Positions 1 through 40,438 of a stretch of 40,438 bases of DNA are shown here, piece by piece (within the stretch, counting starts at the first letter, position 1; each line of letters opens with the position of its first letter). Both the position numbers and the translations under genes were made by a program. Source of the DNA: Hoeflea sp. (GTDB taxonomy: Bacteria; Pseudomonadota; Alphaproteobacteria; Rhizobiales; Rhizobiaceae); NCBI RefSeq assembly GCF_030682515.1, contig NZ_JAUXOD010000072.1, forward strand, positions 1-40,438, read 5' to 3'. The notes under the pieces were generated by a model. It saw only the letters and a list, made by a program, of their open reading frames with translations, was not told where the DNA came from and ran no database searches.

Positions 1-1256
1 CCCCCGGACCCTACGGTGCGCCAACGCGGGGCCGGCCGGACGTGCTGCCCACGGGGCGGAACTTCTATTCGGTCGACAGCCGCGCGGTGCCGACGCCCGC
101 GGCCTGGGAGCTGGGACAGAAATCGGCGGAGCTGCTGGTCACCCGCCACATCCAGGACCACGGCGAGTGGCCGACCTCGATGGCGCTGACCGCCTGGGGC
201 ACGTCCAACATGCGCACCGGCGGCGACGACATTGCCCAGGCCATGGCGCTGATCGGCGCGAAGCCGATCTGGGATCCGGCCTCGCGGCGGGTCACCGGCT
301 ACGAGATCATTCCGATGGCGCTGATGAAGCGGCCGCGCGTCGACGTCACCTTGCGGATTTCGGGCTTCTTCCGCGACGCCTTCCCCGACCAGATCGCGCT
401 GTTCGACCGCGCCGCGCGCGCCGTCGCCGCCCTTGACGAGGACGAGGGCGACAATCCGCTCGCCGCGCGCGCCCGCAGCGAGACGGCCACGCTGATCGCC
501 GGCGGGTCTTCCCCGGAAGAGGCCGCGCGGCAGGCGTCGTTTAGGGTGTTCGGCTCCAAGCCGGGCGCCTACGGCGCGGGCCTGCAGGCGCTGATGGACG
601 AGGGCGGCTGGACTGACCGCGGCGACCTGGCTCAGGCCTTCGTCGTCTGGGGCGGCTATGCCTATGGCGCGGGCGAGGAGGGGCAGGCGGCGCACGCTCT
701 GTTCGAGCAGCGGCTTTCGACGGTGGAAGCGGTGGTGCAGAACCAGGACAACCGCGAACATGATCTCCTGGATTCTGACGACTACTACCAGTTCGAGGGC
801 GGCATGACCGCGGCGGTGGAGGCGGCGCGGGGCACGCGGCCGACGATCTACCACAATGACCATTCCCGCCCCGAACGGCCGGTGATCCGCTCGCTCGAGG
901 AAGAGATCGCCCGCGTCGTGCGCGGCCGCGCGGTCAATCCGAAATGGATCGAGGGCGTCAAGCGCCACGGCTACAAGGGCGCCTTCGAGATGGCGGCGAC
1001 GGTGGATTATCTCTTCGCCTTCGCCGCGACGACGGGGGCGGTGCGCGACACCCATTTCGAGGCGGTCTACCAGGCCTACCTGCAGGACGAGGACACGCTC
1101 GCCTTTCTCAAGGACAAGAACCCCGATGCGCTCAGGGAGATGGCGCAGAAATTCGAGGAGGCGATCGCGCGGGACTTGTGGACGCCGAAATCGAATTCGG
1201 CCAAGTTCGCGCTCGCAGCCCTTGCGGGCCGTGGCGCGACGATGCACGGGGCATGA
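1..1256 (+). CDS. cobN: Cobaltochelatase subunit CobN, C-terminal part (5' end outside window)
   Basis: The reading frame is open from base 3 and ends in TGA at 1254-1256, giving about 417 C-terminal residues of a protein that is normally around 1,200-1,300 residues. Motifs such as PTGRNFYSVD, TSMALTAWGTSNMRTGGDD and DVTLRISGFFRD are typical of the CobN/magnesium chelatase H family. CobN binds hydrogenobyrinic acid a,c-diamide and, with the CobS-CobT ATPase, inserts cobalt in the aerobic B12 pathway. CobS and CobT are not in this window. The stop overlaps the next start as ATGA, so cobN is probably cotranscribed and translationally coupled with the downstream acetyltransferase and cobO. The family call is secure; whether the missing N-terminus is intact cannot be seen. 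Confidence 0.97.
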   Translation, partial: PGPYGAPTRGRPDVLPTGRNFYSVDSRAVPTPAAWELGQKSAELLVTRHIQDHGEWPTSMALTAWGTSNMRTGGDDIAQAMALIGAKPIWDPASRRVTGYEIIPMALMKRPRVDVTLRISGFFRDAFPDQIALFDRAARAVAALDEDEGDNPLAARARSETATLIAGGSSPEEAARQASFRVFGSKPGAYGAGLQALMDEGGWTDRGDLAQAFVVWGGYAYGAGEEGQAAHALFEQRLSTVEAVVQNQDNREHDLLDSDDYYQFEGGMTAAVEAARGTRPTIYHNDHSRPERPVIRSLEEEIARVVRGRAVNPKWIEGVKRHGYKGAFEMAATVDYLFAFAATTGAVRDTHFEAVYQAYLQDEDTLAFLKDKNPDALREMAQKFEEAIARDLWTPKSNSAKFALAALAGRGATMHGA

Positions 1257-1696
1257 TCATGACAATCACCATTACCACGGTCGCAAGCCATGACGGCGGT
1301 TTCTCCGACACGGTGGAAGAGCTGATCGACGCCACCGCCGCGAAACTGGGATATCCGTTCGACCCGGTCCGCTTCGAGCTCAAGGCGGTGGATGAGGCAG
1401 GCGGGCTCGCGGGCGGGCTGGTGGCCCATGCGGTGCAGGGCTGGCTGTTCCTCAAGCTCCTGGGCGTGGCCGAGGCCGCGCGTGGCCAGGGCATCGGCCG
1501 GGCGCTTCTGGCAAAGGCGGAAGATCATGCGCGCAGCAGCGGACTTGTCGGCGTCTATCTCGACACATTCGAGTTCCAGGCGCCGCGGTTTTATGAGGAA
1601 CTGGGCTATACTGAATGCGGGCGGCTGCCGGCGATCGGCGGCGCGCCGCAGCGGATCTGGTTCGCCAAGGCCTTCGGGGTGACCAAAGGCGCGTGA
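1253..1696 (+). CDS. GNAT family N-acetyltransferase
   Basis: This 147-residue protein has a GNAT fold. The acetyl-CoA-binding motif A, GVAEAARGQGIGRALLAKAE, lies at about residues 65-85, and the C-terminal part (GVYLDTFEFQAPRFYEELGY) matches the usual beta5/beta6 region. The ATG at 1253 overlaps the cobN stop, and a second in-frame ATG lies at 1259. The substrate cannot be told from sequence. Its position between cobN and cobO suggests cotranscription with B12 genes, but no acetylation step is known in the corrin pathway, so it may be a passenger. It is a single-domain protein of normal length. Confidence 0.9.
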   Translation: MIMTITITTVASHDGGFSDTVEELIDATAAKLGYPFDPVRFELKAVDEAGGLAGGLVAHAVQGWLFLKLLGVAEAARGQGIGRALLAKAEDHARSSGLVGVYLDTFEFQAPRFYEELGYTECGRLPAIGGAPQRIWFAKAFGVTKGA

Positions 1697-1702
1697 AACG
1701 GC

Positions 1703-1768
1703 ATGAGTGAGAAGACAGCGGCCTTCGAGCCGCGGAATTTGACAGGGAAGAGGATGGACAGGCCATGA
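1703..1768 (+). CDS. Possible 21-residue leader peptide before cobO
   Basis: A short frame starting MSEKTAAFEPRN runs from ATG 1703 and ends in a TGA that overlaps the cobO start as ATGA (1765-1768). Stop-start overlap is the coupling arrangement used elsewhere in this locus. However, the upstream Shine-Dalgarno match (AAAGG) is too distant, and I recognise no family. It could be a coupling leader or simply chance. Confidence 0.25.
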   Translation: MSEKTAAFEPRNLTGKRMDRP

Positions 1769-2409
1769 GCGAACGCGAAAAAATCACCGACGGCATGAGC
1801 GAGGAAGATCTCAATGCCCGGCACGCCGACAAGATGGCCAAGAAAAAGGCGGCGCGCGAGAAGATCATGGCCACCAAGACCGGCGAGAAGGGCCTGGTGA
1901 TCGTCCACACCGGCAAGGGCAAGGGCAAGTCGTCCGCCGCCTTCGGCATGATCTTCCGCCACATCGCCCACGGCAAGCCTTGCGCTGTGGTGCAGTTCAT
2001 CAAGGGCGCGATGTCGACCGGCGAGCGCGACCTGATCCTCAGGCATTTCTCCGACATCTGCCAGTTCCACACCATGGGCGAGGGCTTCACCTGGGACACC
2101 CAAGACAAGGCCCGCGACACGGAGATGGCGAAGGCCGCCTGGGAGAAGGCCAAGGAGATGATCCGCGACGAGCGCAACTCCATGGTTCTGCTCGACGAGA
2201 TCAACATCGCCATCCGCTACGACTATCTCGACGTGGGCGATGTGATCGCCTTCCTGGAGGCGGAAAAGCCCGCCATGACCCATGTCGTGCTCACCGGCCG
2301 CAACGCCAAGGACGAGTTGATCGAGTTTGCCGACCTTGTCACCGAGATGGAAATGATCAAGCATCCGTTCCGCTCGGGCGTGAAGGCGCAGATCGGGGTG
2401 GAGTTCTAA
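1765..2409 (+). CDS. cobO: Cob(I)yrinic acid a,c-diamide adenosyltransferase CobO
   Basis: This 214-residue protein has the length and motifs of the CobO/BtuR/CobA(Salmonella) adenosyltransferase family. The Walker A loop is HTGKGKGKSSAAFG at about residues 48-61, and the strand LLDEINIAIRYDYLDVGDV carries the conserved acidic residues. It transfers the adenosyl group of ATP to Co(I) corrinoids to form the Co-C bond after cobalt insertion. The N-terminal helix rich in Lys and Arg (residues 20-35) is usual for alphaproteobacterial CobO. The start is preceded by ACAGGCC. It lies downstream of cobN, which acts just before it in the aerobic pathway. Confidence 0.97.
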   Translation: MSEREKITDGMSEEDLNARHADKMAKKKAAREKIMATKTGEKGLVIVHTGKGKGKSSAAFGMIFRHIAHGKPCAVVQFIKGAMSTGERDLILRHFSDICQFHTMGEGFTWDTQDKARDTEMAKAAWEKAKEMIRDERNSMVLLDEINIAIRYDYLDVGDVIAFLEAEKPAMTHVVLTGRNAKDELIEFADLVTEMEMIKHPFRSGVKAQIGVEF

Positions 2410-2424
2410 CAACGAGGGTCGGAT

Positions 2425-2856
2425 ATGAGCCTATCAGCAAGCTGGCAGGTCTGGGCGCTGGTGGCGGCGGTGTTCGCGGCGCTGACGGCGATCTTCGCCA
2501 AGATCGGCATCAACGACATCGACAGCGATCTCGCCACCTTCATCCGCACCTGCGTGATCATGCTGGTGCTGGGCGCGATCCTCACTGCCATGGGCAAGTG
2601 GCGCCAGCCGCAGACGATCCCGCTCAAGACCTGGATCTTCCTCGGTCTCTCCGGCCTTGCCACCGGCGCCTCGTGGCTTGCCTATTTCCGCGCGCTCAAG
2701 CTCGGCGACGCCGCCCGTGTTGCGCCGCTCGACAAATTGTCGATCGTGCTGGTGGCGATCTTCGGCGTGCTGTTTCTGGGCGAGCATCTCTCCGCGCTCA
2801 ACTGGCTCGGCGTGGCGCTGATCGGCGCCGGCGCGATCCTGCTTGCTGTGTTCTAG
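2425..2856 (+). CDS. Half-size EamA-family (DMT) transporter
   Basis: This 143-residue, very hydrophobic protein consists of one EamA domain with about four to five membrane helices. The signature LKLGDAARVAPLDKLSIVLVAIFGVLFLGEHLS is at about residues 92-124 and is characteristic of single-domain EamA proteins. Full EamA transporters carry two such domains, so this protein probably works as a dimer. GAGGG at about 2410-2414 is a good ribosome binding site. It lies 15 bases after cobO and is likely in the same transcript. The substrate is unknown; a role in moving a metal or a B12 precursor is only a guess from position. The TAG stop lies inside the terminal inverted repeat of the repeat element that follows. 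Confidence 0.88.
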   Translation: MSLSASWQVWALVAAVFAALTAIFAKIGINDIDSDLATFIRTCVIMLVLGAILTAMGKWRQPQTIPLKTWIFLGLSGLATGASWLAYFRALKLGDAARVAPLDKLSIVLVAIFGVLFLGEHLSALNWLGVALIGAGAILLAVF

Positions 2857-2960
2857 AGCATTTCCGGCGAAAGCGGAGTCGCCGTCAATGCTCTATCCTT
2901 TTGTTTTTACGCAATTCCGGACGCAAAACCGCTTCGCACTTTTGCTGGAATTGCTCTAGA
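2852..2960. repeat. RIME1-like mosaic palindromic repeat between convergent genes
   Basis: About 109 bases are bounded by perfect outer inverted repeats, TCTAGAGCA at 2852-2860 and TGCTCTAGA at 2952-2960. Inside are two palindromes. One has arms AGAGCATTT and AATGCTCT (about 2857-2894). The other has arms GCAATTCC and GGAATTGC (about 2910-2954), with an inner GCAAAA/TTTTGC stem. Size and double-palindrome layout match the rhizobial intergenic mosaic elements (RIME1). The outer repeats contain the stop codons of both flanking genes. It may also act as a bidirectional terminator. Confidence 0.8.
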
Positions 2961-3741
2961 TCCCGAACCAGGCCCGGACCGGATTGGCCGGGTCGGAGAT
3001 CAGCTTCACAGCCAGCGCCACGCAGGTGATCACCAGCAGCGGCTTGATGATCCTGGCGCCGTTCTTCATGGCGAGCCGCGAGCCGGCCTGGGCGCCCAGG
3101 AACTGGGCCGCGCCCATCATCAGCCCGATCTTCCAGGAGATGACGCCGACGACCGTGAAGACGGCGAAGGCGCCGAGGTTGGAGGCGAAGTTCAGCAGCT
3201 TCGTGTGCGCCGTGGCCTTGAGCAGGCCGTAGCCGGCGAGCGCCACGAAGGCCAGCATGAAGAACGAGCCGGCGCCGGGGCCGAAGACGCCGTCATAGAG
3301 CCCGATCAGCGGCACGATGATCAGCCCGAACAGGAAGGGCGAGAGCCGCCGGGCGCGGTCGATGTCGTCCATGTTGGGCTTGAGCGCGAAATAAAGCGCG
3401 ATGGCGACCAGCAGGAAGGGCAGGACCGCGCGGAAGACATCGCCGGGAATGACGGTCGCGAGCAGGGCGCCGAGTGCAGCGCCCATGGCCGAGAGCAAAG
3501 CCGAGGGCAACTGCGCCCTGAGATCGACATGGCCCTTGCGGGCATAGGCGACTGTGGCCGAGCCCGACCCGAACAGACCCTGCAGCTTGTTGGTGCCGAG
3601 CGCCTCGACCGGGGAGAAACCCGCCAGCAGCAGCGCCGGCACGGCGATCAGCCCGCCGCCGCCGGCGATCGAATCGACAAAGCCGGCGAGGAAGGCCGCC
3701 GCGCAGAGCAGCAGGATGAGCGTCAGTGTCAGATCTTCCAT
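2956..3741 (-). CDS. TSUP (TauE/SafE) family membrane exporter
   Basis: This 261-residue polytopic membrane protein begins MEDLTLTLILLL and contains the TSUP signature FVDSIAGGGGLIAVPALLL (about residues 21-40) followed by ALGTNKLQGLFGSGSA. The second half repeats it more weakly (GVFGPGAGSFFMLAFVALAG). TSUP proteins of this YfcA-like subgroup have eight helices and are thought to export sulfite, sulfonates or other organic acids; the substrate here is unknown. The gene converges on the EamA gene and its TAG stop is supplied by the repeat element. It sits within the B12 locus but on the other strand, so cotranscription with cobO is excluded. Confidence 0.92.
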   Translation of the reverse strand: MEDLTLTLILLLCAAAFLAGFVDSIAGGGGLIAVPALLLAGFSPVEALGTNKLQGLFGSGSATVAYARKGHVDLRAQLPSALLSAMGAALGALLATVIPGDVFRAVLPFLLVAIALYFALKPNMDDIDRARRLSPFLFGLIIVPLIGLYDGVFGPGAGSFFMLAFVALAGYGLLKATAHTKLLNFASNLGAFAVFTVVGVISWKIGLMMGAAQFLGAQAGSRLAMKNGARIIKPLLVITCVALAVKLISDPANPVRAWFGI

Positions 3742-3983
3742 GGATGAGCCTGGCGGGGAGGGACGAGAAGAGAAGGCGGGAATTGGCCCGCGACCCTATC
3801 GCACGCAGCGGCCCTCTGGACAATCTCCCGTGCAGGGTTACATTTTGTTGGACAAGGGCTTTTCCGAGCCACGACGACGCGGATCCCGTCGGATGCCCGA
3901 CGGCCGCCGGGGCGCTGTGATGGATGCATGGATGTGATGGCTCGAAGGAGAGCATTTGAGCAGAGCGAGCGCCGGGGGGCAGG

Positions 3984-4394
3984 ATGAAGGGCATTTTTGC
4001 CGCGATTGCGCGGATGTGCGCGCCGAACCCGCTGGCGCCCGGGGTGCTGGGCCAGCTGGCTGACAACCCGGTGGCCCTGGCCGAGATCCTGGTGCTGTTC
4101 CGCGTGGTGCTGGCCGACGGCATCGTGCAGCCGTCCCAGCTCAGGGCCTTCGAGCGGATCTGCGCCGAGCATTTCGGCATCAGCCCGCAGGACATGCCGG
4201 AACTGCACGCCCTGCTCGATTCGCCCAAGGCGCGGGCCTGCGAAGCCGAGGCCTTCACACTGCTGAGGCAGCTTGACACGGAGGCGCGAACCACCCTTCT
4301 TGACGGCATGATGCGGATTGCCAACGCCACCGGCACGCTCGACGAGCGCGACGACAGGCTGATCCGCCGGACCGCAGGACTGCTCGGGCTCTGA
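3984..4394 (+). CDS. TerB-domain protein (first of a tandem pair)
   Basis: This 136-residue, all-helical protein has the two-part TerB (tellurite-resistance co-chaperone-like) pattern. An acidic VVLADGIVQPSQLRAFERI motif lies at about residues 41-59, and the matching IANATGTLDERDDRLIRR motif at about 111-128. In TerB proteins the Asp/Glu residues of such pairs bind metal. No membrane segment is obvious, so it is probably cytoplasmic or membrane-associated. The start has GGGGGCAGG just upstream. The next gene encodes a related TerB protein of similar size, implying an old duplication. Tellurite resistance itself is not implied, because this fold is widespread in poorly understood stress proteins. 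Confidence 0.8.
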   Translation: MKGIFAAIARMCAPNPLAPGVLGQLADNPVALAEILVLFRVVLADGIVQPSQLRAFERICAEHFGISPQDMPELHALLDSPKARACEAEAFTLLRQLDTEARTTLLDGMMRIANATGTLDERDDRLIRRTAGLLGL

Positions 4395-4428
4395 CCCGGG
4401 CCCAGGCCATCGCAAAAAGGATGAGTTG

Positions 4429-4851
4429 ATGACCGATACGCCACACAAGGGGAGTTCGTTCGCCGACCGGGTGCGGGGATTCCTAGACCAGCATGCCTCG
4501 CTGAACAAGGTCGCCCACGATCCCGTGCTGACGGCGGAGCTGCTGCTGCTGGTCCGGATGTCGTTTGCCGACAGGACGGTCCAGCCGGCGGAAGCCGATG
4601 CCTTCGCCACGATCTGCACCCGGCTTCTGGGGCTCAACGGCGACGAGCTCACCGACATCCTGAAATATCTCCATGATTTCGGCTACGAGACCACGGATGC
4701 CCAGGCGGCGCAGATGCTGGCCGGGCTTGACGAGGCGCGCAAGCGCGAGATCCTCGATCACCTCGCCACGGTGGCGCGAGCGGACGGCGAGATCGACGCG
4801 CGCGAGCGGCGGCTGCTCGAAGCCACGGCGAGCCGTCTCGGCTTTGCCTGA
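4429..4851 (+). CDS. TerB-domain protein (second of a tandem pair)
   Basis: The ATG at 4429, preceded by AAAAAGGATGAG, gives a 140-residue protein; a TTG one codon earlier is a poorer start. It has the same two-motif TerB organisation as its neighbour: MSFADRTVQPAEADAFATI near residue 45 and VARADGEIDARERRLLEAT near residue 116. The second motif is closer to the TerB consensus (ADGEID..E) than in the first protein. The pair is separated by 34 bases and probably cotranscribed. The gene ends about 65 bases before a predicted promoter for the B12 operon. No function can be assigned beyond the fold. Confidence 0.82.
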   Translation: MTDTPHKGSSFADRVRGFLDQHASLNKVAHDPVLTAELLLLVRMSFADRTVQPAEADAFATICTRLLGLNGDELTDILKYLHDFGYETTDAQAAQMLAGLDEARKREILDHLATVARADGEIDARERRLLEATASRLGFA

Positions 4852-4915
4852 GCCCTGCCGTGACGTGCGATTTTCGCCGTGGCGCAGATCGGCGCGGCAG
4901 TGGCGCAATCGGCAT

Positions 4916-4944
4916 TTGACCTTAAAAAGCCGAACGCCTAAGAC
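4916..4944 (+). promoter_or_regulatory. Putative sigma70 promoter of the riboswitch-led B12 operon
   Basis: TTGACC (4916-4921) is followed after 17 bases by TAAGAC (4939-4944), a fair match to the alphaproteobacterial housekeeping consensus. Transcription would begin near 4950, just ahead of the predicted cobalamin riboswitch, about 170 bases upstream of the first start codon. Confidence 0.5.
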
Positions 4945-4949
4945 AGGGC

Positions 4950-5120
4950 CATGTGCGACGGCGCCTGATGACAGGCTAAGAGATATTCCGGTGCGGCCGA
5001 CTTAACTCAAGGGCCAAATCCGGAGCTGTCCGGTTCGGTAAGACGGGATGCGTCCGCAAGGGCGCGGACCGGTTGTCCGGCGTATCGTGCTGTTCTTGTC
5101 ACGTTGTCCGGAGGTTCCCC
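4950..5120 (+). ncRNA. Divergent cobalamin riboswitch in the leader of the cbiX-cobM operon
   Basis: Several core elements of the cobalamin aptamer appear in the right order. A P2-like hairpin GCCTG/CAGGC is at 4963-4976. CTAAGAGATATTCCGGTG follows (4975-4992), aligning with the conserved TAAnAGGGAAtCCGGTG. Next come AAATCCGGAGCTG (5016-5028) and a CCG..GGTAAGACGGG stem (5030-5046), aligning with the usual CCCGCaACnGTAAgCGGG. A GTCCGC/GCGGAC hairpin (about 5052-5069) follows. I do not find the canonical GCCACTG segment. The ribosome binding site GGAGG lies inside TCCGGAGG, and TCCGGA is self-complementary and also occurs in the aptamer (5019-5024), so sequestration of the site is possible. 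Known members of this class repress B12 synthesis or transport genes when adenosylcobalamin is bound. Confidence 0.7.
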
Positions 5121-5121
5121 G

Positions 5122-5349
5122 ATGCGCACCCTAGTCCTTTCCCTTCTCGTCTCGGTTTCCGGGGCTCACGCCGCGTTGGCCCATGGCGGCCATGTCGGCG
5201 ACCTGGCGGGGCATTCGCATTGGCTGGGCTGGGCGGCGGTTGCCGCAGCCGGCGCCATCGCGGCCTGGGCAATCAAGCGCAGAGCCAAAGCCAAGAGCCA
5301 GGCCGATGCGGCCGGCGCGGAAGCCCGCCCCGAAACTGCGGAGGCCTGA
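5122..5349 (+). CDS. Small DUF6732-like membrane protein
   Basis: This 75-residue protein starts at ATG 5122, with GGAGG at 5110-5114. It has a signal-like N-terminus (MRTLVLSLLVSVSGAHAALA), then a His-rich stretch HGGHVGDLAGHSHW, one membrane helix (WAAVAAAGAIAAWAI) and a Lys/Ala/Glu-rich tail. Its size and the HGGH..LAGH.HW pattern resemble the small DUF6732 proteins I associate with alphaproteobacteria; that family call is from memory. It is the first gene after the riboswitch and lies three bases before cbiX, so it is B12-regulated. The periplasmic-side His residues suggest metal (cobalt) binding, but this is inference. Confidence 0.75.
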   Translation: MRTLVLSLLVSVSGAHAALAHGGHVGDLAGHSHWLGWAAVAAAGAIAAWAIKRRAKAKSQADAAGAEARPETAEA

Positions 5350-5352
5350 ACG

Positions 5353-6687
5353 ATGAGCACGTCCGGAATTCCCGCCAACACCGGCATCATGGTCTGCGGC
5401 CATGGCAGCCGCAACCAGAACGCCGCGCGCGAATTCGCCACCGTGGCGGAAGGGCTCAAGACCCGCTATCCGGATATTCCTGTCGAATACGGCTATCTCG
5501 AATTCTGCAACCCGGTGATCTCCGAAGGGCTCGACCGGCTGCGCGCCAGGGGCGTGACGCGGGTGCTGGCGGTGCCGGGCATGCTGTTTGCCGCGGGCCA
5601 CGCCAAGAACGACATTCCTTCGGTGCTCAACACCTACCAGGCGCAGAACCCCGGCACGGTGATCAATTACGGGCGCGAGCTTGGCATCGACCTCAAGATG
5701 ATCCGCGCCGCCGGCGCGCGCATCCAGGATTCGATCGACGCGGCCAATGCCGCCCATGGCGAAGTGGCGGTGCACGACACGCTTCTGATGGTGGTGGGTC
5801 GCGGCTCGTCCGATCCCGACGCCAATTCCAACGTGTCGAAGGTGACGCGTATGCTGTGGGAAGGGTTCGGCTTCGGCTGGGCCGAGACCTGCTACTCGGG
5901 CGTCACCTTCCCGCTGGTCGGCCCCGGGCTCAAGCATGCCGCCAAGCTCGGCTACAAGCGCATCATCGTGTTTCCGTACTTTCTGTTCACCGGCGTGCTG
6001 GTCAAGCGGATCTACTCCGAGACCGATATCGTCGCCGCCGACAACCCGGAGATCCAGTTCGTCAAGGCGTCCTATCTCAATGACCACCCGCTGGTGCTCG
6101 ACACGTTCCAGGACCGGGTGCAGGAAATCGTCGACGGCCAGGCGCTGATGAACTGCCAGATGTGCAAGTACCGCGAGCAGGTGCTGGGCTTCGAGGCCGA
6201 GGTCGGGCTGCCGCAGGCAAGCCATCACCACCATGTCGAAGGCATCGGCGGCGGGCTCGAGAACTGCCCCTGCAAGGGCGATTGCGACGCCTCCTGCCGG
6301 GACGAGGATTTCTGCAAGGCCCACGGACTGCCTTGGACGCCGGTGCACAGCCACGCAAGCCCGGCGCCGCTCGAGCCGGTGCGCGATCATTCCCATGGCC
6401 ACGATCATCCCCACGATCACGACCATTCCCATGACGGGCACAACCATGACCATGGCCACGATCATGAGCATCCGCATGGCCACGATCACGATCATGATCA
6501 CGGGCACGCCCACCCTCATGCGAGCCATGACCACGACCACGCCCACGGCCATGATCATGATCACCCGCATGATCACACTCATGAGCACGGGCATGACCAT
6601 GCCCATGACCACGCCCATCATCACCACCCCTATCCCCATGCCGACCACCCGCACGGGCCGCGCTCGATGGACAAGAAGAAGGGCTGA
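5353..6687 (+). CDS. cbiX: Sirohydrochlorin cobaltochelatase CbiX, long form with Cys-rich segment and His-rich tail
   Basis: This 444-residue protein has two CbiX-type halves. The first holds the chelatase residues His17 (CGHGSRN) and His83 (FAAGHAKND). The second has VGRGSSDPDAN, where the His is replaced by Arg, so catalysis is probably confined to the first half. MNCQMC (Cys268, Cys271) resembles the MxCxxC motif linked to an iron-sulfur centre in long CbiX proteins. A further Cys cluster, CPCKGDCDASC, spans residues 305-315, with Cys321 beyond. Residues about 346-436 are almost entirely His, Asp and Gly, a likely cobalt or nickel store. The known reaction is insertion of cobalt into sirohydrochlorin at the start of the early-cobalt pathway. 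It follows the riboswitch and leads the cob operon. Confidence 0.93.
   Translation: MSTSGIPANTGIMVCGHGSRNQNAAREFATVAEGLKTRYPDIPVEYGYLEFCNPVISEGLDRLRARGVTRVLAVPGMLFAAGHAKNDIPSVLNTYQAQNPGTVINYGRELGIDLKMIRAAGARIQDSIDAANAAHGEVAVHDTLLMVVGRGSSDPDANSNVSKVTRMLWEGFGFGWAETCYSGVTFPLVGPGLKHAAKLGYKRIIVFPYFLFTGVLVKRIYSETDIVAADNPEIQFVKASYLNDHPLVLDTFQDRVQEIVDGQALMNCQMCKYREQVLGFEAEVGLPQASHHHHVEGIGGGLENCPCKGDCDASCRDEDFCKAHGLPWTPVHSHASPAPLEPVRDHSHGHDHPHDHDHSHDGHNHDHGHDHEHPHGHDHDHDHGHAHPHASHDHDHAHGHDHDHPHDHTHEHGHDHAHDHAHHHHPYPHADHPHGPRSMDKKKG
6385..6650 (+). repeat. Low-complexity CAT/CAC-GAT/GAC tract coding the CbiX His-rich tail
   Basis: About 260 bases are built from irregular reiterations of His and Asp codons (CATGACCAC, GATCATGAT and variants). 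It lies fully in frame within cbiX. Such tracts expand and contract by slippage, so tail length is likely to vary between strains. Confidence 0.85.
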
Positions 6688-6690
6688 GAG

Positions 6691-7332
6691 GTGAGCGACA
6701 CGGCGCCCCTCCGCGATCCGGCGGAAATCTACCGGCGCTCCTTTGCCATCATCCGGGCCGAGGCCGATCTCGCGCGCTTCGATGTTGCGTCGGAGGAGGT
6801 GGCGGTCAGGATGATCCATGCCTGCGGCATGGTGGACCTGGCGGCTGACATCGTCGTCTCGGATGGCTTCGCCGAGGCCGCGCGGGCGGCGCTGATGGCC
6901 GGCGCGCCGGTGCTGTGCGACGCGGAGATGGTGCGCCATGGAATCATCGCGCGGCTGATGCCCCGGGACAATGAAGTGCTGTGCCTGCTCAACGATTCCC
7001 GTGTTCGCGAGATCGCCGCGCGCGATGCGACGACGCGCTCGGCCGCCCAGGTCGATCTCTGGGCCGAGCGGATGGAGGGGGCGGTGATCGCCATCGGCAA
7101 TGCGCCGACCGCGCTCTACCGGCTGCTCGAGCTGATCGACGCCGGTGCGCTGCGGCCCGCCGCCGTCATCGGCGTGCCGGTCGGCTTCGTCGGCGCCAGG
7201 GAAAGCAAGGAGGCGCTGGTCGCCGATCCGCGCGGGCTCGAATTTCTTGCGGTGAAGGGAAGGCGCGGTGGCAGCGCGCTCGCGAGTGCCGCGGTCAATG
7301 CGCTGGCCGGGGGGCTCGAAGGCCATGGCTAG
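6691..7332 (+). CDS. cobH: Precorrin-8X methylmutase CobH
   Basis: This 213-residue protein has the length and motifs of CobH/Cbi[12 protein letters not shown] carries the conserved His that shuttles the proton in the C11-to-C12 methyl shift, and [19 protein letters not shown] is the conserved C-terminal segment. It converts precorrin-8X to hydrogenobyrinic acid (or the cobalt equivalent). The start is GTG at 6691, four bases after the cbiX stop, with GAGAG just ahead. Its end overlaps the cobL start by eight bases, indicating coupled translation in the operon. Confidence 0.96.
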
Positions 7333-8566
7333 TGATTTGCGCGCCGGGTCCGCCTGGCTCACCATACTCGGCATCGGCGACAACGGGCTCGACAGCCTGA
7401 CGCCGCCGGCGCGCACGCTGTTCGATGCGTCCGAAACCATCATCGCGCCGGAGCGGGTGTTGGCACGGATCGACTGCGGCGGGCGCGAGACCGTTGCCTG
7501 GACCTTCGGCATCAAGGAAACCATCGCCTTCGTGCTGGCGCGGCGCGGGCGGCCCACGACCATTCTCGCCACCGGCGACCCGATGTTCTATGGCGTCGGC
7601 GCCACGCTGATGCGCGATCTCGACAGAACCGAAATCCGGGTGATCCCGTCGCCGTCGGCGTTCTCGCTTGCCGCCGCCCGGCTCGGCTGGGCGCTGCAGG
7701 ACGTGGCGATGATTTCGCTGCACGGACGCTCGGTGCATGGGCTCGCCTCGCATGTCCAGCCCGGCGCCAGAATCCTTGCGCTGACGTCGACCGGCCGGAC
7801 CGTGGTCGAGGCAGCGCAGATCCTGAGCGCGCGCGGCTACGGCCGCTCCGAGATGCAGGTGCTCGAGCATATCGGCGGGCCGGAGGAGCGCATCAAGGCG
7901 ATGCGGGCCGACCGGATCGCCGCCGAAAGACCCGACTTCGCCGACTTCAACACACTGGCGATCATCTGCGAGGCCCAGCCCGGCACGGTGCTGCTGCCCG
8001 GGGTTCCGGGCCTGCCGGACGAGGCGTTCGAGCATGACGGCCAACTGACCAAGCGGGAGGTGCGGGCGGTGACGCTCGCGCGGCTTGGCCCGGTGCCGGG
8101 CGGGCTCTTGTGGGATGTCGGCGCGGGCTGCGGCTCGATCGGCATCGAATGGATGCGCGCGGCCCGCGGCGCCCGCGCCATCGCCATTGAATCGAGCGAG
8201 AGCCGCCGGACGATGGCGGCGCACAACGCGATTGTTCTGGGCACGCCCGGTCTCGACATCGTCGCGGGAACGGCGCCCGCGGCGCTCGCCAATCTCGCCA
8301 TGCCCGACGCCGTGTTCATCGGCGGCGGCATTTCGATTGACGGCGTGTTCGAGGCCGCCTGGGAAGCGCTCAGGCCCTCGGGGCGGCTCGTCGCCAACGC
8401 CGTGACGGTGGAGGGCGAGGCCCGGCTGTTCGCCCTGCAATCGGTCCATGGCGGCGAGCTGATCCGCCTGCAGGTCACCCGCGCCGAACCCGTCGGCCGC
8501 TACCTCGGCTGGAAGCCAATGATGCCTGTGACGATCTGGTCGGTGACGAAGGAGATTGATCTATGA
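7325..8566 (+). CDS. cobL: Precorrin-6Y C5,15-methyltransferase (decarboxylating) CobL
   Basis: This 413-residue two-domain enzyme starts at ATG 7325 inside the end of cobH. The N-terminal CbiE-like methyltransferase domain (residues 10-200) has TILGIGDNG and [16 protein letters not shown]. The C-terminal CbiT-like domain (about 220-400) has the Rossmann SAM motif [16 protein letters not shown] and AVFIGGGIS. It methylates C5 and C15 and decarboxylates the acetate side chain at C12. Fused CobL is normal in the Pseudomonas denitrificans-type pathway. The stop overlaps the cobI start as ATGA. Confidence 0.97.
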
Positions 8567-9291
8567 CCGGCAAACTCTATGGCCTCGGCCTTGGCCCCGG
8601 CGACCCGGACCTGATCACCCTGAAGGCCCACCGCATCCTGCGGCAGGTGCCGGTCATCGCCTGGCCCGCGCCCGACACGGGTGCGAGTTTCGCGCGCGCC
8701 ATTGCCGCGCCGCATCTTCCGGGTGGGCAGGTCGAGATCCCGATCGTGGTGCCGATGCGCACCGAGCGGTTTCCGGCGAAGGACGTCTACGACAAGGCCG
8801 CGGGCGAGATCGCCGCGCATCTCGATGCCGACCGCGACGTCGCCGTGCTGTGCGAAGGCGACCCGTTTTTCTATGGCTCGTTCATGTATGTGTTCGAACG
8901 GCTGGCTCATCTCTATGAGACCGAAGTGGTGCCGGGCGTGTCCTCGATGATGGCGGCGGCGAGTGCCGCGGGGCGTCCGCTGGCCGCGCGCAACGACGTG
9001 TTGACGGTCGTGCCGGGGCCGCTCGACGACGCGGAGCTCACAAACAGAATCAACTCCGCAGATGCATTAGCGATCATTAAGATAGGCAGGCATTTCAAGC
9101 GCTTGAGGGTGCTGATTGAAAAGTTGAATCTGCTACCTCATGCAATTTATGCGGAACGCGTCTCGCTGGACGCCCAGCGTCTGATGCCACTTGCCGAGGT
9201 GCCGGACGACACGGCGCCGTATTTTTCGATGATCCTGATCTACAAGGGCGGCGAGGACTGGATCCACGCGCTGCCCGGGAGCAAAACATGA
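8563..9291 (+). CDS. cobI: Precorrin-2 C20-methyltransferase CobI
   Basis: This 242-residue SAM-dependent tetrapyrrole methylase starts GKLYGLGLGPGDPDLITLKA, with LCEGDPFFYGSFMYVFERL in the second conserved block and VVPGVSSMMAAASAAGRPL after it. It adds the C20 methyl group to precorrin-2 or, in early-cobalt pathways (CbiL), to cobalt-factor II. The two subfamilies are close, and since CbiX is in the same operon the metallated substrate is possible. Both ends overlap neighbours by ATGA. Codons from about 9037 to 9160 are unlike the rest of the gene (ACA, AGA, TTA, ATA, AGG, CTA), a local compositional patch that does not break the frame. Confidence 0.95.
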   Translation: MTGKLYGLGLGPGDPDLITLKAHRILRQVPVIAWPAPDTGASFARAIAAPHLPGGQVEIPIVVPMRTERFPAKDVYDKAAGEIAAHLDADRDVAVLCEGDPFFYGSFMYVFERLAHLYETEVVPGVSSMMAAASAAGRPLAARNDVLTVVPGPLDDAELTNRINSADALAIIKIGRHFKRLRVLIEKLNLLPHAIYAERVSLDAQRLMPLAEVPDDTAPYFSMILIYKGGEDWIHALPGSKT

Positions 9292-11138
9292 CCAAGTCGC
9301 CGGCGATCATCATCCTGTCCGAGGCGGCCCTGCCGATGGCCCGACGCATTGCGGCGAGCCTTGGCGGCGAGGTTCACGGACTGGACCGACGTATATCGGA
9401 AAGTGTTGACATAACCTTTACGGAGACCGGGTCACATTTGGCCTCCCTGTTTTTGGCGGGCCGTCCGGTCATCGGGTTGATGGCGGCGGGGGCGATGATC
9501 CGGCTCTTGGCGCCGCATCTCATGGACAAGATGAGTGAGCCGCCGGTGCTGGCCGTCAGCGAGGACGGCTCGGCGGTGGTGCCGCTGCTGGGCGGCCATC
9601 ACGGCGCCAATGATCTGGCCCGCGCGGTCGCCGCGATCGTCGATGGCTTTGCCGCCATCACCACGGCAGGCGACGTGAAATTCGGCGTGGCGCTCGATGC
9701 GCCGCCGGAGGGCTATGCGCTCGCCAATCCACATTCAGCCAAGCAGGTAATGGCCGATCTGGTCGCCGGCGGCAGCGCTCGGCTCGAGGGCCATGCACCG
9801 TGGCTGGCCCACAGCCGGCTGCCATTGTCACCGGACGGCGGGATCGTTCTCGCTGTCTCGGACGCGGCCATGGCGCCGCCTGAAAACGGCCTGCTGTATC
9901 ATCCCAAAACCCTGGTGCTGGGGATCGGCTGCGAGCGCGGGGCGGGCGGCGACGAAGCGCTTGCGCTGGCGCTCGAGAGCCTGGCAGAGGCCGGTCTCGC
10001 GCCGCAGTCGGTCGGGCTGGTGGCGTCGATCGATGTGAAGGCCGACGAGGCGGCGGTGCATCATGTGGCGCGGCATTTCGGCTGCGCCGCGCGTTTCTTC
10101 GACGCAGCGACGCTCGAAGCGGAGACCCCGCGGCTCAAGAACTCCTCCGACATCGTCTTCACTGAAGTCGGCTGCCACGGCGTGGCCGAGGGCGCGGCGC
10201 TCGCGGCCATCGGCGCGTCGGGCGCGTTGATTGCGGAAAAGCGCAAGAGCCGGCGGGCCACCTGCGCCGTCGGCCGGGCGGTCGCGCCCTTCACCGCAGA
10301 CCGGTTGCCGGGCAGGGCGCGCGGCAGGCTGATGGTGGTCGGCATCGGACCGGGCTCGGACGGCTGGCGCTCGCCCGAAGTCTCTGAGATGGTGGCGGCG
10401 TCGACGGATCTCGTCGGCTACTCGCTCTATCTCGATCTGCTCGGGCCGCTGGCTGAAGGCAAGGCGCGGCACGATTTCGACCTCGGCAAGGAGGAGGCCC
10501 GGGTGCGCCACGCCATGGAGCTTGCCGGCGAGGGCCGCTCGGTGGCGCTGGTCTGCTCGGGCGACGCCGGCATCTATGCCATGGCGACGCTTGTGTTCGA
10601 ACTGCTGGACAAGGCCGACGGCGTGGAAGGCCTGACCGATGCGGCGCGGCGGATCGAGATCGCGGTCTCGCCCGGCATTTCGGCGCTGCAGGCGGCCGCC
10701 GCCCGCGCCGGCGCGCCGCTGGGGCATGATTTCTGCACCATCTCGCTGTCGGATCTCCTGACCCCCTGGGACGACATAAAGCGCCGGGTCAGGGCCGCGG
10801 GCGAGGGCGATTTCGTCATCGCCTTCTACAATCCGGTGTCGAAGAAGCGCCGGACGCAACTGGCCTGGGCGCGCGACTCGCTGCTCACCCACCGCCCGGC
10901 CTCAACGCCGGTGATCCTCGCCACCAATCTCGGCCGCGAAGGGGAATTGATCCGCATCGTTGAGCTCGGCTCGCTCGATGTCGACGATGTCGACATGCTG
11001 ACCGTGGTGGTGGTGGGCTCGTCCAATTCCTCGACCGTGAGGACCGGCGATGGCCGGACCTGGGTCTATACGCCGCGCGGCTACGCCCGCAAGGAAGGCA
11101 GCGCCATGACACATATTCCCACTGGAGACGCGGCATGA
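9288..11138 (+). CDS. cobJ: CbiG-CobJ fusion: cobalt-precorrin-5A hydrolase-like plus precorrin-3B C17-methyltransferase
   Basis: This 616-residue fusion carries CbiG-type sequence at residues 1-335. The N-terminal domain has AGRPVIGLMAAGAMIRLLAP, and the CbiG-C/CobE domain has LVLGIGCERGAGGDEALALAL and IVFTEVGCHGVAEGAAL. Residues 345-600 are a CobJ/CbiH methylase with LMVVGIGPGSDGWRSPEV, LVCSGDAGIYAMATLVFEL and DFVIAFYNPVSKKR. CobJ methylates C17 and contracts the ring. CbiG opens the resulting lactone and releases C20 as acetaldehyde in the anaerobic route, and its C-terminal domain is homologous to CobE. Both ends overlap neighbours by ATGA. Confidence 0.95.
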   Translation: MTKSPAIIILSEAALPMARRIAASLGGEVHGLDRRISESVDITFTETGSHLASLFLAGRPVIGLMAAGAMIRLLAPHLMDKMSEPPVLAVSEDGSAVVPLLGGHHGANDLARAVAAIVDGFAAITTAGDVKFGVALDAPPEGYALANPHSAKQVMADLVAGGSARLEGHAPWLAHSRLPLSPDGGIVLAVSDAAMAPPENGLLYHPKTLVLGIGCERGAGGDEALALALESLAEAGLAPQSVGLVASIDVKADEAAVHHVARHFGCAARFFDAATLEAETPRLKNSSDIVFTEVGCHGVAEGAALAAIGASGALIAEKRKSRRATCAVGRAVAPFTADRLPGRARGRLMVVGIGPGSDGWRSPEVSEMVAASTDLVGYSLYLDLLGPLAEGKARHDFDLGKEEARVRHAMELAGEGRSVALVCSGDAGIYAMATLVFELLDKADGVEGLTDAARRIEIAVSPGISALQAAAARAGAPLGHDFCTISLSDLLTPWDDIKRRVRAAGEGDFVIAFYNPVSKKRRTQLAWARDSLLTHRPASTPVILATNLGREGELIRIVELGSLDVDDVDMLTVVVVGSSNSSTVRTGDGRTWVYTPRGYARKEGSAMTHIPTGDAA

Positions 11139-11920
11139 CCGTCTATTTCATCGGCGCCGGTCCCGGCGCGCCCGACCTCATCACCGTGCGCGGGCTGAAG
11201 CTGATCGAGCGCTGCCCGGTGTGCCTCTATGCCGGTTCGCTGGTGCCCGAGGAGATCGTCAAGGCCGCGCCCGAGGGTGCGCTGGTCAGGGACACGGCGC
11301 CGATGCATCTCGACGAGATCATCGGTGAGATGGAGAAGGCCCACGCGGCAGGCCAGGACGTGGCCCGGGTGCATTCGGGCGATCCCGCGATCTATGGCGC
11401 GGTGGCCGAACAGATGCGCCGGCTCGACCGGCTCGGGATCGGCTACGAGGTGGTGCCGGGCGTGCCGGCCTTCGCCGGTGCCGCGGCGCGGCTCGCCACG
11501 GAGCTCACGCTGCCCGAGATCGCCCAGACGGTGATCATCACCCGCACCGGCATGAAGGCCTCGTCGATGCCGGAATTCGAGCAGCTGGAAATCCTGGGCC
11601 AGTCCCGCGCGACCCTCGCCATCCATCTGTCGATCCGCAATCTCGACTACATCAAGCGGGCGCTGGAGCCCTACTACGGTGCAGACTGCCCGGTGGTGAT
11701 CGCCTACCGCGCCACCTGGCCGGACGAGCTCTACATCCGCACCACGCTCGAAGGCATGAAGGAAGAGGTCCGCGCCCACAAGATCACCCGGACCGCGCTC
11801 ATCCTGGTGGGCAAGGTGTTCGGCGAAGTCAATTTCCGCGACAGCGACCTTTACAATGCGGACTATTCGCATGTGCTGAGGAACGTGGGGAAGAAGAAGG
11901 CGAAGGCGAAGGCCGTCTGA
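11135..11920 (+). CDS. cobM: Precorrin-4 C11-methyltransferase CobM
   Basis: This 261-residue tetrapyrrole methylase starts MTVYFIGAGPGAPDLITVRG, with VARVHSGDPAIYGAVAEQM and VVPGVPAFAGAAARL as the SAM-binding blocks and TRTALILVGKVFG near the end. It methylates C11 of precorrin-4 (or cobalt-precorrin-4, as CbiF). The start overlaps the cobJ stop as ATGA. It is the last gene of the riboswitch-led operon on this strand: the next gene is convergent and ends three bases away, leaving no room for a conventional terminator. The Lys/Ala tail (KKKAKAKAV) is a minor local feature. Confidence 0.97.
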   Translation: MTVYFIGAGPGAPDLITVRGLKLIERCPVCLYAGSLVPEEIVKAAPEGALVRDTAPMHLDEIIGEMEKAHAAGQDVARVHSGDPAIYGAVAEQMRRLDRLGIGYEVVPGVPAFAGAAARLATELTLPEIAQTVIITRTGMKASSMPEFEQLEILGQSRATLAIHLSIRNLDYIKRALEPYYGADCPVVIAYRATWPDELYIRTTLEGMKEEVRAHKITRTALILVGKVFGEVNFRDSDLYNADYSHVLRNVGKKKAKAKAV

Positions 11921-11923
11921 ACC

Positions 11924-12274
11924 TTACTTTTCGGGCATTTCGGCCAGTTCAGCCTGGCGTTTCTTCGGCAGGCTGGCGCGGACCAGGCGGTAGGACTGGA
12001 GAATGCGGCCGCGCAACTCGTCGGGGTCCATTCCCCAGTCGAGCAACACCCAGGAGGCGTGGAAATAGGGCGCCCTTGTGCCGGCGCCCATCTCGATCAG
12101 CATCGCAGCAGTTTCCACGCTGTCGGTCTTGACCGCGACGCCCGGCGTCACCGCGCCGATGGAGGCAAACATCTTGCCGCCGACCTTCCAGGCATCATGG
12201 CCGCCGCCCCAGGGATCGGACACTTCCGCCCCCGGCAGGGTCGCGCAGATGGAATTGACGATTTCGCGGCTCAT
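11924..12274 (-). CDS. MmcQ/YjbR family DNA-binding-like protein
   Basis: This 116-residue protein belongs to the MmcQ/YjbR family. Typical elements are CATLPGAEVSDPWGGGHDAWKVGGKMFA at the N-terminus, VAVKTDSVETAAMLIE in the middle and SYRLVRASLPKKRQAEL at the end. The fold resembles a DNA-binding double-wing structure, but no role is established. It is convergent with cobM and lies 36 bases downstream of the GST gene, with which it may form an operon. There is no evident link to B12 synthesis. Confidence 0.88.
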   Translation of the reverse strand: MSREIVNSICATLPGAEVSDPWGGGHDAWKVGGKMFASIGAVTPGVAVKTDSVETAAMLIEMGAGTRAPYFHASWVLLDWGMDPDELRGRILQSYRLVRASLPKKRQAELAEMPEK

Positions 12275-12310
12275 CCGGCCTCTCCCTTGGTTTGACTCAT
12301 TCTACCCCGC

Positions 12311-12937
12311 TCACCTCGGCGGAATGAATTCCTGGCTGTGGTCCTTAAACACCGGCATGGCCTCCAGCCGGGCGCAATGGGTGCGGATCGCGGGATATTC
12401 CTCGGCCCCCACCACGTCCGGCAGGGCCTCGGTCAGGTGCCGGAGGGCGCAGGCCACTGCGATGTCGGCGTGGCCGATCGTGTCGCCGAACCAATAGTTG
12501 CTCTGAACCTGCGCCCGTGAGGCTTCGAGCGCCGCGAGCGCGCTGTGGATCTGCAGCGTCAGCCGGGCCATCAGCGAAGTCGAGGGCTCCTCATGCATGT
12601 GGATCTCGTAGAACAGCGCCACCGCCTTGTCGGCCACGCCGGTGGCGAGCGACGCCACCTTCAGGGCGCGATGGCGGTCGGGCTCGTCAACGGGAAACAG
12701 CGCCTGGCCTTCCGGCGCCCGGCGGTCGAGCCAGTCGATGATCGCATGGCTGTCGATCAGCACGTCGCCGTCGTCGAGGATGAGTGTCGGCACCCGGACC
12801 AGCGGGTTGATCGCGCGCAGCTTCTCGGCGTCGGAGAACACCGACCAGGGCCGGTGCTCGAACTCAATTCCATAAAGCTTGAGCGCGATGGCGATCCTGC
12901 GGGTGAAGGAGGAATCATACTGGCCGATCAGAATCAT
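12311..12937 (-). CDS. Glutathione S-transferase family protein
   Basis: This 208-residue protein has an N-terminal thioredoxin-like GST domain: MILIGQYDSSFTRRIAIALK, then NPLVRVPTLILDDGDVLIDSHAII, with the cis-Pro and glutathione-binding Asp-Ser of the family. An all-helical C-terminal domain (about residues 85-205) includes YWFGDTIGHADIAVACAL. The Ser at residues 9-10 could be the catalytic residue. It is probably cytoplasmic; the substrate is unknown. It lies between cobM and cobK on the minus strand, with 128 bases separating it from cobK. Confidence 0.92.
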   Translation of the reverse strand: MILIGQYDSSFTRRIAIALKLYGIEFEHRPWSVFSDAEKLRAINPLVRVPTLILDDGDVLIDSHAIIDWLDRRAPEGQALFPVDEPDRHRALKVASLATGVADKAVALFYEIHMHEEPSTSLMARLTLQIHSALAALEASRAQVQSNYWFGDTIGHADIAVACALRHLTEALPDVVGAEEYPAIRTHCARLEAMPVFKDHSQEFIPPR

Positions 12938-13065
12938 GGTCGAAATTTCCTGCTGGTCTCATCGCCCTGTTGGCTCAAGCCTGTCAGGATCGCGCCTGCC
13001 GCGATGCTGTCACGCAGCAGATGGCTTAACAAGATGGCGGTCGGAATCTGTCAGCAGCGGCAGGC

Positions 13066-13755
13066 TTAGCCGCGCGCCACCATGATCACAGGAAGGCATA
13101 ACTGCCGCGCGGCCTCGATCTTGGCGTAGGCCGCGGGACCGCCCGAATTGCGGCAGACGATGTGGGTGATGGAATGGGCGACCAGCAGCATCGTCTCGAC
13201 CGCGGCGCTGTCGCCGGGGCGGCCCAGTACCAGCGCGTGATCAGGCAGATCGATTGCCGCTTCCGGCGGGTCGATCATGCGGACGACGAAATGCACGTCG
13301 GCGCGGGAGGCGAACAGGCCGATATGCTGCGAGCCGAGCGCCAGCAGCACGCGGGCGCGGGGCGGGATGGCGTCGCGGGCCGCCTCCAGCGTGTCCACCT
13401 CGATCCAGTCGTCGCCCGGCTCCCTCGCCCAGGGTTTTCGCGTGCGGATGTCGAGGGCCACGCCGGTACGGCGGGCGGCCTCCACGGCGTTCAAGCTGAT
13501 CCGGCGGGCGAAGGGATGGGTGGCGTCGATCAGCCTGGTCACGCCATTGGCGCGGATGTAGTCGGCCAGCCCCTCCACCCCGCCGAAGCCGCCGGTGCGG
13601 ACCTCGCCCGCAAGCGGCGCGGGCTCGCGGGTGCGGCCGGCGAGCGAGGTGATGATCCGCGCCCCGGGGTGTGTCGCCACGAGCTCTCGCGCCAGTTCCG
13701 CCGCCTCGCGTGTGCCGCCGAGAATGAGGATGGTTTCGTTGGCGCTACCGGGCAT
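13066..13755 (-). CDS. cobK: Precorrin-6A reductase CobK
   Basis: This 229-residue protein has the CobK/CbiJ pattern. The NAD(P)H-binding N-terminus is ETILILGGTREAAELARELV, followed by RLIDATHPFARRISLNA and later ALVLGRPGDSAAVETMLL and ITHIVCRNSGGPAAYAKIEA. It reduces the C18-C19 double bond of precorrin-6A (or the cobalt form) with NADPH. The start lies 11 bases inside the end of cbiD, so the two are translationally coupled on the minus strand, opposite to the main operon, and are probably driven from the cbiD-cobA divergent region. Confidence 0.96.
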   Translation of the reverse strand: MPGSANETILILGGTREAAELARELVATHPGARIITSLAGRTREPAPLAGEVRTGGFGGVEGLADYIRANGVTRLIDATHPFARRISLNAVEAARRTGVALDIRTRKPWAREPGDDWIEVDTLEAARDAIPPRARVLLALGSQHIGLFASRADVHFVVRMIDPPEAAIDLPDHALVLGRPGDSAAVETMLLVAHSITHIVCRNSGGPAAYAKIEAARQLCLPVIMVARG

Positions 13756-14851
13756 GGGCGATGAGCTTTCCGCTCCGGTCCGTCACCATGACGTCAACGG
13801 CAACGGGGGCGCCGCGCAGGGTCTCGAGCGCCACGGCGCGGGCCTTTTCTGCGATGACAGACGGCAGATCAAGTCCCTGAGCGCGAGTCAATTCAAGCAC
13901 TTCGAGCGCGGTGTTGGCGCCCAGAATCCGGTCCTTCAAGTGGTTTCCACCCAGGGCTTCCGCCTGGCCCGCAAGCCAGGCCATGTCGACCTGGCTGCGG
14001 CCGGAATGCAGGTCCAGCGCGCCCTGGGCGAGCTTGGTCAACTTGGCGAAGCCGCCGGCGATGGTCAGGCGTTCCACCGGATGGACGCGCAGATATTTGA
14101 GCAGTCCGCCGGCGAAATCGCCCATGTCGAGGCAGGCGGCGTCGGGCAGTTGGTAAAACTCCTGCGCGGTCTTCTCCGAGGTCGAGCCGGTGGCGCCGAG
14201 CACATGCGGCATCCCCTCGGCGCGGGCGACGTCGATGCCGCGGTGGATCGAGTGGATCCAGGCCGAGCAGGAGAACGGGTGGACGATGCCGGTGGTGCCG
14301 AGCACCGACAGTCCGCCGAGGATGCCCAGCCGCGGGTTCCAGGTCTGAAGCGCGAGTTCGGCGCCGTTCTCGATGGAAATCTCGATTTGGAAATCCGGCG
14401 CGATGCCATGCTCGTCGCAGAGATCGCGCACCACCTCGCGCATCATCTGCCGCGGCACCGGGTTGATCGCGGGCTCGCCCACGGGCACCGGCAGGCCCGC
14501 GAGCGTCACCGTGCCCACGCCGGCCCCCGCCTTGAAGACGATGCCAGCGCCCTGGGGCAGGCGGCTCACCCGCGCCATCACCAGCGCGCCGTGGGTGACG
14601 TCCGGGTCGTCGCCCGCGTCCTTGATGATGCCGGCCATGGCGTTGAGGCCGGCGAGCGATTCGCGGGCGAGCGCAAAGGCTGGCTGCTCCCCCTTGGGCA
14701 GGGTGATATCGACGGGATCGGGAAACTCGCCGGTGATGAGCGCGGTCAGCGCCGCCTTGGTCGCAGCCGTCGCGCATGCGCCGGTGGTCCAGCCCCGGCG
14801 CAGTGCCGTGGCGGGTTTTTCCATCCGGATTTCGTTTTCGCCGGCGTCCAT
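13745..14851 (-). CDS. cbiD: Cobalt-precorrin-5B (C1)-methyltransferase CbiD
   Basis: This 368-residue protein is a clear CbiD: RRGWTTGACATAATKAALTAL near the N-terminus, FKAGAGVGTVTLAGLPVPVGEPAINP centrally, then LGTTGIVHPFSCSAW and HVLGATGSTSEKTAQEFY. CbiD methylates C1 in the anaerobic pathway; in the aerobic pathway CobF does this, and cobF is absent here, so CbiD presumably takes its place. ATG 14851 gives full length; an alternative ATG at 14824 would remove nine residues. Only about 108 bases separate it from the divergent cobA, so a shared control region is likely. Confidence 0.96.
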   Translation of the reverse strand: MDAGENEIRMEKPATALRRGWTTGACATAATKAALTALITGEFPDPVDITLPKGEQPAFALARESLAGLNAMAGIIKDAGDDPDVTHGALVMARVSRLPQGAGIVFKAGAGVGTVTLAGLPVPVGEPAINPVPRQMMREVVRDLCDEHGIAPDFQIEISIENGAELALQTWNPRLGILGGLSVLGTTGIVHPFSCSAWIHSIHRGIDVARAEGMPHVLGATGSTSEKTAQEFYQLPDAACLDMGDFAGGLLKYLRVHPVERLTIAGGFAKLTKLAQGALDLHSGRSQVDMAWLAGQAEALGGNHLKDRILGANTALEVLELTRAQGLDLPSVIAEKARAVALETLRGAPVAVDVMVTDRSGKLIAHAR

Positions 14852-14959
14852 GTCGCGTTCCCGGTCGTGTCTTGCCTGTTGCCGTTATAGAGTGCGATTG
14901 ATACGGGTGTAACCCATGGTGTTTGGCAGGAAATGCCGCGTGAGGATGAAGCGAATAGC
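14852..14959. promoter_or_regulatory. Divergent intergenic region between cbiD and cobA
   Basis: This 108-base spacer must hold the 5' signals for both cbiD-cobK and cobABCD. A TATAGA hexamer at 14887-14892 is a possible -10 for cobA, but I see no good -35 at normal spacing. It is too short for a second full cobalamin riboswitch. Confidence 0.35.
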
Positions 14960-15805
14960 ATGAGCGACTGGCAAGACAATCTGCCGAAGATGAAGCCCGG
15001 CGAAGTGTGGCTGGTGGGCGCCGGACCGGGCGATCCCGGCCTGCTCACGCTGCATGCCGCCAATGCGCTCGCCCAGGCCGATGTGATCGTGCATGACGCG
15101 CTGGTCAATGCCGATTGCCTCAAGCTCGCCCGCACCGGCGCCCTGGTCGAATATGCGGGAAAACGCGGCGGCAAGCCGTCGGCCAAGCAGCGCGACATCT
15201 CGCTTCGTCTGGTCGAGCTCGCCCGCGCCGGACACCGCGTGCTCCGGCTCAAGGGCGGCGATCCCTTCGTGTTCGGGCGCGGCGGCGAGGAAGCGCTGAC
15301 GCTGGTCGAGCATCACATTCCGTTCCGCATCGTACCGGGAATCACCGCAGGCATCGGCGGGCTCGCCTATGCCGGCATTCCGGTGACGCATCGCGACACC
15401 AATCACACCGTGACCTTCCTGACTGGCCATGATTCCTCCGGTCTCGTGCCCGACCGGGTCGACTGGGACGGCGTGGCGCGCGGCAGCCAGGTGATCGTGA
15501 TGTACATGGCGATGAAGCACATCTCCACCATCGCCTCGCGGCTGATCGAGGCGGGACGCGCGGCCGACGAGCCGGTGGCCTTCGTCACCGATGCCTCGAC
15601 CGAATCCCAGGCCGTGCTCGAAACCACGCTCGCCCGGGCGGCAGAGGACGTGACCGCGTCGGGCCTGCAGCCGCCGGCGATCGTCGTGGTGGGACAGGTG
15701 GTCCGGCTGCGCTCGGCGCTCGACTGGATGGGCGCCGCCCAGGGCCGGGTGCTGGTCGCCGATCCGCTCGGGTATCGCGCAATCGCGCGGAAGGACAGCG
15801 CATGA
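14960..15805 (+). CDS. cobA: Uroporphyrinogen-III C-methyltransferase CobA
   Basis: This SAM-dependent methylase makes precorrin-2 (dihydrosirohydrochlorin) from uroporphyrinogen III. Motifs are VWLVGAGPGDPGLLTLHAAN, RVLRLKGGDPFVFGRGGEEA and FRIVPGITAGIGGLAYAGIP. Starting at ATG 14960 gives 281 residues, close to the 280 of the characterised Pseudomonas denitrificans enzyme. An upstream in-frame ATG at 14933 would add nine residues but has poor spacing to its ribosome binding site. It is a stand-alone CobA without CysG oxidase/ferrochelatase domains. The stop overlaps the cobB start as ATGA. Confidence 0.96.
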   Translation: MSDWQDNLPKMKPGEVWLVGAGPGDPGLLTLHAANALAQADVIVHDALVNADCLKLARTGALVEYAGKRGGKPSAKQRDISLRLVELARAGHRVLRLKGGDPFVFGRGGEEALTLVEHHIPFRIVPGITAGIGGLAYAGIPVTHRDTNHTVTFLTGHDSSGLVPDRVDWDGVARGSQVIVMYMAMKHISTIASRLIEAGRAADEPVAFVTDASTESQAVLETTLARAAEDVTASGLQPPAIVVVGQVVRLRSALDWMGAAQGRVLVADPLGYRAIARKDSA

Positions 15806-17100
15806 CCGGTTTCATGATTGCCGCGCCGCAATCGGGATCGGGCAAGACGACCGTGACGCTGGGCCTGCTTCGCGCGCTCAAGCGGCGCGGAGTGGCGCTC
15901 GCGCCCGGCAAGGCGGGCCCCGACTATATCGATCCGGCCTTTCATGCAGCCGCGAGCGGCGAGACCTGCCTCAACTATGATCCCTGGGCGATGCGCAGCG
16001 ACCTGCTGCTTGCCAATGCGTCGCTGCAGAGCCAGGGCGGGCGCATGCTGGTGGTCGAGGCGATGATGGGGCTGTTTGACGGGGCGGCCGACGGATCGGG
16101 CTCCGCCGCCGATCTCGCGGGCCTGCTCGGCCTGCCGGTCATCCTGGTGATTGACTGTGCCCGCATGTCCCATTCGGTGGCGGCGCTCGCGAAGGGCTTT
16201 GCCGATTTTCATCCCGATGTGCTGATGCCCGCCGTCATCCTGAACCGCGTGGCGAGCCTCAGGCATGAGGGCATGCTGCGCCAGGCTTTGGAGAAGGCGC
16301 GGGTGGACGTGCTGGGCGCGCTGCCCAATGATCCGAAGCTGGTGACGCCCGAACGTCACCTGGGCCTGGTGCAGGCTGGCGAGAACGCAACGCTCGAGAC
16401 GCTGATCGATGACGCCGCCACACTGATGGAAAGCCGCATCGATCTCGACAAGCTTGTCAGGCTCGCCAAGCGCGCTCCCGCCAAGGCGGCGCCCGCCAAT
16501 ATTGACCGGCTGCCGCCACCGGGCCGGAAGATCGCGGTGGCGCGCGACGTGGCCTTTGCCTTTGCCTATGAGCACATGCTCCTGGGCTGGCAGCGGCGCG
16601 GCGCGGAGATCTCGTTCTTCTCGCCGCTCGCCGATCAGGCGCCCGCGGCCGACTGCGACGCCGTGGTTCTTCCCGGCGGCTATCCCGAACTCCATGCCGG
16701 CGCCATCGCCGCGGCGGCCGGCTTCAAGGCCGGCATGCGCGCGGCCATCGCCCGCAGTGTTCCGGTCTATGGCGAATGCGGCGGCTACATGGTGCTGGGG
16801 GACGGTCTCATCGATGCGGACGGCGTGCGCCACGAGATGCTGGGCGCGCTGCCGCTGGTGACCAGTTTTGCCGAGCCCAAGCGGCACCTGGGCTATCGCC
16901 GACTCACGCCGCTCACGGACTTCTTCTGGGACATGGAACTCTCGGCGCATGAGTTTCACTATGCCACCACCTTGTCGGAAGGCGAGGCCGACCGGCTGTT
17001 CTCCGCGCGCGATGCGCTGGGCGCCGACCTCGGCGCGGTTGGCCTCAGGCGCGGGTCTGTCGCGGGATCCTTCATGCATGTCATCGACCGGAATGATTAG
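15802..17100 (+). CDS. cobB: Cobyrinate (hydrogenobyrinate) a,c-diamide synthase CobB
   Basis: This 432-residue glutamine-dependent amidotransferase has an N-terminal ATP-binding domain with AAPQSGSGKTTVTLGLL and PGKAGPDYIDPAFH. The C-terminal class I glutaminase domain has nucleophile Cys326 in YGECGGYMVLG and PGGYPELHAG before it. It amidates the a and c side chains. In the late-cobalt route the substrate is hydrogenobyrinic acid and the product feeds CobN; in the early route (CbiA) it is cobyrinic acid. It is coupled to cobA by ATGA and lies three bases before cobC. Confidence 0.97.
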   Translation: MTGFMIAAPQSGSGKTTVTLGLLRALKRRGVALAPGKAGPDYIDPAFHAAASGETCLNYDPWAMRSDLLLANASLQSQGGRMLVVEAMMGLFDGAADGSGSAADLAGLLGLPVILVIDCARMSHSVAALAKGFADFHPDVLMPAVILNRVASLRHEGMLRQALEKARVDVLGALPNDPKLVTPERHLGLVQAGENATLETLIDDAATLMESRIDLDKLVRLAKRAPAKAAPANIDRLPPPGRKIAVARDVAFAFAYEHMLLGWQRRGAEISFFSPLADQAPAADCDAVVLPGGYPELHAGAIAAAAGFKAGMRAAIARSVPVYGECGGYMVLGDGLIDADGVRHEMLGALPLVTSFAEPKRHLGYRRLTPLTDFFWDMELSAHEFHYATTLSEGEADRLFSARDALGADLGAVGLRRGSVAGSFMHVIDRND

Positions 17101-17103
17101 ACC

Positions 17104-18117
17104 ATGATCCCCGAGCCCATAGCCCATGGCGGAGCCCTTGCCGAGGCGATCAAGCGCCACGGCGGCGCGCCGTCCGAATGGCTCGACCTGTCGACCGGAA
17201 TCAGTCCCTTCAGCCTGCCGCTGCCGGAGCTTGCTGCCGATGTCTGGCGGCGGTTGCCGGAGCCGGCGGAGGTCGCCCGCGTGTGCGAGCTCGCGCGCCG
17301 ATACTATGGCGCCTCGGTGCTGCCGGTCGCGGTACCCGGCACGCAGGCCGCCATCCAGCTGCTGCCGTGGCTCACGCCGCACGCCAGCAAGGTGGCGATC
17401 GTCTCGCCGACCTATGGGGAGTATGAGCGTTCCTACCGCCGTATGGATATCGGCGTTGAACCTGTCAGAACACTCGATGCCGCCGACGCGACCCAGACGC
17501 TGGCGGTGATCCTCGCCAATCCCAACAATCCCGACGGGCGGGAGACCACGCGCGACGATGTCTTCGGCTTTGTCCGCGCCCATCGTCACCGGCTGGTGAT
17601 CATCGACGAGGCCTTCGCCGACCTGCGCCAGGATCTGACAATGGCGGGGGCGGCGGGGATGGAGCCCAACCTGGTCGTGATGCGATCTTTCGGCAAGTTC
17701 TTCGGCCTTGCCGGCGTGCGGCTGGGGTTTGTGTTCGCCGAACCGCGTCTGGCGGCGATCCTTCAGGAACGGATGGGGCCGTGGGCGGTCTCGGGCCCGG
17801 CGCTGGCGATTGCCGCCCATGCCTATTCGCGCATCGACCTGATCGCGGAACTGCGCCGCAAGATCGAAGCCGCCCATGCGCTGACACGCTCGGCGCTCAA
17901 CAAGGCGCTGGTGAGCGTGGTCGGCGAGACGTCGCTGTTCTTCTGCTGCGAGGTGGGCGACGGCGCGGCCGTGCGCGAGGCGCTCGCCAGCCACAAGGTG
18001 CTGGTCCGGGCGTTCGAGCACAGCCCTTCGCTGATCCGCATCGGGCTGGTGCCCGATGAACTCTCGGCCGTCAGGCTGCGCGAAACCCTCAGGCTCGCCG
18101 GCGCGCGAGCCTCGTGA
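17104..18117 (+). CDS. cobC: Threonine-phosphate decarboxylase-type aminotransferase CobC
   Basis: This 337-residue fold-type I PLP protein has LDLSTGISPFSLPLP near the start, VPGTQAAIQLLPWL, ILANPNNPDGRETTRDDV, VIIDEAFADL and the PLP-binding lysine Lys198 in MRSFGKFFGLAGVRLGF. In this nomenclature CobC is the equivalent of Salmonella CobD, which makes (R)-1-amino-2-propanol O-2-phosphate for the nucleotide loop. It should not be confused with the Salmonella phosphatase CobC. The stop overlaps the start of cobD. Confidence 0.95.
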   Translation: MIPEPIAHGGALAEAIKRHGGAPSEWLDLSTGISPFSLPLPELAADVWRRLPEPAEVARVCELARRYYGASVLPVAVPGTQAAIQLLPWLTPHASKVAIVSPTYGEYERSYRRMDIGVEPVRTLDAADATQTLAVILANPNNPDGRETTRDDVFGFVRAHRHRLVIIDEAFADLRQDLTMAGAAGMEPNLVVMRSFGKFFGLAGVRLGFVFAEPRLAAILQERMGPWAVSGPALAIAAHAYSRIDLIAELRRKIEAAHALTRSALNKALVSVVGETSLFFCCEVGDGAAVREALASHKVLVRAFEHSPSLIRIGLVPDELSAVRLRETLRLAGARAS

Positions 18118-19088
18118 TGGGTCACCTGCCGGTTCTGTTCCTGGCGCTTGTGCTCGACCGTGTCGTGGGCGATCCCGACTGGCTGTGGCGGCGTTTCAGC
18201 CATCCCGTAGTCATCTTCGGCGCGGCCATCGGCTTTGCCGACCGGCGCTTCAACCGTACCGGCGACAGCCCGGAGGCGCGCCGCCGCAAGGGGCAGGTTG
18301 CGATCATCGGCCTGCTTGCGCTGGCGGCGCTCGGCGGCTGGGCGCTGGCGGGCCTGTTCGACCGACTGGGCTTCGCGGGCGTGATCCTGGAGATCGTGGT
18401 GGTCAGCATTTTCCTGGCCCAGAAGAGCCTTGCCGATCATGTCTCAGCGGTGGCCGACGGACTCTATCGCGACGGGCTGCCCGGCGGCCGCAAGGCGGTC
18501 TCCATGATCGTCGGGCGCGATCCCGAGGCGCTTGACGAGGCGGGCGTCTCCAGGGCCGCCATCGAGAGCCTGTCCGAGAATTTCTCCGATGGCATCGTCG
18601 CGCCGGCGCTGTGGTTCGCGGCCTTCGGCCTTCCCGGGTTGATGGCCTACAAGATGCTCAACACCGCCGATTCGATGATCGGCCATCTCAATGACCGGCA
18701 CCGGGACTTCGGGCGGGCGGCGGCGAAGCTCGATGATCTCGCCAACTGGCCGGCGTCACGGCTCTCGGCCCTGCTGATCGCTTTGGGCGCCGGGATGGTA
18801 AAGGGTCGGGACGCGATGAGGCGCGGGGCGACCTCGGCGCTCACCGACCAGGGCCTGCACCGCTCGCCCAATGCCGGCTGGCCGGAAGCGGCGATGGCGG
18901 GGGGGCTGGATCTCGCGCTCGGCGGCCCGCGCCGCTATGGCGGGGAGCTGGTGATGGAGGCCAGCCTCAACGCCGCCGGCCGCCCGAAAGCGGGCGCGCG
19001 CGACATCGTCGATGGCCTCGCCATCTTCCGCCGGGCCTGCGACGGCCTGGCGCTGGTTGTTCTGGCCGCAGTTGTTGTGTCACTTTAA
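18114..19088 (+). CDS. cobD: Adenosylcobinamide-phosphate synthase CobD (CbiB)
   Basis: This 324-residue integral membrane protein has CobD/CbiB signatures: LALVLDRVVGDPDWLWRRFSHPV at the N-terminus, ESLSENFSDGIVAPALWF in the centre, then YKMLNTADSMIGHLND and a C-terminal hydrophobic helix. It attaches the aminopropanol phosphate made by CobC to adenosylcobyric acid. The start is GTG at 18114 (GTGA overlap with cobC) or ATG at 18117, which differ by one residue. It is the last gene of the cobABCD operon. The following bases are AT-rich with no clear hairpin terminator. Confidence 0.96.
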   Translation: MMGHLPVLFLALVLDRVVGDPDWLWRRFSHPVVIFGAAIGFADRRFNRTGDSPEARRRKGQVAIIGLLALAALGGWALAGLFDRLGFAGVILEIVVVSIFLAQKSLADHVSAVADGLYRDGLPGGRKAVSMIVGRDPEALDEAGVSRAAIESLSENFSDGIVAPALWFAAFGLPGLMAYKMLNTADSMIGHLNDRHRDFGRAAAKLDDLANWPASRLSALLIALGAGMVKGRDAMRRGATSALTDQGLHRSPNAGWPEAAMAGGLDLALGGPRRYGGELVMEASLNAAGRPKAGARDIVDGLAIFRRACDGLALVVLAAVVVSL

Positions 19089-19219
19089 TTCATTCAAATC
19101 AAAGCGTTAGAGTGAAGATTAGAATGCGTCCGCGTATTTTAACTTTAACTCACAAACGTATCTGTCTAGATTGTCCCCGGGGGAGTATAAAAAAGGTTCA
19201 GGGTAACTGGGGAAACAAC

Positions 19220-19651
19220 ATGCGAAATCTGTTCTTGGCTGGGGCGCTTGCCCTTGCACTCATGCCGTTCACATCGGTCTCGGCTCTTGCGGCCAAGCTG
19301 GTTGCGAAGGTGGATCTATCGACACAGACCATGGTCGTCAGCCAGAATGGCGTGGTGAAATACAAGTGGGCGGTCTCCACCGGCCGCAAGGGATATTCCA
19401 CGCCGACGGGCACCTATTCGGCCAAATGGCTGTCGCGGCATCACCGGTCGCGCAAGTACAACAATGCGCCGATGCCCTATGCGGTGTTCTATAACGGCGG
19501 CTATGCCGTGCATGGCACCTACGAGACCAAGCGGCTCGGTCGCCCGGCCTCGCGTGGATGCGTGCGGCTGTCGCCGGAACATGCCGCAACGTTCTTCTCG
19601 CTCGTGCAGAAACACGGCAACAGCAACACCCGCATCGTCATCACCCGCTGA
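19220..19651 (+). CDS. L,D-transpeptidase (YkuD family), secreted
   Basis: This 143-residue protein begins with a signal peptide (MRNLFLAGALALALMPF to about residue 24). The catalytic YkuD motif follows: YAVHGTYETKRLGRPASRGCVRL, with HG then SRGCVR containing the nucleophilic Cys. It forms or exchanges 3-3 peptidoglycan cross-links or anchors proteins to peptidoglycan. Longer upstream frames exist, but GGGGAAACAAC precedes ATG 19220 and the signal peptide begins there. It is a minimal single-domain form. The 131 bases before it are AT-rich, with a TATAAA at about 19187 as a possible -10 but no good -35. Confidence 0.93.
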   Translation: MRNLFLAGALALALMPFTSVSALAAKLVAKVDLSTQTMVVSQNGVVKYKWAVSTGRKGYSTPTGTYSAKWLSRHHRSRKYNNAPMPYAVFYNGGYAVHGTYETKRLGRPASRGCVRLSPEHAATFFSLVQKHGNSNTRIVITR

Positions 19652-19677
19652 CACCGGCGGCCTGACCAGCGGCATTG

Positions 19678-19730
19678 GCGACGGGCGCGCTCCCGTCGCT
19701 GCCTCCGGCCGTGTGGCGTCCGGGCCGGAG
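19678..19730. terminator. Two hairpins between convergent genes, possible bidirectional terminator
   Basis: GCGACGGG/CCCGTCGC (19678-19699) and CTCCGGCC/GGCCGGAG (19703-19730) are perfect 8-bp inverted repeats sitting back to back between the L,D-transpeptidase and lpxXL. Neither is followed by a clear T run, so termination is inferred from position and structure only. Confidence 0.4.
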
Positions 19731-19731
19731 C

Positions 19732-20700
19732 CTACTTCTTCAACAGATGCTTGATATCCCAGCGGTCGTGGAACCATTGCCACTGACCGGGATATTCGCG
19801 CACCCAGGATTCCACCTTGTCGTTGAGGACCTGCGCGGTGGCGGCGACATCGACGCTGCCGTCGGGCCTGCGCGGGATGTCGATGGGCGGCTCGACGACC
19901 AGCCGGTGGCGGCCGCCGGGAAGCCTTATGGCGCGCGCCGGATAGACGTCGCATTCATACTGCCTGACCAGCTTGGCGAGCAGCGGGTTGGTGTGGGCCT
20001 CGAGCCCGAAAAACCTGGTCCTGGCGCCCTTGTGGAACTTCTGGTCGACCAGCATGCCGACGCCGCCGCCGCTGTCGAGCCGGCGCGCCAGCGTGAAGGC
20101 CGCGCCTGCGCGCGAGGGCACCAGATGGCCCATCGAGGTGCGGCGCGCGGCGAGCACGCGCCTGGCGACATAGGGGTTGTTGGGCGGGCGGAACAGGGCC
20201 ATCACGTCGAGCCCGTAGGCGGCCGCGGCGATCGGCAGCAGTTCGAAATTGCCGGTATGGGCGGTAAAGACGATGAACGGCTTGTTGGCGTCGCGCAGCC
20301 TGAGAAAGTGCTCGACGCCGTCGACCTCGATGCGTCCGGGCTCGGTAGCGTCCGGATCGAAATCGAACAACTGGTCGAGAAAGACATATTCCGCCGCAAG
20401 CCGGGACATGTTGCCCCACATGTCCAGAGCGATCTCGCGCCGCTCGGCCTCCGATTTCTCGGGATAGGCCCTGGCAAGGTTCTCCATAGCCAGCCTGTGG
20501 CGCGGCGTCAGCGGTCCGATCCGGCGCGCCATCCGGTCGACGAAGGAAATCGCCTTGTCCGCGGGCAGGATCGAGATCAGCCGCAGCAGGCTGAAGATGG
20601 CTGTCGCGATCACCCAGTCCTTTGCGCGCCTGAAAGCGATGACGAGGCGCGTCAGCGCCATGCGGAGGGGACTAGCCATGGGCCGGTTCGCTGACCTCAC
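19732..20700 (-). CDS. lpxXL: Lipid A very-long-chain acyltransferase LpxXL
   Basis: This protein of about 322 residues belongs to the LpxL/HtrB acyltransferase family. An N-terminal hydrophobic segment (DWVIATAIFSLLRLISILP) anchors it at the inner membrane. The HX4E catalytic motif is HTGNFE at about residues 147-152, and GMLVDQKFHKGARTRFFG is the conserved downstream block. In rhizobia the last gene of the acpXL cluster transfers the 27-hydroxyoctacosanoyl chain from AcpXL to lipid A, and this gene occupies that position. ATG codons at 20700 and at about 20679 are both possible starts. Its 5' end overlaps the end of the dehydrogenase gene by four bases. Confidence 0.93.
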   Translation of the reverse strand: MRSANRPMASPLRMALTRLVIAFRRAKDWVIATAIFSLLRLISILPADKAISFVDRMARRIGPLTPRHRLAMENLARAYPEKSEAERREIALDMWGNMSRLAAEYVFLDQLFDFDPDATEPGRIEVDGVEHFLRLRDANKPFIVFTAHTGNFELLPIAAAAYGLDVMALFRPPNNPYVARRVLAARRTSMGHLVPSRAGAAFTLARRLDSGGGVGMLVDQKFHKGARTRFFGLEAHTNPLLAKLVRQYECDVYPARAIRLPGGRHRLVVEPPIDIPRRPDGSVDVAATAQVLNDKVESWVREYPGQWQWFHDRWDIKHLLKK

Positions 20701-21725
20701 TCCATCTTCAGGATGATCTTGCCGAAGACATCGCGGCCTTCCATGCGGGCGAGCGCCACGGCAATGTCGTCAAAGCCCACTTCGGTGTCGATGACCGGAT
20801 GCACCAGCCCCGCCGCCATCTTCTGCATGGCGTTGGCCATGTTCTCCATGCGGCAGCCGAAGGAGCCGATCAGCCGGAGCTGCTGCTGGAACAGCATCAT
20901 CAGGTTCATCTGGGTGGACACGCCCGAGGTCGAGCCGCAGGTCACCAGCCGTCCGCCGCGCCTGAGCGAGAGCATCGAGCCCGCCCATGTGTCCGCGCCC
21001 ACATGCTCGAACACCACGTCGACGCCGCGCTTCTTGGTGAGCTTGCGCACCACGCCCTCGAAACGGTCCTCTCGGTAGTTGATGACGTGGTCGGCGCCGA
21101 GCGCCCTGGCCGGTTCGATCTTGGCGTCCGACCCCACCGTGGTGATGACGGTGCAGCCGATCTTCTTGGCGAGCTGGATGGCGGCGCTGCCGATGCCCGA
21201 TCCGCCGGCATGGATGAGGATGGTTTCGCCCGGTTCGAGCTTTGCATTGTCAAACAGCATGTGCTCGACCGTGCCGAAGGTCACAGGCGCCACGGCCGCG
21301 CCGATGGCGGTGACGCCGGGAGGGGCGGGGACCAGCAGGCGGGCCGGCAGGTTGACCTTTTCCTGGGCGAAGCCGTCCAGATGGAAGCCGTGGACGCCGC
21401 CCACATGTTCGCACAGATTGTCGCGGCCTTCGCGGCAGGGGCGGCAGAGGCCGCAGGTGCGTGCGCCATAGATAGAGACCAGCTGCCCGGGCACCAGATT
21501 TGAGACACCATGGCCGATGGAGTCGATCACGCCCGAGGCTTCGGCGCCAATGACCAGCGGCATCTTGCGCTTTGCGAATGCCATGCCGCGCCATCCCCAG
21601 ACATCGATATGGTTGAGCGCGACCGCCTTGATCGCAACGGTGACTTCGCCGATGCCCGGTGGCGGCGGCGGGGACACGTCGACGGTTTCAAGCTTGCGAT
21701 CTTCGATGAGCTGCAATGCCCGCAT
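20697..21725 (-). CDS. MDR-family zinc-type dehydrogenase of the VLCFA cluster, probable enoyl reductase-like
   Basis: This 342-residue medium-chain dehydrogenase/reductase has the structural-zinc cysteines CGLCRPCREGRDNLC at about residues 95-109 and an NADPH-binding GGSGIGSAAIQLAKKIG. Where alcohol dehydrogenases have the catalytic zinc Cys, it has NHIDVWGWRG, and where they have GHE it has GAEASGVI. The catalytic zinc site is therefore apparently lost, as in quinone oxidoreductases and polyketide enoyl reductases. Rhizobial homologues at this position are usually labelled alcohol dehydrogenase. Given two ketosynthase-like proteins and a dehydratase upstream, an enoyl-AcpXL reductase role is plausible. 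Confidence 0.88.
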   Translation of the reverse strand: MRALQLIEDRKLETVDVSPPPPPGIGEVTVAIKAVALNHIDVWGWRGMAFAKRKMPLVIGAEASGVIDSIGHGVSNLVPGQLVSIYGARTCGLCRPCREGRDNLCEHVGGVHGFHLDGFAQEKVNLPARLLVPAPPGVTAIGAAVAPVTFGTVEHMLFDNAKLEPGETILIHAGGSGIGSAAIQLAKKIGCTVITTVGSDAKIEPARALGADHVINYREDRFEGVVRKLTKKRGVDVVFEHVGADTWAGSMLSLRRGGRLVTCGSTSGVSTQMNLMMLFQQQLRLIGSFGCRMENMANAMQKMAAGLVHPVIDTEVGFDDIAVALARMEGRDVFGKIILKME

Positions 21726-21884
21726 GGATAAAGTCCTTCGCCGCGCGGCGGCGCCAACCCGGCCGCCCTTGTGGAGATGGCGCCCCGAAACACGGGACCC
21801 GGGCGGGCGTCACGGTTGTTCGCTCACGCCATCTGTGGATGTGGTTCCGGCCATCCCCAAGGGATCGCCAGGGTGCGACATGCC

Positions 21885-23171
<1,287 letters not shown>

Positions 23172-23184
23172 GATGGGCTCCGTC

Positions 23185-24390
23185 TCATGGCATCCTCGAC
23201 AGGCGGGCGATGCCTTCACCGCGGGCATGGCCGATGGTGGTGACGATCGCCGAACCGGCCGCGGCGGGCGCGACGGCGTCCTCACCCGCGGCGAAAGGGC
23301 TGATTGGCGCGCCGGCGTCGAGCGCCAGGCAGGCGAGCGCCAGCCCGGTGGGAAACTGGGCCTCGACGGAATGGCCGAACAGGGCGCCGATGGTGCGCAG
23401 GGGGGCGTCGGGGAATCGCGTCTTCAGGAACGTCCGTTCGCGCGCGCTCAACTCGGGAAATCCGCTCGCGCCGGAAAACACGATGGTCTCCGCGCCGGAT
23501 GCGGGCGCGCCGGCCTCATCAGCCAGGCGGCCGAGCCGCTGTTCCAGCCGGCCCTGGTGGCGCGGACCGCGATCGGCGACGACTGTGTCGAGCCGGGCAT
23601 AGATATGGGCGCCGCGGGCGGTGGCGTGCTCGAGCGATTCGAGCACCAGAAACGCGCCCGACGTGCCCAGGTTGACGCCATTGGCCGTTCCTCCGCTGTT
23701 CCAGAACGGCTGGCCGGAATTCTTGCCAAGTCCCTGGACCGCTTCGATCAGCAGCAGGATATCGAGCCGTTCGGCGATGAAGGCGCCGCCCACCAGGCAA
23801 TGGGTCGACTGCCCGGCGGCGATGCGGGCATGCGCCGTCTCCACGGCGGAAATGCCCGCGCCTTCCTCGCCCATCAGGGTGCGGGACGATCCGGTGACCT
23901 TGTGGACGATGGAGATGTTGCCCGCCAGCAGGTTGGACAATTGCGCGAGAAACAGTGTCGGCCTGAGTTCGGTGGTCAACTTGTCGTTGAGCAGCTGTTC
24001 CCGGTCGTTGCGCTTGCGGCCTTCCTCGATGATCAGCGTGTCGACGGCGGTGTCGCGCTCGCCGCCCCCGGCCGCCACGATCATGTCCATCGAACTGCAG
24101 GCCTCGATGTTGTCCTTGAAACCGGCATCGTCGAGCGCCAGGCCGGCGGCATAGACGCCGAGCCTCTGCCAGTTTTCCATCTGGCGCTGGTCGCCGCGGC
24201 GGGCAATCTGCGCCGACCAGTCAATCTCGGGAAGGGGGTGGACCGTGTAGGGCGCGAAGCGCTCGCTGTCTCTGTGGGCAACAGGGGTGGCGGCGCCGGT
24301 CAGGGCGTCATGATGGGCCTGCCGCCCGACCCCCAGCGACGTCACCAGGCCGATGCCGGTTACCACCACCTCATGGCGTGTCTGTGTCAT
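23185..24390 (-). CDS. fabF2: Ketosynthase-like FabF2 of the AcpXL cluster, lacking the catalytic Cys (chain-length-factor-like)
   Basis: This 401-residue protein has the KAS fold (VVVTGIGLVTSLGVG at the N-terminus, LGTSGAFLVLESLEHA in the middle). In the nucleophile region it reads TLMGEEGAGISAVETA (171-186) where active enzymes have TACxSG; by my alignment Glu176 replaces Cys. The first active-site His region (NAHGTS) is replaced by FSGASGFP (305-312); the second, His340 in LFGHSVEAQ, remains. Polyketide chain-length factors likewise lose the Cys (to Gln, in EQAGG). A heterodimer with FabF1 that measures chain length is therefore likely. The start overlaps the end of fabZ by ATGA. Confidence 0.9.
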   Translation of the reverse strand: MTQTRHEVVVTGIGLVTSLGVGRQAHHDALTGAATPVAHRDSERFAPYTVHPLPEIDWSAQIARRGDQRQMENWQRLGVYAAGLALDDAGFKDNIEACSSMDMIVAAGGGERDTAVDTLIIEEGRKRNDREQLLNDKLTTELRPTLFLAQLSNLLAGNISIVHKVTGSSRTLMGEEGAGISAVETAHARIAAGQSTHCLVGGAFIAERLDILLLIEAVQGLGKNSGQPFWNSGGTANGVNLGTSGAFLVLESLEHATARGAHIYARLDTVVADRGPRHQGRLEQRLGRLADEAGAPASGAETIVFSGASGFPELSARERTFLKTRFPDAPLRTIGALFGHSVEAQFPTGLALACLALDAGAPISPFAAGEDAVAPAAAGSAIVTTIGHARGEGIARLSRMP

Positions 24391-24872
24391 TGCCGGTCTC
24401 CTGCGGCTTTCGCCATGGCGGTCAAAAGGCCCACTTCCGCGGCCCGTTTGCGCACGATGTCGGCAAGCGGCACCTGGTCAAAGGGAAGGGTGCGGAGCTT
24501 GAGCTGGCAGTCGGCCACCTTCTTGCCGCCGCTCGAGATCCGGGCCTTGGCCACCGCGTAGCCCGAGCCTTCATGCTCCAGCGTGGCGGTGATCTCAAGC
24601 ACCGATCCTGGCGTCACGAAACCGCGCATCTTGGCGCCGTCCACCGTCATCAGGAACGGCATTGCCGCAAAGTCGGTCCTGGCCAGGACCAGGAACCCGC
24701 TGGCCTGGGCCATGGTCTCGATCAAGAGAACGCCGGGAACCAGCGGCATCCCGGGAAAATGGCCCTCGAAGACGGGGCTTGCTTCGGGGACCGTCGCGCT
24801 TGCGACCAGAGTTGAATGCTCGAGGTCCAGCGACTCGATGCGGTCAATCATCTGGAAGTATTCAAGCTGCAT
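24387..24872 (-). CDS. fabZ: 3-hydroxyacyl-ACP dehydratase FabZ-like of the AcpXL cluster
   Basis: This 161-residue hot-dog-fold protein has the FabZ active site. His38 lies in FEGHFPGMPLVPGVLLIE and the catalytic acid is Glu52 in IETMAQASG. It removes water from 3-hydroxyacyl-AcpXL during elongation. It sits directly after acpXL (gap of 24 bases) and overlaps fabF2 by ATGA, the standard rhizobial order. It is somewhat longer than housekeeping FabZ because of the C-terminal helix (about residues 135-161). Confidence 0.94.
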   Translation of the reverse strand: MQLEYFQMIDRIESLDLEHSTLVASATVPEASPVFEGHFPGMPLVPGVLLIETMAQASGFLVLARTDFAAMPFLMTVDGAKMRGFVTPGSVLEITATLEHEGSGYAVAKARISSGGKKVADCQLKLRTLPFDQVPLADIVRKRAAEVGLLTAMAKAAGDRQ

Positions 24873-24896
24873 GGAAGGACCCCGCCGCGCCGGGCC

Positions 24897-25175
24897 TCAG
24901 CCCTTTGCGGCTCTCAGCTCGTCAATCTTGGCGCAGAGGTTGCCGAGAACGAAATACTCCTCGGTCGAGGCCTTGCCGTCATTGACCTCCTGGGTCCACT
25001 GTTCCAGCGGGATCTTGATGCCGAATTCCTTGTCGATGGCAAAAACGATATCAAGGAAATCGAGGCTGTCGATGCCCAGGTCGTCAATGGTGTGGCTTTC
25101 GGTCGTGATGGAATCGCGGTCAATCTCGCTTGTTTCGGCGATGATGTCGGCGACCTTGTCAAATGTTGCGGTCAC
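24897..25175 (-). CDS. acpXL: Acyl carrier protein AcpXL
   Basis: This is the specialised carrier protein for very-long-chain hydroxy fatty acids of lipid [18 protein letters not shown] holds the serine that takes the 4'-phosphopantetheine arm, and [21 protein letters not shown] is diagnostic of AcpXL rather than AcpP. I prefer GTG 25175: it reads [12 protein letters not shown] as I recall for rhizobial AcpXL, gives 92 residues, and places GAGGA seven bases upstream. An ATG two codons earlier (25181) lies only one base from the same GAGGA. It is the first gene of the acpXL-fabZ-fabF2-fabF1-MDR-lpxXL operon. Confidence 0.96.
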
Positions 25176-25209
25176 GCTCATGTCCTCATTGGATAATCAT
25201 TTGGGCGAA

Positions 25210-25238
25210 CCTATAGAAAAATCCGGGGCAAAAGCCAA
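25210..25238 (-). promoter_or_regulatory. Putative promoter of the acpXL operon
   Basis: Read on the minus strand, TTGGCT (25238-25233) and TATAGG (25215-25210) are separated by exactly 17 bases, a reasonable housekeeping promoter about 35 bases upstream of the AcpXL start. The spacer is AT-rich on its downstream side. Confidence 0.5.
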
Positions 25239-25301
25239 TGGCTTGTTTGCCCGCTGTCGGTCAGCCGGCCCGCATGACTTCACCAAGTAAGAATGAGCCG
25301 C

Positions 25302-26651
25302 TCAGACCGCAAGGGAATGGCGGGCCGCGCCGGTGCCGAAATAGCCGTCGAAGGCCGAGGCCACCGAGCGCACGAAGGGCCTGCCCTTCGGCGTGATCTG
25401 GAACAGACCGCCGCTGAATTCGATCATGCCTTCGGTGTCGCAGCCTGCCAGATACTCGGCCTCGTCGAGGATGCTCTCCGCGGCGCCGCCGAATTCGTGC
25501 CGGATGGTGGCGAAGGAAAAGGCGAAATCGCACATCAGAAGCTCGATGATGCGGGCGCGGATGCGGTCCTCGGTCGACAGCTCGAAACCGCGCACGACCG
25601 GAAGCCGGCCGGCATTGACCTGGCGCTGGTACTCGCCGGTCGAGGGCTGGTTCTGGACGTAGCCCTGTGGCAACTGGCCGATGGAGGAGGCGCCCATGCC
25701 GATCAGCGCATCGGCGGTGTCGCTGGTGTAGCCCTGGAAATTGCGGCGCATGGAGCCCGATGCCGCCGCGATCGCCAGGCTGTCGGCGGGCAGGGCGAAG
25801 TGATCGATGCCGATGGCGGTGTAGCCCGCCATGGTGAGCGTCGACGCGGCGCGGTTCATCTGGGCGAATCGCTCGGTGACGTCGGGGAGGGCGGATTCGT
25901 CGATCATCTTCTGGTGCGTCTTCATCCACGGCACATGGGCGTAGCCGAAGAGCGCGATGCGGTCGGGGTTGAGCGTGAGAACCTGCTCTATGGTGCGGTC
26001 CACGGATTTGCGGGTCTGGTGCGGCAGGCCGTAGAGCACGTCGCAATTGACCGAGCGGACGCCGCGGGCGCGGACCTGCTCGACGACCTCGCGGGTCTGT
26101 TCGAAGGTCTGCAGGCGGTTGATGGCCTTCTGCACGGTCTCGTCGAAATCCTGCACGCCGATGGAGGCGCGGGTCATGCCGATGGCGGCAAGCGCGTCAT
26201 ATTTCTCGTCGGTGAGATCGTTGGGATCCATCTCGACACTGATTTCCGCATCGGCATCGAAGTGGAAGCGGCTGCGCAGCGCCTTGTCGAGGGAGATCAT
26301 GTCTTCGGGGCGCAGCATCGTCGGCGAACCGCCGCCCAGGTGCAGCGCGGTGACGCGGCAGCCGGGATCGATCAGGCCCGCCAGTGTCTCCATCTCGTTC
26401 TCGAGCGCGGCGAGATAGGTTTTCAGCGGGTCGTATTTCAGGGTCTGCTTGGTGTTGCAGCCGCAGAACCAGCACAGCCGGTCGCACCACGGGATATGGA
26501 CATAGAGCGACAGGGTCTGGCCCGGCTTGAGCTGGCGCAGCCAGCGGGCATAGACATCGCCGTCAATGCCGGCATGGAAATGCGGGGCCGTCGGATAGCT
26601 GGTGTAGCGCGGCGCCGGTCCGGCGTGCTTGCGGAGAAACTCTTTTTGCAT
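25302..26651 (-). CDS. hemN: Oxygen-independent coproporphyrinogen III oxidase HemN
   Basis: This 449-residue radical-SAM enzyme has the iron-sulfur-binding pattern CDRLCWFCGC (CxxxCxxC plus the extra Cys of HemN) after SLYVHIPW. LHLGGGSPTMLRPEDM, SVEMDPNDLT and GVQDFDETVQKAINR follow, all standard HemN blocks. It converts coproporphyrinogen III to protoporphyrinogen IX when oxygen is scarce. The start at ATG 26651 (MQKEFLRKHAGPAPRYTSYP) fits the family. The gene is divergent from fnrN, and an FNR-type box lies 55 bases upstream, so induction under low oxygen is expected. Confidence 0.96.
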   Translation of the reverse strand: MQKEFLRKHAGPAPRYTSYPTAPHFHAGIDGDVYARWLRQLKPGQTLSLYVHIPWCDRLCWFCGCNTKQTLKYDPLKTYLAALENEMETLAGLIDPGCRVTALHLGGGSPTMLRPEDMISLDKALRSRFHFDADAEISVEMDPNDLTDEKYDALAAIGMTRASIGVQDFDETVQKAINRLQTFEQTREVVEQVRARGVRSVNCDVLYGLPHQTRKSVDRTIEQVLTLNPDRIALFGYAHVPWMKTHQKMIDESALPDVTERFAQMNRAASTLTMAGYTAIGIDHFALPADSLAIAAASGSMRRNFQGYTSDTADALIGMGASSIGQLPQGYVQNQPSTGEYQRQVNAGRLPVVRGFELSTEDRIRARIIELLMCDFAFSFATIRHEFGGAAESILDEAEYLAGCDTEGMIEFSGGLFQITPKGRPFVRSVASAFDGYFGTGAARHSLAV

Positions 26652-26705
26652 GATCCAAGATCCCGTGTTCGAGATCGTACATTGCCCGGACCGTGCGCTC
26701 GCGCC

Positions 26706-26719
26706 TTGACTTTGATCAA
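26706..26719. promoter_or_regulatory. FNR/FixK-type anaerobox between hemN and fnrN
   Basis: TTGACTTTGATCAA differs from the TTGAT-N4-ATCAA consensus at one position. It lies between the divergent hemN and fnrN genes, 55 bases from the hemN start and 100 from the fnrN start. It can serve hemN activation, fnrN autoregulation, or both. Confidence 0.85.
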
Positions 26720-26818
26720 ACCCCGCTGTTCTTTGTGGCCGACTACCGATGCGCATGAACGAAGCGGCCATGCGTTGACGGCGCGGACGGGTGTTTCCCC
26801 TGCGGGATCGAGGGACTG

Positions 26819-27544
26819 ATGGACGAGCACCGCAAAGACATCCACAATTCCGAGCTTCCCATTCTATGCCGCGCCTGCGAAGCGCGTCACCGCGGCGTCT
26901 GCGGCGCCCTGTCCCCCAGCCAGCTCATCAGTCTCAACAAGCAGTCCACCCGCAAACATGTGGAATCCGGCTCGGAACTGATCGGGGAAAGCCAGGAATC
27001 CAACAGCTATGCGAACATCATCGCCGGCGTGGTGAAGCTCACGAAGATGATGGCCGACGGGCGCCAGCAGATCGTCGGCCTGCAGTTCGCGCCGGATTTC
27101 CTTGGCCGGCCGTTCCGCTCCGACAGCGGAATCACCGCCGATGCCGCCACCGACGTCAATGTCTGCAGCTTTCCCAAGACGGTGATAGACCGGATGATCA
27201 GGGAGACGCCGGAACTCGAGCACAAGCTCCTGGAGCAGACGCTCAAGGAGCTCGACGAGGCGCGCGACTGGATGCTGACGCTCGGGCGCAAGACCGCGTC
27301 CGAAAAGGTGGCGAGTTTCCTCTACCTCATCGCCACCCACATCAATCCCGAATCGGAGGCCGATTCGGCCAGTTTCGAACTGCCGCTGACCCGGTCCGAC
27401 ATCGCCGATTTCCTGGGCCTCACCATCGAGACGGTGAGCCGGCAGATGACCAAGCTGCGCAAGGACGGCGTCGTCCTGATCCGCAACAACCGTCACATGG
27501 AAGTGCCCGATCTCGGCAAGCTCGCGGAGCGGGCGTCGCAGTAG
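26819..27544 (+). CDS. fnrN: FnrN/FnrL-type oxygen-responsive Crp/Fnr regulator
   Basis: This 241-residue Crp/Fnr protein has the N-terminal cysteines Cys17, Cys20 and Cys28 (PILCRACEARHRGVCGAL) and Cys116 (VNVCSF), the four ligands of an oxygen-labile 4Fe-4S cluster. The cAMP-receptor-like barrel covers about residues 30-150. The helix-turn-helix is SDIADFLGLTIETVSRQMTK near residues 187-206, with the E..SR recognition residues of FNR. It activates genes for microaerobic life such as hemN. GAGGGA precedes the start. The FNR box in the divergent spacer suggests autoregulation. Confidence 0.95.
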   Translation: MDEHRKDIHNSELPILCRACEARHRGVCGALSPSQLISLNKQSTRKHVESGSELIGESQESNSYANIIAGVVKLTKMMADGRQQIVGLQFAPDFLGRPFRSDSGITADAATDVNVCSFPKTVIDRMIRETPELEHKLLEQTLKELDEARDWMLTLGRKTASEKVASFLYLIATHINPESEADSASFELPLTRSDIADFLGLTIETVSRQMTKLRKDGVVLIRNNRHMEVPDLGKLAERASQ

Positions 27545-27865
27545 GGCGGTTTCCGCCAACCCCGGCCACTTGTCCTCCCCGGTCCGGCGGCACTGTCCCG
27601 CCGATGGCGGCCAGTGCCACAGGTCCACCGCGACGCGGTCTCCGGACCCGTACGGATCGTTGAAAGACGCGGTCCATTTATCTTCAAATCGCTTGTTCTG
27701 GATCCGGACAACAGCGTCCATATTCCCGCGCCGTTGCATAATTACGCTTGAATATGAAGCAGTATAGCTTCAGGTTGATGCAGGAAGGCGGAGGCAGCTT
27801 AATGGCGAATTATAGCCTTTGCGGCCGAGCCGATCCTTGCAGGGACTGAGAGCGAGAGAGTTGGG
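27545..27865. other. Intergenic region between fnrN and the PAS protein
   Basis: These 321 bases have no convincing gene. The first half is GC-rich. The second half becomes AT-rich (about 27735-27825) and contains a small GAAGC/GCTTC hairpin near 27760 and a TTATAG near 27818. A promoter for the downstream gene is likely here, but I cannot choose hexamers with confidence. Confidence 0.5.
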
Positions 27866-28570
27866 GTGTCGATGCTGTCTGGATTGATCCAACAGTTTGA
27901 ACGACTTGCGAATGATCTGGTTGTCGCGGCCTCGCATGAGAATGAAGCCGAGGTCGGCCGGATCGATGCCCGGATCCAGGGCCTGACCGATCGCCTGTTC
28001 CGCATCCGTGCGCGCAGCCGCAGCGAGATCCTGGCCCAGATCGGGTTTTTCAAGCGGCTTGCCCAGAAGAACTGGGAGGATGGCAGCAGCGTCACGCGCT
28101 ACACCGACGCGATGACGTCGCTGTTCGAGCGCTACATGGATCCGGGTGTCGGGCTGAAGCCGGAGGCGGCGAGGCTGGCGCCGGTTCCGGTCCAGGACGG
28201 CTATGATCCCTCGGTGCACGAGCTGGCGCTCGATTGCCTGCAGGAACGGGTGGCGATCATCGGGCTGGATTATCGCTACATCTACTGCAACAAGCGCAAT
28301 GCCGAGTTTCACCGGACGTTGCCCTCCGAGTTCATCGGCAGGCCGCTGTTCGATTTCATCGACATGGAGCGGTTTCAGACCCGGGCCAAGCCCAATCTCG
28401 ACCGGTGTTTTGCCGGAGCCTGTCTTTCCTACGATTACGAGGTGGCCGATCCCTCCGGCCGGATGATCGAGGTCAATTGCCGGATGACGCCCTTTACCGG
28501 CGCGGATGGAAGCACTGTCGGCGCCATGCTGGTCATGACAACCCACCCGATCTACGCCCATGCGAGCTGA
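27866..28570 (+). CDS. PAS-domain protein without recognisable output domain
   Basis: This protein of about 234 residues has a helical, basic N-terminal region (residues 1-110, with IDARIQGLTDRLFRIRARSR). One PAS fold at about residues 115-230 follows (VAIIGLDYRYIYCNKRNAEF, then GRPLFDFIDMERF and VNCRMTPFTGADGSTVGAMLVM). No kinase, GGDEF, EAL or DNA-binding domain follows, so it may be an orphan sensor that signals by protein contact. The start may be GTG 27866, spaced well from GAGAGAG, or ATG 27872. It stands alone between fnrN and ETF-QO. The nature of any cofactor is unknown. Confidence 0.8.
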   Translation: MSMLSGLIQQFERLANDLVVAASHENEAEVGRIDARIQGLTDRLFRIRARSRSEILAQIGFFKRLAQKNWEDGSSVTRYTDAMTSLFERYMDPGVGLKPEAARLAPVPVQDGYDPSVHELALDCLQERVAIIGLDYRYIYCNKRNAEFHRTLPSEFIGRPLFDFIDMERFQTRAKPNLDRCFAGACLSYDYEVADPSGRMIEVNCRMTPFTGADGSTVGAMLVMTTHPIYAHAS

Positions 28571-28989
28571 GGCGCCCGGTCGCAGCTGAGGCTGTCGCGG
28601 CCGGCAGCCCCTGCCATCCCGACCACCGGAAACACACCTCTCGGATTGCGCTCTGCGCGCTTCTGGCCCGAACCCTTCAGGATCCGTCAATCCTGCCGGG
28701 CAGAGCTTCCGCTGGCCCCCGCGCCGCGCGCGATACGGCGCATGAAACCCCGGCTCCAAATATTGACGTTTACGTGAACGTCAATATTTGATATGTGACA
28801 AATCCGGACATGGCGAATTCCGGCTCGACTTCGCGCGAGTGATTTGCCAAGACAGGATGAACCGGCTGCAAGGCCAATTGGTGCGCCCGGACCGCGAAAA
28901 CAGGGATCCAGCCTGCGCGGATGCGCACCGATCCGGTGGTGGAGTAGCCTGGCGCGCCAGGCAGGGACCGGCGCCGGGCTGATGGAGAG
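28571..28989. other. Intergenic region upstream of ETF-QO
   Basis: These 419 bases have no supported gene. The notable content is the 34-base palindrome at 28757-28790. The remainder to the ETF-QO start would be a leader of roughly 200 bases without obvious structure. Confidence 0.6.
28757..28794 (+). promoter_or_regulatory. Palindromic operator/promoter upstream of ETF-QO, MerR (LiuR)-like
   Basis: CAAATATTGACGTT and AACGTCAATATTTG form a perfect 14-bp inverted repeat around TACGTG. Within it, ACGT occurs three times at 6-base intervals (ACGT-TT-ACGT-GA-ACGT). A possible promoter has -35 TTGACG (28764-28769) and -10 TGATAT (28789-28794) with a 19-base spacer, the long spacing typical of MerR-family control. 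ACGT-rich sites of this kind are known for LiuR-type regulators of branched-chain amino acid and acyl-CoA catabolism, to which ETF-QO belongs functionally. The regulator assignment is inference. Confidence 0.6.
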
Positions 28990-29001
28990 ATGAGGGATTC
29001 A

Positions 29002-30660
29002 ATGACTGAAGAGCTTGCCGAACGCGAAAGCATGGAATTCGATGTTGTCATCGTCGGCGCCGGACCGGCCGGGCTTTCCGCGGCGATACGGCTCAAGCAG
29101 ATCAATCCGGAGCTGACGGTGGTCGTGCTCGAGAAGGGCGGCGAGGTTGGCGCCCACATTCTCTCGGGCGCCGTGGTCGATCCGATCGGCATCGACAAGC
29201 TCATTCCCGACTGGCGCGACGATCCCGATCATCCGTTCAAGACGCCGGTCACCGTCGACCAGTTCCTGGTGCTGGGACCGGCAGGATCGATGACACTGCC
29301 CAATTTCCTGATGCCGCCGCTCATGAACAATCACGGCAACTTCATCGTCTCGCTCTCCAATGTCGCCAAGTGGATGGCCGCGCGCGCCGAGGCGCTGGGC
29401 GTGGAGATCTATCCCGGCTTCGCCGCCACCGAGGTGCTCACCAATGACGAGGGTGCGGTGATCGGCGTTGCCACCGGCGACATGGGCATCGAGCGCAGCG
29501 GCGAGCCCGGGCCAAGCTATGCCCGCGGCATGGCGCTCCTGGGCAAATACGTGCTGTTCGGCGAGGGCGTGCGCGGCTCGCTCGCCAAGCAGCTGATCGC
29601 GACCTACAAGCTCGACCAGGGCCGCGAACCGCAGAAATACGGCATCGGCCTCAAGGAACTCTGGCAGGTCAAGCCCGAGCATCACCGCCCGGGCCTGGTT
29701 CAGCACTCGTTCGGCTGGCCGCTTGGCGTCAAGACCGGTGGCGGCTCGTTCCTCTATCATCTGGAGGACAACCAGGTGGCCGTGGGCTTCGTCGTCCACC
29801 TCAACTACAAGAACCCCTATCTGTCGCCGTTCGAGGAATTCCAGCGCTTCAAGACCCATCCGTCGATCGCGCCCCTGTTCGAGGGCGGCAAGCGGATCGG
29901 CTACGGCGCGCGCGCGATTTCCGAAGGCGGCTGGCAGTCCGTGCCGCAACTGGCCTTCCCGGGCGGCGCGCTGATCGGCTGCTCGGCCGGCTTCGTCAAT
30001 GTCGCCCGCATCAAGGGCTCGCACAATGCGATGCTGTCGGGGATTCTCGCCGCCGAGCATGCGGCCGAAGCCATCGCGGCAGGCCGGGCGCAGGATGCGC
30101 TCGAGAGCTATGATGCCGCCTGGCGCAGCTCCGAGATCGGCGCGGATCTCAAGAAGGTCCGCAACGTCAAGCCGCTGTGGTCCAAGCTCGGCACCATCGG
30201 CGGCGTGGCGCTCGGCGGTCTCGACATGTGGCTCAACACGCTCTTCGGGGTCTCGCCCTTCGGCACGATGTCGCACGGCAAGACCGACCATGCTTCGCTC
30301 GAGCCCGCTTCAAAGCACAAGAAGATCGACTACCCCAGGCCCGACGGCGTGCTCACCTTCGACCGGCTCTCCTCAGTGTTCCTGTCCAACACCAACCACG
30401 AGGAAGACCAGCCGGTGCACCTCAAGGTGAAGGACCTCGCGCTGCAGAAGAGCTCCGAGCTCGACGTCTTTGCCGGACCGTCGACCCGCTACTGCCCGGC
30501 AGGCGTCTACGAATGGGTCGAGACCGATGGTGTGCCCACCTTCGTCATCAACGCCCAGAACTGCGTCCACTGCAAGACCTGCGATATCAAGGACCCCAAC
30601 CAGAACATCAACTGGGTCCCGCCCCAGGGCGGCGAGGGGCCGGTGTATACGAATATGTGA
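29002..30660 (+). CDS. Electron transfer flavoprotein-ubiquinone oxidoreductase (ETF-QO)
   Basis: This protein of about 552 residues takes electrons from ETF, reduced by acyl-CoA and other dehydrogenases, to ubiquinone at the inner membrane. The FAD-binding VVIVGAGPAGLSAAIRL is at about residues 15-31, and GYGARAISEGGWQSVPQL is typical of the family. The C-terminal 4Fe-4S ligands are in STRYCPAGVYEW and NAQNCVHCKTCDIKDP, followed by NINWVPPQGGEGP. I prefer ATG 29002, with GAGGGA five bases upstream; an ATG at 28990 adds four residues. It is monocistronic, with a palindromic operator about 210 bases upstream. Confidence 0.97.
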   Translation: MTEELAERESMEFDVVIVGAGPAGLSAAIRLKQINPELTVVVLEKGGEVGAHILSGAVVDPIGIDKLIPDWRDDPDHPFKTPVTVDQFLVLGPAGSMTLPNFLMPPLMNNHGNFIVSLSNVAKWMAARAEALGVEIYPGFAATEVLTNDEGAVIGVATGDMGIERSGEPGPSYARGMALLGKYVLFGEGVRGSLAKQLIATYKLDQGREPQKYGIGLKELWQVKPEHHRPGLVQHSFGWPLGVKTGGGSFLYHLEDNQVAVGFVVHLNYKNPYLSPFEEFQRFKTHPSIAPLFEGGKRIGYGARAISEGGWQSVPQLAFPGGALIGCSAGFVNVARIKGSHNAMLSGILAAEHAAEAIAAGRAQDALESYDAAWRSSEIGADLKKVRNVKPLWSKLGTIGGVALGGLDMWLNTLFGVSPFGTMSHGKTDHASLEPASKHKKIDYPRPDGVLTFDRLSSVFLSNTNHEEDQPVHLKVKDLALQKSSELDVFAGPSTRYCPAGVYEWVETDGVPTFVINAQNCVHCKTCDIKDPNQNINWVPPQGGEGPVYTNM

Positions 30661-30783
30661 GGTGGGGGCACGGCGCGCGGACGCCGCACCTTGTGGTGCC
30701 TGCTTTGAGAAACCGCAGGTCTGAAAGCTGAAGTGCTCCGCTTCGCGCCCTCGTGGGATCTTCGGCTTTCACGGCCGATGGTT

Positions 30784-30808
30784 GCTCGCGGACCGGAGCG
30801 GCTGTTTG
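30784..30808. repeat. Direct repeat copy 1 flanking the yaeQ/transposase-remnant segment
   Basis: About 25 bases containing CGGAGCGGCTGTT are nearly identical to 31931-31956 (about 22 of 26 aligned positions). The two copies have the same orientation and bracket yaeQ and the transposase remnant. Confidence 0.5.
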
Positions 30809-30921
30809 CGTAAGCTCTGACGCTGCGGCGCAGCTTCTTGAATGCGGGCAGTGGTGAGCCACATCCTATTATGTTGGGCACAACCGAGCAACTTAAGCCA
30901 CTTTTGCGCCAGACCCGTATG

Positions 30922-31467
30922 TTATGCGGCACTCTTCCAATTCAGTGGGGTCACGTAAACGATGCTATCGCCAACACTGACCATCACATCGCCGTCCTGA
31001 ATATTGACCTGAAGCTTCATCACGCGGCTTGCCAGTTTTGCCATTTCCCTCGTGTCTTTCTCGGAGAAATTGCTCACTTGGAGATTGTCAAAGCGGGAGA
31101 CGCTGTTTTCCATCTTGTCCCACCACATCTCGGCCGTCCTGCCGCCGTAGGGATAGACGATCACCTTCTTGGCTTTGCCACAGGATTGCCGCATCACTTT
31201 CTCGCTGGGAAGCCCAAGGGCCACCCAGACATCAAGTTCGCCGGTCAGGCTCTTCTGCCAGATGTCTGGCTCGTCGTCGGTCGAAAGGCCCTTGGTCATT
31301 TCGAGATGCTCATGGGCATTGAGCGCAAACGCCAAAATGCGCACCATCAGCCGTTCATCCGTCTCGGAAGGGTGTTTGGCAACGGTCAGCTTATGGGTGC
31401 CGTAATAGTGACGATCCATGTCCGAGACTGAAAGTTCGACTTTGTAGATAGTGGCATTTTGCGCCAT
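30922..31467 (-). CDS. yaeQ: YaeQ family protein
   Basis: This 181-residue protein is a typical YaeQ: ATIYKVELSVSDMDRHYYGTHKLTVAKHPSETDERL at the N-terminus, then GLSTDDEPDIWQKSLTGEL and VIVYPYGGRTAEMWWDKM. YaeQ proteins adopt a PD-(D/E)XK nuclease-like fold, and some have been connected to suppression of RfaH defects; the biochemical role is not established. Base composition is visibly less GC-rich than the flanking genes. It converges on ETF-QO. The weak GCACC/GGTGC hairpin at about 30685-30698 might terminate one or both transcripts. Confidence 0.93.
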   Translation of the reverse strand: MAQNATIYKVELSVSDMDRHYYGTHKLTVAKHPSETDERLMVRILAFALNAHEHLEMTKGLSTDDEPDIWQKSLTGELDVWVALGLPSEKVMRQSCGKAKKVIVYPYGGRTAEMWWDKMENSVSRFDNLQVSNFSEKDTREMAKLASRVMKLQVNIQDGDVMVSVGDSIVYVTPLNWKSAA

Positions 31468-31719
31468 GAGATGTCCCGGAATATCAAAGATCAGGATGCT
31501 TACTGCGTCTTATGACATTGTGAAAGCAGATAAAAAACCCACAGATAAGGGAGGCGACGAGGTGTCAGCAAGGTGTGTGACCTGACGTCGTATAGTGGGT
31601 GGTCCTTTACCAGGCCGACGCCTTCACGCTGGCGTTTGAGCCAGCGTTAAACATTGCCGATGGCCTCTGCACTGGCGTTACGCGGTTGAGGCAGGGCAAC
31701 TCGCAAACCCTTCATCGCG

Positions 31720-31835
31720 CCAGAGCGGGTTTCCCGATCGGTCATAGTCGAAGCGTCAAAGGTGGGGACAATGGGCGTTCCATCGACCCGGGCGGGTATG
31801 ATGCGGGGACAAAGATCAAGGCAAGAAACGGCCCG
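31720..31835 (+). pseudogene. Fragment of an IS5-family-like transposase
   Basis: A plus-strand frame here reads HSRSVKGGDNGRSIDPGGYD and then AGTKIKARNG, matching the IS5-type transposase block usually written DSQSVKTT..GG.RGYDAGKKIKGRKRH. Upstream and downstream the similarity stops, with a likely frameshift after KIKAR, and no terminal inverted repeats are evident. I call it a decayed insertion sequence remnant. The match is short, so the call is moderate. Confidence 0.5.
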
Positions 31836-31930
31836 ATGCGGACCTTGGCCTCGCCATCACGATGCTGCGCTGTGGCCCACCAGAAGGGACATTAGCTGCG
31901 GCTGCGCGATAGCGGCACGGCGCAAGGTAT

Positions 31931-31956
31931 GCTCGGCGGTACGGAGCGGCTGTTCG
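31931..31956. repeat. Direct repeat copy 2
   Basis: Nearly identical to 30784-30808, sharing CGGAGCGGCTGTT and the GCTCG-rich sequence before it. It ends one base before the stop codon of the peptidase gene. Confidence 0.5.
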
Positions 31957-31957
31957 T

Positions 31958-33139
31958 CTAGGTGTCCAGACTGTCAAGAAACTCGCGGTAGAACCGATCC
32001 AGCGTTTCGGCATCGTCCGAATTCGCGACCCAGATCCGGTCCAGTTGCAGTGTTCCGGCTGGGACAATTCTCTCCGCGATCTCGGCCGGAGTGGTGTTGT
32101 CGATACGCCCACCGGCCCAATCATGAAAGGCTGAAGAGTATCGAACGACCGCTCCGCTGGACAACAGGTCGATTGTTCCCCCTTCCGCAAAGAATGTCAG
32201 CCCGTCCCCCATCTCTTCCCCGATAAGTGCGAGCCGTTCTCCCAGACGGTGTTTCAAGAGGGCGGCGAAGACGATCGCGGCAGAGAAGGTGAATTTGTCG
32301 ACAAGCAAACCGACCCGCCGATCTTTCGCGCCCTCCGAGATCGCGTCGATCAAAGGCATGGTCCGAAGAAAGTCGCCACCTGTATTTCCGCGAACGTCAA
32401 TAAGCAGGGAAATGCCCGGGCGTGATCTTACGAGTTCCGTCGCCTCGGAAACCGCATCCGAAAGTGCAGTTTCACCGGGATCGAAGAAGCTTGGAAGGAC
32501 CAACAGTAGTCCGCGTTGGCCGAAGTCCTTGATCGTCAGAAAGGACTTGGGAGACCAGGATGCGTCGGCTTTTCCATGCTCGTTGCGTGGGTAGAACGTC
32601 GAGCCGGGAACCCCATTGGCAGTGTCAAGAAGCAGTTCGCTGATCTGCCCCGTCTCATTCCGTATCCGGTATTCGATTGTGTCGCCGCCTGAAGACACTC
32701 CCAGGCATCGCAATGCACTTGGCCATACGAAAAGGATCGCCCCGATAACGCGCTTTCGTTGCCGCGTCCCCGCCAGAAATTCCTCTGCTGCGACTTCGAT
32801 TTCGCCTACGGGAACACTATTGATGGATATCAATTCGCCCCCAATCGCCTCAGAGAAACCTGACATGCTGTCGAGCAGGCGTACCGCGGTGCCGATGGTT
32901 GCGAATCTTAAAGGGATAACCGAGATGGCGCCGTTTGGGATCAGACGTGTATGCCCGTTCCCCGGAAGTGCGAGAAGGCGCATCAGGGAAAGCAGGAATT
33001 CGTCTTTCGAGTTCGCGAGTGCATTCTGCCGGGCTTCGTTGATGTGACGATCCATCTCCTCGCGCCCGATCAATCGGAAGCTGGGATCGGTCGGCAGGAC
33101 CGTTGTCACTATCTGCATTAGGTCTTGGATCATCGACAT
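31958..33139 (-). CDS. S41 (C-terminal processing protease)-like protein
   Basis: This 393-residue protein is relatively low in GC. The S41 core is in the second half: LLIDVRGNTGGDFLRTMPLI (matching DLRGNGGG), then VGLLVDKFTFSAAIVFAALL, where the catalytic Ser is expected in TFSAA, and LALIGEEMGDGLTFFAEGG (matching LIGE.TGG). The N-terminal half resembles the helper region of tricorn-like and interphotoreceptor-retinoid-binding-like S41 proteins. It has no signal peptide, so a cytoplasmic location is likely, unlike periplasmic CtpA. ATG 33139 and ATG 33133 are both possible, each with a weak ribosome binding site. The substrate is unknown. Confidence 0.78.
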   Translation of the reverse strand: MSMIQDLMQIVTTVLPTDPSFRLIGREEMDRHINEARQNALANSKDEFLLSLMRLLALPGNGHTRLIPNGAISVIPLRFATIGTAVRLLDSMSGFSEAIGGELISINSVPVGEIEVAAEEFLAGTRQRKRVIGAILFVWPSALRCLGVSSGGDTIEYRIRNETGQISELLLDTANGVPGSTFYPRNEHGKADASWSPKSFLTIKDFGQRGLLLVLPSFFDPGETALSDAVSEATELVRSRPGISLLIDVRGNTGGDFLRTMPLIDAISEGAKDRRVGLLVDKFTFSAAIVFAALLKHRLGERLALIGEEMGDGLTFFAEGGTIDLLSSGAVVRYSSAFHDWAGGRIDNTTPAEIAERIVPAGTLQLDRIWVANSDDAETLDRFYREFLDSLDT

Positions 33140-33342
33140 GCGTCAATGTAATCTCATGCGTGCCGCAATGTCCAAGATGTCCCGTAGCGCCGACATCTAT
33201 ACACAGCGTAGCAAACGTCCTCTTCCCGCCCATTTCCGCCGTTCATGGAAAACCCAGTCGCCCCGCCTGCACCGCGGACCAACCCCCTTTGCGGACTTGG
33301 CCTTGAGAAAACGCGGGATCCTCGGATCCGCCTCCACACTCC

Positions 33343-34842
33343 CTACTGAAACGCGGTCTCGAAAAAGCTTCTGAGCTTGCGCGAATGCAGCCTCTCGGGC
33401 GGCATGGCGGCGAGTTTCTGCATGGCCAGCAGGCCGATCTTCAGGTGCTGGTTGACCTGCGTCTTGTAGAAGGCCGAGGCCATGCCGGGGAGCTTGAGTT
33501 CGCCATGCAGCGGCTTGTCGGAGACGCAGAGCAGCGTGCCGTAGGGGACGCGGAAGCGGAAGCCGTTGGCGGCGATGGTGGCCGATTCCATGTCGAGCGC
33601 GATGGCGCGCGACTGCGACAGGCGCTGTACGGGCCCACGCTGGTCGCGGAGCTCCCAGTTGCGGTTGTCGATGGTGGCCACCGTGCCGGTGCGCATGATG
33701 CGCTTGAGATCATAGCCGTCGAGCCCGGTGACTTCGGCCACCGCTTCCTGGATCGCCACCTGGACTTCGGCCAGCGCCGGGATCGGCACCCAGGCAGGCA
33801 GGTCGTCGTCAAGCACGTGGTCCTCGCGCACATAGGCATGCGCCAGCACGTAGTCGCCAAGGTTCTGGCTGTTCCTGAGGCCCGCGCAGTGGCCGAGCAT
33901 CAGCCAGGCATGCGGCCTCAGCACCGCGATATGGTCGGTGATGGTCTTGGCGTTGGAGGGGCCCACGCCGATATTGACCATGGTGATGCCGGAATGGTTC
34001 TTGCGCTTCAAGTGATAGGCCGGCATCTGCGGCAGCCGCGGCGGGGCGACCCCTTCGGTCGGGCTGCCATGGCCGGCGGGCGTGATCAGATTGCCGGGCT
34101 CGATGAAACACTCGTAGTCAGTGGTGCCCTCGCTCATCAGCGAACGGGCGTGTTCGCAGAACTCGTCGATGTAGAACTGGTAGTTGGTGAACAGCACGAA
34201 GTTCTGGAAATGATCCGGCGCAGTCGCGGTGTAGTGCGACAGGCGGGCCAGCGAATAGTCGATGCGCTGCGCCTTGAACGGGGCCAATGGCAGCAGTTCG
34301 CCCGGCGCCGGCTCGTAGAGCCCGTTGACGATCTCGTCGTCGGTGGTGGCGAGATCGGGCGTGTCGAACAGGTCGCGCAGCGGCATGTCGAGTTTTTCCG
34401 CCACCGCCGCCTCGACATAGGCGCCTTCGCCGAAGGCGAAATGCAGCGGGATCGGCGTGTCCGATTCCGAGATCGTCAGCGGCGTGCCGTGATTGCGCAG
34501 CAGCAGTTCGAACTGGGCGATCAGGTAGGTGCGGAACAGCTGGGGCCTTGTGATGGTCGCGGCATAGCGGCCGGGCGAAACCACATGGCCGAAGGACAGC
34601 CGCGAATCGACCATGCCGAAGGAGGTCGTCTCGAGGCTCACCTGCGGGTAGAAGGCGCGGTAGCGGCCGGCGGGCCTGTCCGTGGCAAGGGCCTTGAAGG
34701 CCTCGCACAGGAATCGCGTGTTGCGGTCGTAGATGGCCTCGAGCGCCGCAACCGCGGCCGTCGCATCGGAAAATTCCTGCGGGGCGATCGGTTCGGGCGA
34801 GATGAAGCCGTTCAAGGTGTGGGAAGAGATTCGCTGGTCCAT
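33343..34842 (-). CDS. amn: AMP nucleosidase Amn
   Basis: This 499-residue protein is a full-length AMP nucleosidase. The N-terminal regulatory domain covers about residues 1-190 and the nucleoside phosphorylase-like catalytic domain follows (GITMVNIGVGPSNAKTITDH, then LMLGHCAGLRNSQNLGDYVL, AIALDMESATIAANGFRFRV and LLCVSDKPLHGELKLPGMA). It splits AMP into adenine and ribose 5-phosphate and so regulates adenylate pools. No anomaly is evident. It is flanked by the low-GC peptidase gene downstream and a small membrane-protein gene upstream. Confidence 0.97.
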   Translation of the reverse strand: MDQRISSHTLNGFISPEPIAPQEFSDATAAVAALEAIYDRNTRFLCEAFKALATDRPAGRYRAFYPQVSLETTSFGMVDSRLSFGHVVSPGRYAATITRPQLFRTYLIAQFELLLRNHGTPLTISESDTPIPLHFAFGEGAYVEAAVAEKLDMPLRDLFDTPDLATTDDEIVNGLYEPAPGELLPLAPFKAQRIDYSLARLSHYTATAPDHFQNFVLFTNYQFYIDEFCEHARSLMSEGTTDYECFIEPGNLITPAGHGSPTEGVAPPRLPQMPAYHLKRKNHSGITMVNIGVGPSNAKTITDHIAVLRPHAWLMLGHCAGLRNSQNLGDYVLAHAYVREDHVLDDDLPAWVPIPALAEVQVAIQEAVAEVTGLDGYDLKRIMRTGTVATIDNRNWELRDQRGPVQRLSQSRAIALDMESATIAANGFRFRVPYGTLLCVSDKPLHGELKLPGMASAFYKTQVNQHLKIGLLAMQKLAAMPPERLHSRKLRSFFETAFQ

Positions 34843-34941
34843 GCAGCACTATAGCCGAGAAATTCTGACAAGCAAAAGACGCGGGGAACCAAAAGGTGTT
34901 TCAAGCCGGAGACAGGGGTGGAGCTGTCGCGCGCCGTCTCC

Positions 34942-35115
34942 TCAGCCGCCGTTGCGCTGCAGGCTCACATACAGGACAAAGCCCGCGCCGGTCATGCCCG
35001 GACCCTTGTCGCCGGCATTGGCATAGGCGAAGGCGCCGACCGGGCCGACGAAGACGGCGGTGAGGGCGGCGATCCGGAGGACCATGAAGATCGAATGGCG
35101 GTGGCTGCGGCTCAT
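34942..35115 (-). CDS. Small membrane protein (57 residues), unknown
   Basis: Starting at ATG 35115, with a strong AAGGAG seven to eight bases upstream, this gives a 57-residue protein: a basic N-terminus (MSRSHRHS), one hydrophobic helix (IFMVLRIAALTAVFVGPVGAF) and a Gly-rich tail ending VLYVSLQRNGG. I recognise no family. The strong ribosome binding site and its place just downstream of another tiny membrane protein support a real gene. Function is unknown. Confidence 0.6.
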   Translation of the reverse strand: MSRSHRHSIFMVLRIAALTAVFVGPVGAFAYANAGDKGPGMTGAGFVLYVSLQRNGG

Positions 35116-35137
35116 GATGTCACTCCTTCGGAACGGG

Positions 35138-35308
35138 TCAGCGCGAAACGCCACAGGCGAGGCCGTGATGGATCAGGCAGGCGTCGATTGCCCGGCTGTG
35201 CCATCCCCGCTCACGTTGACCGCCATTGGCGACGGCGGCTGCCATCAGCAGCGCAAAGATCGTGAAGACCAGGCAGATGATGATGAAGCGGCGTGCGAGC
35301 GTGGTCAT
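35138..35308 (-). CDS. Small membrane protein (56 residues), unknown
   Basis: From ATG 35308 (GGGAA upstream) the product is MTTLARRFIIICLVFTIFAL followed by LMAAAVANGG and a polar C-terminus with two Cys residues (IDACLIHHGLACGVSR), which could form a disulfide if periplasmic. It lies 22 bases before the second small gene, so the two form a pair. CGTTCA repeats spaced by 11 bases lie 65-80 bases upstream. No family is recognised. Confidence 0.55.
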   Translation of the reverse strand: MTTLARRFIIICLVFTIFALLMAAAVANGGQRERGWHSRAIDACLIHHGLACGVSR

Positions 35309-35352
35309 GCGACTGTTTCCCGTTGTGTGAGGAGACATTCGCATGCGGCGGC

Positions 35353-35389
35353 TGAACGGCGCCTGAGAGGCCCGTTCATCTGCCGTTCA
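35353..35389 (-). promoter_or_regulatory. Phased CGTTCA repeats upstream of the small membrane-protein pair
   Basis: CGTTCA occurs at 35373-35378 and 35384-35389, exactly 11 bases apart, and its inverse TGAACG occurs at 35353-35358. Direct repeats spaced by one helical turn are typical of OmpR/PhoB-type response-regulator sites. The regulator is not identifiable here. Confidence 0.4.
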
Positions 35390-35470
35390 AACTGCTTAAC
35401 GGGTTGTCTGGAGGGAGCGAGCGCCTGCCATGGCGGGCAGGGCTGCCGCCGCGTCAGGCCGCGGCGCATG

Positions 35471-35502
35471 AAAAACCCCGCGCCGGGGGGGCGGCGCGGG
35501 GC
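35471..35502 (-). terminator. Rho-independent terminator of the DUF2147 gene
   Basis: On the minus strand a very GC-rich stem (CCCCGCGCC/GGCGCGGGG) is followed directly by TTTTT, about 30 bases beyond the DUF2147 stop codon. Confidence 0.85.
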
Positions 35503-35530
35503 GAAAGATGCGGAACGGTGCGGTGGAAGC

Positions 35531-35869
35531 CTACATTTTGGCCCAGTTTTCCGAGCGGCAGAGCACGCCCATGACGCAGCCCTTCATCTTCAGGGTGCTA
35601 CCGGTGACGGAGGCCGAGCCCGAATAGGTCTTGTCCTTGGCCGGGTCGGTGATGGTGCCCGAATATTTGCCGGCGCTGCCGGTCATCTTGCCGATGCTCT
35701 TGCCGGCATGCTTGCCGGTCTTGAGCTGCACGCAGTAGTCGCCGCCACAGGCGGAGATCGCCGCGGTCTCGCCGCTCTTGGTCTTCCAGTTGCCGAGGAT
35801 AGGGTCGGCCAGCGCCGGAGCGCTCATGGCTGCCAGAAGCACGCCGGCTGCAATCAGTTTGCGGATCAT
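35531..35869 (-). CDS. DUF2147 secreted protein
   Basis: This 112-residue protein has a signal peptide (MIRKLIAAGVLLAAMSAPALA) and a single DUF2147 beta-rich domain beginning DPILGNWKTKSGETAAIS, with two Cys pairs (ACGGDYC and GCVMGVLC) that could form disulfides in the periplasm. DUF2147 proteins have no established function. GGGAGGAA precedes the ATG. The upstream region carries an unusual promoter with an ACGT-N2-ACGT palindrome, so specific control by a MerR-type regulator is likely. A clear terminator ends the gene, which is monocistronic. Confidence 0.92.
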   Translation of the reverse strand: MIRKLIAAGVLLAAMSAPALADPILGNWKTKSGETAAISACGGDYCVQLKTGKHAGKSIGKMTGSAGKYSGTITDPAKDKTYSGSASVTGSTLKMKGCVMGVLCRSENWAKM

Positions 35870-35916
35870 GATGTTCCTCCCAGGAAAGCGCGCTTCCTCA
35901 AGCGCATTTCTTACTT

Positions 35917-35947
35917 AACTTACGTCTACGTAAAGGTAAACTGTCAA
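35917..35947 (-). promoter_or_regulatory. Putative MerR-type promoter of the DUF2147 gene
   Basis: On the minus strand TTGACA (35947-35942) and TAAGTT (35922-35917) are separated by 19 bases. Overlapping the spacer and -10 is the palindrome TTACGT-CT-ACGTAA (plus-strand 35920-35933). A 19-base spacer with a dyad in it is the hallmark of MerR-family control. The same ACGT-N2-ACGT core occurs upstream of ETF-QO. Confidence 0.65.
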
Positions 35948-36364
35948 TTATCGTCCCATTCGGCTTTTTTTGAGGCGTTTTGCCCCCCGGTATTTTCCGT
36001 GCGTGGGGCGGGTTCGTGCCGGCGCCGCTCCGGTTTTGCCCCGCGCCGGCGGCGGCGGGGACCCGCGCACCTCGATCCTTGGTTAGCCGTTCGTAACTTT
36101 TCCGAGACCCGCAATATCCTCCGATCCGGCCGCTTTGGCCTGTTTCCAACGGGTGCGATGTTTAACGGAATCGCAAATTTACCAAGCCTTCGGACTTTGT
36201 TCGTTTCCAGTTAAGCATGCAATTTAACTCGCTTTTTAATCGATAGCGGCACACTCCGATCCAACAACACAGCGCCGGAAAGAACCGGACGCAGCAAGCA
36301 GATGAGCTGGCTCCTCAAGGGCTGACAGGGACAACGGAATTCAACTTTCACGGGGACTGGAACC
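35948..36364. other. Intergenic region upstream of the Sel1 gene
   Basis: About 417 bases have no supported gene. The left part is very GC-rich. From about 36150 it turns AT-rich with several TTAA tetramers (36159-36240), probably the promoter region of the downstream Sel1 gene. No promoter pair stands out. Confidence 0.5.
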
Positions 36365-36631
36365 ATGGCACGTTATGAAATTCACGATCACGATCAGGCC
36401 ACCATCGGCGGCGAAGCCAGGGCAGATGTGTTCTGCGAAATGGGTCTGATGTATGCGACCGGACGCGACTGCGAGGTCGATTACATCGCCGCCCATAAAT
36501 GGCTCAACATCGCCGCCATCAAGGGCTCGGACCGCGCCGCCACGCTGCGCGCCGAACTGGCCGAAAGCATGAGCAAGGCAGAGCTTGCGGCGGCCCTGCG
36601 CGCCGCGCGCGAATGGATGACCATGCATTGA
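36365..36631 (+). CDS. Small Sel1-repeat protein
   Basis: This 88-residue protein contains one Sel1-like repeat, DVFCEMGLMYATGRDCEVDYIAAHKWLNIAA (about residues 21-51), an alpha/alpha solenoid unit that usually mediates protein contacts. A helical C-terminus rich in Ala, Glu and Arg follows. The N-terminal His/Asp-rich stretch (YEIHDHDQA) is unusual. There is no signal peptide. GGGGACTGG precedes the ATG. It is a free-standing gene with its own terminator downstream. The partner is unknown. Confidence 0.85.
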   Translation: MARYEIHDHDQATIGGEARADVFCEMGLMYATGRDCEVDYIAAHKWLNIAAIKGSDRAATLRAELAESMSKAELAAALRAAREWMTMH

Positions 36632-36756
36632 GGCCCGACGGCTTGGCATGGCCTACCAGGACGGAACCGGCGGCCCGCCGCCCGTCCGCAGACATGATCC
36701 CGAGGGGAACGGGGCGGGGCTCAGGTCCGGAACGCACGGACAGGGCTTCCTCAAAG

Positions 36757-36793
36757 GCCGCGGTGGACCGTCAAAGGTCGATCGCGGCTTTTT
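36757..36793 (+). terminator. Rho-independent terminator after the Sel1 gene
   Basis: GCCGCG and CGCGGC, with inner GACC/GGTC pairing, form a stem ending at 36788, followed by TTTTT to 36793. It may also serve the convergent aminotransferase gene only weakly, since there is no T run on the minus strand. Confidence 0.7.
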
Positions 36794-36814
36794 GCTGAGC
36801 GGGGTAAGGGCGGC

Positions 36815-37927
36815 TCAGCCCAGGTCGGCCATGGTTTCCACCAGCGCCTGCTCGAAGATGTCGATCTCGGCCTCCGGCCCGGTCGAGATCCGGATGCAGC
36901 GGTTGAGCGGAGCGACACCCGGCATGCGGATGAACACTCCGCGGCTGACGAGGCCCTCGAGGATCGCGCGCGACCGCGCGGCGCCGCCGCCGCAATCGAC
37001 GGTGACGAAATTGGTGGCCGAGGCGATCGGCCTGAGCCCCTGGCCGCCGACGAGCTTGGCAATCTGGTCGCGCGAGGCCACCACCTGGGCAATCACATGG
37101 CTGAGCCAGGTCTGGTCCGCCAGCGCCGCCAGTGCCGCCGTCTGTCCCAGCCGGTTCACGCCGAAATGGTTTCGCACCCGGTCGAACATCGCCACCGTCT
37201 CGTTCACGCCGAAGACATAGCCGATGCGCAGTCCGGCCAGGCCATAGGCCTTGGAGAAGGTGCGGAACCTGAGCACATTGGGCATGTCCGCCAGTTCCGC
37301 GATCGCGGGGATGGCCGAGGACGGCGCGGTTTCGCCATAGGCCTCGTCGAGCACCAGCATCGTGGTTTCGGGCAGGGCCTTGGCAAAGGCGACGATGCTT
37401 GCCGCCCGGTGCCAGGTGCCCATCGGATTGTCGGGATTGGAGAGATAGACGAGGGCTGCGTCCTCGCGCCGCACCGCGTCAAGCAGCGCTTCGAGATCCT
37501 CGTGGTCATCACGGTAGGGCACGGTGACAAGCCGTCCGCCAAAGCCCGCGACATGGAAGTTGAAGGTCGGATAGGCGCCGAGCGAGGTGACGACGGGAGT
37601 TCCCGGTTCGACGATCAGCCGGACGATCAGCCCCAGAAGCCCGTCGATGCCTTCGCCCACCACCACCTGCTCCGGCCGGAGCCCGAGATGGGCGGCCAGC
37701 CGCACCATCAGGTCATGGTTTTCCGGATCGGCATAGCGCCAGCTCAGCCGTGCCTCCCGGCCGATCGCCTCGATCACCGAGGGAGCCGGCCCGAAGCCGC
37801 TCTCATTGGCCCCCAGCCGCGCAATGAACCGCGCACCGCGCGCCCGTTCCTGCGTCTCCGGGCCGACAAAGGGCACGGTGGGCGGCAGCGAATTGGCGAG
37901 CGGCGTGAAGCGGGAAAACGCGGGCAT
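36815..37927 (-). CDS. PLP-dependent aminotransferase, histidinol-phosphate aminotransferase-like
   Basis: This 370-residue fold-type I aminotransferase has LGANESGFGPAPSVIEAIG near the N-terminus, VVVGEGIDGLLGLIVRL, VYLSNPDNPMGTW, LVLDEAYGE and the PLP lysine in RFRTFSKAYGLAGLRIGYVFG. The C-terminal RCIRISTG binds the substrate carboxylate. It belongs to the HisC-like subgroup, but the phosphate-binding residues cannot be judged by eye and no his genes are nearby, so it may act on another amino acid. ATG 37927 fits the family; a longer frame upstream lacks support. Confidence 0.88.
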   Translation of the reverse strand: MPAFSRFTPLANSLPPTVPFVGPETQERARGARFIARLGANESGFGPAPSVIEAIGREARLSWRYADPENHDLMVRLAAHLGLRPEQVVVGEGIDGLLGLIVRLIVEPGTPVVTSLGAYPTFNFHVAGFGGRLVTVPYRDDHEDLEALLDAVRREDAALVYLSNPDNPMGTWHRAASIVAFAKALPETTMLVLDEAYGETAPSSAIPAIAELADMPNVLRFRTFSKAYGLAGLRIGYVFGVNETVAMFDRVRNHFGVNRLGQTAALAALADQTWLSHVIAQVVASRDQIAKLVGGQGLRPIASATNFVTVDCGGGAARSRAILEGLVSRGVFIRMPGVAPLNRCIRISTGPEAEIDIFEQALVETMADLG

Positions 37928-38043
37928 GGCAGATCCGTCCTGATGTTGGCCCCAAATGACTACCGGCAACAGGGGCGCGCATCAAGCGGGCGGGGAGAGT
38001 TTTGGGGAGCGGCGGCAAGTGGGGCGCGTCGGCCCCAATTTCC

Positions 38044-38167
38044 CCCTTTGCGGGGGAGATGTCGGCGTAGCCGAAAGAGGGGGGGTGGTCGCGCGTCAGG
38101 GAGGTAAAGCCGGCGGGTGGCGAGACACCACCCCCTCTGTCACTTCGTGACATCTCCCCCGCAAGGG
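38044..38167. repeat. Long imperfect inverted repeat element (rhizobial-type intergenic repeat)
   Basis: Left arm 38044-38089 begins CCCTTTGCGGGGGAGATGTC and ends GAGGGGGGGTGGT. Right arm 38127-38167, read in reverse, begins CCCTTGCGGGGGAGATGTC and ends GAGGGGGTGGT. Each arm also contains its own small hairpin (CGGC/GCCG and TCAC/GTGA). Elements with these ends are common between genes in rhizobial genomes. The transcript would fold into a large cruciform-like structure. Confidence 0.8.
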
Positions 38168-38322
38168 TGGAGATTGGCGCCTCGCGTCGCATCCATACCC
38201 CCATCCGGACATCAAGGGGGAGGTTGGGGTTCCCGACCCACATTCCAACCCCGCGCTTTGCGTCTGCCCCCGCACGGTCTATGACGGAAGCCCCCGCCAC
38301 CCCTCCGCGTCCTGAGTCCCCG

Positions 38323-39279
38323 ATGCCTCCCTTTGTCGAAACCATCCTCGTCGTCTTCACCCTGATCGCGATCGGTTACGGGACCGCGGCGGTGCGGTTG
38401 CTCAGGCCTGCCACCGGCGAGGGGCTGTCGGATTTCGTCTTCACCATTGCCGTGCCGCTCCTGTTGTTTCGCACCATCGCCACGGCGACGTTCGATCACG
38501 GCGCGCCCTGGGCGCTGTGGATCACCTATTTTACCGCGGTACTCGTGACCTGGAGCTCGGCGCATCTGATCATTCGTGCTGGCTTCGGCCGCGATGCGCG
38601 CTCGGGCGTGGTGGCGGGCGTGACGGCGGCGTTTTCAAACCTGGTGCTCCTGGGCATTCCGTTCATGTCGGGGCTTTACGGCGAGCCGGGGCTCGCGGTG
38701 CTGTCGCAGCTGGTGTCGATCCATCTGCCGATCATGCTCGGCGCCTCGATCATCCTGTTCGAATGGGCCGTCAAGCGCGACAACCCGGCGGCGCAGCCCA
38801 AATCCGCGGTGACGCTGGTGACAGGATTCCTGCGCCAGCTCGTCACCAACCCGCTGATCATCGGCATCTTCGCGGGCCTCGCGGTCAGGCTCTCGGGCCT
38901 GGCGCTTCCGGGCGTCGTCGACCGGGTGATCGCGAGCCTTGCCGGCGTCGCGGGACCGCTCGCGCTGTTTGCCATGGGGATCTCGCTTCACGGCTACGGC
39001 ATTCGCGGCCAGGTGCGCCAGGCGCTGGCCATGGTGTCGCTCAAGCTCCTGCTGATGCCCGCGGTGGCGCTCGGCATGGGGCTGGCGCTCGGCCTGCCGG
39101 AGCTTCCGCTCAAGGTCGCGGTCGCCGCCGCAGCCCTGCCCGCGGGCGTCAATTCCTGGCTGATCGCCAACCGGCTCGGCACCGGCGAGCGGCTGGCCTC
39201 GACCGCCATGACGCTCGGCACCGCCATGGCCGCAGTGACGACCGGGGTCTGGCTGCTCATCGTCGAGGCGGTGTTGTGA
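38323..39279 (+). CDS. AEC (auxin efflux carrier) family transporter
   Basis: This protein of about 318 residues has around ten membrane helices and the AEC pattern: PPFVETILVVFTLIAIGYGT at the N-terminus, TAAFSNLVLLGIPFMSGLYG in the middle and PLALFAMGISLHGYG before the last helices. AEC proteins of bacteria transport organic acids such as malate or malonate; the substrate here is not known. ATG 38323 gives the usual family length; an in-frame ATG at 38281 would add 14 Pro-rich residues that look non-coding. It is preceded by the inverted-repeat element. Confidence 0.92.
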   Translation: MPPFVETILVVFTLIAIGYGTAAVRLLRPATGEGLSDFVFTIAVPLLLFRTIATATFDHGAPWALWITYFTAVLVTWSSAHLIIRAGFGRDARSGVVAGVTAAFSNLVLLGIPFMSGLYGEPGLAVLSQLVSIHLPIMLGASIILFEWAVKRDNPAAQPKSAVTLVTGFLRQLVTNPLIIGIFAGLAVRLSGLALPGVVDRVIASLAGVAGPLALFAMGISLHGYGIRGQVRQALAMVSLKLLLMPAVALGMGLALGLPELPLKVAVAAAALPAGVNSWLIANRLGTGERLASTAMTLGTAMAAVTTGVWLLIVEAVL

Positions 39280-39331
39280 CGCAGGATCCGGGTGTCTTCA
39301 GGACTTTTGTTTTGCTTTCGTTTATTTTCTT

Positions 39332-39361
39332 TTGACATTCGTAATGGTTTCGAAATAGAAA
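39332..39361 (+). promoter_or_regulatory. Putative glpD promoter with TTCG-containing operator sequence
   Basis: TTGACA (39332-39337) and TAGAAA (39356-39361) are 18 bases apart. TTTCG/TTCG motifs occur at 39316-39320, in the spacer (TTCGTAATGGTTTCGAAA) and just upstream, resembling the repeated TTCG half-sites of GlpR (DeoR-family) operators. GlpR control of glpD is inference. Confidence 0.55.
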
Positions 39362-39395
39362 ATGCCTCTTGCATGCCGCAGGACGGGAGAGGCCA

Positions 39396-40438
39396 ATGGC
39401 GCAGGACAGGCTCTATGACGTGTTCGTCATCGGAGGCGGCATCAATGGGTGCGGCATCGCCCGCGACGCCATCGGGCGCGGCTATTCGGTGTGCCTGGCC
39501 GAGATGAACGACCTGGCGTCGGGCACCTCGTCGTGGTCCTCCAAGCTCATTCACGGCGGCCTGCGCTATCTCGAGCATTATGAATTCCGGCTGGTCCGGG
39601 AAGCCCTCACCGAGCGCGAGGTGCTGCTGTCCAACGCCCCGCACATAATCTGGCCGATGCGCTTCGTGTTGCCGCACCACAAGGAGCTGCGTCCGGCCTG
39701 GCTGCTGCGGCTCGGCCTGTTCCTCTACGATCATATCGGCGAGCGGAAGCTGCTGGCTGCGACAAAGACCCTTGACCTGAGATCATCGCCGGTTGGCGCG
39801 CCACTGAAGCCCTTGTTTTTCAAGGGCTTCGAGTATTCCGACTGCTGGGTCAACGATGCCCGCCTGGTCGTCCTCAACGCGGTCGATGCGGCCGAACGCG
39901 GCGCCGACATCCGCACCCGCACGCAAGTCATCAAGGCCGAGCGCAAGGACGGCGTCTGGGAGATCACCCTGCGCGACGGGTCCCGGGCAGGCCGCCCCGA
40001 GACGGAACAGAAGGTCCGGGCGCGGCTCATCGTCAATGCCGGCGGGCCGTGGGTGGACCGGATTCTTGCGGGCGCCGTCGGGCGCAATGACGCGCACAAT
40101 GTCCGGCTGGTGCAGGGCAGCCACATCGTCGTGCCGAAGCTGCACGGCCATGACCGGGCCTATATCTTCCAGAACGGCGACGGCCGGATCATCTTCGCGC
40201 TGCCCTATGAGGAGGACTACACGCTGATCGGCACCACCGACCAGGATTATGAGGGCGATCCGAAGGACGTGGCGATCAGCGACGCGGAAATCGACTATCT
40301 GTGCGCGGCGGCGAGCGAGTATTTCGCAAAGCCGATCGAGCGCGGCACGATCGTCTGGACCTATTCCGGCGTCCGGCCGCTCTATGACGACGGCGCCTCG
40401 GCGGCGCAGGAGGCCACGCGCGACTACGTGCTCAAGGC
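39396..40438 (+). CDS. glpD: Glycerol-3-phosphate dehydrogenase GlpD (3' end outside window)
   Basis: The frame opens at ATG 39396 (GGGAGAG upstream) and stays open to the window end, giving about 347 of roughly 500 residues. FAD-binding YDVFVIGGGINGCGIARDA is at the N-terminus, followed by SSWSSKLIHGGLRYLEHYEF, NAGGPWVDRIL and LPYEEDYTLIGTTDQDYEG, all standard for aerobic GlpD. It oxidises glycerol 3-phosphate to dihydroxyacetone phosphate at the inner membrane and passes electrons to ubiquinone. It is probably the first gene of a glycerol operon that continues beyond the window. Confidence 0.97.
   Translation, partial: MAQDRLYDVFVIGGGINGCGIARDAIGRGYSVCLAEMNDLASGTSSWSSKLIHGGLRYLEHYEFRLVREALTEREVLLSNAPHIIWPMRFVLPHHKELRPAWLLRLGLFLYDHIGERKLLAATKTLDLRSSPVGAPLKPLFFKGFEYSDCWVNDARLVVLNAVDAAERGADIRTRTQVIKAERKDGVWEITLRDGSRAGRPETEQKVRARLIVNAGGPWVDRILAGAVGRNDAHNVRLVQGSHIVVPKLHGHDRAYIFQNGDGRIIFALPYEEDYTLIGTTDQDYEGDPKDVAISDAEIDYLCAAASEYFAKPIERGTIVWTYSGVRPLYDDGASAAQEATRDYVLK

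Follow-up and report, generated by a model that had tools for sequence, protein, structure and literature searches.

FabF2 of the rhizobial AcpXL cluster has a ketosynthase fold without a catalytic centre and is probably an obligate partner subunit of FabF1

The outer membrane of rhizobia and related bacteria contains an unusually long fatty acid, and the very-long-chain fatty acid (VLCFA) pathway is drawn with two elongases because both FabF1 and FabF2 are named beta-ketoacyl-ACP synthase, the NCBI family name given to each of them. The locus in Hoeflea sp. raises the question of whether FabF2 can be an elongase at all and, if not, what it does next to FabF1. The window, by which we mean the whole 40,438-nucleotide stretch of DNA that was analysed, contains the following genes on the minus strand, in an order that matches a Sinorhizobium meliloti record:

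24897–25181, minus strand: AcpXL, the dedicated acyl carrier protein (NCBIfam NF005079, 182 bits)
24387–24872, minus strand: FabZXL, 3-hydroxyacyl-ACP dehydratase (Pfam PF07977; the top NCBIfam matches are FabZ, under the cut-off)
23185–24390, minus strand: FabF2 (FabF2XL), proposed trans subunit, 401 residues with an ATG start (NCBIfam NF005084, 560 bits)
21885–23171, minus strand: FabF1 (FabF1XL), intact ketosynthase and proposed catalytic subunit, 428 residues (NCBIfam NF005076, 754 bits; Pfam PF00109 and PF02801)
20697–21725, minus strand: zinc-binding dehydrogenase in the position of AdhA2XL (Pfam PF00107 and PF08240; assigned by the S. meliloti gene order)
19732–20700, minus strand: LpxXL acyltransferase (NCBIfam NF005120, 464 bits)

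The 5′ end of FabF2 shares four bases with the 3′ end of FabZXL, and 13 bases separate its stop codon from the start of FabF1. Among the named records listed, the closest matches to FabF2 come from Hoeflea, at 78-82% identity. In Pfam the protein matches the N-terminal ketosynthase domain PF00109 with 57.9 bits, and PF02801 is unmatched.

Most of the residues that make a ketosynthase work have been replaced in FabF2, as seen at four places located by alignment with E. coli FabF and FabB, polyketide ketosynthases and polyketide chain-length factors:

23854–23886, minus strand: nucleophile loop SRTLMGEEGAG, with E176 at the Cys position
23461–23481, minus strand: VFSGASG, which replaces the first-His motif INAHGTS (most chain-length factor controls have VFADAA here)
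23362–23376, minus strand: GHSVE, with the second His, H340 (His in 151 of 166 rows)
23215–23232, minus strand: GHARGE, which replaces the GFGG gating loop

In E. coli FabF and FabB, in FabF1 and in the polyketide ketosynthases, the column of E176 is occupied by the catalytic Cys. To see how far these changes extend, 166 FabF2 rows longer than 330 residues were compared; three shorter ones were dropped and the window stands in the set twice (WIN and L012), leaving 165 distinct rows. The Cys position is E in 165 rows and D in one, with Cys in none of the 166, as in the Glu176-for-Cys replacement of the original prediction. The first His, whose NAHGTS motif had also been called replaced, is likewise absent throughout (G 153, A 11, S 2), while the second His, said to be retained, is present in most rows (H 151, Q 8, T 3, N 2, Y 1, S 1). 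Two losses come on top of those listed earlier, namely the catalytic Lys, found at residue 335 in 0 of 166 rows, and the gating loop, where GHxRGEG stands in place of the FabF GFGG. Of the features that define KAS II/FabF enzymes, FabF2 thus has the ketosynthase (thiolase) fold and lacks both the nucleophilic Cys and the full set of two His, Lys and GFGG. The alignments confirm that FabF2 is to be read as a ketosynthase fold without a catalytic centre, and that this is general across the examined rows and no local decay.

The substitution at the Cys position was also compared with 12 actinobacterial ketosynthase/chain-length factor (KS/CLF) pairs, of which nine are annotated as chain-length factors, two (L197 and L204) are labelled simply as ketosynthases and one (L206) is unannotated. 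As a kind, KS/CLF pairs are heterodimers. The CLF members have Q in ten cases and D and E in one each, in loops such as SEQAGG and GDQAGG, and an acidic residue at this place is therefore not foreign to chain-length factors. The GEE triplet of FabF2 is nearly invariant in the 166 rows, which could be taken to mean that Glu175 and Glu176 form a new active centre together with His340. We find an active enzyme of this kind hardly credible, as H340 differs in 15 of 166 rows, the C-terminal half is shortened in some second copies of FabF2, and the CLF controls have D/E followed by Q/E/D at the same place. An acidic residue instead of Cys and one mostly kept His might equally point to a malonyl-ACP decarboxylase that primes elongation, akin to KSQ domains. 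However, in those domains Cys is changed to Gln and both His residues are kept, whereas FabF2 is devoid of the first His in 166 of 166 rows and of the Lys and the GFGG loop as well; VLCFA elongation moreover starts from a long acyl chain, which leaves acetyl priming unneeded, and such a role appears very improbable.

FabF1, in turn, was predicted to have an intact active site, and the complete set of residues is indeed present, including the gating motif NSFGFGGQN and the following motifs placed by alignment:

22629–22646, minus strand: TACASG, with the nucleophile C178
22107–22226, minus strand: NAHGT (H318) to NKSMIGH (K350 and H355)

Among the 166 FabF1 rows, in which the window again counts twice, Cys is found in 165 and an X in the remaining one, and the first His in all 166.

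The two genes are closely tied to each other, as had been claimed. In 163 of 166 loci, that of the window among them, the gene directly 3′ of FabF2 is a FabF1 in the same orientation, with a median gap of 12 bases and an overlap in 12 cases. Two of the three exceptions (L027 and L043) stop at a contig edge. The third lies inside a contig and is a second FabF2 copy whose 3 kb of downstream sequence contain no FabF1 (L168/L241, contig 461 of G428), in a genome of about 550 contigs whose second FabF1 is found on contig 78 (L240), with no FabF2 in the preceding 974 bases. At cut-offs of E<=1e-60 for FabF2 and E<=1e-140 for FabF1, the two families occur in the identical 79 of the 297 genomes of the order; the FabF2 cut-off is passed by 18 of 385 genomes of the class. 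The copy counts as listed are unequal in G441, G536 and G508, and direct comparison located the missing partners as L187 in G441, a FabF1 gene in G536 whose start is truncated at the edge of its contig, and FabF2 pieces 5′ of both FabF1 genes in G508. Both genes have also been duplicated together, in G669 (L162), G477 (L185), G395 (L156 and L184) and G441 (L155 and L187); in G669 the two pairs stand in tandem with a dehydrogenase between them.

The pair is less strictly tied to the carrier protein. Among 120 loci with longer flanks, AcpXL and FabZ are both found upstream in 113, AcpXL only in one and neither in six, the last number including one locus with too short an upstream flank (L168) and one that is the second of two pairs (L162). 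As some of these loci carry neither gene, the FabF2-FabF1 pair also exists apart from AcpXL, and the genomes of the f185 group have one pair without an adjoining AcpXL and a second pair with it. A conjugative plasmid of Bradyrhizobium sp. Ash2021 carries the pair directly 3′ of a methyltransferase gene (L198 3258-6513; L245 5869-9124), with no AcpXL or FabZ annotated within the 15-kb stretch of the plasmid, and this is possibly a mobile elongase pair.

Several second-copy FabF2 proteins of the f185 group have a shortened C-terminal half and keep the N-terminal half (L184 2441-3613, L185 4084-5067 and L187 3042-3800). Their lengths are 327 and 390 residues, and L187, at 252 residues, may be a frameshift; they retain LRPTLYLAQQTQLLAGNISIVHKVTGGSRT and the KGEE after it. 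Further ketosynthase-like genes were seen in two other places. One in the genome of the window (G000:C122:42903-44111) has a single in-frame TAG and is either a broken gene or a sequence error, and a Klebsiella aerogenes plasmid record (L191 3219-6198) has fabF_6, fabF_5 and a short ketosynthase piece near lolD/lolE-like genes, which may be another ketosynthase pair.

What the protein without a centre may contribute to the pair is suggested by two of its segments, which are the equivalents of E. coli FabF regions with ACP contacts:

24166–24210, minus strand: QIARRGDQRQMENWQ in FabF2, equivalent to FabF 61-74, conserved in FabF2 and drifting in FabF1
23929–23967, minus strand: LRPTLFLAQLSNL in FabF2, equivalent to FabF 129-141, nearly invariant in FabF2 and variable in FabF1

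We take FabF 129-141 to be the pocket wall that faces the partner subunit. The ACP contacts described for E. coli FabF include K65, R68, K69, R127, K128 and I129-F132, with A205, R206 and T270 also named, and the legend of its Figure 3 attributes most of the contacts to the monomer that is not crosslinked to ACP (PMC7138838).

For 80 of the 162 FabF2/FabF1 pairs, aligned together with the 12 KS/CLF pairs and 44 FabF-type rows, conservation was measured as the entropy of a block over that of the whole protein, the FabF-type rows being the best 30 of 101 genomes, 13 from searches of the own genome and the class, and E. coli FabF, with the own FabF present twice. The segments lent to the partner are near-frozen in FabF2 and drifting in FabF1, the catalytic segments show the reverse, and the pattern is like that of the 12 actinobacterial KS/CLF pairs, so that the KS-alpha/KS-beta likeness proposed earlier extends to the conservation profile. 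For the FabF 61-74 block the values are 0.45 in FabF2, 1.98 in FabF1, 0.73 in CLF, 1.72 in KS and 0.92 in FabF-type proteins, and for the FabF 125-141 block 0.25, 2.08, 0.46, 1.29 and 0.52, respectively. In the same order, the first-His block gives 1.15, 0.22, 0.87, 0.17 and 0.43, and the block of Lys and the second His 1.02, 0.23, 0.82, 0.22 and 0.30. Three regions depart from this picture: the FabF 75-89 block has no split in the controls (KS 0.98 vs CLF 0.85), the GFGG block is conserved also in CLF (0.37; FabF2 0.72), and the nucleophile loop is conserved on both sides (FabF2 0.26, FabF1 0.31). In all 162 pairs, FabF2 residues L142 to L151, which correspond to FabF 129-138, as well as N153 and L154 have an entropy of 0 to 0.25 bits and S152 of 0.83, and the FabF1 equivalents of the FabF 129-138 region are mostly above 2 bits.

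In a circular-shift test, the contrast at the nine ACP-contact positions of PMC7138838 was reached in 3 of 410 shifts for FabF2-FabF1 and in 0 of 410 for CLF-KS; with wider blocks the numbers are 0 of 410 and 8 of 410, these blocks having been picked after the profile was known, which makes the nine literature positions the fairer test. For the difference of trans minus cis, both pairings gave 2 of 410. At position 65, where two alignments are offset by one residue, Arg or Lys is found in 78 of 80 FabF2, 12 of 12 CLF and 43 of 44 FabF-type rows and in none of the 80 FabF1 or 12 KS rows. A basic residue stands at position 68 in all 80 FabF2 rows and in 6 of 12 KS rows, against 0 of 80 FabF1 and 0 of 12 CLF rows. 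Other docking positions of FabF2 are not basic (Q/A at 69, T/N/S/D at 127 and E/D/G/N at 128 in the 80 rows), and at 128 R/K occurs in 45 of 80 FabF1 and 0 of 80 FabF2 rows; for these reasons the docking role of FabF2 is deduced from conservation more than from charge. The columns of A205, R206 and T270 are L, S and T in 80 of 80 FabF1 rows and variable or deleted in FabF2.

The single-chain AlphaFold2 model of FabF2 has a complete fold with a mean pLDDT of 92.7, which resembles KAS II chains and the actinorhodin CLF to about the same degree. Such a complete and confidently predicted fold, together with the unlinked FabF2 copy L168, would also suit a homodimer of FabF2 that binds ACP or has a regulatory function of its own and makes no contact with FabF1. 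Such a role nevertheless seems unlikely in view of the close pairing, the joint duplications and the way in which the FabF1 segments that face the partner have drifted. In a tree of 67 proteins FabF2 and FabF1 each form one group. FabF2 and the CLFs lie on one side of a branch with an SH-aLRT of 70, the grouping of FabF2 with FabF1 is not rejected (p-AU 0.551), and that of FabF2 with the polyketide KS is borderline (p-AU 0.0496). Since the tree allows FabF2 to stand with either the CLFs or FabF1, the similar motif changes in FabF2 and CLFs may be due to descent or to convergence. In a mean-field coupling analysis over the 162 pairs (effective number 58 at 80% identity and 98 at 90%, 584 columns kept), 49 of the top 100 couplings join two residues of FabF2, 7 join two residues of FabF1 and 44 cross from one protein to the other, and no clear interface emerges.

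From these patterns we infer a physical dimer and a docking role for FabF2; an influence on product length would be a further inference. FabF1 and FabF2 probably make up an obligate heterodimer that has a single working site, in which FabF2 would dock AcpXL and line the pocket in trans. FabF1 would supply the Cys-His-His-Lys chemistry and the gating loops; the growing chain would sit on its C178, and malonyl-AcpXL would be decarboxylated by it. FabF2, although chemically dead, would lend most of the AcpXL docking face for the FabF1 site and a part of the FabF1 acyl-pocket wall. The docking face of FabF1 itself would then serve the dead FabF2 site and so would be free to drift.

The original prediction had FabF2 as a chain-length factor. 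The lost active site and the close pairing with FabF1 are well supported by the sequences, and the conservation resembles that of annotated KS/CLF pairs; the evidence, however, points first to ACP docking and pocket lining in trans, with the setting of chain length as a possible further role. A strict chain-length factor, with residues that block the tunnel at its end and fix the product at C26, C28 or C30, would add to the heterodimer rather than replace it, and we give it a little less than an even chance. The near-invariant equivalents of FabF 129-141 are in its favour, as is the cavity of the aryl polyene ketosynthase ApeO-ApeC, which is lined by both subunits (PMC8358021), whereas a residue responsible for differences in length between species would hardly be expected to be near-invariant, and a fabF2 mutant is without the acid instead of having shorter ones (PMC11901934). 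A more elaborate form of the idea, a split ketosynthase of an outer-membrane lipid pathway in which one subunit carries all the chemistry and the dead FabF2 serves both as the dedicated AcpXL dock and as a ruler by which this pathway alone gets past C18 and ends at C26-C30, having arisen apart from the polyketide CLFs with similar changes at the same two motifs, is put forward only tentatively.

Published genetics bear on the heterodimer proposed here. An insertion mutant of fabF2XL in Agrobacterium fabrum has lipid A without the very long chain acid, and is partly restored by fabF2XL on a plasmid (PMC11901934); the cassette is in the first gene of a fabF2-fabF1-adh-lpxXL operon and complementation is partial, so a polar share is possible. 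As the acid is absent rather than shorter in the described mutant, the phenotype fits any essential subunit. In Bradyrhizobium ORS278, mutants of acpXL, fabZXL, fabF1XL or fabF2XL were attempted and not obtained (PMC5613085), and S. meliloti strains with a transposon in genes of the cluster, fabF1XL and fabF2XL among them, grew at a disadvantage in the medium used (PMC5539429). That the product depends on a gene with no catalytic centre is easier to reconcile with a subunit than with a second elongase. Among the matches listed in the open-licence literature, as far as their available text goes, neither a FabF1-FabF2 heterodimer nor a dead FabF2 was found to have been proposed.

The principle is already known from the KS-CLF systems of the polyketide, aryl polyene and cispentacin pathways. 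As in type II polyketide KS-alpha/KS-beta pairs, FabF2 is a Cys-less ketosynthase fold beside an intact KS gene. In contrast to KS-CLF pairs such as actinorhodin (1TQY), the order is reversed with the dead gene first, the Cys position is Glu where CLFs mostly have Gln, and FabF2 loses the Lys and mostly keeps the second His, whereas the CLF controls keep the Lys and have Arg for that His. Unlike that of KS-CLF, the pathway is a fatty acid pathway with full reduction in each cycle.

Three further systems are compared here. ApeO-ApeC is a KS-CLF heterodimer of a fatty-acid-like Gram-negative pathway, as is proposed for FabF1-FabF2, and Arg residues of ApeC have been proposed for ACP docking (PMC8358021). 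Acinetobacter ApeC is largely without the second thiolase domain, where some second-copy FabF2 are also shortened (PMC8358021); the product and sequence differ, however, and the standard FabF2 is of full length. AmcF-AmcG of cispentacin biosynthesis similarly combines an intact KS with a partner that lacks functional motifs; this partner is insoluble alone and forms a heterodimer, but AmcG is proposed to be a cyclization factor in a single extension (PMC10698177). Finally, two Rhodopirellula FabF paralogues resemble FabF2 in having Asp or Glu at Cys163, with other residues in those of Kuenenia; the latter, in contrast to FabF2, were read as possible recruiters of non-FAS products, with no partner subunit proposed in the available text (PMC2649909).

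Should FabF2 be such a dead partner, condensation in VLCFA synthesis would be the work of a heterodimer, which would explain the need for a gene without a catalytic centre, and both carrier specificity and chain length would become testable on a single dimer. Reciprocal conservation is suggested as a sequence-only test for hidden KS-CLF-like pairs in other fatty acid clusters.
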